Assembly: GCF_004119495.1 (NCBI RefSeq) | Contig: NZ_NRQU01000005.1 | Span: 62,001-126,000, forward strand | Direction: 5' to 3' | Length of the DNA: 64,000 bases | Origin: Flavobacterium sp. YO12 | GTDB lineage: Bacteria > Bacteroidota > Bacteroidia > Flavobacteriales > Flavobacteriaceae | Shown: positions 1 through 64,000 of the stretch, piece by piece | Layout of the letters: each line of letters opens with the position of its first letter | How positions within the stretch are numbered: position 1 is the stretch's first letter | The notes under the pieces: model-generated | Database searches by the model: none | Told to the model about the DNA's origin: nothing | The model's input: the letters and a program-made list of their open reading frames with translations, nothing else | Made by a program: the position numbers and the translations under genes

Positions 1-1
1 T

Positions 2-1732
2 GTTAGAAAAGTAAAGTTTAAAGTTCCCGCAGCAAAAGCCAATTTTACAGGCGAATTGAAGATCGAACTAACGCTTACAGATAAAAGCGGAAAGGTAATT
101 GATAAAACTGAATTTCCTATTCAGCAACGTTCTGCGACTGTTCACCATGAACGTACTTTTGTAAGTAAGGTCGACAACAGCGTACAATATTACAGCATTG
201 CTCCTGCATTAGAAAGCGGTCCAAAAGCTTTAGTACTTTCAGTTCATGGTGCTTCTGTTGAAGCCAGAAATCAAGCAAGAGCTTACAAACAAAAAGACTG
301 GACGCATATTGTTGCCGCAACAAACCGTCGTCCGTTTGGTTTTAACTGGGAAGATTGGGGAAGAATTGATGCAATGGAAGTTTTGGCAGAAGCTAAAAAA
401 GTATTCAACACTATTCCTGCTCAAACTTACTTAACAGGTCACTCAATGGGTGGTCACGGAACTTGGTTTCTAGGAACGACATATCCAAGTAAATTTGCTG
501 CAATTGCACCTTGCGCCTCTTATCCTGATATTGCAACTTATGGGTTTGATAAAGGCGATGAAATGCATGATATGTTTAAAGCTTATGGTCCTATCAAACG
601 TTCTGCGAACTCAGGCCGCGTTAGAAGTCTTGTTCAAAACTTAAAACAATCTGGCGTTTATATACTGCATGGCGATGCCGATTCGACTGTTCCAATTTCG
701 CAAGTGCGAGAAATGCGACAAATTCTAGGAACTTTCCATCCCAACTTTTGTTATTATGAATATCCAGGCGGAGAACATTGGTATGGTGATCATTCTGTAG
801 ATTGGTTTCCTATTTTCGAATTTTTCAAACGCCAAACTATTCCAGCGAATAAAGAAGTTAAAGAAATTGATTTTCATACCGCTTCTCCTGCTGTTTCTTC
901 AACTGATTATTGGATAAAACTGCAGCAGCAGATTCTTCCGTTTGATTTTTCAAATATTAATGCAAAAATAGAAAAAGAACAAATTACCATTAAAACGAAA
1001 AATGTTTCTATAATGGAACTTGACTTGGTTTCTCTTGATTTAAAAGGCGAAATCACAATCAACATCAACGATCAAATCTTAAAAACAGCAACTGATAAAA
1101 AAGCAATTCTAGCTCTAAAAGATGGCAAATGGTCTTTGATTAACGAGATCAATACGAATCAAAAATATGGTGATCGTCAAGGCGGTTTCAAATTCGCTTT
1201 TAACAACAATGTGGTTTTTGTTTATGCTACAGGCGGATCAGCTTCTGAGCGCGAATGGTACTTAAACAGAGCTCGTTTTGATGCCGAAACTTTTTATTAT
1301 AGAGGAAACGGAAGCATTGATGTGATTGCCGACAGCGAGTTTTCATTGGATAAATACAAAGATAGAAACGTAATTATTTATGGAAATGCTTCTAATAATA
1401 GCGCTTGGAAACTAGTACTGAAAAATGCTCCTATTCAAGTTGACAATCAACAGGTAAAAATTGGCAGCAGAATATTGAAAGGATCTGATTTAGCTGCTTA
1501 TTTTGTGGTACCGAGAAACGACAGTAAAACGGCAATGATTGGTGTTGTTACTGGAACTTCAGAAAAAGGAATGAAGGCAACTTGGGCAAATAATTATATT
1601 TCTGGAATTACTGGTTTTCCTGATGTAATGATCTTTAAAACTGATTTACTTTTGAACGGTTTGCCTAATATGAAAGTAAGCGGTTTCTTCGACAATGACT
1701 GGTCTGCCAAAACGCTTGATTTTTTTCAATAA
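2..1732 (+). CDS. Prolyl-oligopeptidase-type alpha/beta-hydrolase (esterase), 5' partial
   Basis: The reading frame is open from base 2, so this is the C-terminal 576 residues of a larger protein; the first in-frame start-like codon (TTG at 56) is not convincing as a start. An alpha/beta-hydrolase fold is visible. The nucleophile elbow GHSMGG has its serine at codon 148 (base 443). The likely acid is in HGDADSTVP and the likely base histidine in GGEHWYGD. About 280 further residues follow the hydrolase domain, probably a beta-sandwich accessory region. Similar multidomain proteins in Bacteroidota are annotated as prolyl oligopeptidase family, phospholipase/carboxylesterase or carbohydrate esterase. 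The neighbouring glycan-degrading genes make a carbohydrate esterase role plausible, but no substrate can be read from the sequence. It ends 302 bases before a ROK kinase on the same strand. Confidence 0.75.
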   Translation, partial: VRKVKFKVPAAKANFTGELKIELTLTDKSGKVIDKTEFPIQQRSATVHHERTFVSKVDNSVQYYSIAPALESGPKALVLSVHGASVEARNQARAYKQKDWTHIVAATNRRPFGFNWEDWGRIDAMEVLAEAKKVFNTIPAQTYLTGHSMGGHGTWFLGTTYPSKFAAIAPCASYPDIATYGFDKGDEMHDMFKAYGPIKRSANSGRVRSLVQNLKQSGVYILHGDADSTVPISQVREMRQILGTFHPNFCYYEYPGGEHWYGDHSVDWFPIFEFFKRQTIPANKEVKEIDFHTASPAVSSTDYWIKLQQQILPFDFSNINAKIEKEQITIKTKNVSIMELDLVSLDLKGEITININDQILKTATDKKAILALKDGKWSLINEINTNQKYGDRQGGFKFAFNNNVVFVYATGGSASEREWYLNRARFDAETFYYRGNGSIDVIADSEFSLDKYKDRNVIIYGNASNNSAWKLVLKNAPIQVDNQQVKIGSRILKGSDLAAYFVVPRNDSKTAMIGVVTGTSEKGMKATWANNYISGITGFPDVMIFKTDLLLNGLPNMKVSGFFDNDWSAKTLDFFQ

Positions 1733-2034
1733 CAAACAATTTAAAAACCGCAAAATCATGATTTTATGTTCAAAAAAAGCAGACTGATATTTATTTACTA
1801 ATACGATTTAGTATTTCGATAAAAAACAATTACTTTTAACGAAAATTTAAAGAATACAAAACAAACGGTAATCGTTTAAGACAGAATAAACAACCTTTTG
1901 GCAACCCTGTTAATTAGTTTGTAATATATGATCGCAAATTAGAATTCAGAAAAAAACAAACAATTTCTAGGATGCCGCTGCTTTTTGAGAGTAACAATTA
2001 AAAACGAAAAATAACATAGAACAAAACTAAAAAA
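1733..2034. other. Intergenic region before the ROK kinase
   Basis: This 302-base AT-rich stretch has no convincing gene. It contains an interrupted palindrome, AAACG-GTAAT-CGTTT at 1863-1877, that resembles half-sites used by LacI-type regulators. There is also a near-match (7 of 8) to the Bacteroidota -7 box TAnnTTTG around 1915-1922. It could hold the promoter and operator of the 2035-3993 gene pair; this is inference only. Confidence 0.3.
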
Positions 2035-2937
2035 ATGGAAAAAAGATTTGCAATAGCGATGGATGTCGGCGGTTCACATATTACTTCTGCAGTTGTTGAT
2101 CTTAATGAGATGAAAGTTTTTAAAGAATCCCTTTTTAAGGTTTCTTTTGATTCCAATCTGCCTACCAATGAAGTAATGGATTTTTGGGAAAATGCGATTC
2201 GTGCAGTTTTAGAAAAACCACAATTAGAAAATTTATCTGGAATAGCCTTGGCAATTCCTGGTCCGTTTGATTATGAAGAAGGAACCTGCTGGATTAAAGA
2301 CCAAGATAAATATGAAAACTTTTACGGCTTAAATATTAAGGATCTGCTGAGAGAACGTTTTGATTTTGATCAAAATCTTCCTATTGTTTTTGAAAATGAT
2401 GCTAAAAGCTTTGGCAAAGGAGAAGTTTATAAAAACATGGAAAACTTGCCTAAAAATGTTATGGCAGTTACTTTAGGAACTGGTCTTGGTGCCTGTTTTA
2501 TTAAAAAAGGAAAAATTGTAAGCACTGGTCAAAAAGTACCGCCAAATGGAGAAATATGGAATCTTGCTTACAAAAATGGAATGGCAGAAGATGCTGTTTC
2601 TTTAAGAGCATTGCTTAACGGCTATCATAATTTGAGTGGCGTTCATGTTAATAGCGGATTGGACTTGTATCTTTTGGCTGTTGATGGAGATCAAAAAGCG
2701 ATACAGGCTTTTACTGAATTTGGAGAGGATCTTGCCGAAATTATAATTCCGTGGCTGAAAAGTTTTAATGTTAGTATGCTTGTTATTGGCGGTAAAATTG
2801 CAAATGCAGGAGACTTGTTTTTAAATGTTCTTAGAGAAAAATTAGAAGAATCAGGAATCGAAATTGAACTGGTTATTTCAACAGATAATGAAACTACTGC
2901 TTTATTAGGAGCTGCAAGCTTACTTTATGAAGCTTAA
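2035..2937 (+). CDS. ROK-family sugar kinase, candidate GlcNAc/ManNAc kinase
   Basis: The 300-residue protein starts with the ROK phosphate-binding motif MDVGGSHIT and has a second ATP-site glycine stretch, TLGTGLGA, near residue 148. A catalytic aspartate is likely in FENDAKSFG. The usual ROK zinc motif (H-x(9)-CxCGxxGCxE) is absent; the matching stretch reads PPNGEIWNLAYKNG. It is therefore a metal-motif-lacking ROK protein. It has no N-terminal helix-turn-helix, so it is a kinase-like protein and not a repressor. Bacteroidota lacking PTS/NagK use a ROK kinase (RokA type) to phosphorylate GlcNAc produced from sialic acid or N-glycans. With NagA and AGE epimerase in this window, that role is plausible. 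The substrate is inferred from context only. Confidence 0.8.
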   Translation: MEKRFAIAMDVGGSHITSAVVDLNEMKVFKESLFKVSFDSNLPTNEVMDFWENAIRAVLEKPQLENLSGIALAIPGPFDYEEGTCWIKDQDKYENFYGLNIKDLLRERFDFDQNLPIVFENDAKSFGKGEVYKNMENLPKNVMAVTLGTGLGACFIKKGKIVSTGQKVPPNGEIWNLAYKNGMAEDAVSLRALLNGYHNLSGVHVNSGLDLYLLAVDGDQKAIQAFTEFGEDLAEIIIPWLKSFNVSMLVIGGKIANAGDLFLNVLREKLEESGIEIELVISTDNETTALLGAASLLYEA

Positions 2938-2988
2938 AAATAAACCCATTTCTGATATTAAACAATCAGATTTACAAAATAGATAATA

Positions 2989-3993
2989 ATGACAAATCGT
3001 AGAAATTTTCTAAAAAAAACGGCAATGGCATCTGCGGCTGTTGCATTCGGTTCTTTTGCCGGGCGAGCGGGAGAACTTGAGGAACAAAATGAACTTCTTG
3101 ACGGAAAAGTAAGAAAACCAATTGTACTTTCGACTTGGCGTTTTGGTCTGCAGGCCAATGAAGCTGCTTGGGAAGTTTTGAAAAAAGGAGGACGCGCTTT
3201 AGATGCTGTAGAAGCAGGTGTAAAAGTTCCAGAAGCTGATCCAAAAGAAAGAAGCGTTGGTTACGGCGGAAGACCTGATCGCGACGGACGTGTAACTCTG
3301 GATGCTTGTATTATGGATGAAATGTCTAATATTGGTTCTGTGGGTTGTCTTGAGTATATAAAACACCCTATTTCTGTTGCTCGTGCCGTGATGGAAAAAA
3401 CTCCTCACGTTATGCTTGTTTGCGATGGAGCGCTTCAATTTGCTTTATCGCAAGGTTTTCCGAAAGAAAATTTATTACTTCCTGATTCAGAACGTGAATG
3501 GAAAGAATGGTTAAAAACATCCGAATATAAACCAATTGCTAATATAGAAAACCATGATACTATTGGTATGATCGCACTTGATGCTGCAGGAAATCTATCA
3601 GGTGCCTGTACTACAAGCGGCATGGCGTTTAAAATGCACGGGCGTTTAGGAGACTCTCCTATTATTGGTGCGGGTTTATATGTCGATAACGAAATTGGTG
3701 CTGCAACAGCAACTGGACATGGCGAAGAAGTAATTAGAATTTCGGGCTGCCACTTGGTTGTTGAATTAATGCGCCAAGGTAGATCACCACAAAAAGCGTG
3801 TGAAGAAGCTGTTTCAAGAGTTGTAAAATTGATGAAAAACCGAAATAAAAATCTAAAAGACATTCAGGTTGGTTTTATTGCCTTGAACAAAAAAGGAGAT
3901 TACGGTTCATATTGTGTTCAAAGCGGTTTTAACTACGCCGTTTATGACGAAACCGGCAATCGCTTAATCGATCCTGATTTTTATCTTAAATAA
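2989..3993 (+). CDS. N4-(beta-N-acetylglucosaminyl)-L-asparaginase (glycosylasparaginase), Tat-exported
   Basis: This is an Ntn-hydrolase of the glycosylasparaginase family (334 residues, normal length). It cleaves the GlcNAc-Asn bond left after peptide and glycan trimming. The autoprocessing site is HD|TIGM, giving Thr191 as the new N-terminal nucleophile of the beta subunit. Downstream it has the conserved TTSGMAFKMHGRLGDSPIIGAG stretch and the ATATGHGE stretch, as in the Elizabethkingia (Flavobacterium) meningosepticum enzyme. The N-terminus MTNRRNFLKK followed by an alanine-rich hydrophobic run is a twin-arginine signal, so folding probably precedes export to the periplasm. It lies 51 bases after the ROK kinase, probably in one transcript. 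Together they could free GlcNAc and then phosphorylate it after import. Confidence 0.93.
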   Translation: MTNRRNFLKKTAMASAAVAFGSFAGRAGELEEQNELLDGKVRKPIVLSTWRFGLQANEAAWEVLKKGGRALDAVEAGVKVPEADPKERSVGYGGRPDRDGRVTLDACIMDEMSNIGSVGCLEYIKHPISVARAVMEKTPHVMLVCDGALQFALSQGFPKENLLLPDSEREWKEWLKTSEYKPIANIENHDTIGMIALDAAGNLSGACTTSGMAFKMHGRLGDSPIIGAGLYVDNEIGAATATGHGEEVIRISGCHLVVELMRQGRSPQKACEEAVSRVVKLMKNRNKNLKDIQVGFIALNKKGDYGSYCVQSGFNYAVYDETGNRLIDPDFYLK

Positions 3994-4049
3994 CATATTA
4001 CTTGTTATTGATTCGTTTCTAAGTATCTCTTCTGTATACTATAAATTTC

Positions 4050-4089
4050 TTCAACACATAGTCCTATAACTTCAGTACTATGTGTTGAA
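4050..4089 (+). repeat. Intercistronic stem-loop
   Basis: A perfect 13-bp inverted repeat (4050-4062 TTCAACACATAGT with 4077-4089) encloses a 14-base loop. It lies between the glycosylasparaginase stop and the first fucosidase. No U-tract follows it on the plus strand, so it is not a classical terminator. It could act as an mRNA stabiliser or processing site that separates expression of the two gene pairs. Confidence 0.6.
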
Positions 4090-4158
4090 ATTAATAATAT
4101 CCAAAAAATATTAAATAAAAAGCTATCTAACCAAATACAGATAAAACAAACAACCACA

Positions 4159-5604
4159 ATGAAAAACAAATTCCAATTATTATTTACAGCATTAGTCTGT
4201 GCCAGTGCCTTCTCGCTGCATGCCCAAGGTGATTTCAGCATGGAAGCCAACAAATCTGAAGAAGCAGGTTATATTGCACCAAAAGATCCATTAGTAAAAG
4301 CAAATCTTGACAAATGGCAGGGTTACAAATTTGGTGTATTAATCCACATGGGGCTTTACACTCAATTAGGAACCGTTGAATCTTGGGGATTAGCTCCTGA
4401 AGATTGGGTAACTAGAGATGGTTACAACGATTACTACAAATATGCTACTGATTATAGAAATACAAAATACAAACTCAATCCTACGAATTTAAATTCAGAA
4501 AAGTGGGCTAAAATGTTCAAAAATGCAGGGGCAAAATATATGATATTTACCTCCAAACATCATGATGGATTTTGCATGTATGATTCGAAATTTACTGATT
4601 TTAAAATCACAAATCCAGAATTGCCGTATAGCAAAAACGCAAAAGCCGATGTACTAAAAGATGTTTTAGATGCTTCAAGAAAAGAAGGTTTGGCTGTTGG
4701 TGTTTATTTCTCGAAGCCTGACTGGACAACCGAAACTTTTTGGTGGCCGTATTATCCGCCAAAAGACAGAAACCCAACTTACGATATTACTAAATTTCCT
4801 GAAAGATGGAAAAGTTATGTGCAATACACTCAAAATCAGCTGAACGAATTGACTACAAATTATGGTAAAGTTGATATTCTTTGGCTTGATGGCTGCTGGG
4901 TTCGACCGCTTTCAACCATAAATAAAAAAGTAGAAGAGTTTTGCAAATATCCTTATGATATGGATATTGACATGAAATTAGTCTCAGAAACTGCCCGCAA
5001 AAAACAACCAGGTATGCTCGTTGTAGACCGCTGGGTTCCTAGTGAATATGAAAACTATTTAACACCAGAACAAAAAACACCTGAAAAACCATTAAGCGTG
5101 CCTTGGGAAAGCTGCATTACTCTTGGTGGAGCTTGGGGATGGGTACCAAATGATCATTATAAATCTTCAAAAGAAGTCGTTCAATTAATGACAAGCATTG
5201 TTGTTAAAGGCGGAAACTTGTTATTGGGAGTTGGTCCAGATGCCAAAGGAGAATTTGATCCAAAAATTGAGACTACTTTAGCTAATGTTGGAAAATGGTT
5301 AGCTGCAAATGGCGAAGCTATCTACGACACTAAACCTGTTGCACCATACTTAGACGGAAAAGTGGGTTATACTCAAAAAGGAAATGCTGTTTACGGCATC
5401 TATATGCCATCAAAAGAGGAAAAAGAGCTACCAGCATCAATCACTATCAAAACGGATAAAAAAGGCGGTTTAAAAGTCTCTTTATTGGGTACTAAACAAA
5501 AACTAGCCAGTAAAAAAGTAAGCGGCGGTATTGAAGTTACAATTCCGCAAGAACTTAGAACTTCTTTAGCCGCACAAGAAGCTGTTGTAATTAAAGTGAT
5601 TTAA
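4159..5604 (+). CDS. GH29 alpha-L-fucosidase
   Basis: The 481-residue secreted fucosidase has a signal peptide (MKNKFQLLFTALVCASAFSLHAQ) with likely cleavage after HAQ. GH29 hallmarks are FTSKHHDGFCMYDSKFTDF (residues 130-148) and KVDILWLDGCW, where Asp244 is the likely nucleophile. The rest of the catalytic barrel (GGNLLLGVGPDAKGEF) and a small C-terminal beta-sandwich follow. It would remove terminal alpha-linked L-fucose from glycoconjugates in the periplasm. It is closely similar in layout to the 10092-11576 fucosidase in this window (same SKPDWHNENYWDPYFPP-like region), which suggests a gene-duplication pair. It is followed after 29 bases by a second, distinct GH29. Confidence 0.92.
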   Translation: MKNKFQLLFTALVCASAFSLHAQGDFSMEANKSEEAGYIAPKDPLVKANLDKWQGYKFGVLIHMGLYTQLGTVESWGLAPEDWVTRDGYNDYYKYATDYRNTKYKLNPTNLNSEKWAKMFKNAGAKYMIFTSKHHDGFCMYDSKFTDFKITNPELPYSKNAKADVLKDVLDASRKEGLAVGVYFSKPDWTTETFWWPYYPPKDRNPTYDITKFPERWKSYVQYTQNQLNELTTNYGKVDILWLDGCWVRPLSTINKKVEEFCKYPYDMDIDMKLVSETARKKQPGMLVVDRWVPSEYENYLTPEQKTPEKPLSVPWESCITLGGAWGWVPNDHYKSSKEVVQLMTSIVVKGGNLLLGVGPDAKGEFDPKIETTLANVGKWLAANGEAIYDTKPVAPYLDGKVGYTQKGNAVYGIYMPSKEEKELPASITIKTDKKGGLKVSLLGTKQKLASKKVSGGIEVTIPQELRTSLAAQEAVVIKVI

Positions 5605-5633
5605 GATTCTAAATAAAATATTAAATTCTAAAG

Positions 5634-7748
5634 ATGAAAAAACAATTAATAACAATTTTGGGATGTCTTGCCTTTTTATCTGTGACAGCTCAAAGAATCA
5701 GCGCTCCTGTTCCGTACGGCGCATTGCCAAGCGAACCGCAATTACGCTGGCACGAAATCGAGCAATATGTTTTAGTCCATTTTACGCCTACAACTTTTCA
5801 GAATAAAGAATGGGGATATGGCGATGCCGATCCTAAAATATTTAATCCAACAAAATTTGATGCCAGTCAAATTGTAAACGCAGCAAAATCTGGTGGTTTT
5901 AAGGGCGTTATTTTTGTGGCTAAACATCATGATGGATTTTGTTTATGGCCGACAAAAACAACAGCTTACAACATTAGCGCAAGTCCGTTTCGTAATGGAA
6001 AAGGCGATATGGTAAAAGAATTTGAAACCGCAACACGCAATGCAGGAATGAAATTCGGACTTTATTGTTCGCCTTGGGACAGAAATAATGAAGATTATGG
6101 AAAACCTGAGTATGTTACTAAATACCGTAATCAATTAAGAGAATTATACACGAACTACGGTAAATTATTCATCACTTGGTTTGATGGTGCAAATGGCGGC
6201 GACGGCTATTACGGAGGCAAAAAAGAAAGCCGAAGTATTGACCGTGCTACTTATTATGATTGGGACAAAACGTGGGCAATTTCTAAAGAATTGCAGCCTG
6301 AAGCTGTTATCTTTTCTGATAATGGTGAAGTGCGCTGGGTAGGAAACGAAAGAGGTTTTGCAGACGAAACTTCTTGGGCTACTTTTACGCCTGAACCAAT
6401 AGCTGGAAAAACGGTGGCTGTGCCAGGAGAAACTAATTATGAAAAAGCGCCAACTGGAACTCGAAATGGTAAGTACTGGAAACCTGCTGAGTGTGATGTG
6501 CCGCTTAGAAATGGCTGGTTTTATCATGCTAACGAAGACAATCACGTAAAATCAGTTTCGGAATTGTTTGAAATTTACTGTAAATCTGTAGGTCGTGGTG
6601 CTGGTATGGATATTGGTCTTGCACCTACAACAGAAGGCATATTGCATCCAAATGATGTAAAAGCGTTGAAAGATTTTGGAGATTTTTTAAAGCAGACATT
6701 TTCTAATAATCTTGCGCAATCTGCTGTGATTACAGCTTCGGAAGTTCGAGGTGAGAACCAAATCTTTTTCGGGACCAAAAATCTTACTGATAACGATCGT
6801 TACTCGTATTGGGCAACAAGTGATAATGTAAAAAAAGCATTTATAACTTTAGAATGGGATAAAGAGCAAACCTTTAATATCATTCGTTTAAGAGAAAATA
6901 TCAAATTAGGTCAACGTATTGAAAAAGTCGAAATTGAAGCTTTCGCTAATAAAAATTGGAAAAAAATAGCCGAAGCGACAAGTATTGGCGCTAATCGATT
7001 GGTACGTTTACCAAATTATATTACAACTTCAAAATTGAGAATCCGCATTGTAGAATCTCCTGTTTGTATCACTTTAAGCGATGTAGGTGTTTTTAAGGAA
7101 CCAGAACAATTGCCTCTTCCAAAAATTAAAAGAGACAAAAATGGTACTGTTTCTATCACTACTGAAACAACTGTGAATCAAATTCATTATACAATTGACG
7201 GAACAGAACCTACTATACACTCACCAATTTATAAAGAAGCTTTTTCGTTTTTAACTTCTGGCGATATTAAAGCCAAATCTTTTGGAATGGATATGAAATC
7301 TGGTGAAACTGCCATTCAATCCTTTAATGTTTGCAAAAAAGACTGGAAAATAGTTACTGCTTCTTTCGAAAATGAACAAACATCACATGCTATTGATGAA
7401 AATGCAGAAACTATTTGGAGTACCGCAGATAACACATCTTTAATGCCTTTGCCACAATTCATAGTTATTGACATGGGACAAGAATTGGAAATCAAATCTT
7501 TATCATACTTACCTCGCCAAAACGGAACTGGCGGAATTGTCAAAGATTACCAATGGCAAGTAAGTACCGACAATACAAATTGGACTACAATTGCTGAAGG
7601 TGAATTTGCTAATATTAAAAGCAATCTTGTTGAGCAAAACATTACTTTAAAAGCATCAGTAAAAGCCCGATATATCAAATTTACAGGAAAAACAACTGTA
7701 GACGGCAGATATATTACTGTTGCTGAAATTGGTGTAAAAACAAAATAA
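5634..7748 (+). CDS. GH29 alpha-L-fucosidase with chitobiase-C-like and F5/8-type C domains
   Basis: The 704-residue protein has a signal peptide ending near VTAQ. The N-terminal GH29 barrel (about 25-345) carries FVAKHHDGFCLW and GKLFITWFDGANGG, with Asp184 as candidate nucleophile. A first galactose-binding-like domain (about 350-485) follows. Next is a chitobiase/FN3_7-type segment (TVNQIHYTIDGTEPTIHSPIYKEAF, about 500-555), then a second F5/8-type C (CBM32-like) domain up to the end. This layout matches the longer GH29 subfamily, many members of which are specific for branched Lewis-type or 1-3/1-4 fucosyl linkages; specificity cannot be assigned here. It is probably co-transcribed with the upstream fucosidase and ends at a strong bidirectional terminator. 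Confidence 0.92.
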   Translation: MKKQLITILGCLAFLSVTAQRISAPVPYGALPSEPQLRWHEIEQYVLVHFTPTTFQNKEWGYGDADPKIFNPTKFDASQIVNAAKSGGFKGVIFVAKHHDGFCLWPTKTTAYNISASPFRNGKGDMVKEFETATRNAGMKFGLYCSPWDRNNEDYGKPEYVTKYRNQLRELYTNYGKLFITWFDGANGGDGYYGGKKESRSIDRATYYDWDKTWAISKELQPEAVIFSDNGEVRWVGNERGFADETSWATFTPEPIAGKTVAVPGETNYEKAPTGTRNGKYWKPAECDVPLRNGWFYHANEDNHVKSVSELFEIYCKSVGRGAGMDIGLAPTTEGILHPNDVKALKDFGDFLKQTFSNNLAQSAVITASEVRGENQIFFGTKNLTDNDRYSYWATSDNVKKAFITLEWDKEQTFNIIRLRENIKLGQRIEKVEIEAFANKNWKKIAEATSIGANRLVRLPNYITTSKLRIRIVESPVCITLSDVGVFKEPEQLPLPKIKRDKNGTVSITTETTVNQIHYTIDGTEPTIHSPIYKEAFSFLTSGDIKAKSFGMDMKSGETAIQSFNVCKKDWKIVTASFENEQTSHAIDENAETIWSTADNTSLMPLPQFIVIDMGQELEIKSLSYLPRQNGTGGIVKDYQWQVSTDNTNWTTIAEGEFANIKSNLVEQNITLKASVKARYIKFTGKTTVDGRYITVAEIGVKTK

Positions 7749-7778
7749 TCCTAATTTCTTTTATTAGCTTATGAAGCA

Positions 7779-7814
7779 AAAAAAAAGACCATTCAATTGA
7801 ATGGTCTTTTTTTA
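7779..7814. terminator. Bidirectional rho-independent terminator
   Basis: A perfect palindrome centred at 7796/7797 (GACCATTCAATTGAATGGTC) is flanked by an A-run on the left and a T-run on the right. It therefore terminates both the plus-strand fucosidase operon and the minus-strand GH92 operon. Confidence 0.9.
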
Positions 7815-7843
7815 CTTTAATTGTAAATAGACTTTTATTCTAA

Positions 7844-10081
7844 TTATTCCTGAATGACTTTTAACGTTGTTCCGTTTACAAAATCATCATGATTCATAAA
7901 AAAACTATTTAATGTTTTTCCGTTTAACTGAATTTCTTTGATTTTTCCGTCAGTATTCTTTACTCTTTCAATTACTACATTTTCTTTATTATAATACCTT
8001 GAATCTAACTTAATTGTTACTTTATCAAACATTGGTGTTGTAATGGTATAAATTGGATCTCCCGGAGATATTGGATAAATTCCCATCATAGAATACACAA
8101 GCCAAGCTGACATGGTTCCTGTATCGTCATTTCCAGGTAATCCTTTTGGTTCATTTCTAAAATATTCTCTCACCAATTTCTTAACCATTTCCTGACTTTT
8201 CCACTCCTCTCCTTTTACATAATTGAATAGATAAGGATAAGCAATATCTGGTTCGTTTGCCATATCAAATTGTTTAATGTCAAAAATTTTCTGCAATTGG
8301 TCTGAAAAAACTTTATCACCGCCCATTAATTTAATAAGTCCTTTTATATCATGCGACACCATAAAAGCATATTGCCATGCGTTGCCTTCTATAAATCCAA
8401 CATTTTCCTGAAAATTAGCTCCTGCATTAGGATCAAAAGGCTCATACCATTTTCCGTCAGCTGTTCTTGGTCGAAGTAATTTTAAGTCTTTATCATATAA
8501 TTTTTGATAGGATAATGATCGTTTATAAAACCGCTTATAATCTTCTTTTTCTCCTAAGGCTTTTGCCATAAGTGCAATTGCATAATCTGAAGCATTATAT
8601 TCTTCTGTTGTTGAAACTGATCCATGATAATTTGTAGACAAATATCCTTTTTGAAGGTATTCTTTAAGCCCTGGACGCAGCGGATTTTCTTCAATTTGAT
8701 CCGCTCCTTTCAGCATGGCATGATAGGCTTTGTAAATATCAAAATCCTGAATTCCTTTTAAGCAGGCATCCGCTATAACTATACTCGCAGGATCTCCAAC
8801 CATTGTAAATGTTTCCGTCGAATTCAATTCCCATTTAGGCAGCCACCCGTTTTCATCATACATTTGCAGCATACTTTTTATCATATCAGATTGCTGCTTA
8901 GGATAAACTAAAGAAGTTAACGGATGCATATTGCGATAGGTATCCCATAAAGAAAACACTGTATATCGGGTACCCAAGGTTTTACCAATCTTACTTCTTT
9001 TTATTTGAGGAAATTCTCCGTTAAGATCATTTAAAGTATTGGGATGAATTAAAGTATGATACAAGGCTGTGTAAAAAATAACCTTATCTTGATAAGAACC
9101 GCCTTCTACCAAAATTTTAGAAAGCTCTTCGTTCCATTCGTTAAATGTTTCTTTATAAACATCATCGAATGATTTATATCCCGTTTCTTTTTCCAGATTC
9201 TCACGAGCGTTTTGAATACTTACATACGAAACTCCTATTTTTACTTCAACAGTTTCTTCTTTATCAAATTGATAGGTGAAATAAGTCCCAATGCTATCTC
9301 CAACAACCGTTTTAATCGTATTTTTCATCATTCGGGTTTTACCATTATAACCCATCCATTGTGCTTCTGTACCTTCGTATTTAGGTGTATTTTTCCAAAC
9401 GCCAAAATTATTTGCTGGTTTCGAAAACTTGGCTACAAAATAAACAGGATAAGCGTCTTCAGGACTATTATAGCAAAATGAACCTACAGAACGCATTCCT
9501 TCAATCTCTGTTGAAGAAACAACTTTTACCATCGCTCCTTCTTCATTAGTTAATCCTAAACCAAGATTCAACAAAATATTAGACTGCCCTTTCGGGAAAG
9601 TAAATTTGCTTACTCCTACTCTTTTCGAAGCCGTAAATTCTCCTTTAACTTTATATTTATCAATGTTTACACTATAATAAGCGGTTTTAGCCAATTCTTT
9701 AGAATAAGTAGAGCCATATTTTAAGTGATTGGTTTCGACCGCTCCTGTTGTTGGCATTAACAAAATAACACCTAAATCAGGACAGCCTACACCACTTAAA
9801 TTTACCTGACTAAATCCGGTTAAGAATGTATTCTCGTTTACATAAGGATTCGACAGCCATTGACTGTCTTTTTCTAAACTATTTTGTCGTCCAGCTACAT
9901 TAAAAGGACTTATGCTTGCCATTCCTCTTGGAGCAATCGGTCCAGGAAAAGTAGCTCCATAATTAGAAGTCCCTATAAGCGGATTTACAAAATCTGCAGG
10001 TTGTTGGGCAAAAGTATTTATGCTAAAAAACAGCATGCTGAAAAAACATGCTGCCTGTGTTATTTTACTATTAAAAATCAT
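7844..10081 (-). CDS. GH92 alpha-mannosidase
   Basis: This is an exo-alpha-mannosidase of family GH92, Ca2+-dependent and typical of Bacteroidota N-glycan loci. Beginning at the ATG at 10081 gives 745 residues with a clean signal peptide (MIFNSKITQAACFFSMLFFSINTFAQQ). An in-frame ATG at 10111 would add ten residues ahead of the signal and overlap the upstream gene. Family features are FVNPLIGTSNYGATFPGPIAP at the N-terminus, FSLWDTYRNMHPL and GNDDTGTMSAWLVYSMMGIYPISPG. The paired aspartates of GNDDTG (about 652-653) correspond to the catalytic-base region of the family. The gene lies 10 bases after the GH29 stop in the same minus-strand operon. Linkage preference (1-2, 1-3 or 1-4) cannot be read. 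Confidence 0.93.
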   Translation of the reverse strand: MIFNSKITQAACFFSMLFFSINTFAQQPADFVNPLIGTSNYGATFPGPIAPRGMASISPFNVAGRQNSLEKDSQWLSNPYVNENTFLTGFSQVNLSGVGCPDLGVILLMPTTGAVETNHLKYGSTYSKELAKTAYYSVNIDKYKVKGEFTASKRVGVSKFTFPKGQSNILLNLGLGLTNEEGAMVKVVSSTEIEGMRSVGSFCYNSPEDAYPVYFVAKFSKPANNFGVWKNTPKYEGTEAQWMGYNGKTRMMKNTIKTVVGDSIGTYFTYQFDKEETVEVKIGVSYVSIQNARENLEKETGYKSFDDVYKETFNEWNEELSKILVEGGSYQDKVIFYTALYHTLIHPNTLNDLNGEFPQIKRSKIGKTLGTRYTVFSLWDTYRNMHPLTSLVYPKQQSDMIKSMLQMYDENGWLPKWELNSTETFTMVGDPASIVIADACLKGIQDFDIYKAYHAMLKGADQIEENPLRPGLKEYLQKGYLSTNYHGSVSTTEEYNASDYAIALMAKALGEKEDYKRFYKRSLSYQKLYDKDLKLLRPRTADGKWYEPFDPNAGANFQENVGFIEGNAWQYAFMVSHDIKGLIKLMGGDKVFSDQLQKIFDIKQFDMANEPDIAYPYLFNYVKGEEWKSQEMVKKLVREYFRNEPKGLPGNDDTGTMSAWLVYSMMGIYPISPGDPIYTITTPMFDKVTIKLDSRYYNKENVVIERVKNTDGKIKEIQLNGKTLNSFFMNHDDFVNGTTLKVIQE

Positions 10082-10091
10082 ATTTAATTCT

Positions 10092-11576
10092 CTATCTGTT
10101 AATCGCTTCAATTTTTAAAGTCCAAGCTTCTTTACATGGTAAATTATTACGTAAATTTTCTGGAATTGTAACTTTAAATCCGTCCGCAAATTTAGTCCAT
10201 TTCAGTGGTATTTTCGAACCTAACATTGTAATTTTTGTTCCTTTTTTAGGATTAATCGATTTTAATGTAATCTCTGCAGGAATTTTTTCTTCTCCTTCTT
10301 TTGCTAGATAAAACAAGTAAACACTTCCTGCTTTATTCTGTGTCATACAAATATTATCTTCCTTATAAGGTGCAATTGGTTTGGTGTCATAAATTGCAGT
10401 ACTGTTTACTTTCATCCAGTCTCCAAAAGAAGCTAATAAATCATAAGCTCCCTGCTGCCATTCTCCTTCTGGACTTGGTGCAACATTCAACAATAAATTA
10501 CCGCCTTTTGCCACTACATCAATAAGCATATGAATCCCTTGTCTGCCTGTCATATATTTTGCATCTGGAGTGTACGACCAGCCGCCGCCAGAAGTAATAC
10601 AAGATTCCCAAGGATAAGGAAGTGTTTTTTCAGGAACGCGATTTTCAGGTGTCAAGTAGTTTTGATTCTTACCATGAACTGCTCTGTCAACAACAATTAA
10701 ACCAGGTTGTTTCTGACGTGCTTTTACAACCAATTCATCCATTTTAACATCTTGGCTTACCACTCTATGTTTTATAAAACCGTTTTTAGATGTGTTCTCT
10801 AAAAACTTAGATTTATAGTGCTCGCTAATACTCTTTTGATCTCCTTTTTCTACCCAGCCGCCATCAAGCCATAAAATATCAACTTTCCCGTAATTGGTTA
10901 AAATTTCTAAAATTTGATTGTGGGTAAAATCAACATATTTCTGCCATTTTTCAGGATATAGTGCTGGATCATAATTTACGTTTCTATCAAACGGAGGAAA
11001 ATAAGGATCCCAATAATTTTCGTTGTGCCAGTCTGGTTTAGAAAAATAAGCTCCTGTTGAAATATTTTCATTTCTAAAGGCATTAAAAACTTCTTTCAAA
11101 ATATCCGCTTTTGGATTACTGCTGAAAGCACATTCTTTATCAGTTACCTTGTAATCTGTGTATTTAGAATCATACATCGAAAATCCGTCATGGTGTTTTG
11201 TGGTAAAAACCATGTATTTCATTCCTGCCGCTTTTGCCGCTTTTGCCCATTTTACAGGATCAAACTTTGTTGGGTTAAAGGTTTTCTTTAAACCTTCATA
11301 TTCTTTTACATATTGACTGTAATTACCCGGATTACTGCCTTTTTTACGCTCGCACCATCCATAATCTTCAGGACAAATCGACCATGATTCTACAATTCCC
11401 CACTGACTGTATGTTCCCCAGTGCATTAATAATCCAAACTTTTTACCTTGCCATTGTTCTAAGTTTTTTAAAACTAATGGATCTGTTTCCGGCACATAAC
11501 GCTCGTCTTCGTAAATAGCCTGAGAGAACATTTGTGCAGAAAATAATACTGCGATTAATACTATTACTTTTTTCAT
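10092..11576 (-). CDS. GH29 alpha-L-fucosidase
   Basis: The 494-residue protein has a signal peptide (MKKVIVLIAVLFSAQMFSQ). The GH29 motifs FTTKHHDGFSMYDSKYTDY and KVDILWLDGGW are present; Asp238 is the likely nucleophile. An extra disulfide-like insertion, ICPEDYGWCERKKGSNPGNY, occurs near residues 67-86. The C-terminal half mirrors the 4159-5604 fucosidase, including WESCITSGGGW and GGNLLLNVAP. It heads a minus-strand operon with GH92, so fucose and mannose removal are probably co-expressed. Its own leader is separated from the GH20 gene by an inverted-repeat element. Confidence 0.92.
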   Translation of the reverse strand: MKKVIVLIAVLFSAQMFSQAIYEDERYVPETDPLVLKNLEQWQGKKFGLLMHWGTYSQWGIVESWSICPEDYGWCERKKGSNPGNYSQYVKEYEGLKKTFNPTKFDPVKWAKAAKAAGMKYMVFTTKHHDGFSMYDSKYTDYKVTDKECAFSSNPKADILKEVFNAFRNENISTGAYFSKPDWHNENYWDPYFPPFDRNVNYDPALYPEKWQKYVDFTHNQILEILTNYGKVDILWLDGGWVEKGDQKSISEHYKSKFLENTSKNGFIKHRVVSQDVKMDELVVKARQKQPGLIVVDRAVHGKNQNYLTPENRVPEKTLPYPWESCITSGGGWSYTPDAKYMTGRQGIHMLIDVVAKGGNLLLNVAPSPEGEWQQGAYDLLASFGDWMKVNSTAIYDTKPIAPYKEDNICMTQNKAGSVYLFYLAKEGEEKIPAEITLKSINPKKGTKITMLGSKIPLKWTKFADGFKVTIPENLRNNLPCKEAWTLKIEAINR

Positions 11577-11668
11577 CTTTGGTTTATTTTTTTTGGTTTG
11601 GTTTTACTGCAAAAATTTGAACTTAGATTGCAAGGAACTTTAGTTTTACACTAAATAACCACGATCAT

Positions 11669-11797
11669 TGTCATTTCGACGAAGGAGACTCGAGCGATAG
11701 CGAACAGGCGAAGCAAATCTTCGAAAGAAACTCCACAATCAAAAGCGACAATCTTTGTAGAGCTACTCGCGAAGATTTCTCCTTCGTCGAAATGACA
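11669..11797. repeat. Interspersed inverted-repeat element (REP/MITE-like hairpin)
   Basis: Two perfect 20-bp outer arms (11669-11688 TGTCATTTCGACGAAGGAGA and 11778-11797) enclose a second arm pair (11715-11723 AAATCTTCG with 11770-11778). The whole folds into one long imperfect hairpin without coding potential. It occupies most of the 322-base gap between the GH29 and GH20 genes. Hairpins with a GTCATTTCGACGAAGGAGA core recur in many flavobacterial genomes in my recollection; copy number in this genome cannot be seen here. Confidence 0.8.
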
Positions 11798-11898
11798 AAA
11801 ATGCGCAAACTAACTTCAATCTTAAGCTTTTATCAAAGTTCCTTACATCTCTGGTTTAAAACTTTGACATAGTTTATCTCTTAATTATTTAATCCATC

Positions 11899-14220
11899 TT
11901 AATTCACTAAAATCTCATCCACAAACAACCAAGAGCTTTCGCCTCTTGGACTTTTCTTTAAGTTTGACGCGATTACTTTTATGAATCGAACATTGTTTTT
12001 TTCAAAATTGATTTTAAAATCTTTTAACTCTGAAGTTGGGTTAGATGCATATGGGCGTGATATTTTGCCGACTTCTTTGTATTTGATACCGTCATTTGAA
12101 ACTAAAACTTTTACTTGTATCGGGAAAAATATACCCGCACCTTGACTTTCTAAAGTTCCAACAATTACTTCTTTTACACTTTCTTGTTTTTCTAGATCAA
12201 TAACAAGTTCCATGTCGTTAACCAGCCAAGCCTGCCATTGTCCGTCATGAAAGTTCTTAGATCCACGAATTGTATTTACCATCGTAAAAGGACCGTCGCC
12301 TTTGTAACTGTTATTAAATGGTGTTAAGTAATTGACTTTATGCGCCACTGCTTTATGAAATACAATAGTATCTGTAAACGTTTTTCCAACTGGTTTTTCG
12401 TTTTGAAATAGAGAAGCTTTTAAAACTGTAGTTTGATTAAACTGAATTGGATTTGTATATTTTACAGCATTTATATCTAACGTTTTATCCCCTAATACAT
12501 ATCGAATATCTGGATTTGGAAACTCATTTTTCAAACTCACATTAATTTGTTTCTTAGCTATATCTGCACTTGAAACTGCTGTAACTAAATAAGCACTTTT
12601 TGCATAATTGATTCCTAAATAATCGTAACGTTTTAATAACGGTGCTAGTCTGGCTGTAAAGTCATTCCAATTACGGCTTTCTTTAGAACTCCATAAAACT
12701 TCGGATAAAGCTGCTAATCTTGGAAAAATCATATATTCCGAATCTTTTGGTGCCGAAAGAAATTCTGCCCATAAATTAGCTTGTCCACCCAAAACATGTG
12801 CCGCTTCCTGCGGTGTCATTCCAGATACAACGGGATCAAATTCGTAAACTTTGTTTAAAGGATTGTACGCATCAAAAGCTAATGGTTCTTCATTTTGAGG
12901 ACCTTGGTAAAAATTAAAATAGCAAGGAGATTCTGGAGTCATAATAACATCATGACCTTGCTGTGCTGCTTCTGTTCCTCCTTTAGTTCCTCTCCAGCTC
13001 ATTACGGTAGCTTCTGGAGCTAATCCGCCTTCTAAAATTTCATCCCAGCCAATAAGTTTTTTGCCTTTAGAATTGATGTATTTCTCCATTCTTTTTACAA
13101 AATAACTTTGCAGTTCATGAACATTTTTTAAGCCATGTTCTTTCATTCTTTTTTGGCAATGCGGACATTTTTCCCAGTTTGTTTTTGTTGCTTCGTCACC
13201 GCCAATATGAATATATTTTGAAGGGAATATTGTAATTACTTCATCAATTACGTTCTGAAGAAACTCAAATGTAGATTCTTTTCCTGCACAGTAAATATCC
13301 GTTATAGGCCATAATCCACCAGACGGTACACCAATACGCTGATCAAAACACGCTAATTCTGGATACGCAGCAATTGCACTGCTTACGTGTGCCGGCATTT
13401 CGATTTCAGGAACAACTTCTACATTTTTTGTTGCAGCATATTTTACGATTTCTTTTAATTCCTCTTGAGTTAAAAATCCGCCGTAAGTACCTTTTTGATC
13501 AGGGTTTGTAAGCAATCTTGCATTCCATGCTAAATTTTCCTGATCGACTCTCCATGCCCCAACTTCTGTTAGTTTTGGATATTTTTTAATTTCGATTCTC
13601 CAGCCTTGATCGTCTACTAAATGCAAATGCAAAACGTTCATTTTGTGCATTGCCAAACGATCGATTGTTGCCAAAATATAATTTTTATCAAAGAAATGAC
13701 GTGATAAATCCAACATTAAACCTCTCCATTGAAAACGAGGTTCATCCGTAATCGTTACATTCGGAATTTCCCATTTTGCAAGGTTTACAGCGTTTTTACT
13801 TTCGATTGCTGTTGGAAGCAATTGTCTAATGGTTTCTAATCCGTAGATAAAACCTGCATTCCCCTTTGCTGTAACGGTAATTGTATTATTATTGATTTCT
13901 AATTTGTAGGCTTCATTGTGAAGATTTGAATCAACTTTAAATTGTATGTAATTATTCTTTGGCGCCTTTGTTCCAATAATTGGGCGCCAGCCTGCTGCAG
14001 CTCCAAACTTGTTTATTAAAGCGTTCGAAATATCTTTTTGAAAATCTGTTGCGGCAACAAATACGGTATTCTTAGAAAACTCAAATGATCCTGTTTGTAA
14101 AACCAGCTGATTGGGTTTTGGAATGATTTGAATGTCTTTCTCTGTAAAAACTTTTTGACTGTAACCCGAACTTAAAACAGCTAAAAATAGTAAGGTGAAT
14201 AAGGGTTTTAATGTTCTCAT
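11899..14220 (-). CDS. GH20 beta-N-acetylhexosaminidase
   Basis: The 773-residue exo-hexosaminidase has a signal peptide (MRTLKPLFTLLFLAVLSSGYSQ). The GH20b N-terminal domain (about 30-155) precedes the catalytic barrel. Barrel motifs are DLSRHFF, HLHLVDDQGWRIEIKKYPKL and IHIGGDEATKTNWEKCPHC. Asp342-Glu343 is the substrate-assisted catalytic pair. After the barrel (about residue 520) come a chitobiase-C-like segment and an F5/8-type C-like beta-sandwich (LVIDLEKQESVKEVIVGT). It removes terminal beta-GlcNAc or GalNAc from glycans or chitooligosaccharides in the periplasm. Neighbouring GH92, GH130 and GH29 genes favour N-glycan antennae as the target. Confidence 0.94.
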   Translation of the reverse strand: MRTLKPLFTLLFLAVLSSGYSQKVFTEKDIQIIPKPNQLVLQTGSFEFSKNTVFVAATDFQKDISNALINKFGAAAGWRPIIGTKAPKNNYIQFKVDSNLHNEAYKLEINNNTITVTAKGNAGFIYGLETIRQLLPTAIESKNAVNLAKWEIPNVTITDEPRFQWRGLMLDLSRHFFDKNYILATIDRLAMHKMNVLHLHLVDDQGWRIEIKKYPKLTEVGAWRVDQENLAWNARLLTNPDQKGTYGGFLTQEELKEIVKYAATKNVEVVPEIEMPAHVSSAIAAYPELACFDQRIGVPSGGLWPITDIYCAGKESTFEFLQNVIDEVITIFPSKYIHIGGDEATKTNWEKCPHCQKRMKEHGLKNVHELQSYFVKRMEKYINSKGKKLIGWDEILEGGLAPEATVMSWRGTKGGTEAAQQGHDVIMTPESPCYFNFYQGPQNEEPLAFDAYNPLNKVYEFDPVVSGMTPQEAAHVLGGQANLWAEFLSAPKDSEYMIFPRLAALSEVLWSSKESRNWNDFTARLAPLLKRYDYLGINYAKSAYLVTAVSSADIAKKQINVSLKNEFPNPDIRYVLGDKTLDINAVKYTNPIQFNQTTVLKASLFQNEKPVGKTFTDTIVFHKAVAHKVNYLTPFNNSYKGDGPFTMVNTIRGSKNFHDGQWQAWLVNDMELVIDLEKQESVKEVIVGTLESQGAGIFFPIQVKVLVSNDGIKYKEVGKISRPYASNPTSELKDFKINFEKNNVRFIKVIASNLKKSPRGESSWLFVDEILVN

Positions 14221-14476
14221 AATTATTATTTTAAATAGGATATGATTTTAAACTAGTGTATTTTTTTATCCTTCAAAAGATACTCTTTTTTAGAAAACGC
14301 TATGCATTTTTCTGTGTCATTGCAACATTCTTAAAAAACACAATAGGAAGCATTTACGGCTCCCTATTATATTCCTTTATTTTATTGTTCTGTCAAAACG
14401 TTTGGTATACGCTCGCAGCTGTTATTGAAGTAATTTGTAACTATACTATGTTTTTTTTTCTAAAGAAAGCATTTGA

Positions 14477-15556
14477 TTATTTTAAACTTGCTTTTGTTTC
14501 TTTAATTGTTTTAAAGTTACTTTCAGACAAAGCATTTCCATCAAAGAAAGAAACTCCTACTGCTCCGTTTTCTTTTGCATATAAAATAGCATCTTTCAGC
14601 TCTTTATCTGTCTTTAAACCTGGAACATAAATTCCTGTGTTGATTTTTGTTTTTTTATCTTTTAAATCAGCAACACCTTGTTTTGTAGCATAACCAACCC
14701 AGTCAATTTCTTCATCGTAAAAACTGTTATAAATCATTGGATATACTTGATCAATATTCCATTTGTCCCAACGCTGGCGCACCATATGATCTGCCATTTC
14801 TGGATAAGGAAATACTGCTGCCGTAAGGTTTTTGTTGTGTTTATGCACAATATCATAAGCGTCATTCACCACGGCTTGAATAGCATTTAATCTAAAGTTT
14901 TTCCACTCCATATCAATTGAAGTATTGTGGCTTTCTTTTGGGTTTTTATGATGAATTTTTTCAAATGCTTTTACACATTCGTCACAGTAACAAAAGTCAA
15001 ATTGAGGCAATTCTACATCTTGAACTAAGTTGTATTTTGGCAATAAACTAATTGGTAAAAAGATGTCTGGGAAACGAATATAATCTAAATGAACACTTTC
15101 GATTCCGTCCACTTTTGCTAATTCTTCAACTAATTTTAAAACGTGCTCTCTAGATTCTTTTCTTGTTGGGCATAACCATTGGTAGTAATCTACATATGGG
15201 CGTGTATCAAAGCAGGATTTACCTTCTTTACTTACTTGATACCATTCTGGGTGCTGCAATGCAATTGAGTCTCCAGGTCTGTTCATTGCCATAATCCAAG
15301 CGTGTACTTTTAAACCTTCTTTTGTTGCCAAAGGCACTAAACGGCTTAACAATTTTGGATCTGTCGAAGTGTTTATCAGCACTTCATCAATTCCTCCATC
15401 TTTGTATTTTTTAAACTCTTTAGTATAATCTGCATCCGATTTTTTGGCATCGGCTGTAGTCCATACTCCAAATTTAAAAGTGGTTTGTTCTTCTTTTTTA
15501 GTACATGAAAAAATACTAAATGCTAATAAAAAAAGTAATAGTTTTGGTAGTTTCAT
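14477..15556 (-). CDS. Lipoprotein with GHL10-like (family 10-like) glycosyl hydrolase fold, function unknown
   Basis: The 359-residue protein has a lipoprotein signal (MKLPKLLLFLLAFSIFSC, Cys18), so it is membrane-anchored. The body resembles glycosyl-hydrolase-like 10 / DUF187-type TIM barrels: GGIDEVLINT, KVHAWIMAMNRPG, VDGIESVHLDYIRFPD and DQVYPMIYNSFYDEEIDWV. A cysteine-rich insert, FCYCDECVKAFEKIHHKNP, sits mid-protein. It is unlike the GH18 endoglycosidases that usually attack N-glycan cores, since no DGxDxDxE is seen. The gene is 6 bases after the CBM9-like gene and downstream of GH130, so it is probably co-transcribed with them. An endo- or exo-glycosidase acting on the same glycan is the natural guess, but no activity can be assigned from sequence. 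Confidence 0.7.
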   Translation of the reverse strand: MKLPKLLLFLLAFSIFSCTKKEEQTTFKFGVWTTADAKKSDADYTKEFKKYKDGGIDEVLINTSTDPKLLSRLVPLATKEGLKVHAWIMAMNRPGDSIALQHPEWYQVSKEGKSCFDTRPYVDYYQWLCPTRKESREHVLKLVEELAKVDGIESVHLDYIRFPDIFLPISLLPKYNLVQDVELPQFDFCYCDECVKAFEKIHHKNPKESHNTSIDMEWKNFRLNAIQAVVNDAYDIVHKHNKNLTAAVFPYPEMADHMVRQRWDKWNIDQVYPMIYNSFYDEEIDWVGYATKQGVADLKDKKTKINTGIYVPGLKTDKELKDAILYAKENGAVGVSFFDGNALSESNFKTIKETKASLK

Positions 15557-15562
15557 AGTGGT

Positions 15563-16630
15563 TTATTTTGTGATTATTTTTCCATCCTGCCTTATTACAA
15601 ATGTTGTATTGGTGAATGGACTTTTTACTAAAATATTATATCCTGATGAGTGATTCTCTATTGTTGGTTTTAAAACTTTACCATCAATACTAATGCTTTT
15701 TGTGGTAAGATCTGCAATAGACTTTGCCCAAGTTTTATGTTTTTCAAAATATCCTTTTTGAGCACGGTATAAAGAATACAGTTCCCATCTTACTTTTTCG
15801 TCTTGCGGAATTGTAAAGGTATCTTTTCCTTCTTTGGAGGAGAAGTAAACATAACCCCATTTTTCTGGCTCATGCATATTGATTACCCCCATTGGTGACC
15901 AAACCCAATTGTACTCAGGCAAAAATTTTCCTTCGGTATCTTTCTTTCGCTCATAAGTTCCATTTTTAACGCTGTGCTGCCAATTGACTCTCGAAAAATT
16001 GACTCTCCAAAATTTATCAACGGGAACATTTTGATCAAAGAATGTGGTTTTGTAAGCTGCCCATGGAATGGCCATTTCTAAAATCCAGCCTTCATCTGTA
16101 TCATTTGGATTATTAAGTGTTCCGTTAACTTTTACTGCCGATTTTAAACCTGGAATATTCCAATCATTTGCCACGACAATATCACTTTCTCTATAGGGTT
16201 TTGTCAAGAACAAATCCCAAGCAGTATTTAAAGCGTTTATTTCTAATTCGTAATAGTTAAAAGTATCACTGTCTGGATCAACAAAAACTTCAAAATCATT
16301 GTTGTAAAAAATAATGGTATCGCGTTGTTTTAAATTTGCCCAAACGTGCGGTTCTTCCATTTTTGCTAATATATAGAAATTGGTTTCATCCCAAAGCATT
16401 TTTACTTTGGTTGCATACTTTGGTTTTACACCATTTTCAATATCTTCAAAAAGATCTGTCCAATCTGCTTTACTCCACGAAGCATCAGATTCGTCTCCGT
16501 CAATTACGATTGGTTTGGTTGTTTTTGCCGCAACATAGGTTTTAGGAATAACTGGTTTCTTTGACTGTGAATATCCAGTTATCGAAATCAAGCCTAAAGC
16601 AACAGCAAGCCATTTAAGTTTTAAAACCAT
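15563..16630 (-). CDS. Carbohydrate-binding family 9-like secreted protein
   Basis: I chose the ATG at 16630 because it gives a proper signal peptide (MVLKLKWLAVALGLISITGYSQ) 7 bases after the GH130 stop. The upstream ATG at 16675 would overlap GH130 by 38 bases. The mature protein begins with a CBM9-type beta-sandwich: PIVIDGDESDASWSKADWTDLFEDI, KMLWDETNFYILAKMEEPHVWA, NNDFEVFVDPD and YYELEINALNTAWDL. A 100-residue tail follows. No catalytic motif is seen. Such stand-alone CBM9-like proteins are common beside Bacteroidota glycosidases and probably bind or present sugar at the cell envelope. Confidence 0.8.
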   Translation of the reverse strand: MVLKLKWLAVALGLISITGYSQSKKPVIPKTYVAAKTTKPIVIDGDESDASWSKADWTDLFEDIENGVKPKYATKVKMLWDETNFYILAKMEEPHVWANLKQRDTIIFYNNDFEVFVDPDSDTFNYYELEINALNTAWDLFLTKPYRESDIVVANDWNIPGLKSAVKVNGTLNNPNDTDEGWILEMAIPWAAYKTTFFDQNVPVDKFWRVNFSRVNWQHSVKNGTYERKKDTEGKFLPEYNWVWSPMGVINMHEPEKWGYVYFSSKEGKDTFTIPQDEKVRWELYSLYRAQKGYFEKHKTWAKSIADLTTKSISIDGKVLKPTIENHSSGYNILVKSPFTNTTFVIRQDGKIITK

Positions 16631-16637
16631 CTCTTTT

Positions 16638-17603
16638 TTATAAACTGTTATCTTTTGTAAACTGAACCACTTCACTTAATTTACCAAATGCAATAGCAAC
16701 TACTGTATCAGCTGCACCGTAATAAACGGCTAATTTATCTTCTTCTGTATCATGCAAAGCGGCACATGGGAAAACTACATTTGGTACATCTCCAACCATT
16801 TCATAAAGTTCTGCAGGTCCTAATAAATAAGGCTGTGTTCTGTATTTAACTTTGTCTGGAGAATCAACATCTAAAAGTGCTGAGCCCATTGCGTAACGGA
16901 AACCGTTGCAAGTATTAATAACTCCGTGGTAGATCATTAACCAGCCTTCATTTGTAAGAATTGGAATTGGTCCTGCTCCAATTTTAGTACACTGCCAAGC
17001 ACTATCTTCAAATGGAGTTGGTTTCATTACCAAACGGTGTTCTCCCCAATATTTCATATCTGGGCTGTAACTAATCCAAATATCTCCAAAAGGTGTATGT
17101 CCGTTATCACTTGGACGGCTTAACATAGCATATTTTCCGTTGATTTTTTGCGGGAACAAAACACCGTTTCTGTTGAATGGCAAATAAGCATTTTCACATT
17201 GAAAAAACTCTTTAAAATCAAATGTATATCCAATACCAATCGTTGGTCCGTTATAACCATTACACCAAGTAATCCAGTAACGATCTTCGATAAAAACAAC
17301 ACGCGGGTCATATTTATATGCAGATTCGATCATATCTGTATTACCTGCTTTCATTTCGATTGGTTCGTGATTAATTTCCCAATCGATTCCGTTTTTACTA
17401 AAACCGGCAAAAATGTTCATTTGAACTGCTTTATTATCACAACGGAAAACTCCCGCAAACCCATCTTCGAAAGGAACTACAGCACTGTTAAAAATACTGT
17501 TTGATGATGGTATAGCATATCTTTCAATAATAGGATTTTCAGTGTATCTCCACATTACATCATTACTGTTTTCGGGTCTGTCTTGCCAAGGAATAGTGCT
17601 CAT
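16638..17603 (-). CDS. GH130 beta-1,4-mannosyl-N-acetylglucosamine phosphorylase-like
   Basis: The 321-residue cytoplasmic protein has no signal peptide. It has the five-bladed GH130 signature: [18 protein letters not shown], the catalytic region [34 protein letters not shown] (Asp99 as the likely general acid) and the phosphate-site stretch [22 protein letters not shown]130 members of this size, next to GH92 and GH20, phosphorolyse Man-beta-1,4-GlcNAc to mannose-1-phosphate and GlcNAc, the last step of N-glycan core breakdown. Its cytoplasmic location implies disaccharide import, and the SSS transporter gene lies upstream on the same strand (214-base gap). Mannoside hydrolases or Man-Glc phosphorylases also occur in GH130, so the exact substrate is inferred. 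Confidence 0.88.
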
Positions 17604-17817
17604 TTTTATATTTTTTGTTTATTGTTTTTTTCTGTTGTTTGTTGTAAAGACTTTATCAAAGCTTTTTTTCTAAACACATAGAAACATAGTTTTTAAAATT
17701 TAAAAAGTGGTTTTGGTTAGTTCAAAAGATGCAGCTATATGTGTGGAACCTTTCTTTTGTAATTATTCTTTTCTAATTATAAAAATCTATGTTTCTATCG
17801 TGTTTACTATTTTTTTC

Positions 17818-19695
17818 TTAATCCGTTATTTTTCGAACTTTATCCAGCCAAGTGAATTTTAAAATTATCATTGTTACTAAAAATACCAATAATGCAGCAA
17901 AAGCTTTTGGATAATCTCTGATCACAAAATAAATTGGAAGTAAAATCATGCTTGACTGCCACACAATTCCGATTACACAATTTAGCATATCTTTCCAGAA
18001 ATCGTTGTTTTTTTCGAAACTTTGATCTTCTGTTTTTAATGTTTTATAAACTGGTCCCCACCATCCCCAAGGTCTAACATTGGTATAGAAAGATCTTAAA
18101 ACTTCCATATCTGTAGGTTTGCTTAAAAACGTTCCTAAAAGACAGCCTAAAATTGAGAATCCAAATATTGCTGGAAACAAGTAAATCGCCTGTACTTGTG
18201 ATAAATCATACAAAAATGTTCCTTCTGCAAATGTTCCTTTATACTGTCCTAAAACAAATTGTAAAGAAGCTACGATTAAACCTGCAAACATTCCCCAGAA
18301 ATATCCCCAACCGTTAAAACGCCACCAAATCCATTTTAGGAAATTGGCTGCCACATAACCGCCGTATAAAGCACTTGTAATCCATAGGGTCAAAGAATTA
18401 ATCGATTCTGCGAAGAATCCCATAAAAACTCCTAAACCAACCACTACGAAAGAAGAAATCTGACTTACTTTTATATAATGTGCATTTGATGCAACAGGCT
18501 TGAAATATTTTTTATAAATATCATTTACAATATAAGCTGGTCCTGCATTTACAAAAGCAGAGAATCCAGACATAAAAGCAGCTAATAAACCTGCTAGTAA
18601 AAGTCCTTTAATACCTACTGGAAGATATAAATTGACCACTTTTGGCATTAATAATTCTAAATCGGCTCCAGTTAAATTTAAATTAGCATTTAATTCCGGC
18701 GCTAAATTTATCAGGGCAATTACAACAATTCCTGTAATTAATAAATATCTTGGAATGAATAAAATCAAGTTGGTAAAACCACTCATATAAGCAGCTTCTT
18801 TTACAGATTTTGTCGACAAAATTCTTTGTAAATCATAACTTGGCGTTGGTCCTGCAACACTGGCGAAGAAACCTTTAAACAATGTCATTCCGATAAAAGC
18901 GCCAAACATTTTATACCCTTCAGAATCAATTAAATTATTGAAAGTCTGGAATTTTTCACTCCACTGCGTTTCAAACTGCCATCCAAAGAAGACGTTTTTC
19001 CATTCTTCGGTAATTACTGAGTTTATTTGAATATCGGTATAATTTACAAAAGCGTAACCTGCAATTAAAACACTGGCAATAATCATAATTAAATATTGCA
19101 CAACTTCAGTTGCTACAACAGAGAACATTCCGCCTTTTACGGTATAAATTGTAGTTAAAAATATGATTATCAAAGCATAAGAACGCTCTGAGGTTAATAG
19201 AATTAAATCACCAGAATGAAGCGTTAAATCCCAAGGAAGAATAATCGTTATAAATTTCCCAATTCCTTCAAAAAAGTAAGCAATGAAACCTATTGTAGAA
19301 ATAATCGCAAAAATAGCGACAATAATATGAGATGCTTTTCCGGCTTTATCGTTTCCAAAACGAGTTAAAATCCATTCAGAACCCGTCATTACTTTTGACC
19401 TTCGTATCCAAACGGCGAGAAACATCATTACAAAAATCTGATTCCAAATGGGCCAAAGCCACATAAACATAAAGCTTTTTACGCCGTATAAAAACAGTAC
19501 TCCAATCATCCAGGAAGTTCCTGAAACATCAAACATTCCTGATCCGTTACTTAAACCTAAAAAATACCATTTGATTGTTTTTCCGCCAAGGAAATAATCA
19601 TCTAAACCTTTTGAAGCTTTTCTGGAAATCCAGATTCCTATTCCTACTGATAGCACAATGTATGCTATGATGATTGATATGTCAATGATATTCAT
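17818..19695 (-). CDS. Sodium:solute symporter (SSS) family sugar transporter
   Basis: The 625-residue polytopic inner-membrane protein has about 14 hydrophobic segments. SSS features include ASKGLDDYFLGGKTIKWYFLGLSNGSGMFDVSGTSWMIG at the N-terminus and the central AGLLAAFMSGFSAFVNAGPAYIVNDIYKKYF motif. SGLT-type members import sugars or sialic acid with Na+. Here the gene leads the minus-strand run GH130 / CBM9-like / GHL10-like, so import of the GH130 substrate (for example Man-GlcNAc) is likely. The long loop after TM1 and the WWGPVYKTLKTEDQSFEKNNDFWKDMLN tail are typical of the longer Bacteroidota members. Confidence 0.88.
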   Translation of the reverse strand: MNIIDISIIIAYIVLSVGIGIWISRKASKGLDDYFLGGKTIKWYFLGLSNGSGMFDVSGTSWMIGVLFLYGVKSFMFMWLWPIWNQIFVMMFLAVWIRRSKVMTGSEWILTRFGNDKAGKASHIIVAIFAIISTIGFIAYFFEGIGKFITIILPWDLTLHSGDLILLTSERSYALIIIFLTTIYTVKGGMFSVVATEVVQYLIMIIASVLIAGYAFVNYTDIQINSVITEEWKNVFFGWQFETQWSEKFQTFNNLIDSEGYKMFGAFIGMTLFKGFFASVAGPTPSYDLQRILSTKSVKEAAYMSGFTNLILFIPRYLLITGIVVIALINLAPELNANLNLTGADLELLMPKVVNLYLPVGIKGLLLAGLLAAFMSGFSAFVNAGPAYIVNDIYKKYFKPVASNAHYIKVSQISSFVVVGLGVFMGFFAESINSLTLWITSALYGGYVAANFLKWIWWRFNGWGYFWGMFAGLIVASLQFVLGQYKGTFAEGTFLYDLSQVQAIYLFPAIFGFSILGCLLGTFLSKPTDMEVLRSFYTNVRPWGWWGPVYKTLKTEDQSFEKNNDFWKDMLNCVIGIVWQSSMILLPIYFVIRDYPKAFAALLVFLVTMIILKFTWLDKVRKITD

Positions 19696-20235
19696 TAATT
19701 ATAATATTGTTTTTAGGGGTTAGTTAAATTTATGTTGGTATTCCGTTTTTATTCGTGACATTTTTAGACCAATAAGGTTGATCTATTGCTTCGACTTTTA
19801 TGGCATGGACTGCAATGTAAAGTCTCAGGATTTGAAGATGTTGATCCTACATAGATTTTAGAATCTTTAAGAAAAACTTGGTAATAACACGGTATTGATC
19901 TTTTGTAAGCATGACTTGATATTTTATAATGTTGAGTGTTTTTCTTTGTTGCAAAAGCAAGTTTTTTTCCAGCGGTTTTAAATAAAAAATTTCTCAAATC
20001 ACTAATTACTGTTTGTTGAACAAAGAAAGCTTGTTGACTATTATTTTTAATTTGCTTTATTTTACAGCTTACTTTTAGAATTACAAACAAAACTTACAAG
20101 TAAGACCATTCATTAAAAAAAATAATAATTTAACTTTAAATTTATGCAAAATTGAATTTTACTTAAATTATTTTAGACAAACGACATCTAAACAAAGACA
20201 AACATCAAAAAAGGTCTCAAAACATACTTTGAATT
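19696..20235. other. Intergenic region between the divergent transporter and histidine kinase
   Basis: The 540 bases separate the minus-strand SSS gene from the plus-strand sensor kinase and should hold both promoters. The only long open frame here (minus strand, 19764-20090) has no recognisable domain, signal peptide or start context and I do not call it a gene. The right half (20100-20220) is very AT-rich, as expected for a promoter, but no clear TAnnTTTG with an upstream TTG was found. Confidence 0.4.
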
Positions 20236-21294
20236 ATGAATTTCAGCACGAGCAAATTATATCGAATACCATTACAATATCATATCCTTTTTTGGCTTAC
20301 TTATTTCTTGTTTAATACTTTTCGCTGGGGGATTTATTTTAATGATTACGGCTACTCTTTCAAGACTAATTTACTGGGCTTTCCTATTCATATGACCTTG
20401 TGTTACTTGAATATTCTTGTCTTCATGCCTTATTTGGTTTATCGAAAAAAATACCTTTTATATATACTTGCGGTTTTGTCTTCGATATTTATAATGGTTA
20501 TTATAAAATTCAATCTTACGTATTTATTGATAAATCATGATGTTTGGCCGGAAGGACCAGAAACTATCGACAAACTTTCGCTCAATTACACAATTGATAT
20601 GATGATTGGCGAATTGTATGTAATCACTTTTGTTACGGCTATTAAGATTACATTAGATTTTATGAAGGAGCAAAAACGCGTAACTGATCTTGAAAAATCG
20701 CAATTAGAAACAGAATTATTGTTTTTGAAATCTCAAATATCTCCGCATTTTCTCTTTAATACACTTAATAATATTTATTCACTGTCTGTCGAAAAATCAA
20801 ACAAAGCACCAAAAATTGTACTTAAGCTTTCAGAGTTAATGCGTTATATGTTGTATGACACAAAAAACACCCGACAATCGCTGGAAAATGAAATATTATG
20901 TATTCAGAATTATCTTGATCTAGAGCGAATTAGAAACGACGATCGATTGATTATAAATATGTCTGTTTCGGGAGATATTCACGACAAAGAGATTGCTCCT
21001 ATTATATTATTGACTTTTATCGAAAATGCTTTTAAACATGGTGTAAACAAAAACACCGGAAAAGTTGTAATTGATATTAAATTTAAGGTAAAAGGCAATT
21101 TTCTGCATTTTTCAGTTTCGAACCCACAGCCTGAAACTACTGATCTTGAAGACAATTTTAATGTATCAAGCGGTATAGGTATCGAGAATGTAAAAAAAAG
21201 GTTAGAACTAGGTTATAATAAAAACGAGTATAACCTTTCATTTAAAAAGAAAAAGAATATTTTTGTCGTAAAGCTTGTAATTAAAGTCACTTAG
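20236..21294 (+). CDS. LytS/YpdA-type sensor histidine kinase
   Basis: The 352-residue membrane sensor has four hydrophobic segments in the first 145 residues, then a short coiled region. The His_kinase domain has the motif LKSQISPHFLFNTLNNIYSL (phosphoacceptor His171). The ATP-binding HATPase_c part contains FIENAFKHGV and SGIGIENVKKRLELGY. It has no large periplasmic domain, so the signal is either sensed in the membrane or supplied by a partner. It pairs with the LytTR regulator that starts 64 bases downstream. Its position between the minus-strand transporter operon and the sialic-acid operon suggests control of one or both, but LytS/LytTR pairs are common in flavobacteria and the target is not shown. 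Confidence 0.9.
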   Translation: MNFSTSKLYRIPLQYHILFWLTYFLFNTFRWGIYFNDYGYSFKTNLLGFPIHMTLCYLNILVFMPYLVYRKKYLLYILAVLSSIFIMVIIKFNLTYLLINHDVWPEGPETIDKLSLNYTIDMMIGELYVITFVTAIKITLDFMKEQKRVTDLEKSQLETELLFLKSQISPHFLFNTLNNIYSLSVEKSNKAPKIVLKLSELMRYMLYDTKNTRQSLENEILCIQNYLDLERIRNDDRLIINMSVSGDIHDKEIAPIILLTFIENAFKHGVNKNTGKVVIDIKFKVKGNFLHFSVSNPQPETTDLEDNFNVSSGIGIENVKKRLELGYNKNEYNLSFKKKKNIFVVKLVIKVT

Positions 21295-21358
21295 AACGAC
21301 TTTTCTTATATTAAATTTATACGCTGGATTATTTTGCTTAAAAAGTAATAATAGAGAA

Positions 21359-22072
21359 ATGAAAATAAATTGTTTGATTATAGATGACGAGCCATTGGCT
21401 ATTAATGTTATTAAAAATTATTTAGAGCCACTTGAAAATTTTGAGGTTGTAAATACTTTTAGTAATCCAATAGAAGGTTTAAATTTTGTAAAAAACAATA
21501 AAGTTGATGTCATTTTTCTAGATATTAATATGCCGGTTCTTGATGGTATTAATTTTATAAAAAGCCTCGAAGATCCGCCTTTACTTATTATTACTAGTGC
21601 GTACAGTCAATTTGCAATAGAAACTTACGAACTTGATGTTTTGGATTTCTTAGTAAAACCTATCGAGTTTCCGAGGTTAATGAAAGCCTTGAACAAAATC
21701 AGTAAAAGACTGGAAAATAAATCCAATCCTACTCCTGACAATTCTGCCGAAAATCCTTTTATTTTTATCAAAATAGATAAGAAAAGAATGAAGAAGATTT
21801 TCCTGAATGAGATTTTGGTTATCGAAAGCTTGAAAGATTATTTAAAAATAAGCACCTTAACAGGCAAATACATTATACACAGCACCTTATCTGACTTTAC
21901 AGATTTACTGCCGGAAAGAAATTTTTTAAGAATTCATAGATCGTATACTGTTGCCATTGATAAAATCGACGCAGTTGAAGGAAACAGCGTAGAAATTGAA
22001 GGCTTAAGATATGTAATTGGCAGATCGTACATGGATCATGTAAAACAAAAAATTTTAAACTCTGCTAACTAA
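21359..22072 (+). CDS. LytTR-family response regulator
   Basis: The 237-residue protein has an N-terminal receiver domain (IIDDEPLA acidic pocket at 8-10; phospho-acceptor Asp55 in VIFLDINMP; Lys of FLVKPIEF near residue 101). The C-terminal LytTR DNA-binding domain runs from FIKIDKKRMKKIFLNEILVIESLKDYLKI to FLRIHRSYTVAIDKIDAVEG. It is the cognate partner of the upstream kinase, probably in one operon. LytTR proteins bind paired direct repeats, but no site was identified here. It ends 10 bases from the convergent ferredoxin gene. Confidence 0.92.
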   Translation: MKINCLIIDDEPLAINVIKNYLEPLENFEVVNTFSNPIEGLNFVKNNKVDVIFLDINMPVLDGINFIKSLEDPPLLIITSAYSQFAIETYELDVLDFLVKPIEFPRLMKALNKISKRLENKSNPTPDNSAENPFIFIKIDKKRMKKIFLNEILVIESLKDYLKISTLTGKYIIHSTLSDFTDLLPERNFLRIHRSYTVAIDKIDAVEGNSVEIEGLRYVIGRSYMDHVKQKILNSAN

Positions 22073-22082
22073 CTTTTACAAA

Positions 22083-22415
22083 CTACAATTCCAGAATCTC
22101 AATCTGCGAATCTTCTAAATCAGTTGTGATGTATAATTGACAGGAAAGCCGAATATTCTCAGCCGTATATCCTAGTTTAGATAATGTTGCTGGTTCGTTT
22201 CGATCTTTTTTTAACGCATTTTCTTTAATATCATTCAACTTGATAATGCAAGTGGCACATCTGCCAACGCCGCCGCATTCGCCAAAATCATCTAAAAAAA
22301 GCTTATCTCGAAGCAAAAACATCAAATTTGGATATTCGTGTACATAAGTTTCAATTTTATGAATTGTACCATTGTGTATAACAGTAAAGCAAATACTCTT
22401 TCTATTTGTAATCAA
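22083..22415 (-). CDS. 2Fe-2S ferredoxin
   Basis: The 110-residue plant/adrenodoxin-type ferredoxin has the ligands Cys47, Cys53, Cys56 (FGECGGVGRCATC) and Cys92 (RLSCQLYI). The start is TTG at 22415: the frame is closed by a TGA six bases further upstream and the beta-grasp fold needs these N-terminal residues, so an internal Met is unlikely. It follows the DUF488 gene by 8 bases, suggesting coupled translation. It is a cytoplasmic electron carrier with unknown partner and is unrelated to the glycan genes. Confidence 0.85.
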   Translation of the reverse strand: MITNRKSICFTVIHNGTIHKIETYVHEYPNLMFLLRDKLFLDDFGECGGVGRCATCIIKLNDIKENALKKDRNEPATLSKLGYTAENIRLSCQLYITTDLEDSQIEILEL

Positions 22416-22423
22416 AACTCAGG

Positions 22424-22777
22424 TTATTTATTGTTGAGCAAAAAATCTCTCAGAATTACTGCATGATTTATTATAGGATCTTTTGCGGCATATAATAATG
22501 TCAAAGATTTCTTTTCTGCCATATTTCTTAAACGTGTTGTTTCTTCACTTTTTAAACTCAATTCTTGAATGTAACGTTTAGTAAATTCGGCGTAACGTTC
22601 CTCTTTATGAGCAAACCACTTACGTAGTTCTGTCGATGGTGTAATTTCTTTATCCCATTCATCAAAACTTAAATCTGTTTTACTAAGTCCGCGCGGCCAT
22701 AATCGATCAACAAGGATTCGGTACGTTCCATCACTTGTTTTATTATCATAAACCCTTTTTATAATTATAGTTTTCAT
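22424..22777 (-). CDS. DUF488 family protein
   Basis: The 117-residue cytoplasmic protein matches the YeaO-like DUF488 family: IKRVYDNKTSDGTYRILVDRLWPRGLSK, DEWDKEITPSTELRKWFAH and LTLLYAAKDPIINHAVILRDFL. The family is of uncertain function. It forms a two-gene minus-strand unit with the ferredoxin. Confidence 0.85.
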   Translation of the reverse strand: MKTIIIKRVYDNKTSDGTYRILVDRLWPRGLSKTDLSFDEWDKEITPSTELRKWFAHKEERYAEFTKRYIQELSLKSEETTRLRNMAEKKSLTLLYAAKDPIINHAVILRDFLLNNK

Positions 22778-23011
22778 TTTTATTAGCTTCTTTTTGCAGC
22801 TGATACTTTTTATTTATTAGAAACAAAATTCAGAAACAGCCACCATAACACCACATTCTATAAATTTACGAATTAATTGACAGTTTGAAAACATCATTTT
22901 ATGGGTTCTTCATCTTTTATTAAAAAAGACAGAAATTTAAGATCCCTACACGCTATTTTAAATAAATTTAATATTGTCTGCCATTTTTTAATTCTAATTT
23001 AAAAAATAAAT

Positions 23012-23019
23012 TAAATTTG
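23012..23019 (+). promoter_or_regulatory. Putative -7 element of the ROK regulator gene
   Basis: TAAATTTG matches the Bacteroidota -7 consensus TAnnTTTG exactly and lies 25 bases before the ATG at 23044. A matching -33 TTG at the usual spacing is not obvious. Confidence 0.45.
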
Positions 23020-23043
23020 TGTCAACCCATAAAACACAAAGCA

Positions 23044-24276
23044 ATGAGTTTAAAAGATTTATTAGACAATAGTAAAGACAAAAGTCTGTCAGAACAAAAG
23101 TGGCATATGTTAAGACAATTTATCACTAAACGTTTGCTTACTGGCGGAAATGCAACCATTGCAGAATTAAGTGCTGAAATACAATCGAGTGTTCCAACGG
23201 TGACTAAAGCTGTTAACGAACTGCTGGCTGAAGGTTATGTTGTTGATATGGGCAAAATTACAAACAGCGGCGGCAGAAGACCTTCATTGTTCAGTATTAA
23301 CCCAACTTGTGCTTATTTCCTTGGGGTTGAAGTAGGATTGACAAGTATGTCTATAGGACTTCAAAACATTAAAAATGAATTAGTAAGCATCGAACTTGGA
23401 ACTTCATTTGCATTAGAAAATACTCAAGAATCTTTATTAAATTTCTGCAACTTAATCAACTCTTTTATAGAAGACAGCTCTGTTGAGAAAAAATTGATTG
23501 TAGGAGTCTGCATCAACTTTTCTGGGCGAATTAACTCAATGGAAGGTTTTAGCTATAATTACTTCTTTAGCGAAAACAGACCTTTAACAGAGATAATCTC
23601 TGAACAATTAGATCTTCCTGTTCATTTAGAAAATGATACTCGTGCAATGGCGTTTGGTGAATACTGTGAGGGTGTTGTCGACGATGAGCAAAACATAATT
23701 TTTGTAAACTACAGCTGGGGAGTTGCTATTGGGATGATTACAGATGGAAAGCTTTATTATGGTAAATCGGGCTATTCTGGAGAGTTTGGGCATAGTACTA
23801 TTTTTAATAATGAAATCATGTGCAAATGCGGAAAATTAGGTTGTTTAGAAACCGAAATATCAGGCTGGTCACTTGTAAACCAATTTAAAGAAGCAATAAA
23901 AGACGGCAAACAATCTAAGGTTGTTCTTGATGATTCTTCATCAGAACTGCAGCATCATACTATAATAAAAGGAGCTGTAAATCTAGAAGATACTCTTTGT
24001 GTCGACCTTGTAACACAGCAAAGTGAAAAAATGGGGCGTTATTTGTCTATTCTACTCAACATCTTCAATCCTGATTTATTGGTGATTGGAGGAGATTTCG
24101 CACAGTTAGGCGACTATTCCTTACTGCCAATTCAATCTGCATTAAAAAAATATTCATTAGGTTTAGTTAACCGAGATATGAAGCTTAAAAAGTCTACTTT
24201 AGGCCGTCGTGCAGGCGTTATAGGTGCATGCTGCGTTATAAAAGAAAAGATGTTGTTTCCTCTAATCAACAACTAA
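23044..24276 (+). CDS. ROK-family transcriptional regulator (NagC/XylR type)
   Basis: The ATG at 23044 gives 410 residues; the frame can be extended to a TTG at 23017, but that overlaps the -7 element. The N-terminal winged helix (NATIAELSAEIQSSVPTVTKAVNELLAEGYV, about 35-80) is followed by a ROK domain. The domain has an ATP-like motif (FLGVEVGLTSMSIGL) and the ExGH...CKCGKLGCLE zinc motif. Family members are repressors that release DNA on binding a sugar or sugar phosphate such as GlcNAc-6-P. The gene ends 479 bases before susC, and a pair of AT-rich palindromes lies between them. It is thus the best candidate regulator of the susCD-nan operon. Confidence 0.9.
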   Translation: MSLKDLLDNSKDKSLSEQKWHMLRQFITKRLLTGGNATIAELSAEIQSSVPTVTKAVNELLAEGYVVDMGKITNSGGRRPSLFSINPTCAYFLGVEVGLTSMSIGLQNIKNELVSIELGTSFALENTQESLLNFCNLINSFIEDSSVEKKLIVGVCINFSGRINSMEGFSYNYFFSENRPLTEIISEQLDLPVHLENDTRAMAFGEYCEGVVDDEQNIIFVNYSWGVAIGMITDGKLYYGKSGYSGEFGHSTIFNNEIMCKCGKLGCLETEISGWSLVNQFKEAIKDGKQSKVVLDDSSSELQHHTIIKGAVNLEDTLCVDLVTQQSEKMGRYLSILLNIFNPDLLVIGGDFAQLGDYSLLPIQSALKKYSLGLVNRDMKLKKSTLGRRAGVIGACCVIKEKMLFPLINN

Positions 24277-24296
24277 TTTTTAGTTTTCCTTCTTAA

Positions 24297-24343
24297 TTAT
24301 TAAAATATTTTAATAACTAAAGTTATTATATTAAAATATTTTA
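24297..24343. promoter_or_regulatory. Paired AT-rich palindromes, candidate ROK-regulator operators
   Basis: The first site is a perfect 20-bp palindrome, TTATTAAAATATTTTAATAA (24297-24316). The 15-base core TATTAAAATATTTTA, starting at 24298, recurs at 24329, exactly 31 bp later or about three helical turns. Between them lies ATAACT-AA-AGTTAT. NagC/XylR-type ROK repressors recognise AT-rich inverted repeats. The location directly after a ROK gene and before susC supports an operator role. The first palindrome could alternatively serve as a weak transcript end for the regulator. Confidence 0.5.
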
Positions 24344-24351
24344 TATCTTTA
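24344..24351 (+). promoter_or_regulatory. Possible -7 element of the susC operon
   Basis: TATCTTTA differs at one position from TAnnTTTG and sits immediately after the second palindrome. A bound repressor there would block transcription. No TTG -33 element is obvious. Confidence 0.3.
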
Positions 24352-24645
24352 CTTCATAATAATAAAATAATTTATTCTTAAAGTTATCATAACCTTGGTT
24401 AAGCTGTTAAAATTTAATCAATCTATAATAACTAAAAAAAAATGAATATTGATTTTATTGTTATGAAGCATTCAACATTAATACATCATTGAATATGAGG
24501 CTGATTAAATCCTCATTAAAAAACAAATACAGGAAGGAGAAAAAGGAGAATACAAATTTTTATACAGTAACAATAGAATTAAAGATCATAGAGAATTATC
24601 AATAGAACCAATTGCATACCCCATTTATTTTCTAATCATAAAAAA

Positions 24646-24690
24646 GCCAGCTAATGCTGGAAACATAGCTGGCCAGTTCCGTTAAGGAAC
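24646..24690 (+). other. Structured 5' leader of susC
   Basis: Two hairpins can form in tandem: GCCAGCT (24646-24652) with AGCTGGC (24667-24673), and GTTCC/GGAAC at 24676-24690. An alternative fold pairs CCAGC with GCTGG inside the first loop (24647-24660). Mutually exclusive folds 65 bases ahead of a susC start are suggestive of post-transcriptional control, but no known riboswitch class was recognised. Confidence 0.4.
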
Positions 24691-24755
24691 AATGATTGGA
24701 GAATAAACATATAGACCTTTAACAAAGTTATTATTAACCAAACCATTACAAAAGT

Positions 24756-27700
24756 ATGAAATTATTGCCTAAAAGTAAACCTAAAAATTGCAGGTTTACT
24801 CCTAAACACGTAAAAGTTATTAAATTAACGTCGACGTTACTTTTAGTTTTTACTATGCAGTTAGCTGCTGCAAAAACGGAAAGAAGTATTGTTTTTACAG
24901 ATAAAAATGTAAAAAAGAACAGCCCTATTCAAAAGAAAGTAACCGGAAAAGTGACCAATGAAAAAGGAGAATCACTACCGGGTGTAAATATCGTTGCTAA
25001 AGGAACTAATGTAAGTACACAAACCGATTTTGACGGAAACTTTGCTTTTGAAGTTCCAGATAATGCTACAACCTTAATCGTTACCTATATAGGTTTACAA
25101 GATCAGGAAGTAACAATAACGGGAGGTTCTCTTAACATTGTTTTGAAAGAAATTGGACAGCAGATGAATGAGGTAATTGTAGTAGGATATGGTTCTCAGA
25201 ACAGAAGAACTTTGAGTACTGCCGTTTCTAAACTAGACAAAAAGGTTTTAGAAAATGTACCTTATTCAAACGTAACCCAATCTTTGCAAGGAAGTGTAAC
25301 TGGTTTGGTGGTTAAAACTTCATCTGGTCAACCCGGAAAAGCATCCAATGTGATAGTCCGAGGAGGTACATCTATCGACAACCCTTCTGGAGCAACACCT
25401 TTATATATTGTTGATGGTGTAATTCGTACGCAGATTGACGATATAAATTCAGCAGATATTGCTTCGCTTCAAGTTTTAAAAGATGCCGCCGCTACCTCTA
25501 TTTATGGTGCAAGAGCTTCAAATGGTGTAATCATCATTACTACTACAACAGGAAAAGCGGGTAAACTAAAAGTCACTTATAATGCTTCTACACAAATCAG
25601 TCATATTGCAAAAAAATACGACTTTATGGATGGCGGAGATTATATTAAATTTCAACGTCAAGGTTTGTATAATGCCGCAGAACTTGCTGGACTTTCGACA
25701 ACTACAGGTATTGCACGATTAGGACAGTTAACAGGTGCTACGCCTGCAGGAACAGGAAATAATTTGCAGAATAATACTCCTTTTGCAACATTACTAAAGT
25801 CTAACTTATCAGCTGATACCGTTAGTCAACTGCAAGCAAAAGGCTGGCAGGAAATCGCAGATCCATTAAATCCAAGTAATACTATTATCTACAAAAGTAC
25901 GGATTGGAACGATGTTTTATTTCAAAGTGCTGTAACGCAAAATCATAATCTTGGTTTCAGCGGAGGTACTGATACCGGTGTTTTTGATTTGAGTCTTGGT
26001 TATTTAAAAGGCGATGGAATTACCATTTTTACAGGCTATCAAAGATTTACAAGTAAATTGAATGCATCATTAAAAGTTGCTGATAATTTTACTTTAAACG
26101 GACGTGTATTATTTTCTAAATCGAGCAATAATCAAGTTGTTGCCAATAGTGTTGTTTTCAACAGATACTTAGGAAACTCGCCTACAACAAAAATGTATTT
26201 AGAAGATGGTTCACTGGCTCCGGGGCAAAACAACATCAACGGAAATCCATTGTATCAAATGGGTAAAGTAAAAGGAATCAACGAAAACAATAAATTGCAA
26301 ATGAGTGTAGATGGTGAATTAAGACTGGCAACAGACTTTACCTTCACTCCTTCTATGTCTCTTTACAGCGAAAACGAAAACGACAATACTTTTCAACAGG
26401 CTTTTTTAAGCGGAAGCAGCGGATTGGTAGACAATACACGTACGGCAACTCGATTAAGCAATCAAATTTATCAAGTACAATACGAAGGTGTTTTTGCTTA
26501 TAAAAAAGGATGGGATGCGATTGGTGATTTTGATGCCAAATTGGGAGCTTCAAAATACGATCGAACAATTAAAGCTTTTAATGCTTCAGGAAAAGGAAGT
26601 CCTTCTGACTTAGCACAAACTTTAGATTCTTCTCCTGTTCCGGTTTCAGTTTACAGCAACAATACTAAATTAGTTTTAAACAGTGTATTTGGACGTTTAA
26701 ATTATGATTATAAAAACAGATATTTTGCTACAGCTTCTTTCCGTTATGATGGTTCATCAAGTTTAGGACCAGACAATAGGTATGGATTTTTTCCAGGAAT
26801 CTCTGCTGGATGGAATATGCAGGAAGAAAAGTTTTGGACTAAAGTTATGCCTAAATTCTTTTCGTCTCTTAAACTTCGCGGGAGTTATGGTGTAAATGGT
26901 AACTTAGGAACTTTAGGCGATTTTCAGGCTGGCGGATTATATGCTGGTTCTACAAATGGTATAGCCAACAGTTACAACGGACAATCAGCAATTATTAATT
27001 CTCAAATTGCAAATCCAGGTTTAAAATGGGAACAATCTGAAACAATAAATGGTGGTTTTGATGTAGGATTTAATAACGATAAGATTAGAATTATTGGAGA
27101 TTTCTACAACAAGTTAACTTCTGATTTATTAACGAATTTGACTTTACCTTCAAATAGTGGTTTCTCTACCGTTTTAACTAATTTAGGAGGATTAAGAAGT
27201 AAAGGTTTTGAGCTTGAAGTACAAGCAAATCTTTACAATCAAAACGATTGGAAAATTAATGTTGGAGCAAACGTTTCGCACAACACAAATACGGTTGAAA
27301 AGCTTCCATTTAATGGAAACACAAATAACAGAATTGGCGGAACTGAAATTTACGATGTAAAAAGCGGTACTTATAAATATGTAGGCGGATTGCAGGAAGG
27401 TCAAAAAATTGGAGATTTCTACGCACATAAACAATTATATATTCTTTCAACTCAAGCTGAAGCCGATGCTTACAACTTAAAAGTTCAAGATACATATGTA
27501 ACAAAAACAGCAGCAAACGGCGGTAACCCAACTGGTAAAAAATTCGCTGGAGATGCCGTATTTGAAGACACTGATAACAATGGCATAATCGACAGCCGAG
27601 ACAGACAATATATGGGTAATATGTTCCCAACATTTGTAGGAGGATTTAATTTTGATGCTGCTTACAAAGGATTCTCTTTGACTGTAAGAACAGATTATTC

Positions 27701-28190
27701 GTTAGGAGCAACCATTTACAACGAAGCAAGAGCACGTTTCTTAGGTCAGTTTCAAGGAAACTATGGTTTATTAGCCGAAAGTGCACAAGCTTGGCAAAAA
27801 GAAGGTGATATTACAGATGTTCCTCGTTACCGTTGGGCAGATCAAACCAATCAAAATAACTTATTTAGATCAGAAGCAAGCGGTGCAGCTTACAACACCA
27901 ATATGTTTCAAGGTAACAGCCGTTACTACGAAAGCGGAGATTACTTATGTATTAGAGAAATCACATTCAGTTACAACTTTCCAAAATCGTTAGTCGAAAA
28001 AGCAAGATTAACATCATTTCGTTTGTACGTAACCGGAAGCAATTTATACTACTTTACTAAATACAAAGGATTAAGCCCTGAAGTGCAAGGTATCGACGGA
28101 GGATCTAGTTTAGGATTAAACGCTGCTGGATCTACTGGTACTTATCCAGTGCCTAGAAACATTATACTTGGTTTAAATATCGGTTTGTAA
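24756..28190 (+). CDS. susC: SusC-family TonB-dependent outer-membrane transporter
   Basis: The 1144-residue outer-membrane barrel has a long basic n-region before the signal core (residues 24-40). A carboxypeptidase-D-regulatory-like domain (KVTGKVTNEKGESLPGVNIVAKGTN, about 64-140) is followed by a plug domain with the SusC hallmark NEVIVVGYGSQ. The plug continues with VLKDAAATSIYGARASNGVIIITT, and the C-terminal beta-barrel ends in VPRNIILGLNIGL. There is no STN domain, so direct sigma/anti-sigma signalling is not indicated. It takes up oligosaccharides with the SusD lipoprotein encoded 18 bases downstream. The following nan genes point to sialylated or N-glycan fragments as cargo. Confidence 0.96.
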   Translation: MKLLPKSKPKNCRFTPKHVKVIKLTSTLLLVFTMQLAAAKTERSIVFTDKNVKKNSPIQKKVTGKVTNEKGESLPGVNIVAKGTNVSTQTDFDGNFAFEVPDNATTLIVTYIGLQDQEVTITGGSLNIVLKEIGQQMNEVIVVGYGSQNRRTLSTAVSKLDKKVLENVPYSNVTQSLQGSVTGLVVKTSSGQPGKASNVIVRGGTSIDNPSGATPLYIVDGVIRTQIDDINSADIASLQVLKDAAATSIYGARASNGVIIITTTTGKAGKLKVTYNASTQISHIAKKYDFMDGGDYIKFQRQGLYNAAELAGLSTTTGIARLGQLTGATPAGTGNNLQNNTPFATLLKSNLSADTVSQLQAKGWQEIADPLNPSNTIIYKSTDWNDVLFQSAVTQNHNLGFSGGTDTGVFDLSLGYLKGDGITIFTGYQRFTSKLNASLKVADNFTLNGRVLFSKSSNNQVVANSVVFNRYLGNSPTTKMYLEDGSLAPGQNNINGNPLYQMGKVKGINENNKLQMSVDGELRLATDFTFTPSMSLYSENENDNTFQQAFLSGSSGLVDNTRTATRLSNQIYQVQYEGVFAYKKGWDAIGDFDAKLGASKYDRTIKAFNASGKGSPSDLAQTLDSSPVPVSVYSNNTKLVLNSVFGRLNYDYKNRYFATASFRYDGSSSLGPDNRYGFFPGISAGWNMQEEKFWTKVMPKFFSSLKLRGSYGVNGNLGTLGDFQAGGLYAGSTNGIANSYNGQSAIINSQIANPGLKWEQSETINGGFDVGFNNDKIRIIGDFYNKLTSDLLTNLTLPSNSGFSTVLTNLGGLRSKGFELEVQANLYNQNDWKINVGANVSHNTNTVEKLPFNGNTNNRIGGTEIYDVKSGTYKYVGGLQEGQKIGDFYAHKQLYILSTQAEADAYNLKVQDTYVTKTAANGGNPTGKKFAGDAVFEDTDNNGIIDSRDRQYMGNMFPTFVGGFNFDAAYKGFSLTVRTDYSLGATIYNEARARFLGQFQGNYGLLAESAQAWQKEGDITDVPRYRWADQTNQNNLFRSEASGAAYNTNMFQGNSRYYESGDYLCIREITFSYNFPKSLVEKARLTSFRLYVTGSNLYYFTKYKGLSPEVQGIDGGSSLGLNAAGSTGTYPVPRNIILGLNIGL

Positions 28191-28208
28191 ATTTTTAATA
28201 CTAAAATC

Positions 28209-29672
28209 ATGAAAAAGAAATTTCTTTTATATACAATACTATTCGCTGGTTTCTCTCTATTCTCCTCTTGTCAGGACGAACTAGAACTAACATCTGATAG
28301 TGTAATTACCTCTGATAGTTTTTGGAAAACAGAAGACGACGCAAAAGCTGGTGTAAACGGTATGTATGTTAACTTCAGAATTCAAACACAACAAAATTAT
28401 TATCTTCTTGGAGGTGCAAGAAGTGCCGAAATAACTGGCGGAGTTCAATCTCCTTTAACATTAGCAAATTATTACAACAACAATCTTACGCCGCAAAACA
28501 TCGATGTTGATTGGGCTGGATTGTACACTACTATACATCAGGCGAATTTGATTTTAAAATATGTCCCGCAAATTCCGTTTAGTCCAAATACAGCAAAAGA
28601 GCAAAAAAGATACATTGCACAAGCGTATACAATGCGTGCTTTATGCTACTTTATCATGGCGCGTTCGTGGGGCGGTGTTCCAATTGTTACGGAACCAACA
28701 GAAAACACAAATCAATCGCAATACATAATTCCGCGTAACACAATCCAAGAAACATTTGCATTTATAAAATCGGATTTAGACAAAGCAATTGCCAATTTTC
28801 CTGATTCAGCGATTAACACAACGCAATTAGCAATGGCATCAGTTCAAGCTTTAAAAGCCGATGTTTATTTGTGGACAGCTAAACAATTGGGAGGAGGAAC
28901 GGCAGATTTAAACACAGCTTTAGCTGCTGTGAATGCAATACCAGGAACTCCAACTTTATTGCCTAACTTTAAAGATGTTTTTGCGTATGATAAAAAAGGA
29001 AATGCCGAAGTGCTTTTTGCAGTTCGTTATTCCCTAGCAGATTTACCATCTTCATTGTCAGACAACTGGAATCAATTTATGTTTGTTGGTCCAAGTGATT
29101 TTGCTCCATTAACAGCAGCGCAGGCAACTGCAGTTTTTGGAACTTTAGGAACTGGAGCTGGTAATGCCGGAATCTCGAGAGTTCAACCTGATATTACAAG
29201 ATTCAACTTTGCTGCTTCAGATACCAGAAAAGCAGCAACATATTTAACTTTATACAATGGTGCAACTCCTGTTGTTACAGGAATGGTTAAATATAATGGA
29301 ACAGTTGACGGTACAATTAGACGATTTGTAAGTGATATTATCATTTATCGTTGGGCTGATGTTTTATTAATGAAAGCTGAAATTAAAAACGCTTTAGGTC
29401 AAGATCCATCAGCAGAAATGAATTTGGTTATGAAAAGAGCTGATGCAACGGCATCTTTCACAAACGGTTCTCAAACTGCAAATGATGATTTAATTTTAAA
29501 AGAACGTTTAAAAGAATTGGCTTTTGAAGGTAAATCATGGTGGGATTTAGTTCGTTTTAACAAAACAAGCTTAGTGCCATCTATGACAGCTGGTAAAGAA
29601 ATTTTGTTCCCGATCTCTCAGAATACCATTAATTTCAATCCAAAAATTGTTCAAAACCCGCTAAGTAAATAA
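28209..29672 (+). CDS. susD: SusD/RagB-family glycan-binding lipoprotein
   Basis: The 487-residue lipoprotein has a signal peptide and lipobox LFSSC (Cys21), and forms the lid of the SusC pore. The N-terminal region has the family TPR helices (FWKTEDDAKAGVNGMYVNF; RYIAQAYTMRALCYFIMARSWGGVPIVTEP). The C-terminal SusD core ends with LKERLKELAFEGKSWWDLVRF. It lies 18 bases after susC and is followed by a strong intercistronic hairpin. Binding specificity cannot be deduced. Confidence 0.95.
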   Translation: MKKKFLLYTILFAGFSLFSSCQDELELTSDSVITSDSFWKTEDDAKAGVNGMYVNFRIQTQQNYYLLGGARSAEITGGVQSPLTLANYYNNNLTPQNIDVDWAGLYTTIHQANLILKYVPQIPFSPNTAKEQKRYIAQAYTMRALCYFIMARSWGGVPIVTEPTENTNQSQYIIPRNTIQETFAFIKSDLDKAIANFPDSAINTTQLAMASVQALKADVYLWTAKQLGGGTADLNTALAAVNAIPGTPTLLPNFKDVFAYDKKGNAEVLFAVRYSLADLPSSLSDNWNQFMFVGPSDFAPLTAAQATAVFGTLGTGAGNAGISRVQPDITRFNFAASDTRKAATYLTLYNGATPVVTGMVKYNGTVDGTIRRFVSDIIIYRWADVLLMKAEIKNALGQDPSAEMNLVMKRADATASFTNGSQTANDDLILKERLKELAFEGKSWWDLVRFNKTSLVPSMTAGKEILFPISQNTINFNPKIVQNPLSK

Positions 29673-29688
29673 CATTTTAAAATACAAG

Positions 29689-29735
29689 TTTAAAATCAGG
29701 CTGAGAATCACAAAAAATCTCAGTCTGATTTAAAC
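29689..29735 (+). repeat. Stem-loop between susD and the nan genes
   Basis: The 14-base arms 29693-29706 (AAATCAGGCTGAGA) and 29718-29731 pair with only one G-U, and can be extended with a bulge by GTTTA/TAAAC. The loop is 29707-29717. It is followed by TAAACAAAAT, which is not a U-tract. An mRNA-stabilising or partial-termination hairpin that sets higher susCD than nanA expression is likely. Confidence 0.65.
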
Positions 29736-29764
29736 AAAATACATCAATAATAAAAAATACAATC

Positions 29765-30685
29765 ATGAAAATTGAACATTTACAAGGTCTTATTGCTGCA
29801 CCTTTTACTCCATTCGACAGCAGCGGAAAATTAGATTTAAGCTTGATTCCTCCTTATTACGCTTTCTTAAAAAGAAACGGAGTTACCGGTGCATTCATCA
29901 TTGGTTCAACTGGAGAAGGTGTTTCTATTTCGCTTGAAGAAAAGAAAGCTGTTGCACAGGCTTGGGCTGATTGCTCGAATCACGATGCTGATTTTAAAGT
30001 AATGGTTTTTCTTGGCGGAACTTCGCTTACTGACTGCATCGAATTGGCAAAACACTCTTATGAAATTGGTTTATATGCCGTTTCTATAACTGCACCGTTT
30101 TATTTCAAACCATCAAACGTTGATACATTAGCAGAAATTTGTATTAAAGTTGGAGAAAGTGTTCCAAATATGCCTTTGTACTATTATCATATTCCAGTAT
30201 TAACAGGAGTAAATATTGCAATGTATGATTTAGTTAGAGCCTTAGACGGAAAACTGCCAAACTTTGCAGGCGTGAAATATACACATGAAGATTTCATGGA
30301 TTTTCAAAGCTGCATGAGTTATGCTGATGGTAAGTTTGATATGCTTTGGGGACGTGACGAAAACATGCTTTCAGCATTGGTTTTAGGTGCAAAAGGTGCT
30401 GTAGGAAGTACTTTTAACTACGCTGCTCCATTGTACTATGATTTAATCGACGCTTTTAATGCAAACGATTTGGTTAAAGCTCGCAAACTGCAGCAAAAAT
30501 CTATTGACATGATTCGTTTCTTAGGGAAATATGGCGGAATTTCTGTTGGAAAAGCGTATATGAAATTGGTTGGGCATGATTTAGGCGAATTTAGATTACC
30601 GGTTAAAAATATGAGCGCAGCACAATTTGAGTTATTCAAAAAAGATGTTGAAGGTTTAAATTTTGATGAATTTAAATCAAAATAA
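29765..30685 (+). CDS. nanA: N-acetylneuraminate lyase
   Basis: The 306-residue class I aldolase of the DHDPS/NAL family splits Neu5Ac into ManNAc and pyruvate in the cytoplasm. The pyruvate-binding loop GSTGEGVSISLEEK (47-60), catalytic Tyr141 in YYHIP and Schiff-base Lys171 in FAGVKYTHEDF are present. The loop residues and neighbours favour the lyase over dihydrodipicolinate synthase. It heads the run nanA, mutarotase, MFS transporter, esterase, epimerase, sialidase, nagA, all on one strand. Confidence 0.94.
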   Translation: MKIEHLQGLIAAPFTPFDSSGKLDLSLIPPYYAFLKRNGVTGAFIIGSTGEGVSISLEEKKAVAQAWADCSNHDADFKVMVFLGGTSLTDCIELAKHSYEIGLYAVSITAPFYFKPSNVDTLAEICIKVGESVPNMPLYYYHIPVLTGVNIAMYDLVRALDGKLPNFAGVKYTHEDFMDFQSCMSYADGKFDMLWGRDENMLSALVLGAKGAVGSTFNYAAPLYYDLIDAFNANDLVKARKLQQKSIDMIRFLGKYGGISVGKAYMKLVGHDLGEFRLPVKNMSAAQFELFKKDVEGLNFDEFKSK

Positions 30686-30714
30686 TTAAGTTCGTTTTTC
30701 TAAAACAAGCCTTT

Positions 30715-31887
30715 ATGAATACTGTATTTTCTTCTTTAATTTTTACCTTTTTTATGATGTCCACAACAATAAGTTCAGCGCAAAAAACAACTATAAAAAG
30801 CGTCGAATGGCAAAAAGCCGCGCAATTACAAAATGAAGACGGAAGTCTGTCTCTAGGTTACGCAGGTCCGATTAACGGAGTTTACAATGACGTTTTTATT
30901 ACGGCAGGCGGAGCAAATTTTCCTGATAAAATGCCTTGGGAAGGAGGGAAAAAACACTATTCGAAAGAAATTCATGTTTTAGAAAAAAACAAAGATCAAT
31001 ATCAATGGAATAAGGAAAATTCCATTTCATTGCCAGAACCTATTGCCTACTCAGGAAGTACATCGACAAGTCTTGGAATTGTATATGTGGGAGGAGAAAA
31101 TGAAAATGGACTTTCTAAAAAAGCATATCTTTTAAAATGGAACAGCAAACAAAATGAAATTGAACTAAAATCACTACCCGATTTTCCTATCGCTGTTACC
31201 AATATTGCCTTGACTAGTTTAAATAATATAGTATATGCGATTGGCGGAGACGAAGCTGCAAAATCATCTGATTTGGTTTTTAGTATTGATTTAAATGCTG
31301 TTGAGCCGGAATGGAAATCACTTCCTAAATTGCCATTTGCTTTAGCGAATTCAGTTGCAGTAGTTCAGAAAGATGAAAAAGAGACTAGCATTTATATTAT
31401 TGGTGGAAGAACAAAAACACCATCAGGAATAAGTGATTTACACAATACTGCATTGGCTTTTAATTTAAAAAGTCAAACTTGGGAAAGTAAAGCCATAATT
31501 ACTGATGGTAAAAATACAACGAATTTTTCTGCGGGTGCAGGTGTCGCTTTCGGAAATCAATACATTTTGATTGCCGGTGGAGATAATGGAACTACTTTTC
31601 ATAAAATCGAAACGTATTTATCCCAAATTTCAAAAGCTTCTTCAGAGGAAGAAAAATCAAAACTTATTGCAGAAAAAAACATATTAAATACAACGCATAA
31701 CGGTTTTTACAATGCTATTTTACTTTACAACACACAAACAAATAAATGGTCAAAAATTGGAGAACTTCCCTTTCTTGCGCATGTAACTACGCCGGCAGTG
31801 TTATGGAACAATAAAATTGTTTTATCGAATGGAGAAATTAAACCTGGAATACGCACGCCGAATGTCATGATAGGAAGTATCAAATAA
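30715..31887 (+). CDS. nanM: Kelch-repeat N-acetylneuraminate epimerase/mutarotase-like protein
   Basis: The 390-residue secreted beta-propeller has a signal peptide ending ISSAQ. It has kelch-type blades (GPINGVYNDVFITAGGANFPDKMPWEGGKKHYSKEIHVLE; IVYVGGENENG; IVYAIGGDEAAKSSD; IYIIGGRTKTPSG; YILIAGGDNGTTF). The ANFPD..PWEGGKK segment is characteristic of NanM-type sialic acid mutarotases. These speed conversion of the alpha anomer, released by sialidase, to the beta anomer used for uptake. It follows nanA by 29 bases. Activity is inferred from family and context. Confidence 0.85.
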   Translation: MNTVFSSLIFTFFMMSTTISSAQKTTIKSVEWQKAAQLQNEDGSLSLGYAGPINGVYNDVFITAGGANFPDKMPWEGGKKHYSKEIHVLEKNKDQYQWNKENSISLPEPIAYSGSTSTSLGIVYVGGENENGLSKKAYLLKWNSKQNEIELKSLPDFPIAVTNIALTSLNNIVYAIGGDEAAKSSDLVFSIDLNAVEPEWKSLPKLPFALANSVAVVQKDEKETSIYIIGGRTKTPSGISDLHNTALAFNLKSQTWESKAIITDGKNTTNFSAGAGVAFGNQYILIAGGDNGTTFHKIETYLSQISKASSEEEKSKLIAEKNILNTTHNGFYNAILLYNTQTNKWSKIGELPFLAHVTTPAVLWNNKIVLSNGEIKPGIRTPNVMIGSIK

Positions 31888-31970
31888 TATCATTTTAAGA
31901 TTAAAATCTAATACGTTTTTAAAACCTGCTAGATCTACCAAAACACAATCAAAAAAACCACATAAAAAAA

Positions 31971-33212
31971 ATGAAAAACTCTAAATATTATCCTTGGTTA
32001 GTAGTCGCCTTACTTTGGATTGTAGCGTTACTAAACTACATGGACAGGCAGATGCTTGCCACTATGAGACCATCTATGGAAAATGATATTCCAGAATTGG
32101 TGTCTGGTGAAAACTTTGGACGTTTAATGGCTATTTTTCTTTGGATTTATGCTTTAATGAGTCCAATTTCGGGAATTATTGCTGATAAGTTAAACAGAAA
32201 ATGGCTTATTATAGGCAGTTTGTTTGTTTGGTCTGCTGTAACATATGCGATGGGTTATGCCACAACCTATAATCAAATTTATTGGCTGCGAGCTCTTATG
32301 GGCGTGAGTGAAGCATTATACATTCCTGCTGGTTTATCTTTAATTGCCGATTTCCATCAGCAAAAAACAAGATCGCTTGCCATTGGTATTCATATGACTG
32401 GTCTATATGTAGGTTCAGCATTGGGTGGTTTTGGTGCGACGATTGCTGCAAAATTTTCTTGGCATACGACTTTTCATCATTTTGGGATTGTGGGTATTGT
32501 GTATTCATTCATTTTAGTTTTCTTATTAAGTGAGAAAAAAGTCGAAACTAAAGTTTCTGATCCTGAGCTTAATAAAACACATGAAAAAGATTCATTGTTT
32601 AAAGGTCTGGCGTTATTATTTACCAATATTTCATTTTGGGTAATTCTATTTTATTTTGCTATCATAAGTTTACCGGGCTGGGCAACTAAAAACTGGCTTC
32701 CTACCCTATTCTCGGATAACTTAGGTATTTCAATGGATCAAGCTGGACCTTTAGCAACAATAACTATTTCATTTTCATCCTTATTAGGCGTTCTATTTGG
32801 AGGTATATTATCAGACAAATGGGTTCAAAAAAATATAAAAGGAAGAGTTTATACCAGTGCCATAGGTTTAAGTTTAACAATTCCTGCATTAATGCTAATT
32901 GGTTTTGGACATTCTTTATGGCACGTGGTTGGTGCAGTTTTATGTTTTGGTATTGGATACGGTATGTTTGATGCCAATAATATGCCTATTATCTGTCAGT
33001 TTGTTTCTTCAAAACACAGAGCAACCGCTTATGGTGTTTTGAATATGACAGGAGTTGCCTGCGGTGCATTGGTTACGTCATTGTTAGGTAAATCAGCCGA
33101 TACCGGCAGCTTAGGTTATGGTTTTTCCTTAATGGCCGGTGTCGTTCTGGTTGCATTAATCGCTCAAATCAGTTTTTTACGCCCCAAAGTAAATGATTTT
33201 GCCGATGCCTAA
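31971..33212 (+). CDS. MFS transporter, probable sialic acid or acyl-sugar permease
   Basis: The 413-residue inner-membrane protein has 12 predicted membrane segments. An early motif, LNYMDRQMLATMRPSM, and the loop-2/3 signature GIIADKLNRKWLIIGSL are typical of the anion:cation symporter/NanT-like MFS branch. The central loop (ELNKTHEKDSLFKGLALLFTN) is cytoplasmic. It lies between the mutarotase and the sialate esterase, so inner-membrane Neu5Ac uptake is the likely task, as with the MFS permeases of T. forsythia and B. fragilis sialic-acid clusters. I cannot exclude another sugar acid as cargo. Confidence 0.85.
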   Translation: MKNSKYYPWLVVALLWIVALLNYMDRQMLATMRPSMENDIPELVSGENFGRLMAIFLWIYALMSPISGIIADKLNRKWLIIGSLFVWSAVTYAMGYATTYNQIYWLRALMGVSEALYIPAGLSLIADFHQQKTRSLAIGIHMTGLYVGSALGGFGATIAAKFSWHTTFHHFGIVGIVYSFILVFLLSEKKVETKVSDPELNKTHEKDSLFKGLALLFTNISFWVILFYFAIISLPGWATKNWLPTLFSDNLGISMDQAGPLATITISFSSLLGVLFGGILSDKWVQKNIKGRVYTSAIGLSLTIPALMLIGFGHSLWHVVGAVLCFGIGYGMFDANNMPIICQFVSSKHRATAYGVLNMTGVACGALVTSLLGKSADTGSLGYGFSLMAGVVLVALIAQISFLRPKVNDFADA

Positions 33213-33270
33213 AACGTAACGTAATCCCTTAATTTATTTATCCTGAAAATTAATTAGTTGGCTTTTGGTT

Positions 33271-33312
33271 TTATAAGTCAGGGCGGAGCCTTGCGCTCTG
33301 CCCAGCTTATAA
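33271..33312 (+). repeat. GC-rich intergenic hairpin
   Basis: Inner arms 33281-33289 (GGGCGGAGC) and 33295-33303 (GCTCTGCCC) pair fully with one G-U around a 5-base loop. Outer arms TTATAAG (33271-33277) and CTTATAA (33306-33312) extend the stem. The GC content stands out from the flanking AT-rich DNA. No U-tract follows, so it is either an mRNA-processing/attenuation hairpin or a short interspersed repeat. Confidence 0.6.
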
Positions 33313-33342
33313 TGTATTAAGTTTTAAAATTTTAGTTAGAAA

Positions 33343-35448
33343 ATGAGAATACTAAATCGAAATTTACTCTTGCTCGCCTTGCTTTTTTTTGTGCTCGTTC
33401 ACACTAAAATAAATGCGCAACAAAATACTGTAAAAGTTGCCTGCATTGGAGATTCTGTAACAGCTGGATATCTTCTTGCCAATTCAAAAACAGAATCATA
33501 TCCGTCACAACTCCAAATTTTGCTAGGTAATAAATTTGAAGTTCTAAATTTTGGACACAGCGGTGCAACACTATTAAAAAAAGGAAGCAAGCCATATTAT
33601 AAAACAGAAGAATGTGCCAAAGCTATCGCTTACAAACCAGATATCGCCATTATTCATTTAGGTTTAAACGATACCGATCCTAGAAACTGGCCGAATTACA
33701 GAGAAGATTTTAATGCTGATTATTCTTGGATTATTGATACGTTAAAAAAACAAAATCCAAAAGTAAAAATATACGTCTGCCGCATGACACCCATTTTTAA
33801 CGAACATAATCGTTTTAAATCGGGAACACGAGATTGGTTTTGGCAGATTCAGGAACATATCTCTGAGATTGCCGTCGCAAATAATGTAAAACTCATTGAT
33901 CTTCATGAAAAATTATACAATCGTCCAGATCTTTTTCCAGATGCTTTACATCCAACAAAAGAAGGCGCTGCAATCTTAGCGCAGACTGTTTATGAAAATA
34001 TCTCTCAGAATTTTGGAGGTTTAAAACTTGGCGCCGTTTTCAGCGATAATATGATACTGCAACGAGAACAGCCAATTGTAATTTACGGAAACGCAAATGG
34101 AGGCAGTAAAGTTGAAGTACTTTTTGAAAATCAAAAAGAAATCGTAACCACAAATGAACATGGAAAATGGAAAGCCATTTTTCCTGCTATGAAATCTGGC
34201 GGAACCCATCAAATTAAAATTTCATCAGAAAAGAAAAGCATTGTTTTAAAGAATATTTTAATTGGAGATATTTGGTTCTGCTCGGGACAATCGAATATGG
34301 CATTTCCACTGAAAAATGCCGAAAACGGAACTTCGGTAATTAAAAACGCGCAAAGCAATACGACATTACGTCTTTTTAATTTTGAAGTCCTTCAAGAAAC
34401 AGATGAAAAAGCTTGGGACGCTGTTGCTTTAGAAAAAACCAATCAATTACAATACTTTTCAGGAAAATGGAAAGTCTGCGATTCTATAAGCGCTAAAAAC
34501 TTCTCGGCAATCGCCTTTCATTTTGGTCAAAATATTAACAGAGAAGAAAATGTACCAATAGGTTTAATCGAAGTTGCAGTTGGCGGATCTCCTATCGAAT
34601 CCTGGATAGACAGGTATACTTTAGAACATGATGATAAAGTTGTAGATGTTTTGACCAATTGGCGAAAATCTGATTTTATAATGCCTTGGGTGAGATCACG
34701 AGCTGATGAAAACTTAAAAAATGCTGTAAACCCAAAACAACGCCATCCATACGCTCCCAGTTACAATTATGAGGCAGGAGTTACACAATTTACTGAATTT
34801 CCCATAAAAGGATTTCTGTGGTATCAAGGTGAAAGCAATGCACACAATATTGAATTATACGAACATTTAATGCCTGTAATGGTTCAAAGCTGGCGAAAAG
34901 CTTGGGGAACTTCCCTGCCCTTTTATTACATACAATTATCGAGTATAGATCGTCCGTCTTGGCCCTCATTTAGAGATATGCAAAACAGAGTTCAGAAAGA
35001 AATTCCAAACAGCGCTATGGCGGTGAGTATGGATTTTGGCGATTCGACAAATGTACATCCGATAAGGAAAAAACAAATTGGAGACAGACTAGCTCTACTT
35101 GCCTTAAAATACACTTATGGCAAAAACATAATTGCGGAAGGCCCAGTTGTTTTAAAAGCAATACAAAAAGAAGATGTAATTCTAATTTCTTTTTCAAATG
35201 CAAAACAATTACAAACTGCAGATAAAAAGGAATTAATCGGTTTTGAATTAGTAACCGAAAAAGGAAATAGAATAGAATGTAAAGCTGAAATAGTCAATAA
35301 TCAAGTAGAGATTACTATTCCGAAAACCGAAAAGATTAAAACAGTCTTATATGCTTGGAAACCTTATACGAAAGCCAATTTGGTAAATGAGGAAAATCTG
35401 CCTTGCTCGACTTTTCAAACGGAAGTAATTTCTTCAAATACAAATTAG
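33343..35448 (+). CDS. Two-domain sialate O-acetylesterase (SGNH/GDSL + SASA)
   Basis: The 701-residue secreted protein (signal peptide to KINAQ) has two esterase domains. The N-terminal GDSL/SGNH domain (about 28-222) has the nucleophile in CIGDSVTAG (Ser38), GLND at 107-110 and the Asp200/His203 pair in PDALHPTKEG. The C-terminal sialate O-acetylesterase (SASA/DUF303) domain (about 225-690) begins with FSDNMILQREQPIVIYG. It has FCSGQSNMAF (Ser317) and GFLWYQGESNA as its blocks. The same double-domain layout is known for T. forsythia NanS. It would deacetylate O-acetylated sialic acids so that the GH33 sialidase can act. Confidence 0.9.
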   Translation: MRILNRNLLLLALLFFVLVHTKINAQQNTVKVACIGDSVTAGYLLANSKTESYPSQLQILLGNKFEVLNFGHSGATLLKKGSKPYYKTEECAKAIAYKPDIAIIHLGLNDTDPRNWPNYREDFNADYSWIIDTLKKQNPKVKIYVCRMTPIFNEHNRFKSGTRDWFWQIQEHISEIAVANNVKLIDLHEKLYNRPDLFPDALHPTKEGAAILAQTVYENISQNFGGLKLGAVFSDNMILQREQPIVIYGNANGGSKVEVLFENQKEIVTTNEHGKWKAIFPAMKSGGTHQIKISSEKKSIVLKNILIGDIWFCSGQSNMAFPLKNAENGTSVIKNAQSNTTLRLFNFEVLQETDEKAWDAVALEKTNQLQYFSGKWKVCDSISAKNFSAIAFHFGQNINREENVPIGLIEVAVGGSPIESWIDRYTLEHDDKVVDVLTNWRKSDFIMPWVRSRADENLKNAVNPKQRHPYAPSYNYEAGVTQFTEFPIKGFLWYQGESNAHNIELYEHLMPVMVQSWRKAWGTSLPFYYIQLSSIDRPSWPSFRDMQNRVQKEIPNSAMAVSMDFGDSTNVHPIRKKQIGDRLALLALKYTYGKNIIAEGPVVLKAIQKEDVILISFSNAKQLQTADKKELIGFELVTEKGNRIECKAEIVNNQVEITIPKTEKIKTVLYAWKPYTKANLVNEENLPCSTFQTEVISSNTN

Positions 35449-35564
35449 AATACATCTCCCAAAAAACATATAAAACTTTTACACATTGAAAATACGATAC
35501 AAAAAGTAAAATATAGTAAATCAAAGCCTAACGATATTGGTAGGTATAAAAAAATACTTAAAAA

Positions 35565-36749
35565 ATGAGTTATACAACGACAGACCTGATAGATTTAAAA
35601 GATTTTTATCAGAAGCAATTACTTAAAAACACCATTCCTTTCTGGTTTCCTCGCTCTATTGACACTGTTCATGGCGGTTATTTGTTAATGCGAAATCAAA
35701 CTGGTGAATTAATAGATGATGATAAATCGGTTTGGTTTCAAGGGCGCACAGCTTGGCTTCTTTCAACGCTTTATAATACAATTGAACCGAAACAAGAATG
35801 GCTGTACGGCGCAAAATCAGGTATCGATTTTATAAACAAACATTGTTTTGATACGGATGGAAGAATGTTTTTTCATGTAACCCGCGATGGAAGTCCTATT
35901 CGCAAACGCCGTTATTATTTCTCTGAGACTTTCGCTGTTATTGCCATGAGTGCTTACGCTAAAGCAAGCGGTGATGAAAAGGTCGCTGAACAAGCACGTC
36001 ATTTATTTGGAGAATGTATTAAATATGCTACCACACCGGGATTGTTAGAATCAAAATATACTGCTGTACGTCCGGCGAAAGGAATTGGTTCTCCAATGAT
36101 TATGATAAACACTGCACAACAAATAAGAGAAACTATTGGTGATCCTAGATGTGACGAATGGATTACTAAATGGATTGCTGAAATCGAAAACGATTTTGTT
36201 AAGCATGATATTGAATGTGTAATGGAACAGGTTGCTCCAGATGGTTCTATAATTGATCATATTGACGGACGAACTTTGAATCCTGGACATGCTATTGAAG
36301 GTGCTTGGTTTATCTTGCATGAAGCAAAATATAGAAATAATGATCCTCATTTAATAGAACTGGGTTGCAAAATGCTCGATTACATGTGGGAACGCGGCTG
36401 GGATAAAGAACATGGAGGAATTTTGTATTTTCTTGATGTATACGGAAATCCTGTACAAGAATATTGGCAGGACATGAAATTTTGGTGGCCTCATAATGAA
36501 GTAATTATTGCCACACTTCTCGCCTACACTATGACTGGAAATGAAAAATATGCAAAATGGCACAAAATGATTCATGACTACTCTTACAGTAAGTTTCATG
36601 ATAAAGAAAACGGAGAATGGTTTGGTTATCTGCATCGAGACGGAAGCGTTGCACAAACTGCAAAAGGAAATCTTTATAAAGGACCTTTTCATTTACCACG
36701 CCAAGAATGGTACTGTCTGCAGCTTCTAAATGAAACTTTAAACCAATAA
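35565..36749 (+). CDS. N-acylglucosamine 2-epimerase (AGE/RenBP family)
   Basis: The 394-residue cytoplasmic alpha/alpha-barrel enzyme interconverts ManNAc and GlcNAc. The two catalytic histidines are visible in KFWWPHNEVI (His310) and GPFHLPRQEWY (His376). N-terminal GGYLLMRNQTGELIDDDKSVWFQGR and RPAKGIGSPMIMINTAQ are family blocks. It stands in for NanE/NanK in the Bacteroidota nanA-AGE-ROK kinase route: ManNAc from NanA becomes GlcNAc, which a ROK kinase can phosphorylate for NagA. Cellobiose 2-epimerases share the fold, but the neighbourhood favours ManNAc. Confidence 0.91.
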   Translation: MSYTTTDLIDLKDFYQKQLLKNTIPFWFPRSIDTVHGGYLLMRNQTGELIDDDKSVWFQGRTAWLLSTLYNTIEPKQEWLYGAKSGIDFINKHCFDTDGRMFFHVTRDGSPIRKRRYYFSETFAVIAMSAYAKASGDEKVAEQARHLFGECIKYATTPGLLESKYTAVRPAKGIGSPMIMINTAQQIRETIGDPRCDEWITKWIAEIENDFVKHDIECVMEQVAPDGSIIDHIDGRTLNPGHAIEGAWFILHEAKYRNNDPHLIELGCKMLDYMWERGWDKEHGGILYFLDVYGNPVQEYWQDMKFWWPHNEVIIATLLAYTMTGNEKYAKWHKMIHDYSYSKFHDKENGEWFGYLHRDGSVAQTAKGNLYKGPFHLPRQEWYCLQLLNETLNQ

Positions 36750-36832
36750 TTTAGATATATTAGCAACAAAAATTCGTATTTTATTGAGCGTTTCTGAAAA
36801 AGAAAACTCAAAAATCTATTTTTATTTTAATT

Positions 36833-37975
36833 ATGAAAAAATATTTCACATTACTATTATTAACTTCTGCAGCAATTATTTATGCTCAGAAGGACACTTA
36901 TAAAATCGCTGATGGCGTAATTACTAGTCAGGATTTATTTAATAAATCGATGGTTAAGGATGTTTCTTGCTTTAGAATTCCATCTATAGTAACGGCTCCA
37001 AATGGCGATTTAATTGCTGCTATTGACGAACGTGTTCCTTCTTGTGGTGATTTAAAATGGAGCAAAGACATTAATATTGTTATTCGCAGAAGCGCTGATA
37101 ATGGAAAAACATGGTCGGAGATTGAAAAAGTAGCCGATTTTCCTTTTGGGCAATCTGCGTCAGATCCTTCGATGATTGTTGACAAACAAACTAATGAAAT
37201 CTTTTTGTTCTATAATTTTATGGATTTAGACAAGGAAAAAGATGTTTATTATCTGCATGTTGTAAAAAGCAGTGACAATGGTAAAACTTGGAGTAAAGCT
37301 CAAGATATTACGAGCCAAATTGCGAAACCGGAATGGCATAAGGATTTTAAGTTTATAACTTCTGGACGCGGAATACAAACAAAAAACGGAAAGTTGTTGC
37401 ATACTTTAGTAAATTTAACGAGCGGCTTATATATTTTTGGAAGTAATGATCATGGAAAAACATGGTACTTTATTGATACACCTATAAAACCTGCAGACGA
37501 ATCCAAAATTATTGAATTGGCTGACGGAAGCTGGATGGTTAATGCAAGGGTAAACAAAGGCGGAATGCGATATGTACATACTTCTACTGATGAGGGAAAA
37601 ACTTGGAGCACTAAACCAGAACCTAAATTGGTAGATCCAGGATGTAATGCTGAAATTATTCGATACACAGCTAAAGCTGATGGTTATGATAAGAATAGAA
37701 TTTTGTTTTCGAATGCTAAAATGGAAAAGGATAGAATGAATCTAACGGTTCGTATTAGTTATGATGAAGGAAAAACATGGACAGAGGGAAAAACTATATA
37801 TGGCGGCGGATCGGCTTATTCGTCTCTTACAATACTTGACAATGGAGATATTGGAGTGTTTTTTGAAAAAGACGACTATACTCAAAATACCTTTGTTAGC
37901 TTTTCATTAAAATGGCTTGCAGACGGGAAGGACAATTATAAAAAACCTTCTCAAAAAGGAAAATCAAAGAAATAA
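36833..37975 (+). CDS. GH33 exo-alpha-sialidase
   Basis: The 380-residue secreted sialidase (signal peptide ends IIYAQ) has the FRIP arginine motif at 47-50 (SCFRIPSIV). Five Asp boxes follow: SADNGKTW, SSDNGKTW, SNDHGKTW, STDEGKTW and SYDEGKTW. No CBM40 or other binding domain precedes the propeller, so it is a minimal catalytic sialidase. It releases terminal sialic acid from glycans after O-deacetylation by the upstream esterase. The basic tail (KKPSQKGKSKK) carries no sorting signal. It is in the nan operon, 83 bases after the epimerase. Confidence 0.95.
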   Translation: MKKYFTLLLLTSAAIIYAQKDTYKIADGVITSQDLFNKSMVKDVSCFRIPSIVTAPNGDLIAAIDERVPSCGDLKWSKDINIVIRRSADNGKTWSEIEKVADFPFGQSASDPSMIVDKQTNEIFLFYNFMDLDKEKDVYYLHVVKSSDNGKTWSKAQDITSQIAKPEWHKDFKFITSGRGIQTKNGKLLHTLVNLTSGLYIFGSNDHGKTWYFIDTPIKPADESKIIELADGSWMVNARVNKGGMRYVHTSTDEGKTWSTKPEPKLVDPGCNAEIIRYTAKADGYDKNRILFSNAKMEKDRMNLTVRISYDEGKTWTEGKTIYGGGSAYSSLTILDNGDIGVFFEKDDYTQNTFVSFSLKWLADGKDNYKKPSQKGKSKK

Positions 37976-38038
37976 AAACAGCTTAAACTTAATGTGGATT
38001 TAGAATTTGCTGGGTAGTTTAATTTACATAACAAAACA

Positions 38039-39178
38039 ATGAAACAAGCTATTGTCAATGCTATTGTGCATACGGGTGATGAGATAATTGATAACGGTGT
38101 GATTATCATAGAAAATGGAGTTATTCTTTCGGTTCAAAAGGAGATTCCAAATGATATACCTCAACTCGATTTAAAAGGAAAGCATATAGCAGCAGGATTT
38201 ATAGATATTCAGATAAATGGAGGTGAAAAACTTTATTTCAGCCAAACTCCTACTGAAGAAACGATTCAGGATATTTATGATTCAAGTTTAAAGTATGGTA
38301 CTACTCATGTTTTGCCTTGTTTAATTTCATCGTCTAATGAAACGATTCTGCAAGGAATTGAAGCGACTCGAAATTACATTCAAAAACACAACAATGGTGT
38401 AATTGGAATGCATTTAGAAGGCCCGTTCTTAAATCCTTTGAAACGCGGGGCGCATAGTATCGATCAGGTTCGTAAACCAACAAATAGTGAACTTGAAGAA
38501 ATTATTAGATACGGAAAAGATGTGATAAAAGTAATTACAATCGCACCGGAATGTTTTACTGACGAGCAATTAAATATGCTTTTAGAAAGCGGTATTACAA
38601 TTTCGGCAGGGCATTCTACAATAGGTTATAAAGAGGCACAGCATTATTTTTCAAAAGGCATAAACCTTGTAACACATTTGTTTAATGCAATGACTCAATT
38701 CGGTCATCGTGAACCGGGATTAGTTGGTGCTGTTTTTGAAAATGAAAATGTTTATGCCCCCGTAATTTTAGATGGAGCACATTGCGATTACGCAGCCGCA
38801 AGATTAGCTTATAAACTAAAACAAGAGAAATTTTTCTTGATAAGTGATGCGACATTTTTAGGGCGAAAAGTAGAAAGTTTTAAATGGGACAATTTTGATG
38901 CTCACCTTGAAAATGGCTTTTATAGAAATGATGAAGGTAATTTGGCTGGAGCCACAATCTCCATGTTAGAAGCAGTTCAAAATGCATATAATCATTTGAA
39001 TGTTTCTGCAGATGAAGCTATAAAAATGGGAACAACACGTGTTGCAAATGCAATTGGATTAGGAGAAAAATTTGGAAAAATAAAAACGGGATTTCCTGCA
39101 AGTTTTGTTCAATTCAATGCTGATTTATCCAATATAGAAACACTTAATTTTTCTAAAACCTCAACAGTAGTTTTATAA
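38039..39178 (+). CDS. nagA: N-acetylglucosamine-6-phosphate deacetylase
   Basis: The 379-residue amidohydrolase converts GlcNAc-6-P to GlcN-6-P and acetate. Family blocks are AAGFIDIQINGG (E. coli-like Q/N instead of HxH), GMHLEGPFLNPLKRGAH with the metal-binding Glu, AGHST, HLFNAMTQFGHREPG and LISDATF with the catalytic Asp. It links the nan operon to central metabolism. No nagB (deaminase) is visible in the window, so that step must be encoded elsewhere. The next gene begins one base after its stop. Confidence 0.93.
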   Translation: MKQAIVNAIVHTGDEIIDNGVIIIENGVILSVQKEIPNDIPQLDLKGKHIAAGFIDIQINGGEKLYFSQTPTEETIQDIYDSSLKYGTTHVLPCLISSSNETILQGIEATRNYIQKHNNGVIGMHLEGPFLNPLKRGAHSIDQVRKPTNSELEEIIRYGKDVIKVITIAPECFTDEQLNMLLESGITISAGHSTIGYKEAQHYFSKGINLVTHLFNAMTQFGHREPGLVGAVFENENVYAPVILDGAHCDYAAARLAYKLKQEKFFLISDATFLGRKVESFKWDNFDAHLENGFYRNDEGNLAGATISMLEAVQNAYNHLNVSADEAIKMGTTRVANAIGLGEKFGKIKTGFPASFVQFNADLSNIETLNFSKTSTVVL

Positions 39179-39179
39179 A

Positions 39180-40097
39180 ATGGTTAAAGAAAAACTGCTT
39201 CCGATTACTGCTAAAATCAAAGAATTTAAAATCATTTTTGCTGGAATATTATTTGCCTTTTTATGGGCATCGGCATCAACTGCTACCAAAATAGGTCTTC
39301 ATGCTGCGCAGCCTTTTGTGATTTCTATTTTTAGGTTTGTAATAGCAGGAAGCATTATGCTTTTTATTTCTCATATTTTAATGGCAAAACGGCTGCCTCA
39401 AAAAAAAGAGTGGATTCAAATTAGTATTTACGGTTTGTTTAATATTACTTTTTATTTAGGCTTATATGTTGTTGCTATGCAAAAAGTATCTGCCGGTTTA
39501 GGGAGTTTGGCTGTTGCGACTAATCCTGTTTTTATTGTTTTGATCTCGGCGATTTGGTTATCTCATAAAATTAAAATCAAAAACATTCTTAGTCTGGTTC
39601 TTTGTTTTATTGGTGTGTTTTTAGCGGCATATCCTTTATTACAAAACAGTTTTGCAACTCCCGGCGGCATACTTATTTTGGTTGCAAGTATGATCGCTTA
39701 TTCGTTAGGAACTATTTATTATTCTAAACAAAACTGGAACGGATTACACATTCTTACCATTAATGGGTGGCAAACCATTATTGGAGCTGTGTTTCTGATT
39801 CCAGTATTATGGATCACCTATCGATCTGATCAAAATGTTTTTAACAGTGATTTCTGGTTTTCGACTTCGTGGCTGGCTATTGCTGTTTCTATTGGAGCAG
39901 TTCAGTTTTGGTTGTATTTATTAAAAATTAATCCCATAAAAGCCTCTTATTGGCTTTTTCTATGTCCGATTTTTGGATTCTTAATTGCCTATTTTATGGT
40001 AAATGAACCGCTTACTTTGTATACCCTTTTTGGTGTAATCTTTGTAATAATAGGATTGTATACCAGTCTTTCTATCGACAGAAAGAAAAACACATAA
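39180..40097 (+). CDS. EamA/DMT-superfamily transporter
   Basis: The 305-residue protein has ten predicted helices and two EamA repeats. Markers are FAFLWASASTATKIGL, KVSAGLGSLAVATNPVFIVLISAIWL and INPIKASYWLFLCPIFGFLIAYFMVNEPLTLY. The start codon lies one base past the nagA stop, implying translational coupling. The transported molecule is unknown; coupling to nagA suggests an amino-sugar or a by-product exporter, which is inference. Confidence 0.82.
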   Translation: MVKEKLLPITAKIKEFKIIFAGILFAFLWASASTATKIGLHAAQPFVISIFRFVIAGSIMLFISHILMAKRLPQKKEWIQISIYGLFNITFYLGLYVVAMQKVSAGLGSLAVATNPVFIVLISAIWLSHKIKIKNILSLVLCFIGVFLAAYPLLQNSFATPGGILILVASMIAYSLGTIYYSKQNWNGLHILTINGWQTIIGAVFLIPVLWITYRSDQNVFNSDFWFSTSWLAIAVSIGAVQFWLYLLKINPIKASYWLFLCPIFGFLIAYFMVNEPLTLYTLFGVIFVIIGLYTSLSIDRKKNT

Positions 40098-40133
40098 GTA
40101 AACTACAATTAAATTGATTTTTTGAAGAAGAGA

Positions 40134-40172
40134 AAAGCCTTTTTAGCCACAACTTTAAAGGCTTTCTTTTTT
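40134..40172 (+). terminator. Rho-independent terminator of the nan operon
   Basis: AAAGCCTTT (40134-40142) pairs with AAAGGCTTT (40157-40165), followed by CTTTTTTAT. It lies 36 bases after the EamA gene. Confidence 0.75.
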
Positions 40173-40201
40173 ATATCTTGTCAATACAATTGATTTTATT
40201 C

Positions 40202-40231
40202 CATAAAAAAAGCCCGACGTAAATCGGGCTT
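40202..40231 (-). terminator. Rho-independent terminator of the sulfatase gene
   Basis: AAGCCCGA (40210-40217) pairs with TCGGGCTT (40224-40231) around a 6-base loop. On the minus strand the stem is followed by a T-run (A-run 40205-40210 on the plus strand), 28 bases downstream of the sulfatase stop. Confidence 0.85.
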
Positions 40232-40258
40232 AAATGGTATAAAGTAAGATAGAATTAT

Positions 40259-41878
40259 TTAGTTTTTTGGATCAACACTCAAAGCCGGCATCGACAACTG
40301 CTTGCTATTTAGTAATTGCTTAGCTTGTTCAATGGTTCTGTATCTGCCAATCTCCATTGGTCCGCCATAAGCACCACTTTGTTGTGGTCTTGGAGGAACA
40401 GCAGCATAAGTTTTCATAAGTTCAAGAACAACCTGATCAAAAATTACCATTGTCCATGTTTTCTCTGTAAAACTGTTCATGAAAAGATCATAACGCTCTT
40501 GCGGGTCTTGCCATAAATCGTACACAGCGGGAACGGTTGCAATATAGGTTTGATCACCTCTCCAACCCAGTTGTTGTCCTGGTGTATCGCTTCCTGCCTG
40601 CGCACCATTATCTCCGCGTGTATTAAATACTGCTTTCCATTTTCCGATACGTGCGGCTCCAGGAGACAACTCATTTTCTGTAAAATAAAACCATCTGTCA
40701 CGAAGTGGTTTTCCTTTTTTGAATAAAACATTCGACATATCGTAGCTGTCAAAAACCATTGGTTTACCTTCTCTATCATTTTTAGGCAGTTCAACTCCTG
40801 CAAGACTTGCAAAAGTTGCCATCAAATCTAAACCTCCCACGATATCATGGCTTTGGCTTCCTGCTTCAATTTGACCAGGCCACCAAGCAATAGCTGGAAC
40901 TCGGCTTCCTCCTTCTCTATCTGTTCCTTTTGATCCTCTAAATGGCGTATATCCAGAATCTGGATGAACATCTTGCCATGCTCCGTTATCAACTGTATAA
41001 ATTACAATGGTATTATCTGCAATTCCAAGCTGACGAATTTTATCCATAATTCGGCCAACATTATAATCCATTTCTACAACGGCATCACCATATTTGCTTT
41101 TGGCTGGTGATTTTCCTTTAAATTGTTTTGATGGTAAATTTGGCTGATGGTTTTTGGCAAAATTGATACACATAAAAAATGGATCTTTTGATTTTCCATA
41201 ATCATCAAGCTGTTTTAGATTATTATCTACCATATTCATATCCAACTCTGCAATGTTTTCTTCTGTTACAGGTCCTGTATCACGTGCTGGTTTTCCAGCT
41301 TCTCCTTCAAGAATACCTTTAGTTGCTTTTTTTATAAAATCAGAAATTTCAGGAGCCATATCAGGATTCCATGAAGGGAAACAATACGTGTAAGCATTTA
41401 AGTGATACAAAACCACATTTTGCATTTTATCAAAACCATGTGCAATTGGCATAGCATAATCTGCTTCACCCAAATGCCATTTCCCAGAAAAATAAGTTTT
41501 ATAATTTGCCTTTTTCAAAATAGATGCCAATGTCCATTCAGCAGCAGGAAGTCCGCCTCCTTCACCCTGAAAAGCAACAGTTGTCATACCGCTTCGGTTT
41601 GGAATTCTACCGGTAATCATTGCAGCTCTTCCCGGCGTACAACTTGGCTGTCCATAAAACGACCAAAACTGCATGCCTTCCTTAGCCATTCTGTCCAAAT
41701 TTGGAGTCGGCATTCCACGGCCAACACCACCGCCATAAGCTCCTAAATCTCCCCAACCTGTATCATCAGAAATTACCATAATGATATTTGGTTTCTTTTT
41801 CGTTTGAGCACTGACAACTCCAATAGAAGCTATGCAGAACAAACATGCAAAAAATATTCGTAAGGCATTTTTTTTCAT
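40259..41878 (-). CDS. Arylsulfatase-type (S1 family) sulfatase
   Basis: The 539-residue secreted sulfatase has a signal peptide (to VVSAQ). Metal-binding Asp38-Asp39 lie in IMVISDDTGWGDLG. The formylglycine motif is C-T-P-G-R at 80-84 (cysteine type, needs anaerobic or FGE-type maturation elsewhere). IYTVDNGAWQD and GWRGDQTYI are later blocks. The exact sulfated substrate is unknown. GlcNAc-6-sulfate or Gal sulfate on glycoconjugates would fit the neighbouring N-glycan genes, but it is transcribed alone and opposite to them. Confidence 0.9.
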   Translation of the reverse strand: MKKNALRIFFACLFCIASIGVVSAQTKKKPNIIMVISDDTGWGDLGAYGGGVGRGMPTPNLDRMAKEGMQFWSFYGQPSCTPGRAAMITGRIPNRSGMTTVAFQGEGGGLPAAEWTLASILKKANYKTYFSGKWHLGEADYAMPIAHGFDKMQNVVLYHLNAYTYCFPSWNPDMAPEISDFIKKATKGILEGEAGKPARDTGPVTEENIAELDMNMVDNNLKQLDDYGKSKDPFFMCINFAKNHQPNLPSKQFKGKSPAKSKYGDAVVEMDYNVGRIMDKIRQLGIADNTIVIYTVDNGAWQDVHPDSGYTPFRGSKGTDREGGSRVPAIAWWPGQIEAGSQSHDIVGGLDLMATFASLAGVELPKNDREGKPMVFDSYDMSNVLFKKGKPLRDRWFYFTENELSPGAARIGKWKAVFNTRGDNGAQAGSDTPGQQLGWRGDQTYIATVPAVYDLWQDPQERYDLFMNSFTEKTWTMVIFDQVVLELMKTYAAVPPRPQQSGAYGGPMEIGRYRTIEQAKQLLNSKQLSMPALSVDPKN

Positions 41879-42412
41879 AGTTTAAAATTTAAGGATTACT
41901 TAGAAATGAAATTGTATGGGAATACTTTTTAATTATCTGCCGAAGACTTTGTGCAAATAATTGATTCTCAAATTTAGATAATTCCACAAGCCGATAGGAG
42001 TCAATACTTTGTAATAATGTTCCATATTATAAGATGCAACCAATTTCTTTCTTCAAGAAAAAAAGTTTAAGTCAATATTTCTCACAAATCGACTTGTAAA
42101 TCTTTTCTATATCTCACTTTAAAGCCCACAAAACACAAAGCACAATATATCAGTTCGTTACAAAAAATAAATACAATAATTCACCTTTTCTTCTACAAAA
42201 AAGCTCATCATAAAAACTTATTTAATTTACTTTTCTTGTTGCATATTATAACTTGAAACATATAAATCAGCCTCTTAAAGCTAACTTTTCATAAATTTGA
42301 GTACCCCCTATTTACAATCACCAAATCATTCTTTTCGAAATTAACGAACAACATAAATTTTAATTTAATGTGGTTATAAATTGTTCGTATCCACTTTGCA
42401 ATCTCGAAGCCT
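41879..42412. other. Divergent promoter region, sulfatase / giant surface protein
   Basis: The 534 bases are very AT-rich and without a credible gene. A perfect -7 box (TAAATTTG, 42292-42299) lies about 114 bases before the surface-protein start. No repeats or mobile-element ends were seen. Confidence 0.45.
42292..42299 (+). promoter_or_regulatory. Putative -7 element of the surface-protein operon
   Basis: TAAATTTG matches TAnnTTTG exactly. Transcription would begin near 42306, giving a leader of about 105 bases. The -33 element is not clear. Confidence 0.4.
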
Positions 42413-45400
42413 ATGAGACAATCTCTACAAATTAAGAAGCACTTTAAAAAACTGATTCCAGTATTATTTATAGTTCTGTTTAATACTATAAATTCATTCG
42501 CTCAAAACTGTACAGTAAATGCTGGAGTTCTAAATGTTACTATTTGTGAAACTGATGCTTTAGTTTTAGAAGGAAGTACTCCTTCGCCCATTATAGGTAC
42601 CGTTTTGTGGTCTCAAATTTCAGGCCCTGCAGTTGTTATCAACTCACCAAATAGTACAAGCACTACAGTATCTGGTTATACAGGAGGGAATACTTACATT
42701 TTTAGATACAGTGCAGTATGCGGAGATGGTATCTCAACCTATCAGGATAAAGTTGTTAATGTTGCACCTATAACTCGAGCACAAGCTGGAGGAGACGTAG
42801 CAAGTTGCCCTAACAGTGCAGGAACGTTAACTATTACTGCAAATACACCTCAGAATACAGGTGAAAATGGTTACTGGGAAATTGTAGGCAATAATAATGC
42901 AGGGGTTGTAATTAATTTTCCCAACTTACCAACTTCGACTATAAATCTGCCTGCAACAAGCTGCGGGGTAACCACATTACAATGGGTTATTGAAGGTCCA
43001 GAACTTGCTCCTGGAATTCGTTGCAGAACTACCTCACAAATTACTGTGACTAATTATGGCGGTGTCAAACCTATTTCGGCAGGGCCAGACCAAACATTAA
43101 GTAATTGTTACACTACTACACAAAGTACCAATTTAAATGGTACGTATGGCGGATGTGGCTTAAACGGACAGGGAGGCTTGTGGGCATTTGTAAGCGGTCC
43201 AAATACACCAACAATAAGCAGTCCAACATCAAATACGACTCAAATTTCAAATCTAACTGAAGGTACTTATACTTTTAGATGGACAGTAACAGGACCTTGT
43301 GCTTCTGGAAATGATTTAGTTTCGATTACTGTACCACCGGCAACACAAGATGTAACAACATTACCAGGCGGTGATGAAAATATATTCTTTTGTGACAATA
43401 GTATCACTCAGGTCACGCTTATTGCACAAACCCCTTTATATGCAGGTGAAACGGTACAATGGACACAAATTGCAGGCGGTCCAGGTGCTGTAATTGTTTC
43501 ACCAACAAATCCTACTACATTAGTTACAGGCATCTCTGATTCAGGAGATCCTTATAAATTTAGATATACCCTTACTAATGCCAACACCGGCTGTATTTTT
43601 ACTAAAGATTATAATGTTCAGTACAATGGTGCGACAAGAACTATTGTTGCGAACAATGGCAGGGATATTGTTGGCAGCTGTAATGCAACCGTTTTTACAA
43701 TTCCGCTTACTGTAACAGGTACGGGAGTAAATCAATATCGAATCACACATGGACCTGATAATTCTCCTTTAGCACCTTTCCCTACTACACTGCAAAATGT
43801 TGGCAATTCACTAACTTTAACCCTTACAGCTCCGGGAGATTATGTTGTAGAATTCGTTAGAAGTGAAAATGGTTCACTAAATGTTGGCTGTGATTATGGT
43901 TTTGATACTTTAAATATTCTTGTTTCTGGTGCTCCAACACCTTCTAATGCAGGATCTGATGTAAGTTTACCTTGCGGAGACACCACTACGATGCTTTCTG
44001 GCGTTATGACAGATGACGGCTTGCATTTTTGGAGTCAGCTAAACGGTCCAAATGAAGCTGTAATTGCAGATGTTTTTGCAACAGACACGCAAGTAAGCGG
44101 GCTTATTCCAGGTACTTATGTTTTTCAATATATAACAAAAGGCGGCGGTGCTACCTGTGGTTTTTCAGTTTCAACTGTAAACATATATGTCTCTGGAAGT
44201 ACCTTAAGCAGTACTGATGCAGGTCCTGATCACGTGGTTTGTACAAAAACTGATGTACCGCTTACAGCCAAACCTGCAGAAAGTGGAGAAATAGGCGGAT
44301 GGAGTCAAGTCTCTGGGCCAGATACAATAACATTCTCTAATATACATGATCCTAATGCAATTGCTTCAGGATTTTTGACCTCAAATGCTACGTATGAGTT
44401 AAAATGGACGATTTCTTATCTGCATCCAGGACCAGCATGTAGCGCCTCCGTTTCTGATAATATGCTTATCTACACGACCAACAATATTGCTCCAACGAGC
44501 TCTGACGCTGGACCAGATACTTGCTATCCTAATGGAACCAATACTTTTAACTTAAGCGGAAATACACCCGAAGGCTCAGATTTTGGAACTTGGACGGTCA
44601 CTCCATCTGCAGGAGTTGTAATTGCTGATGTAAATGATCCTAATACTTTGGTCACAGTTCCTACGGATGGAACTTATACTTTTACTTGGGCAATAGTAAA
44701 TAGATCAAGAATATGTATACCAAGTACGAGCAGTGTAAACGTAACTATTGCTGGCACGCCGCCGGCAGCAAATGCTGGTCCTGATCAGGAAATTTGCGGA
44801 AGTGTAATAACGATGGCTGCTACAGTAAGCAGCGGTGCGACGGGAACATGGACAAGAATATCCGGGGCTGGTAACTATACCATTAGTGACCAACATGATC
44901 CAAATGCTGTTTTTACGTTTACATTCAGCGGTTACTATATTTTTAGATGGACTGTAAATGCTGATATTTGTGGTGAAGCTTTTGATGATATTAATTTAAC
45001 AATCGGAATTCCGCCTCACGTTGCTGCCGCTGGACCAGATCAAAATGTTTGTAATAATACCACCGTAACAATGGCTGGAAATGCTTACGACAGTTTTTTT
45101 GAAGAAGGTCAATGGTCTGTTCTCACTGGAGCGCCAAATCAGCCTAATATTGTTGATCCATCTAATCCAAATACGGTTATTAATGGACTTGTAAAAGGAA
45201 CTTATACTTTCAGATGGACAATTAATTCAAAAAGTGTGTTTTTATGTCCGCCAACATTTGATGATGTAATCGTAACTGTTTTGCCAGCTGCTAATGCAGG
45301 TGCAGATAAAACATATTGTGATGTAACCAGTATACAGCTTATAGGAAACGAAAACTCTTCTGGAACATGGACACTCTTCAGTACCACAGGAAATGTAAAT

Positions 45401-48400
45401 GATGTTGTTATTACACAATCACCTCCAAATAGTTATATTGCAAATGCTACAGTGATTCCCGGAAACACTTATGTCTTTACCTATACTATATCTTCTTCTA
45501 CCAATCCAGTTTGTCCTGGATCTTCAGATAATGTTACTATAGATGTATTTAGCGGTGCAAGCGTTGATCCTAATGCAGGAGCCGATCAAAACCTTTGTAT
45601 TGCTGATGTTGGAGGTCAAACAGCTTTAGATGGAAACACACCTCCTCCAGATGTTTCAAAAGCTGAATGGAGATTTGTTTATCAGCCAACAGGAAGTGTT
45701 GCCGTTATTCAGACACCATCAGCACCAAAAAGCAATCTTTTAAACTTAACTGTTCCTGGACTTTATATTTTAGAATGGGTTTTTGAAAGTGCATCTTGTC
45801 GAACACTATCAGATATAGTTCGTATTGAAATGAATGCCCCTCCTAGTAATGCAGAAGCAGGACCTGATGATACTGCAGCTTGTCAAACTACATACACAAC
45901 AGCCGCTTTGCCACCTGCAGTAGGTATTGGAACATGGACTTTTGATACTGTTCCAGCTGGAAGTACGGCTGTAATCGATAATCCAAACAGTCCTGTAACA
46001 ACCTTATCAAATGTTACCGTACTAGGAACTTATATATTAACATGGACAGTAACAAATGGTCCTTTTACTGATCCTTCATCATGTCAGCCTTCTGTTGATA
46101 AAGTTTCAATAACCTTTAATGACATTCCACCTTCTAAAGCAGATGCAGGGCCTGATCAAGAATTATGTAATGTTGACTCAACTACTATGGCGGCAGTTCC
46201 TGTAACTTCTGGTATTGGTACTTGGACTAAGGCGTCGGGACCCGCTGTCAATATTGGTGCTCCAAATGATCCTAATTCTATAATGCTTGGACTTCAGCCT
46301 GGTACCTATGAATTTTTGTGGACGGTGACAACATTAAATAATAATGGTTGTATTTCTGAAGATTCAGTTATAGTTACCATTTACGACCAGCCATCAACTG
46401 CTGATGCTGGACCAAATCAGACAGTTCCACAATTCTCTCCCGTAAACATGAACGCTTTACCTCCTACAGTAGGTACAGGAGAATGGAGTCAAATAACAGG
46501 ACCAAGCACGTTAGGTTTCGTTGACAATACATCGCCAACAACAGCTGTTAGTGGAACTATTGCTGGCACATATCAACTTCAATGGACGGTAAGCAATGGA
46601 AATTGTGCTGTTTCATCTGATGTTATGACCCTTACAATACTTTCTGTTTCAGATCTTGAATTAACAAAATCTGTATCTCCTACTCACGGAAGTGCGGGAG
46701 ATGTAGTAACCTTTACAATTCAGATTTTTAATAACAATTCACTTGGAGGAACAGTAACCGCAACTGGTGTAGCCGTAAGAGATTATATTCCTACTGGTTT
46801 TACCATAGTGCCGGGATCAGCCAATTTATCTGGACAATATAATGTAGGTGATAATACTTTGACTTGGTACAATCTTACGGTTCCTAACGGAGGAAGACTA
46901 AACTTAACATTCAAAGCTACAATAAATGCAGTCGGAAGTACATTAAATAAAGCCGAAATTGTAGAATCTGATCAATTTGATCCTGATAGTACGCCAAACA
47001 ACCAAATAGAAACCGAAGATGATCAGGATAGTGTTTCGGTTTCAATAGACTCAGCTGATCTATCACTTCAAAAAACAGTTTCTCCAACGTCTGTAAGTAT
47101 AAATGATAATGTAATATTTACGATTAGAGCAACGAACAGTGGTCCAAACAATGCCACAGGAGTAACGGTTTTAGACAAACTTCCACCAGGTTATACCTAT
47201 GTCAGCGATAATGGCTCTGGCAAATATAACAGCAATACCGGCATCTGGAATATAGGCAACCTAAACAACGGAAACTCTATCACATTGCAGATTACCGCAA
47301 AGGTAAATGTGGCAACATCTGCTAATTATAAAAACACGGCAGAAATACAAACTGCACGTCAAGTCGACCCAGACAGTACACCTGGAAACGGTCTTCCTGA
47401 AGATGATATGGCAAGTGCAAATATTACATTAAAATCTGCAGATTTAGAGCTTACTAAAACGGTAACTCCAACATCTGCTGCTGCGGGTCAACAAGTAGAT
47501 TTTACTCTTAATCTAATCAATAAAGGTCCTGGAAATGCAACAGGAATAGCTGTACAAGATGTTATTCCGGTAGGTTATACATTGATTCCCGGATCTGTAT
47601 CAGTTGGAGGAACATACCAAGTGGCAACAGCTACGCTTGAATGGAAAAATATAGCATTGGCAAATGGTGCTAATACTAACTTGACTTTTAGTGCATTTGT
47701 AAATCCGTTAGGAAGTTATAAAAATGTCGCTCAAATAACTGCCAGCGATTTACCAGATCCTGACAGTACGCCAAATAACGATGACGGTGACCAAAGCGAA
47801 GATGATGAAGACAATGCCGAAATTACTTATATAGGTCCTTCTGCTGATTTGTCATTGACTAAAAATGTAATGGCTGGAAATACAAGTCCTGTAGTAGGAA
47901 GTCAGATTTCTTTTGAACTTATCATTAAAAATGATGGTCCAAATAATGCAACCGAAATTGAGGTTAAAGATTTATTGCCAACAGGATATCAATTTGTAAA
48001 TTACAGTTCATCTGCCGGGCTTTATAATAGTACTACAGGTATTTGGACAGTTGGTTCTCTTGATAAGGGAGCTGTAGAATCGCTTATTATTGATGCCAAA
48101 GTACTGCCAACAGGAGTTTATAAAAATATTGCTCAAGTAACGGCCAGCAGTCTCCCTGACCCAGATAGTACGCCTAATAACGATGATGGTGATCAAAGCG
48201 AGGATGACGAAGCCAATGCAGTAGTCACTCCTATTCAACCAACATCTGATTTATCACTTACTAAATCGGTAAATAGATCATCGCCTTTAATTGGCTCCAA
48301 AGTTACTTTTGAAATTATAGTTACCAATAATGGACCAAATGATAATACTGGCGTACAAGTAACCGATAAGTTACCATCAGGCTATACCTATGATTCATTT

Positions 48401-51400
48401 ACGGTATCTACTGGAACATATGACCCAGCAACAGGTGTCTGGATTATTGGAAATTTAATAAATGGAAAATTTGAAACGCTTCAAGTTACTGCAGTCGTAA
48501 ATCCAACAGGAGTTTATCTTAATTCTGCTGAGGTAACTGCCAGCGATCTTCCCGATCCAAATTCTACTCCAAATAATAATGTAACCACAGAAAATGATTA
48601 TGCCGAAATTTCGACAACTCCAGTAACAGCTGTATCGGATTTATCTTTGACCAAAACAGTCAATAATACGACTCCAACAGTTGGTTCTTTAGTTACTTTT
48701 ACAATTATTGTAACGAATGGAGGACCACAAGATAATACTGGTGTTGAAGTTACTGACTTACTTCCTTCTGGATATACATACAACAATTTTACACTATCGA
48801 CTGGTGCTTATGATCCAACTACTGGAGTTTGGACTGTAGGTAATTTAGTTAATGGAAAATTTGAGACACTGCAAATCACAGCACGAGTAAATGCATCTGG
48901 TAATTATACTAATAGTACCGAAATAACAGCTGCTGATCTCCCGGATCCAGATTCAACTCCAAACAATGGAAATACAACAGAAGATGATTATTCGACCGCA
49001 ACGACAGTTCCAATATATCAATCTTCCGACTTGTCATTAACTAAAACTGTTAATAATACTACTCCGCTGGTAGGCACATTAGCCACTTTTGAAATCATTG
49101 TAACAAACAATGGTCCGCAAGATAATACAGGAGTTCAAGTAAAAGATTTATTACCTTCTGGATACATCTTAAATGGATATACAATTTCGACTGGAACCTA
49201 TAATACATCAACAGGTATCTGGAATGTAGGTAATTTGATAAACGGTAAATCAGAAACCCTTCAGATAATTGCAACTGTAAATCCTACAGGAAATTTCACC
49301 AATATCGCTGAAATAACTGCTGCAGATCTTCCAGATCCTGATTCAACGCCTAATAATGGAGTAACAACTGAAGATGATTATGGCACAGCATTAATAGTTC
49401 CAATACAACAAGCTTCAGTTTCGGATTTATCTTTGACTAAAAAAGTTAATAATCCAACACCATTAGTTGGGTCTCAGGTGACTTTTGAAGTAGTAATTAC
49501 CAATAATGGTCCAAAAGACAATACTGGTGTTAAAATAAAAGATTTACTGCCATCAGGTTATACTTATAATTCCTATACAATTACAACTGGAACTTACGAT
49601 TCGCTTACAGGATTATGGACTGTGGGTAATCTAATAAACGGTAAATCAGAAACGCTGCAAGTAACCGCAACTGTAAATAACTCAGGAGACTATTTAAATG
49701 TTGCCGAAGTTACAGCCAGTGATGTACCTGATCCAGACTCAACGCCTAATAACGGTGTTACAACTGAAGATGATTATGCGACAGCAACAACAACTCCAAT
49801 AAAAAAATCTTCAGATTTATCATTATCCAAAATAGTAAATAATGCCACTCCGCTGGTTGGCACAATAGACACTTTTGAAATTGTAGTAACCAATAGCGGA
49901 CCACAAGATAATACTGGTGTTCAGGTAACTGATTTATTGCCTTCTGGATATACATACAATAGTTTCACTGTTTCAACTGGAACTTATAATCCGACCACAG
50001 GAATATGGAACATAGGAAACTTGAATAATGGAAAATCGGAAACTTTACAAATAACTGCAATCATAAATCCAACTGGAAATTATCTAAATTCTGCCGAAAT
50101 TACATCAGCAGATCTTCCAGATCCTGATTCAACTCCAAACAATGGAGTAACATCAGAAGATGATTATGATAGTGCATTTACAGTACCGATATTAAGAGGA
50201 ATTGACTCTGACTTATCGCTGACAAAAAAAGTAAACAATGCCACTCCTTTAGTAGGGTCTCAGGTAATTTTCGAAATTATTATCAGCAATAACGGTCCAT
50301 TAGATAATACTGGCGTTAAGGTTCGAGATTTGCTTCCAAACGGATATACTTTTAATGGCTATTCGATCTCTACAGGAACTTATGATTCTACAACAGGAGT
50401 TTGGACTGTAGACGGTTTAGTTAACGGAAAATCAGAAACATTAGAGATTATGGCAACCGTAAATCCTAGTGGGGATTACACTAATGTTGCAGAAGTAATC
50501 GCGGCAGATATTAAAGACCCCGATTCAACGCCAAATAATGGAATATCAACTGAAGATGATTATGCAACAGCAACTACAGCTCCAACGAATGTGTCGGCAA
50601 ATCTATCATTGACCAAAACAGTTAATAATTCAACACCTTTAATTGGAGCACAAGTTACCTTTGAAATTGTTGTAACCAACAGCGGCCCGCAAAACACTTC
50701 TGGAGTACAAATAAAAGATTTACTCCCATCCGGTTATACTTTTAGCAGTTTTAACGCTACAAAAGGAGCTTATAATAAAAATACAGGAATCTGGAATATT
50801 GGTTCATTCTTAAATGGAGATTCTCATACACTGCAAATCAATGCAATAGTAAATGCTGCAGGAAATTATCTCAATACTGCCGAAGTAACTGCAAGCAATA
50901 TGCCTGATCCTAATTCAACTCCAAATAACGGAGTTGCAACAGAAGATGATTATGCAACTGCGCTTGTAACACCTTCAGTTCTTATGGCTGATTTATCGAT
51001 CAGTAAAACTACACAAACAGGCAATACAATGTATGAAATTGGTTCGACTGTTATTTTTAATATCACAGTAACAAATGATGGTCCCGGCGATGCAAGCGGT
51101 GTGAAAGTAAAAGATTTACTTCCTGCTGGATTTACTTATCTAACTAATTCGGCAACAAGCGGAGTTTATAATTATGCTACTGGAATTTGGACTACTGGAA
51201 CCGTTAACAATGGAGAAACTCAAACTTTAGATATTTATGTCAAAGTAAATCCACCGACGGGTGCAGCAAATGAATATACAAATGAAACAGAAATTACTGC
51301 CAGCAATATGCCTGATCCTGATTCAACACCAAATAACGGAGTTAAAACAGAAGACGACTACGACAGTATTCAAATCAATGTTTCAATCGCTGATTTAAGT

Positions 51401-52414
51401 TTAGAAAAAACAGTAAGTAATAAAAATCCAAATGTAGACGAGGTTATAACCTTTACATTAAAGCTTAACAACGAAGGACCAAGTCAAGCAACCGGAGTTG
51501 CCGTTGATGATATCATTCCGCTGGGTTATCGAAACATTACCAACATCTCAAACGGAGGATTATTTAGAGGCAACATCATAAAATGGACTAATTTAACTGT
51601 TCCAGTTGGAGGCATTACTTTAACTTATCAAGTTACGGTTGCAAGTCCGCATGGACTTGACGGTTACGATTATTTGAATATCGCCCAAGTAACTGCTAGT
51701 GATCAATACGATCCAGACAGTAAGCCAAATAACGATAATGGTGATCAAAGTGAAGATGACGAAGACTCAGAATTCATCAACATTTCATCAACAGATATTG
51801 CTATAAACAAAGAGGTTGACAAAACAGATGTACCAATGTACAGCACCGTAACCTTTACTATTACAGCTGAAAATCTTGGAAACCTAACTGCTACAAATGT
51901 CGAAGTTCAAGATATACTTCCTAAAGGCTATAAATTAGATACATTCACTGTTTCGGCTGGAGTATACAACAGTACAACAGGAACTTGGACGATTCCGTCT
52001 GTAGCTGTAAAAGGTTCTCAAACTTTAACAATAACTGCAAAAGTGGTTGATTTTAATGACTATTTAAACACAGCTCACTTTGTTAAAATGGATCAAATTG
52101 ACAGCAACTCGTCAAATAATCAAGACAGTGCAACCGTTGCACCTAATTGTTTGAAAATTTTCAATGAATTTTCTCCAAATGATGATGGTCAAAATGATAC
52201 TTTCTACATCGATTGTATCTCACAATATCCAGACAATCAGCTCGAAATATTTAATCGCTGGGGTAATTTAGTGTATTACAAAAAAGGATACAATAACACT
52301 TGGGACGGCAAGGCAGACGGATCTGCAAAAACACTTCCAGAGGGCACCTATTTCTATATTCTTGATCTAGGAAATGGTTCCCCAAAAACATCTGGATGGC
52401 TTTATTTAAAATAA
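42413..52414 (+). CDS. Giant T9SS surface protein: PKD-like modules, 14 DUF11 repeats, gliding-motility C-terminal domain
   Basis: The 3333-residue secreted protein has a signal peptide to INSFAQ. Residues about 40-1410 hold some twelve PKD/Ig-like modules. Each opens with a variant of (N/D)AGPDQ-x(4)-C and contains a W-x-Q/F-SGP block and a TYxFxWTV strand. From residue about 1413 (base 46649) there are 14 DUF11-type modules that open [10 protein letters not shown] and close [9 protein letters not shown]..EDDY. The last 90 residues ([52 protein letters not shown]) form the type B / CHU_C sorting domain used by the type IX secretion system. It lies directly ahead of a PorP/SprF gene, as SprB does. 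An adhesin or filament role is likely. It shows no catalytic domain. Confidence 0.93.
   Translation: [3333 protein letters not shown]
48248..50989 (+). repeat. Tandem DUF11 repeat array, 390/396-bp period
   Basis: Seven consecutive modules start at 48248, 48638, 49028, 49424, 49814, 50210 and 50600; the next begins at 50990. Spacings are 390, 390, 396, 390, 396, 390 and 390 bases (130 or 132 residues). Protein similarity between them is high ([36 protein letters not shown]...), while synonymous sites differ. Diverged modules flank the array (four before, three after). Confidence 0.9.
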
Positions 52415-52442
52415 AATAGCAATAACCAAAATAGAATTGGCT

Positions 52443-53366
52443 ATGATTAAAAGTATAAAAAAGATTTTCACAATCCTTACAATGCTTTCTGTATTTGGTG
52501 CGATGGCTCAGCAAGATCCCCAATACACACAGTATATGTATAATACGCTAAGTGTTAACTCTGCGTATGCCGGCTCATTAGGGCACTTAGCTATAACAGG
52601 AATTTATAGAACTCAATGGGTTGGACTTGAAGGAGCGCCAAACACACAATCTTTTACGCTCGATACTCCTCTTGGAAAAAACGTAGGTTTAGGTTTATCT
52701 GTAGTAAGTGAAGAAATAGGCCCTTCAGAAGAGCAATATCTAGATGCTAACTTCTCTTACACCATTCCATCAGGTCAAACCCATAAATTGTCTTTTGGAA
52801 TTAAAGGCGGCGGGAGAGTAATAAATATTGACTGGACAAAAGGAAGCTATAGAGATCCAGATGTTCAGTTTCGTGAAAACATCACCAATAAATTTCTTCC
52901 AGTAGTTGGTGCGGGATTATACTGGCATGGTGAAAGAGATTATATCGGATTAGCAGTTCCGAATTTTATGACCAGAGAACGATACAATTATGATGATATT
53001 GCCGATGATTTGGTTAACGAAAGAATGCATGTCTATCTTATTGGAGGAATTGTTTTTGATCTTTCAGCTCACACTAAGTTTAAACCAGCCGCAATGGTAA
53101 AATATGTAGCCGGAGCTCCATTAATTGCCGATTTCTCAGCCAATTTTATGTTCAATAACTGCGTAACACTTGGTGCTTCTTATAGAACAGGAGATTCTGT
53201 AAGTGCCCTAGCATCGTTACAAATTACACCGCAGTTTCTTGTAGGTTATGCTTATGATTATTCTACTACCGAATTACAAAACTACAATAGCGGCACACAC
53301 GAAATTATGCTTCGATTTGAATTAGTATCACGCAAAAAGGGATTAAAATCTCCTAGATTCTTTTAA
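52443..53366 (+). CDS. PorP/SprF-family type IX secretion membrane protein
   Basis: The ATG at 52443 gives 307 residues with a signal peptide (MIKSIKKIFTILTMLSVFGAMA); a TTG six bases upstream is the only alternative. The mature start QQDPQYTQYMYNTLSVNSAYAGSLG is the PorP/SprF hallmark, followed by an outer-membrane beta-barrel. In flavobacteria each SprF-like protein works with a specific type B C-terminal-domain substrate. The 28-base spacing from the giant surface protein makes that protein its substrate. Confidence 0.93.
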   Translation: MIKSIKKIFTILTMLSVFGAMAQQDPQYTQYMYNTLSVNSAYAGSLGHLAITGIYRTQWVGLEGAPNTQSFTLDTPLGKNVGLGLSVVSEEIGPSEEQYLDANFSYTIPSGQTHKLSFGIKGGGRVINIDWTKGSYRDPDVQFRENITNKFLPVVGAGLYWHGERDYIGLAVPNFMTRERYNYDDIADDLVNERMHVYLIGGIVFDLSAHTKFKPAAMVKYVAGAPLIADFSANFMFNNCVTLGASYRTGDSVSALASLQITPQFLVGYAYDYSTTELQNYNSGTHEIMLRFELVSRKKGLKSPRFF

Positions 53367-53377
53367 TACTAGCAGCT

Positions 53378-55306
53378 ATGGAAAAAAGAATTATTATACT
53401 CGCCTTGCTAATCATCCAAATGGTTAATTCGCAAACAAAGAACAAAACGGCCGATGCTCTTTTTGATAAAATGTATTATATAGATGCCGCAAAATCATAT
53501 GAACTGTCAGTAAAGAATGGCGATACTTCAAAAGAAATTTTGCAGCGTTTAGGAGATGCACACTATTTTAATACCCAAATGCAAGATGCCAGCAAATGGT
53601 ACAGCAAACTGCTTACTGATTATTCTGCCGAAGTTTCAGCAGAATATTACTTTCGCTATGCACAGTCCTTACAGGGAATCAAGAATTATGATCTGGCAAA
53701 AAAATGGATGAAAAATTTCTCCGAGAAACAAAAATCATCTGATTCTAGAGCTCAAAACTTCTCTCTAAAAACAGTAACTCTCGAAGATATAAAGAAAATA
53801 AAACCGCAGTTTATTCTAGAAAATCTAGAAATAAACTCCGCTTACTCCGATTTTGGGCCGATGTTTTATAAAGGCGACTTAGTTTATTCAACAACAATAG
53901 ATTCCTCCTATTTAAAAACAGCAAAATATGGATGGAACGATCAGCCGTTTTTAAATATGCAGCTCGGAAAAATAAGCCCTACACAAACAAACGTAACTTT
54001 TAAGGAACGTTTTGCAAAAGAAATTACAACCCAATATCACGAAGCCTGTGTCGCTTTTTCGCCCGATGAAAAAACAATCTATTTTACTAGAAACAATTAC
54101 AATGGCAAACTAAAAAGAGACGACAAAGGTGTAAATAATTTAAAATTATACTCTGCCAAAGCAGTAGAAAACAGCAACGGTACTGTTCGATGGGAAAATG
54201 TAAAAGAACTTCCGTTTAACAGTGACAACTATTCTGTTGGACAGCCAACTGTAAGCAAAGACGGTAAAAAACTCTATTTTGTTTCTGATATGCCCGGAAC
54301 AATTGGTTCTACTGATATTTTTATGGTAGACATTTTGGGCGAAGACCAATATTCGAATCCTAAAAACTTAGGCGAAAAAATAAATACTAGCGGACGTGAA
54401 ATGTTTCCGTTTATAACAGCCAAAGCGCTGTACTTTGCCTCAGACGGTTTTTTAGGTTTAGGAGGTCTCGACGTTTTTGAAAGCCGATTAAATAATGAAG
54501 TTTTTGATTCACCAGTTAATCTTGGCGCACCTTTAAACAGCAGTTTAGACGATTTTGGATATATTGTAAACGAAGAAACCAACAAAGGTTTTGTATGCTC
54601 AAACAGAAAAACGGGAAAAGGCGATGATGATATTTACTCTTTCGAAAGAAGCTGCACACAATCTATAGAAGGTTATGTTTTTGATGCCATTTCGAACAAA
54701 AAAATTCCAGGTGCCATAATTACACTCAAAAACAATGAAAACCAGCAATTGCAGCAAACCGTTTCTAGAATGGATGGAAAATTTGAGTTTGAAGAAAACA
54801 TCAACTGCAATACACCATACACTATAGAAGTGGCTAAAGATAATTTTACAACCTCATCAAAAGCAATCGTTACTGCCGAGAATTCAGGAATAACCCAAGT
54901 GCCAATTGGACTTGATCCAAATCTAATAGAACGTAAAGATGGTATTCTAAAAATCAAAATCGGAATTATTTTCTTTGACCTCAACAAATCAGATATACGA
55001 TATGATGCTGCAATAGAACTTAACAAAGTTGTTTTATTAATGAATCAATATCCTAGTGTAGTGATAAAAATTGAATCTCACACAGATTCAAGAGCCGATG
55101 ATCAATACAATCTGGAATTATCTGATCGAAGAGCCAAAGCGACCAGAGATTATATAATATCTCAAGGAATTACTGCCGAAAGAATTGAAAGTGCGATTGG
55201 TTACGGCGAAACCCAGCTTATCAATAATTGCTCAAACGGGGTTCCTTGTACAGAAGCACAACATCAAATGAACAGACGAAGCGAATTCATTATTACAAAA
55301 ATGTAA
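53378..55306 (+). CDS. OmpA-family protein with TPR-like, PD40 propeller and CarboxypepD-reg-like domains
   Basis: The 642-residue secreted protein has a signal peptide to QMVNSQ and TPR-like helices (30-130). A WD40/PD40-like propeller (about 150-420: YHEACVAFSPDEKTIYFTRN; SVGQPTVSKDGKKLYFVSDMPGT) and a carboxypeptidase-regulatory-like fold (SIEGYVFDAISNKKIPGAIITLKN) follow. The C-terminal OmpA peptidoglycan-binding domain is IIFFDLNKSDIRYDA, ESHTDSRADDQYNLELSDRRA and NRRSEFII. It belongs to the PorE/SprE-like OmpA proteins found next to porP/sprF genes, and probably anchors the surface assembly to the cell wall. It is 11 bases after the SprF gene. Confidence 0.92.
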   Translation: MEKRIIILALLIIQMVNSQTKNKTADALFDKMYYIDAAKSYELSVKNGDTSKEILQRLGDAHYFNTQMQDASKWYSKLLTDYSAEVSAEYYFRYAQSLQGIKNYDLAKKWMKNFSEKQKSSDSRAQNFSLKTVTLEDIKKIKPQFILENLEINSAYSDFGPMFYKGDLVYSTTIDSSYLKTAKYGWNDQPFLNMQLGKISPTQTNVTFKERFAKEITTQYHEACVAFSPDEKTIYFTRNNYNGKLKRDDKGVNNLKLYSAKAVENSNGTVRWENVKELPFNSDNYSVGQPTVSKDGKKLYFVSDMPGTIGSTDIFMVDILGEDQYSNPKNLGEKINTSGREMFPFITAKALYFASDGFLGLGGLDVFESRLNNEVFDSPVNLGAPLNSSLDDFGYIVNEETNKGFVCSNRKTGKGDDDIYSFERSCTQSIEGYVFDAISNKKIPGAIITLKNNENQQLQQTVSRMDGKFEFEENINCNTPYTIEVAKDNFTTSSKAIVTAENSGITQVPIGLDPNLIERKDGILKIKIGIIFFDLNKSDIRYDAAIELNKVVLLMNQYPSVVIKIESHTDSRADDQYNLELSDRRAKATRDYIISQGITAERIESAIGYGETQLINNCSNGVPCTEAQHQMNRRSEFIITKM

Positions 55307-55380
55307 AAACCTTAGATTACAAAGTTTAAATTCCAAACTCTAAGACTAGGATTTGGAGTTTAAACTTTAGAATATGGAAT

Positions 55381-55407
55381 AAAAAAACGGTATTAAACCG
55401 TTTTTTT
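55381..55407. terminator. Bidirectional rho-independent terminator
   Basis: AAAAAAACGGT (55381-55391) pairs with ACCGTTTTTTT (55397-55407) around a 5-base loop. It serves the OmpA operon and, on the minus strand, the DoxX gene. Confidence 0.85.
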
Positions 55408-55432
55408 TATTTGAGTTCTTATCAAGAATATA

Positions 55433-55834
55433 TTAATCCCAATTACTTTTTGTAGAAGCACTATACTTTCCTCCTCCAGTAAAAAACAAAACAAGTGCAG
55501 TAAAAAAGTAAAGACCAAGCAATTCTAAAGCCCAGCCTCCATGCTCACCCATTTTAAATATATCAGCACTATGAGCCATTAATACCGCAACAAAACAATT
55601 AAAAGCATAGATTAATGCCGCGATTCTGGTTCTAAAACCAACTATAATAGCAATTGGCGCTAAAATTTCTCCCACTAATACTCCATACGAAAAGAAACCT
55701 GGAAGACCTTTTTCAACAAGCATTCCCGAAATATAGTCTAAAGCTCCATTAAACTTTGCAAAACCATGCAAAAGCATTAATAATCCAATTGTAATACGAA
55801 GTATTAACAGGCCAAAATCATTGTTTTTTCTCAT
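55433..55834 (-). CDS. DoxX-family membrane protein
   Basis: Starting at the ATG at 55834 gives 133 residues (MRKNNDFGLLILRITIGLLMLLHG); a longer frame to 55879 has no start support. Four hydrophobic helices and LHGFAKF, GVLVGEILAPIAIIVGFRTRIAAL and HGGWALELLGLYFFTALVLFF match the DoxX/DoxD-like family. Function is not settled; members are linked to redox stress in other bacteria. It is divergent from tetR and separated by a palindrome region, so TetR may regulate it too. Confidence 0.85.
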   Translation of the reverse strand: MRKNNDFGLLILRITIGLLMLLHGFAKFNGALDYISGMLVEKGLPGFFSYGVLVGEILAPIAIIVGFRTRIAALIYAFNCFVAVLMAHSADIFKMGEHGGWALELLGLYFFTALVLFFTGGGKYSASTKSNWD

Positions 55835-56002
55835 TTTTTTAAAATTTAATTTAGTAAGACAAACCAGTTTTATATACAAACTTTTTCATTTTGTACGATA
55901 ACTGCTGGTAGTAAAAATAGCAAAAAAATCATACAATCTAAATCTGTCAAAAAAAATCTGTTTTTTGTTTTATTGAAAGCCTCGTAATTTTTTTTTATCA
56001 TA

Positions 56003-56024
56003 AATAAGCAAACGTTCACTTATT
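56003..56024. promoter_or_regulatory. TetR operator candidate
   Basis: AATAAG-CA-AACGTT-CA-CTTATT is a 22-bp palindrome with 18 matching positions, centred at 56013/56014. It sits just upstream of the -7 box of tetR, the position for autoregulation. Confidence 0.6.
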
Positions 56025-56028
56025 ATTA

Positions 56029-56036
56029 TATCTTTG
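56029..56036 (+). promoter_or_regulatory. -7 element of the tetR operon
   Basis: TATCTTTG is an exact TAnnTTTG match. The implied start of transcription is about 18 bases before the TTG start of tetR, so the leader is very short. Confidence 0.5.
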
Positions 56037-56060
56037 CTCTCAATTTAAATATCCTTTCAT

Positions 56061-56654
56061 TTGAGAACTAGAGATAGTAATAAAGAAGAATTAGTTAAGC
56101 AAAAAACGATAGAAATGATTGTAAAGTATGGCATTGAAGGCTTTGCAATGAATCGTTTGGCAAAAGAATGCGGTATCTCTGTCGCAACCCTTTATATTTA
56201 TTATGCAGATAAGGAGGATCTCATAAAAAAAATAGGGATTGAGATGGGAACATTCTTTTTTAAAAGCTCTTTAAAAGATTTTACTCCCGATATGCCTTTT
56301 GCAGTAGGGCTTGCTAAGCAATGGGAAAATCGTTCTTCATTTATGATGAACAATACTGATAAGCTAGTTTGCTGGGAAATTCTTCAAAACTCAAACTACG
56401 GTGATTTTATAGTAAATGAAAGCTTGATGGAATTAAAAGAAATCATGACAAAATTTCTAAATGGAGCCATCGAGAGAAAAGAAATTGTACCAGTTTCAAA
56501 AGAAGTATTTTGGAGTATCGCTTACGGACCGTTATACAATTTACTGCGTTTTCATGAAAAAGGAAAAGGATTGGGCGGAACCACTCCGTTTAAATTAACA
56601 AACGATGTACAACAAGAAGCATTACGTTTAGTAATCAAAGCACTAACCCCTTAA
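56061..56654 (+). CDS. TetR/AcrR-family transcriptional regulator
   Basis: The 197-residue protein starts at TTG 56061; an in-frame stop lies 15 bases upstream and the next ATG would delete half of the HTH. The DNA-binding domain is MNRLAKECGISVATLYIYYADKEDLIKKIG (about 30-60). The C-terminal ligand pocket is unassigned. It leads the operon with a small protein and an MFS efflux-like carrier, so it is a local repressor of export. The nearby palindrome at 56003-56024 is the likely site. Confidence 0.88.
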   Translation: MRTRDSNKEELVKQKTIEMIVKYGIEGFAMNRLAKECGISVATLYIYYADKEDLIKKIGIEMGTFFFKSSLKDFTPDMPFAVGLAKQWENRSSFMMNNTDKLVCWEILQNSNYGDFIVNESLMELKEIMTKFLNGAIERKEIVPVSKEVFWSIAYGPLYNLLRFHEKGKGLGGTTPFKLTNDVQQEALRLVIKALTP

Positions 56655-56665
56655 AATTAATAGCC

Positions 56666-56875
56666 ATGAATGTCATGATATTTGCTACTAATATAAAAAC
56701 AGAAACCAGCAAAAATAAAATTGCAGCATTCTTTAATACAAACAAATCAATCCTGCAATGGAGTATCGATCAAGAAGATATTGATTGTGTACTTAGAATT
56801 ATAAGCGAAAATCTTAACGCAGGTCAAATAATCGAGATGTTGAACTTTCTTGACTTTGACTGCAAAGAACTTTAA
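56666..56875 (+). CDS. Small conserved protein, possible HMA-like fold without CxxC
   Basis: The 69-residue protein lies 11 bases after tetR and 5 bases before the MFS gene. The pattern of short strands and helices (VMIFATNIKT, KIAAFFNT, ILQWSIDQED, CVLRIISENL, QIIEMLNFLDFDCKEL) resembles heavy-metal-associated (ferredoxin-like) domains of Bacteroidota, but the metal-binding CxxC is missing. I recognise no defined function. Its tight packing argues that it is a real gene. Confidence 0.7.
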   Translation: MNVMIFATNIKTETSKNKIAAFFNTNKSILQWSIDQEDIDCVLRIISENLNAGQIIEMLNFLDFDCKEL

Positions 56876-56880
56876 AATAA

Positions 56881-58110
56881 ATGAACGAAAAACAAACTCT
56901 CGAAACAGGTTTTAACGGCTATCAAAAACTTGTCATATTTCTATTAGCCCTTACACAATTTACAGTTGTGCTCGACTTTATGGTAATGTCACCCCTTGGA
57001 GATATTATGATGAAAACATTAAAAATTACAGCATCTCAATTTGGTATCGCCGTTTCGGCTTATGCCTTTAGTGCCGGAATTTCAGGACTGTTAACAGCAG
57101 GATTTGCTGATAAATTTGACCGAAAAAAACTTTTACTTTTCTTCTATATTGGTTTTACAATAGGAACTGTATTTTGTGCCATAGCACCAAGCTTTATATT
57201 ACTTGTTGCAGCTCGTATTTTTACCGGTATATTTGGCGGTGTAATTGGTTCTATTTCTATGGCAATTGTTGCCGATTTATTCAGCTTGCAACAAAGAGGA
57301 AAAGTAATGGGATTTATTCAAATGGGATTTGGAGTAAGTCAAGTATTAGGAATTCCAATTGGTTTATACATTGCTAATGCTTGGGGCTGGCACGTACCTT
57401 TTTTATGGATTGCCGCTATGGCAGCGATCATAACATTGGTTTTATCCTTTAAACTGCAGCCAATTGTGGAGCATTTAAGTTTAAAACAAGAAAAAACACC
57501 AATTCAGCACTTGTGGCATACTATATCAAAACCACACTATCAAGTTGGTTTCTTGTCTACTGCCCTGCTCTCTATTGGAGGTTTTATGATGATGCCATTT
57601 GGAAGTGCCTTTGCCATTAACAACTTAAAAGTAACTAATGATGAGTTACCTTTACTTTTTATGATTACTGGTGTTGCAACACTAATTACCATGCCTATCG
57701 CTGGAAAACTTAGTGATAAATTCAGCAAATTCAAACTTTTTGCTTTTGCCACTTTGTTTGCTATAATTGTAATGAATGTTTATGCGCATTTTGCCGCTAC
57801 TCCATTTTGGATTGTATTAGTTACCAATATTTTAATGATGATGGCGATTATGAGCAGAATGGTGCCTTCAACAACATTAACCTCAGCTATACCAGAACCT
57901 CAGGATCGAGGAGCTTTTATGAGCATTAACTCTTCTCTACAACAAATGGCAGGAGGTTTTGGTGCTATGATCGCTGGATTAATCATTGTACAAAAAGACA
58001 ATTATGCACCATTAGAACATTATGATACTCTAGCAATGGTTGCTTCTGTTATTATGCTTATAAGTATTTATTTAGTCTCTCGCGTCAGCAAAATTGTATA
58101 CAAAAAGTGA
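56881..58110 (+). CDS. MFS transporter (AraJ-like, drug/sugar efflux type)
   Basis: The 409-residue protein has 12 predicted helices. The motif A-like loop GFADKFDRKKLLLF between TM2 and TM3 and VMSPLGDIMMKTLKITASQFG in the first loop resemble the AraJ/PbuE branch of MFS. The motif-C-like GFGVSQVLGIPIGLYIA segment is typical of antiporters. It is the last gene of the TetR operon; efflux of an unknown compound is the likely role. Confidence 0.87.
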   Translation: MNEKQTLETGFNGYQKLVIFLLALTQFTVVLDFMVMSPLGDIMMKTLKITASQFGIAVSAYAFSAGISGLLTAGFADKFDRKKLLLFFYIGFTIGTVFCAIAPSFILLVAARIFTGIFGGVIGSISMAIVADLFSLQQRGKVMGFIQMGFGVSQVLGIPIGLYIANAWGWHVPFLWIAAMAAIITLVLSFKLQPIVEHLSLKQEKTPIQHLWHTISKPHYQVGFLSTALLSIGGFMMMPFGSAFAINNLKVTNDELPLLFMITGVATLITMPIAGKLSDKFSKFKLFAFATLFAIIVMNVYAHFAATPFWIVLVTNILMMMAIMSRMVPSTTLTSAIPEPQDRGAFMSINSSLQQMAGGFGAMIAGLIIVQKDNYAPLEHYDTLAMVASVIMLISIYLVSRVSKIVYKK

Positions 58111-58162
58111 TAAGAAATAAGCTTTTATTTTAAGCAAAAAAAGAAACTAAACTAACAACTTT

Positions 58163-58195
58163 AAACTCCTGCATTATTTGTAGGAGTTTTTTATT
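58163..58195 (+). terminator. Rho-independent terminator after the MFS gene
   Basis: AAACTCCTGCA pairs with TGTAGGAGTTT (one G-U) with a short loop, then TTTATTTG. It follows the MFS stop by about 50 bases. Confidence 0.75.
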
Positions 58196-58537
58196 TGTCT
58201 GTAGGGATAAAAACTAAAAAGTAAGATATTTTTCTGTTTTTGGAGAACGAAAATGTCTTTAAAAACTACCTTTAAGATTCATCGAATACAAAGAAACCCC
58301 ACTGTACCTGACTTTACTTAAAAAACTAGTAATTAATAAATTACAAACATTTTTAAATAATAAATTACTTTAAGAAACTAACATTTATCATGTTTTGATT
58401 TTTAGTAAATTCTTTCCTTTGTTTGACGCAACCAATATTCAAAACCAACCATCTCATAATGTATAAGAGCACTAATTTTAAAATCAAAAAAGCAGATAAA
58501 TGCGTCACGTTTATTAATAAAGTAAATATTGATAAAA
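58196..58537. other. Intergenic region before the Crp/Fnr gene
   Basis: These AT-rich bases have no credible gene. An imperfect inverted repeat, GTAATT-AATA-AATTAC (58329-58344), and a nearby AAATTACTT copy (58362-58370) could be operator sites; no FNR box (TTGAT-N4-ATCAA) was found. Confidence 0.3.
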
Positions 58538-59134
58538 ATGCACATTGATACTGATTTGCTGTATACGTGGGGAGCAATTGCAAAAAAAATTCCCAAAAAC
58601 GCTATCATTTTTTATGAGAATGATCCTGCTCTATCCTTTTTTCAAATTTTAGAAGGAACTGTAAAAATGAGCTATACCAACGAAGATGGTAAAGATCTTA
58701 CTATTGGTGTATTTAATAAAGGAGAGAGTTTTGGAGAACCGCCGTTAATTATTGGCGAGCCCTATCCTGCATCGGCATTAGCTCAAACGGACTGTGTTAT
58801 TTTAAAGCTTTCTCGAATTAATTTTTTTTCCTTTCTAGAAGAAAACCCTGAAGCACAAAAGAAAATACTAAAACTATTTGCCTCAAGAATTTATAATAAA
58901 ATCGTCTTCTCTAAAAACATTATTAACCATAAGCCCGAACATCGAATACAATATTTTTTAGATAATTTTAAAAGACAGCATTGCACAAAATCAAATCAAA
59001 AAATTAAGATTCCATATACACGTCAAGAAATTGCTGATTTTACGGGATTAAGAGTTGAAACTGTTATTAGAACTCTCACTCTTATGAAAAAGAATAAAAA
59101 AATTGAAATCATTGATCACAAATTATTCTACTAG
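58538..59134 (+). CDS. Crp/Fnr-family transcriptional regulator
   Basis: The ATG at 58538 gives 198 residues; a TTG nine bases upstream is less likely. The cyclic-nucleotide-like sensor domain (ILEGTVKMSYTNEDGKDLTIGVFNKGESFGEPPLIIGEPYPASALAQTDC, about 25-85) is followed by a winged helix (PYTRQEIADFTGLRVETVIRTLTLMKKNKKIEI). It has none of the N-terminal cysteine set of FNR, so an iron-sulfur oxygen sensor is unlikely; a DNR/NnrR-type haem or NO sensor is possible. The neighbours trHb and nos genes suggest nitrogen-oxide control. Confidence 0.88.
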   Translation: MHIDTDLLYTWGAIAKKIPKNAIIFYENDPALSFFQILEGTVKMSYTNEDGKDLTIGVFNKGESFGEPPLIIGEPYPASALAQTDCVILKLSRINFFSFLEENPEAQKKILKLFASRIYNKIVFSKNIINHKPEHRIQYFLDNFKRQHCTKSNQKIKIPYTRQEIADFTGLRVETVIRTLTLMKKNKKIEIIDHKLFY

Positions 59135-59253
59135 AACGTCTAAAAAATTACAACTGTATGACTCAAATCATAATCTATGGTTCAAATATTTACGTCCTTT
59201 GAGCAAAGGTTAAATGATAAATTATTAATTCAAATTTCATAACGTTTTAAAGT

Positions 59254-59288
59254 AAAAAAGCGGGAACTTCAATAGTTCCCGCTTTTTT
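59254..59288. terminator. Bidirectional rho-independent terminator
   Basis: Perfect 15-bp arms (AAAAAAGCGGGAACT 59254-59268 with 59274-59288) surround a 5-base loop. They terminate the Crp gene and the minus-strand haemoglobin/nos genes. Confidence 0.92.
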
Positions 59289-59658
59289 AACTTATTACTT
59301 TATTCATCATTGCTTTTGAGATATTATCAGCCCTAATTTTAACTTCTCTAGCTTTTTCTCCTTCAAACAAATCATCGACTGTTTTCTTCCACAATTTTGT
59401 CCAGTGTTTAAAATGCGCCTCGGTCAAAAGGCTTTTCTGATTTAACATTCGGTGTTTCATCATCGGGTTTCCATCAAAGTTTCCGGTATGGAATAAAATA
59501 TTATCCCAAAAATCATACATTATCGGAAGGTGTTTTTCCCAGTTTACCGCCGCTACTTCTGTAAATAAATAACCAATCGTAGGATCAGTTCTAATCTTTA
59601 GATAAAAAGCATCTACCAGTATTATAATATCATCTTTTCCCTTAATATCTGTTTTCAT
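59287..59658 (-). CDS. Group III truncated haemoglobin
   Basis: The 123-residue 2-on-2 globin has YLKIRTDPTIGYLFTEVAAVNWEKHLPIMYDFWDNILFHTGNFDGNPMMKHRML, typical of group III. The proximal histidine is probably in MMKHRML or HFKHW, and Trp of FKHWTKLW is the family residue. Such proteins bind O2 or NO. It is transcribed with the nos genes (37 bases after nosY), which fits an NO or nitrosative-stress role in denitrification. Confidence 0.9.
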   Translation of the reverse strand: MKTDIKGKDDIIILVDAFYLKIRTDPTIGYLFTEVAAVNWEKHLPIMYDFWDNILFHTGNFDGNPMMKHRMLNQKSLLTEAHFKHWTKLWKKTVDDLFEGEKAREVKIRADNISKAMMNKVIS

Positions 59659-59695
59659 CTTTCTATTTGTTTCTTCATTTGTGTTTAAAATACTT

Positions 59696-60463
59696 TTACA
59701 AATCTTTTTTATTAAACTTTTTAAGAGATATAAAAAACGGAATTCCTATCCATAACAGTAATAATAGAAACGATAATATCAGTCCAATTGTTGTTCCAAA
59801 AAAATCTTTAAAAATCGCTCCTGTATATCCCATCATTGCCGATTGATCGAGATGCAGTAATATCTGAATGCGTGCCAAATCTATAGGACTCAATGCTGTT
59901 ACACCTACCATAGCTTTCTCTATAGGATATTCTGAAAACTGAAAAAGCAAAAACAATACTACAGCATCAAAAAGCATGGCAAAATAAAGCCAGAACATTA
60001 TAGCAACTCCAATTCCTTTTGCTTTGTCTCTTGAATAAATACAGCTTAAAAAAGCCAATGAAACAAAAACTACTGAGATAAGACAACCTACCAAAAGCAT
60101 CATAAATCCAACTACACCTGGTGCGTTTATTATAAGCGGAATACCAGCCCCGAGAAAAAACGCGGTAACCATTGCAATCGAAAGACCTGCAAATAAACTA
60201 ATCCATATTTTTTTTCTCTTTAAAGGCTGACTCAATAAAAGTTCAATAAACTCGGCACTATTATAAAGATAAATTGTAGAAAATAATATCGATACTAAAG
60301 GCACTGTAAACAAAATTACATTCAATATAGTAAGCAGTCCTTTGGCTGAATTGTCTTCTAATCCAAATGATCCCCAAGAAAGTAACGCTAAAATAATGGT
60401 ATAACTTACAACAATCTTATTTTTAAGTATATCGAGTAAAACAATTTTAATTATTCTGTTCAT
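59696..60463 (-). CDS. nosY: NosY-type ABC permease
   Basis: The 255-residue inner-membrane protein has six predicted helices, the layout of the NosY permease that works with NosF and NosD. SFGLEDNSAKGLLTILNVILFTVPLVSILFSTIYLYNSAEFIELLLSQPLKRKKIW is the characteristic N-terminal half. Its start overlaps the end of nosF by 17 bases. It is needed for CuZ-centre maturation of nitrous oxide reductase. Confidence 0.9.
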   Translation of the reverse strand: MNRIIKIVLLDILKNKIVVSYTIILALLSWGSFGLEDNSAKGLLTILNVILFTVPLVSILFSTIYLYNSAEFIELLLSQPLKRKKIWISLFAGLSIAMVTAFFLGAGIPLIINAPGVVGFMMLLVGCLISVVFVSLAFLSCIYSRDKAKGIGVAIMFWLYFAMLFDAVVLFLLFQFSEYPIEKAMVGVTALSPIDLARIQILLHLDQSAMMGYTGAIFKDFFGTTIGLILSFLLLLLWIGIPFFISLKKFNKKDL

Positions 60464-61169
60464 GATGTTTCTCTTTTAAGATTGCGGCAATGGCTTTTGA
60501 GATTTTGCTTTCGCCTGTATATTGAAGTAAATCGCTGATGGTTTTATGAAAATGTACTTTTCCATCCTGCATGAAAATAATCTGAGTAATCATATCATCG
60601 AGTTCACTTAATAAATGTGATGTTATTAAAATTAATTTTCCAGCGTCACGCTCTTTTAGAATCTTTTCTTTCAGAATTTCAGACGCTAATGGATCTAATC
60701 CAGCTGTAGGCTCATCAAGTATAAGAACATCAGGATTAAAAAGAAAAGCCAATGCCGCACTCACTTTTTGAGTAGTTCCGCCAGAAAGCGTACGCATTTG
60801 TTTAGCATACATTTTGTCAAGATTAAAGGCTTTTATCAAATCTTCGTCTAAAACCGTTTTTGAATTTCTAATTTCTTTAATAATACTAATTATCTGTCCT
60901 ATTTCCATATTATCAGGATATCTCCCAATCTGCGGCATATATCCGATTTTATTTCTGTAATCAAACTCTTTTAAAATAGAATTTTCATTAAACAAAATAT
61001 CACCGTTGTCAGGAAGCACCATTCCAAGAATAGATTTAATGAGAGTTGTTTTTCCGCATCCGTTAGGACCAATCAATGCAATACATTCTCCCTTTTTAAA
61101 TTCAAGGTTTACATTTTCTAACACCTGAAGTTTTCCAAACTTTTTACTTATATTTTTTATACTAATCAT
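60447..61169 (-). CDS. nosF: NosF-type ABC ATPase
   Basis: The 240-residue ATPase has Walker A GPNGCGKTT (34-42), the signature LSGGTTQK (about 128-135) and Walker B VLILDEPTAGLDP. It overlaps nosD by four bases (ATGA) and nosY by 17. The order nosD-F-Y is the canonical maturation unit supplying sulfur to the CuZ centre of NosZ. Confidence 0.94.
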   Translation of the reverse strand: MISIKNISKKFGKLQVLENVNLEFKKGECIALIGPNGCGKTTLIKSILGMVLPDNGDILFNENSILKEFDYRNKIGYMPQIGRYPDNMEIGQIISIIKEIRNSKTVLDEDLIKAFNLDKMYAKQMRTLSGGTTQKVSAALAFLFNPDVLILDEPTAGLDPLASEILKEKILKERDAGKLILITSHLLSELDDMITQIIFMQDGKVHFHKTISDLLQYTGESKISKAIAAILKEKHHEQNN

Positions 61170-62397
61170 AAAATGAGAGATTTCATATAGGGGGTTTCAT
61201 CAATAAAATTATCTGGTGTAATACTTGGCAGTACCTTTTCTGATTTATCTAACAGGGTAATCATAAAACTCCTGAATAAAAGCATTGCCGAAGGATTATT
61301 TTCAGTAAGAACAGCAAAAAGACTCAATGGATGAAAAGGCACATCGCCAATCCCGTCTTTGTTTAAATCATATCCTTCATACTTATCCCAATAATTACTA
61401 TTGAAATGATTTAAAACGAGACTTCCATTAGTACTGATATCAAAAGTATTGGCAAGAAAATTATTGAATGAAATTTCGTTATCCATACAACTTGCCTGAA
61501 TCTTCATTCCCCAGCCATTGTCTTTAAATATGTTATGATTAAGCATTACTCTGCTCGTGCCTTCCATATAGATTCCAGAAGTATTACGTATAAATTTGTT
61601 TCCAATAATATAACTGTCTGCAATCTCTTTCAGCAGTAAACCGTAGGCGGCGTCTCCCCAGTTTTCTTCAAAGTAATTGTTGAACATTTTTACATTTTTG
61701 GTAAACATTACTGCCACTCCTGCCCCATTATTTTTAAATACATTTGAGATGTACGAATCGTCATTAGAAAACATAAAATGCAGTCCGTATCGAATATTTC
61801 CTTTAGAAATGTTTCTCCAAATAATCGAATTCGAAACAAACTCAAAATAAATCCCGTCACGATGCCCGGAAATTTTGTTTCCGATAATTTTCATACTATC
61901 GCTTTTCCAACAATGAATTCCGTTTCCTATACGTTGTTCTTCTGTCTGATGAGCTTTTATGGTGTTATTTTCAATTATGCAGCTGCTCCCTTTTTGAGCG
62001 TAAATGCCAAAAAAGTTATTTTCCAGTATATTATTCTTTACTATTACACCTATTTTATCATAAATCTTAATGCCGCAAGGATCGTTCAGCGAACCGTAAC
62101 CAGAATCAATTACTTTAAAACCAGATACAACAACACTATCAGCTTTGATAGAAACCACTTCATATTTTCTTTGTCCATCAAGAATTGGAAAATCCTTTCC
62201 TTGCAGCACAATTCTTTTATTGATCACGATATTTCCCTCACGATACACTCCTTTATAAATCAAGATTGTATCGCCAGGGTTTGCCAGATCAATAGCTTTT
62301 TTATACTTTTTATTACCTTGTTCTTCCCAACCTCAATAGTCTTCGACTGCAGATTGAAACAAAACAACGATAGAAAAAGACAGAGAAATAATTTCAT
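61166..62397 (-). pseudogene. nosD: nosD, disrupted by a -1 frame change at an A-AAA-AAG site
   Basis: NosD is a periplasmic parallel beta-helix protein (CASH repeats) that supports copper/sulfur loading of nitrous oxide reductase. From the ATG at 62397 the frame encodes a signal peptide (MKLFLCLFLSLFCFNLQS) and the start of the family domain (KTIEVGKNKVIKSIKK). It then runs into a stop. The frame beginning at base 62263 resumes at the next residue, ...AIDLANPGDTILIYKGVYREGNIV, and covers the remaining 365 residues to 61166. The two parts join if ribosomes or polymerase shift by -1 at AAAAAAG (62296-62302). One missing A (A6 for A7) explains it as well. The protein would be otherwise full length (about 410 residues). 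I keep it as a pseudogene until read data decide. Confidence 0.85.
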
Positions 62398-62432
62398 ATT
62401 TTTTAAAAATTGTGTTTTGAGTTGTCGTTCTC

Positions 62433-63440
62433 TTATTTTTCGATAAAAGTGCTCCATTCCTTTTCTTGTCCGTGAGACTCTGCTTCAAATGCTTTTGCTT
62501 GACTTTTATTAGAAAATGCAGCAATGTTTCCATTCATTGGACTTTTGATTGCGCCTCCAGAAACATAAAAAGCTTTTTCAGCAGGAATTAATTCATTTTC
62601 TAAAGTATAATCATGAACATAGTATCCTTTAACTTTTAATTCTGGATTTTCCTTGGTATAATTAACCATACAAGCAATATCATCAAATTTATAAGCTCTG
62701 CCTTTTTCAGTAATAATTTCAGCACCATGTTTTCCATCCGTAATACCCATTTTGCAAAAATCGCAGTTGTCCGTATTCAGTTTAATTGGAACTGGTTTGT
62801 CATTTGCGCATGAAGAAAATAAAACGGCCAATATTGCCATACTTAGTACTGTTTTTGTTTTAAAAAAAAGCATTTTCTTTTCTTTTAATACAGCAAGAAA
62901 AAGTAAAACTCCAGCAGTAATCAGCATCCATCCGCCGATATCGGGTATCGAATAGGCTCCAAAATTAAGCAGTTGCTTATAACCTAAAACGGGCGGTTGA
63001 TATGCCATTCCGGGTACACGAATTGCAGCATTTGGATCAAGGTTGTGACCATATTCATAATTCCAACGATAAAAATCAAAACCTGCAGCTATCCCAAAAA
63101 GGACAAAAGAGCCGAAGAGTGTATATAAAATTTTCTGATTTTTGTAGAATATGCATCCTAAAGCGATAACTCCAAAAAAACCTAGAATAATAGGAAGAAT
63201 TGTAAACTCAATAAAATCTTCTGTATGCAAAGTTTTCATACCAATATAATGATTAAGTCCGTTGATAATCTCAACATCACCAGCAATCTTAGAAGCATGA
63301 AGTTTTAAAACCAATCCTTCTGGATATTGAGGTGCGGTTAATTCAATTTTCCACATGGGCACAAAAATGGATCCAATAAACAGTAATCCTGATAACAAGA
63401 GAACTATTTTAGAAAATGTCGAAATTGTATTATTTCTCAT
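62433..63440 (-). CDS. nosL: NosL fused to an N-terminal membrane protein
   Basis: The 335-residue protein has two parts. Residues 1-188 hold four or five hydrophobic helices (FIGSIFVPMWKIELTAPQYPEGLVL; ILPIILGFFGVIALGCIF; WMLITAGVLLFLAVL). The second part begins at Met190: MLFFKTKTVLSMAILAVLFSSC looks like a lipoprotein signal with lipobox Cys211. It is then NosL, with the copper motif NCDFCKMG (Cys226, Cys229, Met231) and YKFDDIACMV. NosL is a copper chaperone for NosZ, usually about 150 residues and encoded separately. The same upstream membrane protein occurs separately in nos clusters of this phylum, so fusion, or an internal start at 62873, is possible. It precedes nosD by 35 bases. Confidence 0.85.
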   Translation of the reverse strand: MRNNTISTFSKIVLLLSGLLFIGSIFVPMWKIELTAPQYPEGLVLKLHASKIAGDVEIINGLNHYIGMKTLHTEDFIEFTILPIILGFFGVIALGCIFYKNQKILYTLFGSFVLFGIAAGFDFYRWNYEYGHNLDPNAAIRVPGMAYQPPVLGYKQLLNFGAYSIPDIGGWMLITAGVLLFLAVLKEKKMLFFKTKTVLSMAILAVLFSSCANDKPVPIKLNTDNCDFCKMGITDGKHGAEIITEKGRAYKFDDIACMVNYTKENPELKVKGYYVHDYTLENELIPAEKAFYVSGGAIKSPMNGNIAAFSNKSQAKAFEAESHGQEKEWSTFIEK

Positions 63441-63455
63441 AATAATTCAAAATAA

Positions 63456-63488
63456 AAAAGGGAACAAAGAATATGCTCTGTCCCCTTT
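63456..63488 (-). terminator. Terminator/attenuator between nosZ and nosL
   Basis: On the minus strand, AAAGGGGACA pairs with TGTTCCCTTT with one mismatch around a 12-base loop and is followed by TTTTTTATTTTG. It lies shortly after the nosZ stop, so it would let nosZ mRNA exceed that of the accessory genes. Confidence 0.7.
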
Positions 63489-63501
63489 ACTTGGTTAGTA
63501 G

Positions 63502-64000
63502 TTATTCTTTTGGTAAATTAGTTCCCAGACTGTAGCTAATTGGAACGTTACTTCCTGCTGGTGAAACTCTAACATAACCCTGCATTTCTTGATGTAATGC
63601 ACTACAGAAATCTGTACAATAGAATGGGAATATTCCTTTTTTCTGAGGTGTCCATTTTAAAGTAAGTGTTTCTCCCGGCATAATCAGCAATTCGGCAGTA
63701 TTAGCTCCTTTAATGGCAAATCCGTGAGGAACATCCCAATCTTGTTCAAGATTAGTAACATGGAAATAAACCTCATCACCTACACGAATTCCTTCGATAT
63801 TATCTGGAGCAAAATGAGAACGAATACAAGTCATGTAAATATGTACTTTATTTCCTTCTCTTACCACTTTAGTTTCTTTTTCCCCTTTGGCTGCAAAAGG
63901 ATGCTTGTTATCAGCCATTTTGTAAAACTTCAACTGTCCGTTGTTACGAATCTTATCAGCTGGAATTCCTTGTGCATAATGCGGTTCTCCAATTGTTGGA
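63502..64000 (-). CDS. nosZ: Nitrous oxide reductase NosZ, C-terminal part (5' partial)
   Basis: The frame is open to the window edge; the TTG at 63933 is not the real start, since IGEPHYAQGIPADKIRNNGQ, conserved in NosZ, precedes it. The C-terminal cupredoxin domain carries the CuA ligands C-x3-C-x3-H-x2-M in CTDFCSALHQEM, preceded by the CIRSHFAPDNI segment. The phylum and the accessory-gene layout point to clade II NosZ, reducing N2O to N2 in the periplasm. The CuZ histidines and the signal peptide are outside the window. Confidence 0.95.
   Translation of the reverse strand, partial: PTIGEPHYAQGIPADKIRNNGQLKFYKMADNKHPFAAKGEKETKVVREGNKVHIYMTCIRSHFAPDNIEGIRVGDEVYFHVTNLEQDWDVPHGFAIKGANTAELLIMPGETLTLKWTPQKKGIFPFYCTDFCSALHQEMQGYVRVSPAGSNVPISYSLGTNLPKE

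Follow-up and report, generated by a model that had tools for sequence, protein, structure and literature searches.

The window analyzed here is a stretch of 64,000 nucleotides from contig NZ_NRQU01000005.1 (C5) of Flavobacterium sp. YO12 (G000), and its end is occupied by genes of a nos operon encoded on the minus strand. The 3' part of a Sec-dependent type nosZ lies at 63502..64000 and matched TIGR04246 over profile positions 437-578 with 223.7 bits, a score that pertains to the fragment in the window and falls under the whole-protein cut-off of 625. Beside it is an intact 335-aa open frame (62433..63440) with a C-terminal NosL domain (PF05573, 65.7 bits, residues 222-326), and this gene has the same length in the genomes of both sister species, F. 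oncorhynchi and F. plurextorum. It was noted that the first half of this frame appears to resemble a membrane protein. The interrupted nosD follows at 61166..62397, and beyond it are an intact ABC ATPase in the NosF position (60447..61169) and an intact permease-like protein in the NosY position (59696..60463; PF12679 at 25.9 bits, just under the cut-off of 27.2). NosD serves to mature the copper site of NosZ. The placement of the gene between nosZ-nosL and the ABC ATPase and permease is in keeping with the NosD family.

The nosD coding sequence opens with an ATG at 62397 and reads AGT ATA AAA AAG CTA TTG in the zero-frame mRNA before a TGA at 62262-62260, 11 codons past the AAG. The zero-frame product thus comprises 45 aa, with 34 NosD residues and 11 others, and the frame of nosD is left after codon 34. 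The -1 frame is open to its stop at 61166, and its 365-aa part reached 401.1 bits against TIGR04247 (NosD; cut-off 300), covering profile positions 16-377 of 377. These observations bear out the descriptive part of the original prediction, which had reported a zero frame stopping 11 codons later, a -1 shift that restores the NosD family sequence, and an A-AAA-AAG heptamer in phase for such a shift. The heptamer, A_AAA_AAG with its run of six As, lies at 62302-62296 on the minus strand. Residues 1 to approximately 18 of NosD form a putative signal peptide. The genome search returned a single nosD match, and no second nosD was found. What sets this gene apart from the NosD family (TIGR04247 / PF05048) is the interruption after codon 34, which was not encountered there in the 80 relatives read.

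These relatives were taken from a scan of named genomes in which the best 80 of 547 were kept, and all 80 were examined at the nosD site. Within this set of the best 80 of 547, nosD is open across the site in every case (80/80). The closest relatives are F. oncorhynchi (locus L031) and F. plurextorum (locus L032), each 98% identical in aligned protein. A comparison of nosD in close relatives had been suggested with the original prediction as a check; in it, these two nearest relatives read ATA AAA AAA GCT, which is seven As in a continuous frame compared to six As in G000. The other relatives use varied codons for the same or similar residues at the site, for example ATT AAA AAG GCA and ATC AAG AAA GCC.

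A broader survey of the genus, which recorded frame length and not the site in each genome, found NosD over the cut-off in 107 of 398 Flavobacterium genomes, and 104 of these 107 carry it in a single frame of at least 409 aa, compared to 388 aa here. The three exceptions are the present genome (388 aa), G295, in which the gene is split elsewhere, and G387 (399 aa), in which the nosD match ends at profile position 362; the pieces found in G392 and G374 fell below the cut-off. G295, a genome of the same genus, resembles the present case in having a nosD frame break at an A-run together with a split nosZ (locus L196, G295:C1:2811500-2816500, where both genes are split). It differs in that the break lies at another position in nosD, and in that it is a single-contig genome with a completeness estimate of 86%. 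The nosD and nosZ splits in G295 probably derive from indel errors in a noisy assembly.

The nosZ gene of G000 was followed past the window to the end of contig C5, 1,160 bases beyond the window end. The first 317 nt of the gene form the end of contig C9, and within nosZ the end of C9 meets that of C5 with no insert, three bases being common to both. A second private one-base deletion was found in nosZ at G000:C5:127056 (position 65056 if the window were extended), where the base is present in both relatives. This deletion, TT to T, is 104 nt from the C5 contig end, and the nosZ zero frame stops 29 codons after it. In place of a heptamer the break site has a weak, correctly phased A_AAA tetramer, and the sequence downstream gave no stable predicted structure (-5.8 kcal/mol). 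A transposon insertion in nosZ behind the contig break was also considered and set aside: a target duplication might account for the three shared bases, but neither end contains a foreign base, and by match coordinates C100 and C5, a further contig pair, have a 37-bp overlap.

Around the nosD break we assessed both the heptamer and the sequence that follows it. Across the 379 ORFs of 100 aa or more in the G000 sequence analyzed, in-frame A_AAA_AAG was recorded 50 times. Its presence at the break is not an independent coincidence, because whichever A is lost from the run in ATA AAA AAA G, the remainder reads A_AAA_AAG in just that phase, and a -1 shift there would restore the frame. A stem-loop was predicted at 62221..62295 on the minus strand, starting 4 nt past the heptamer, with a folding energy of -26.9 kcal/mol and a z of -5.15; when the 75 nt 3' of the heptamer were folded, 0 of 200 shuffles were as stable. 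It is the second most stable of 386 folding windows in nosD, and the top one overlaps it. The stem-loop is also predicted in the in-frame sister species F. oncorhynchi and F. plurextorum (-24.2 and -30.8), and folding of the same region over the 80 relatives gave a mean of -12.6, with four of the 80, these two species included, at or below -20. Its spacing of 4 nt compares with the 5-8 nt given as general in PMC4066793. No SD-like element was found 6-17 nt upstream of the heptamer, the only one being GAGG at -32, and such an element does not accompany every known -1 frameshift signal. As an observation in its own right, the stem-loop may be due to chance or may be an mRNA element.

We compared three genomes, G000, F. 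oncorhynchi, and F. plurextorum, over homologous contigs for private frame breaks. In a first set of 95 ORFs (127,420 aligned bp), four were flagged and two, nosZ and nosD, were accepted as net internal private breaks; the two flags set aside were one with gaps cancelling within five bases and one that was diverged in its first 75 nt. In the wider set of 164 ORFs (216,275 bp), where the test counts just frame breaks that lie 60 nt or more inside both ORF ends, six were flagged and four accepted, namely nosZ, nosD, and a neighboring pair of C2 genes. The setting aside of flagged ORFs was a matter of judgement and concerned two of the six with G150 as reference (nt 3072 of 3153, where the alignment is diverged, and nt 71 of 2805) and two of the six with G151 as reference (nt 3062 of 3150 and nt 63). 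Flags from two-way comparisons alone were left unused, as they cannot be polarised, and contig C1, although part of the set searched, adds little or nothing to the control counts, given that about 1 kb of its 10-kb query matched the relatives at 95% and the rest matched weakly or not at all. By the same test, private frame breaks were found in 0/160 ORFs of F. oncorhynchi and 0/159 of F. plurextorum, and with G000 as the reference 0/168 and 0/167 were flagged in the two relatives.

The two C2 genes, at C2:54622 and C2:56279, are adjacent C39-peptidase ABC exporter/HlyD-type genes, and in each of them the frame is broken by a private indel of one base. All four accepted breaks fall in two operons, nos and the peptide exporter, which both look accessory. 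Two of the four fall in long runs (A7, T8) and two in short ones (TT to T; T3 to T4). The 95 ORFs of the first set hold 98 A/T runs of length 7-8, and among the breaks accepted there nosD alone lies in such a run; A7 runs number 67 in the same ORFs.

One-base indels were also counted in general. Private intergenic one-base indels stood at 27 against 530 private substitutions in G000, compared to 85/797 and 122/1236 in the relatives, and two of the 27 in G000 are the very sites in nosD and nosZ. Within ORFs, the raw one-base indels numbered 6 in G000 and 24 and 32 in the relatives, and it was noted that the indel count demands two agreeing alignments for G000 only, which leaves G000 undercounted and adds alignment noise to the counts of the relatives. 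Despite this bias, the intergenic and coding one-base indel counts gave no sign of general indel noise in G000. Private substitutions in the affected stretches amounted to 0.017-0.024 per base, compared to about 0.025 over all compared bases. A mutator strain was considered as the cause of several private indels and was rejected, with mutS and mutL both present and open.

The nosD break is best explained by a private A7-to-A6 deletion towards the 5' end of the gene in the assembled genome, and we assign a probability of roughly 0.92 to such a one-base deletion without programmed recoding. Translation from the normal nosD start would then leave the frame after codon 34 and end at 45 aa, and no exported NosD would be made save by rare -1 slippage. 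Several features of an inactivating indel were found, in that the frame is disrupted relative to intact orthologues, the disruption is private to one lineage, and the same pathway carries a further lesion in the nosZ deletion, with the caveat that the latter lies near a contig end. The original prediction had set several interpretations side by side. Of these, the A7 relatives support the plain reading, a lost A or an error in the homopolymer, and the programmed shift, the slippage, and the phase variation are the parts that found no such support. Programmed or phase-variable control of nosD is unlikely, and the earlier suggestion of a phase-variable or frameshift-regulated gene runs against the absence of the interruption from all 80 relatives examined and against an A-run that varies among them.

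Three alternatives to the plain deletion would keep nosD in use, and the one with the most in its favor is -1 ribosomal frameshifting at A_AAA_AAG with the stem-loop, yielding useful NosD either as an adventitious rescue or as a regulated dnaX-like signal. We consider this quite improbable. The layout does recall the E. coli dnaX -1 signal, with the A_AAA_AAG heptamer, of the X_XXY_YYZ pattern, in phase and a stable stem-loop downstream. However, nosD has no SD-like element at the usual distance, its zero-frame product is 34 NosD residues and 11 others, and neither the heptamer motif nor the frame break is conserved in orthologues; in nosD, heptamer and stem met once one A was lost. The stem-loop is not evidence of programming, because it is present where the frame is intact, it comes without an SD-like element, and nosZ is broken in the assembly. 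Its presence in the two in-frame sister species indicates that it did not arise for frameshifting. The break in nosZ, which belongs to the same operon and is not at a heptamer, weighs against frameshift regulation of nosD as well: with a weak tetramer there, a rescued NosD would be without its partner unless the nosZ break is an error. The heptamer itself is among the three most efficient E. coli motifs when stimulators are present, and PMC4066793 gives up to 54% shift in E. coli for the best motif with a strong pseudoknot, against about 0.3% for the three best heptamers, of the A_AAG type, without stimulators. Since shifting in E. coli can be efficient at an A_AAG-class heptamer that is joined to a strong structure, leaky -1 shifting that gives some NosD is plausible if the sequence is real. 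It further counts against a programmed signal in nosD that Bacteroidia ribosomes reportedly do not recognise SD sequences (PMC9976891). That the deleted allele is still expressed, A_AAA_AAG and the stem-loop acting as a natural SD-independent -1 signal that would supply enough NosD, seems to us a long shot, and it requires that the nosZ break be a sequence error or that NosZ be rescued as well. Were it so, the A7 form of the sister species would be a ready site where the stem-loop could already cause some truncation. Less probable again is phase variation, in which the A-run would be a contingency tract switching nosD on and off. The A7 alleles of the relatives and the A6 allele here are both seen, but the varied codons at the site indicate that no tract is maintained, seven As is short for such a role given 67 A7 runs in just 95 ORFs, and the 80 loci read showed no other off-state at the nosD site. 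Slippage of transcription on the A-run, which would restore the frame in part of the mRNA, had likewise been offered in the original prediction and is to be judged hardly more credible than phase variation. One inserted A would restore the nosD frame, but six As is under the reported run lengths: for many bacteria PMC1088944 describes selection against slippage at runs of nine As or Ts, and it suggests that eight may suffice in some. The "pseudo pseudogenes" of that source are similar in that their frames are broken at an A-run, where a shift would restore the gene, whereas their runs are of about nine and the present gene has six As and a second broken gene in its pathway. The tssM gene of Citrobacter rodentium (PMC4256274) is likewise a frame-disrupted gene with a slippery run, maybe partly rescued.

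Within the one-base deletion there is a further question of whether the organism itself carries it. Consensus error is the sub-case in which it does not: the organism would have seven As and an intact nosZ, and both indels would stem from poor local coverage beside the contig break. Low coverage around the contig break is a serious rival, above all for nosZ, the site of which is close to the C5 end where C5 and C9 abut without an insert. The contig pair C100/C5 overlaps by its 37 bases and is yet unmerged, the four accepted breaks among 164 ORFs in G000 compared to none in either relative fall in two local patches, and the substitutions give no overall decay. The excess of breaks over the relatives could also mean a locally poor consensus, and with mutS and mutL open no mutator was found to explain it. 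On the other side, 2.9 kb separate the nosD site from the contig end, short runs account for two of the four breaks, all four are in operons that appear accessory, and private substitutions in the affected stretches are not raised. The lack of an excess of intergenic one-base indels, on a count that is biased as described, favors real inactivation over general assembly noise. On balance we regard consensus error as possible and as the less probable case, and we lean, with modest confidence, toward a nosD deletion that is real and present in the organism. Recent and real inactivation in dispensable operons fits best, and the simplest biological reading of the nosD and nosZ deletions would be a recent loss of N2O reduction in this strain. 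Against a complete loss of NosD, the stem-loop after the heptamer would permit partial rescue.

If the deletions are real, the strain has recently lost N2O reduction and its two nearest relatives keep their nos genes intact, in which case an annotation based on the presence of nosZ and nosD would wrongly class the strain as an N2O sink. Should they be consensus errors, the case calls for caution against reading one-base homopolymer breaks as recoding sites: whenever ATA AAA AAA G loses an A, what is left is a perfect dnaX-type heptamer. In either case the nosD lesion is most likely of an ordinary kind and accompanied by a lesion in nosZ, as distinct from a demonstrated frameshift signal.

The substitutions in the nos genes were examined for signs of decay beyond the two deletions. 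On the G000 branch the nos genes, nosZ being represented by its C5 part alone, have 21 nonsynonymous and 124 synonymous changes, which is the same ratio as the 432 and 2554 of the other ORFs (p=1); relaxed constraint was thus not detected in the nos-gene substitutions overall. By gene, nonsynonymous changes make up 7 of 27 in nosD on the G000 branch compared to 2 of 26 and 4 of 33 on the sister branches, and 9 of 48 in the C5 part of nosZ compared to 1 of 29 and 0 of 18. Among the private NosD residues, two of six (V47I and F404Y) occur in none of the relatives compared. Relaxed selection on nosZ was considered and rejected: its nine private residues at first looked like decay, yet every one of them also occurs in at least one further species, with one residue limited to a single such species. 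With no clear decay beyond the two deletions, a real loss must therefore be very recent. It was also observed that eight private amino acid changes of G000 form a block at nosZ codons 155-310, with residues that occur in other Flavobacterium loci, which suggests recombination within nosZ.
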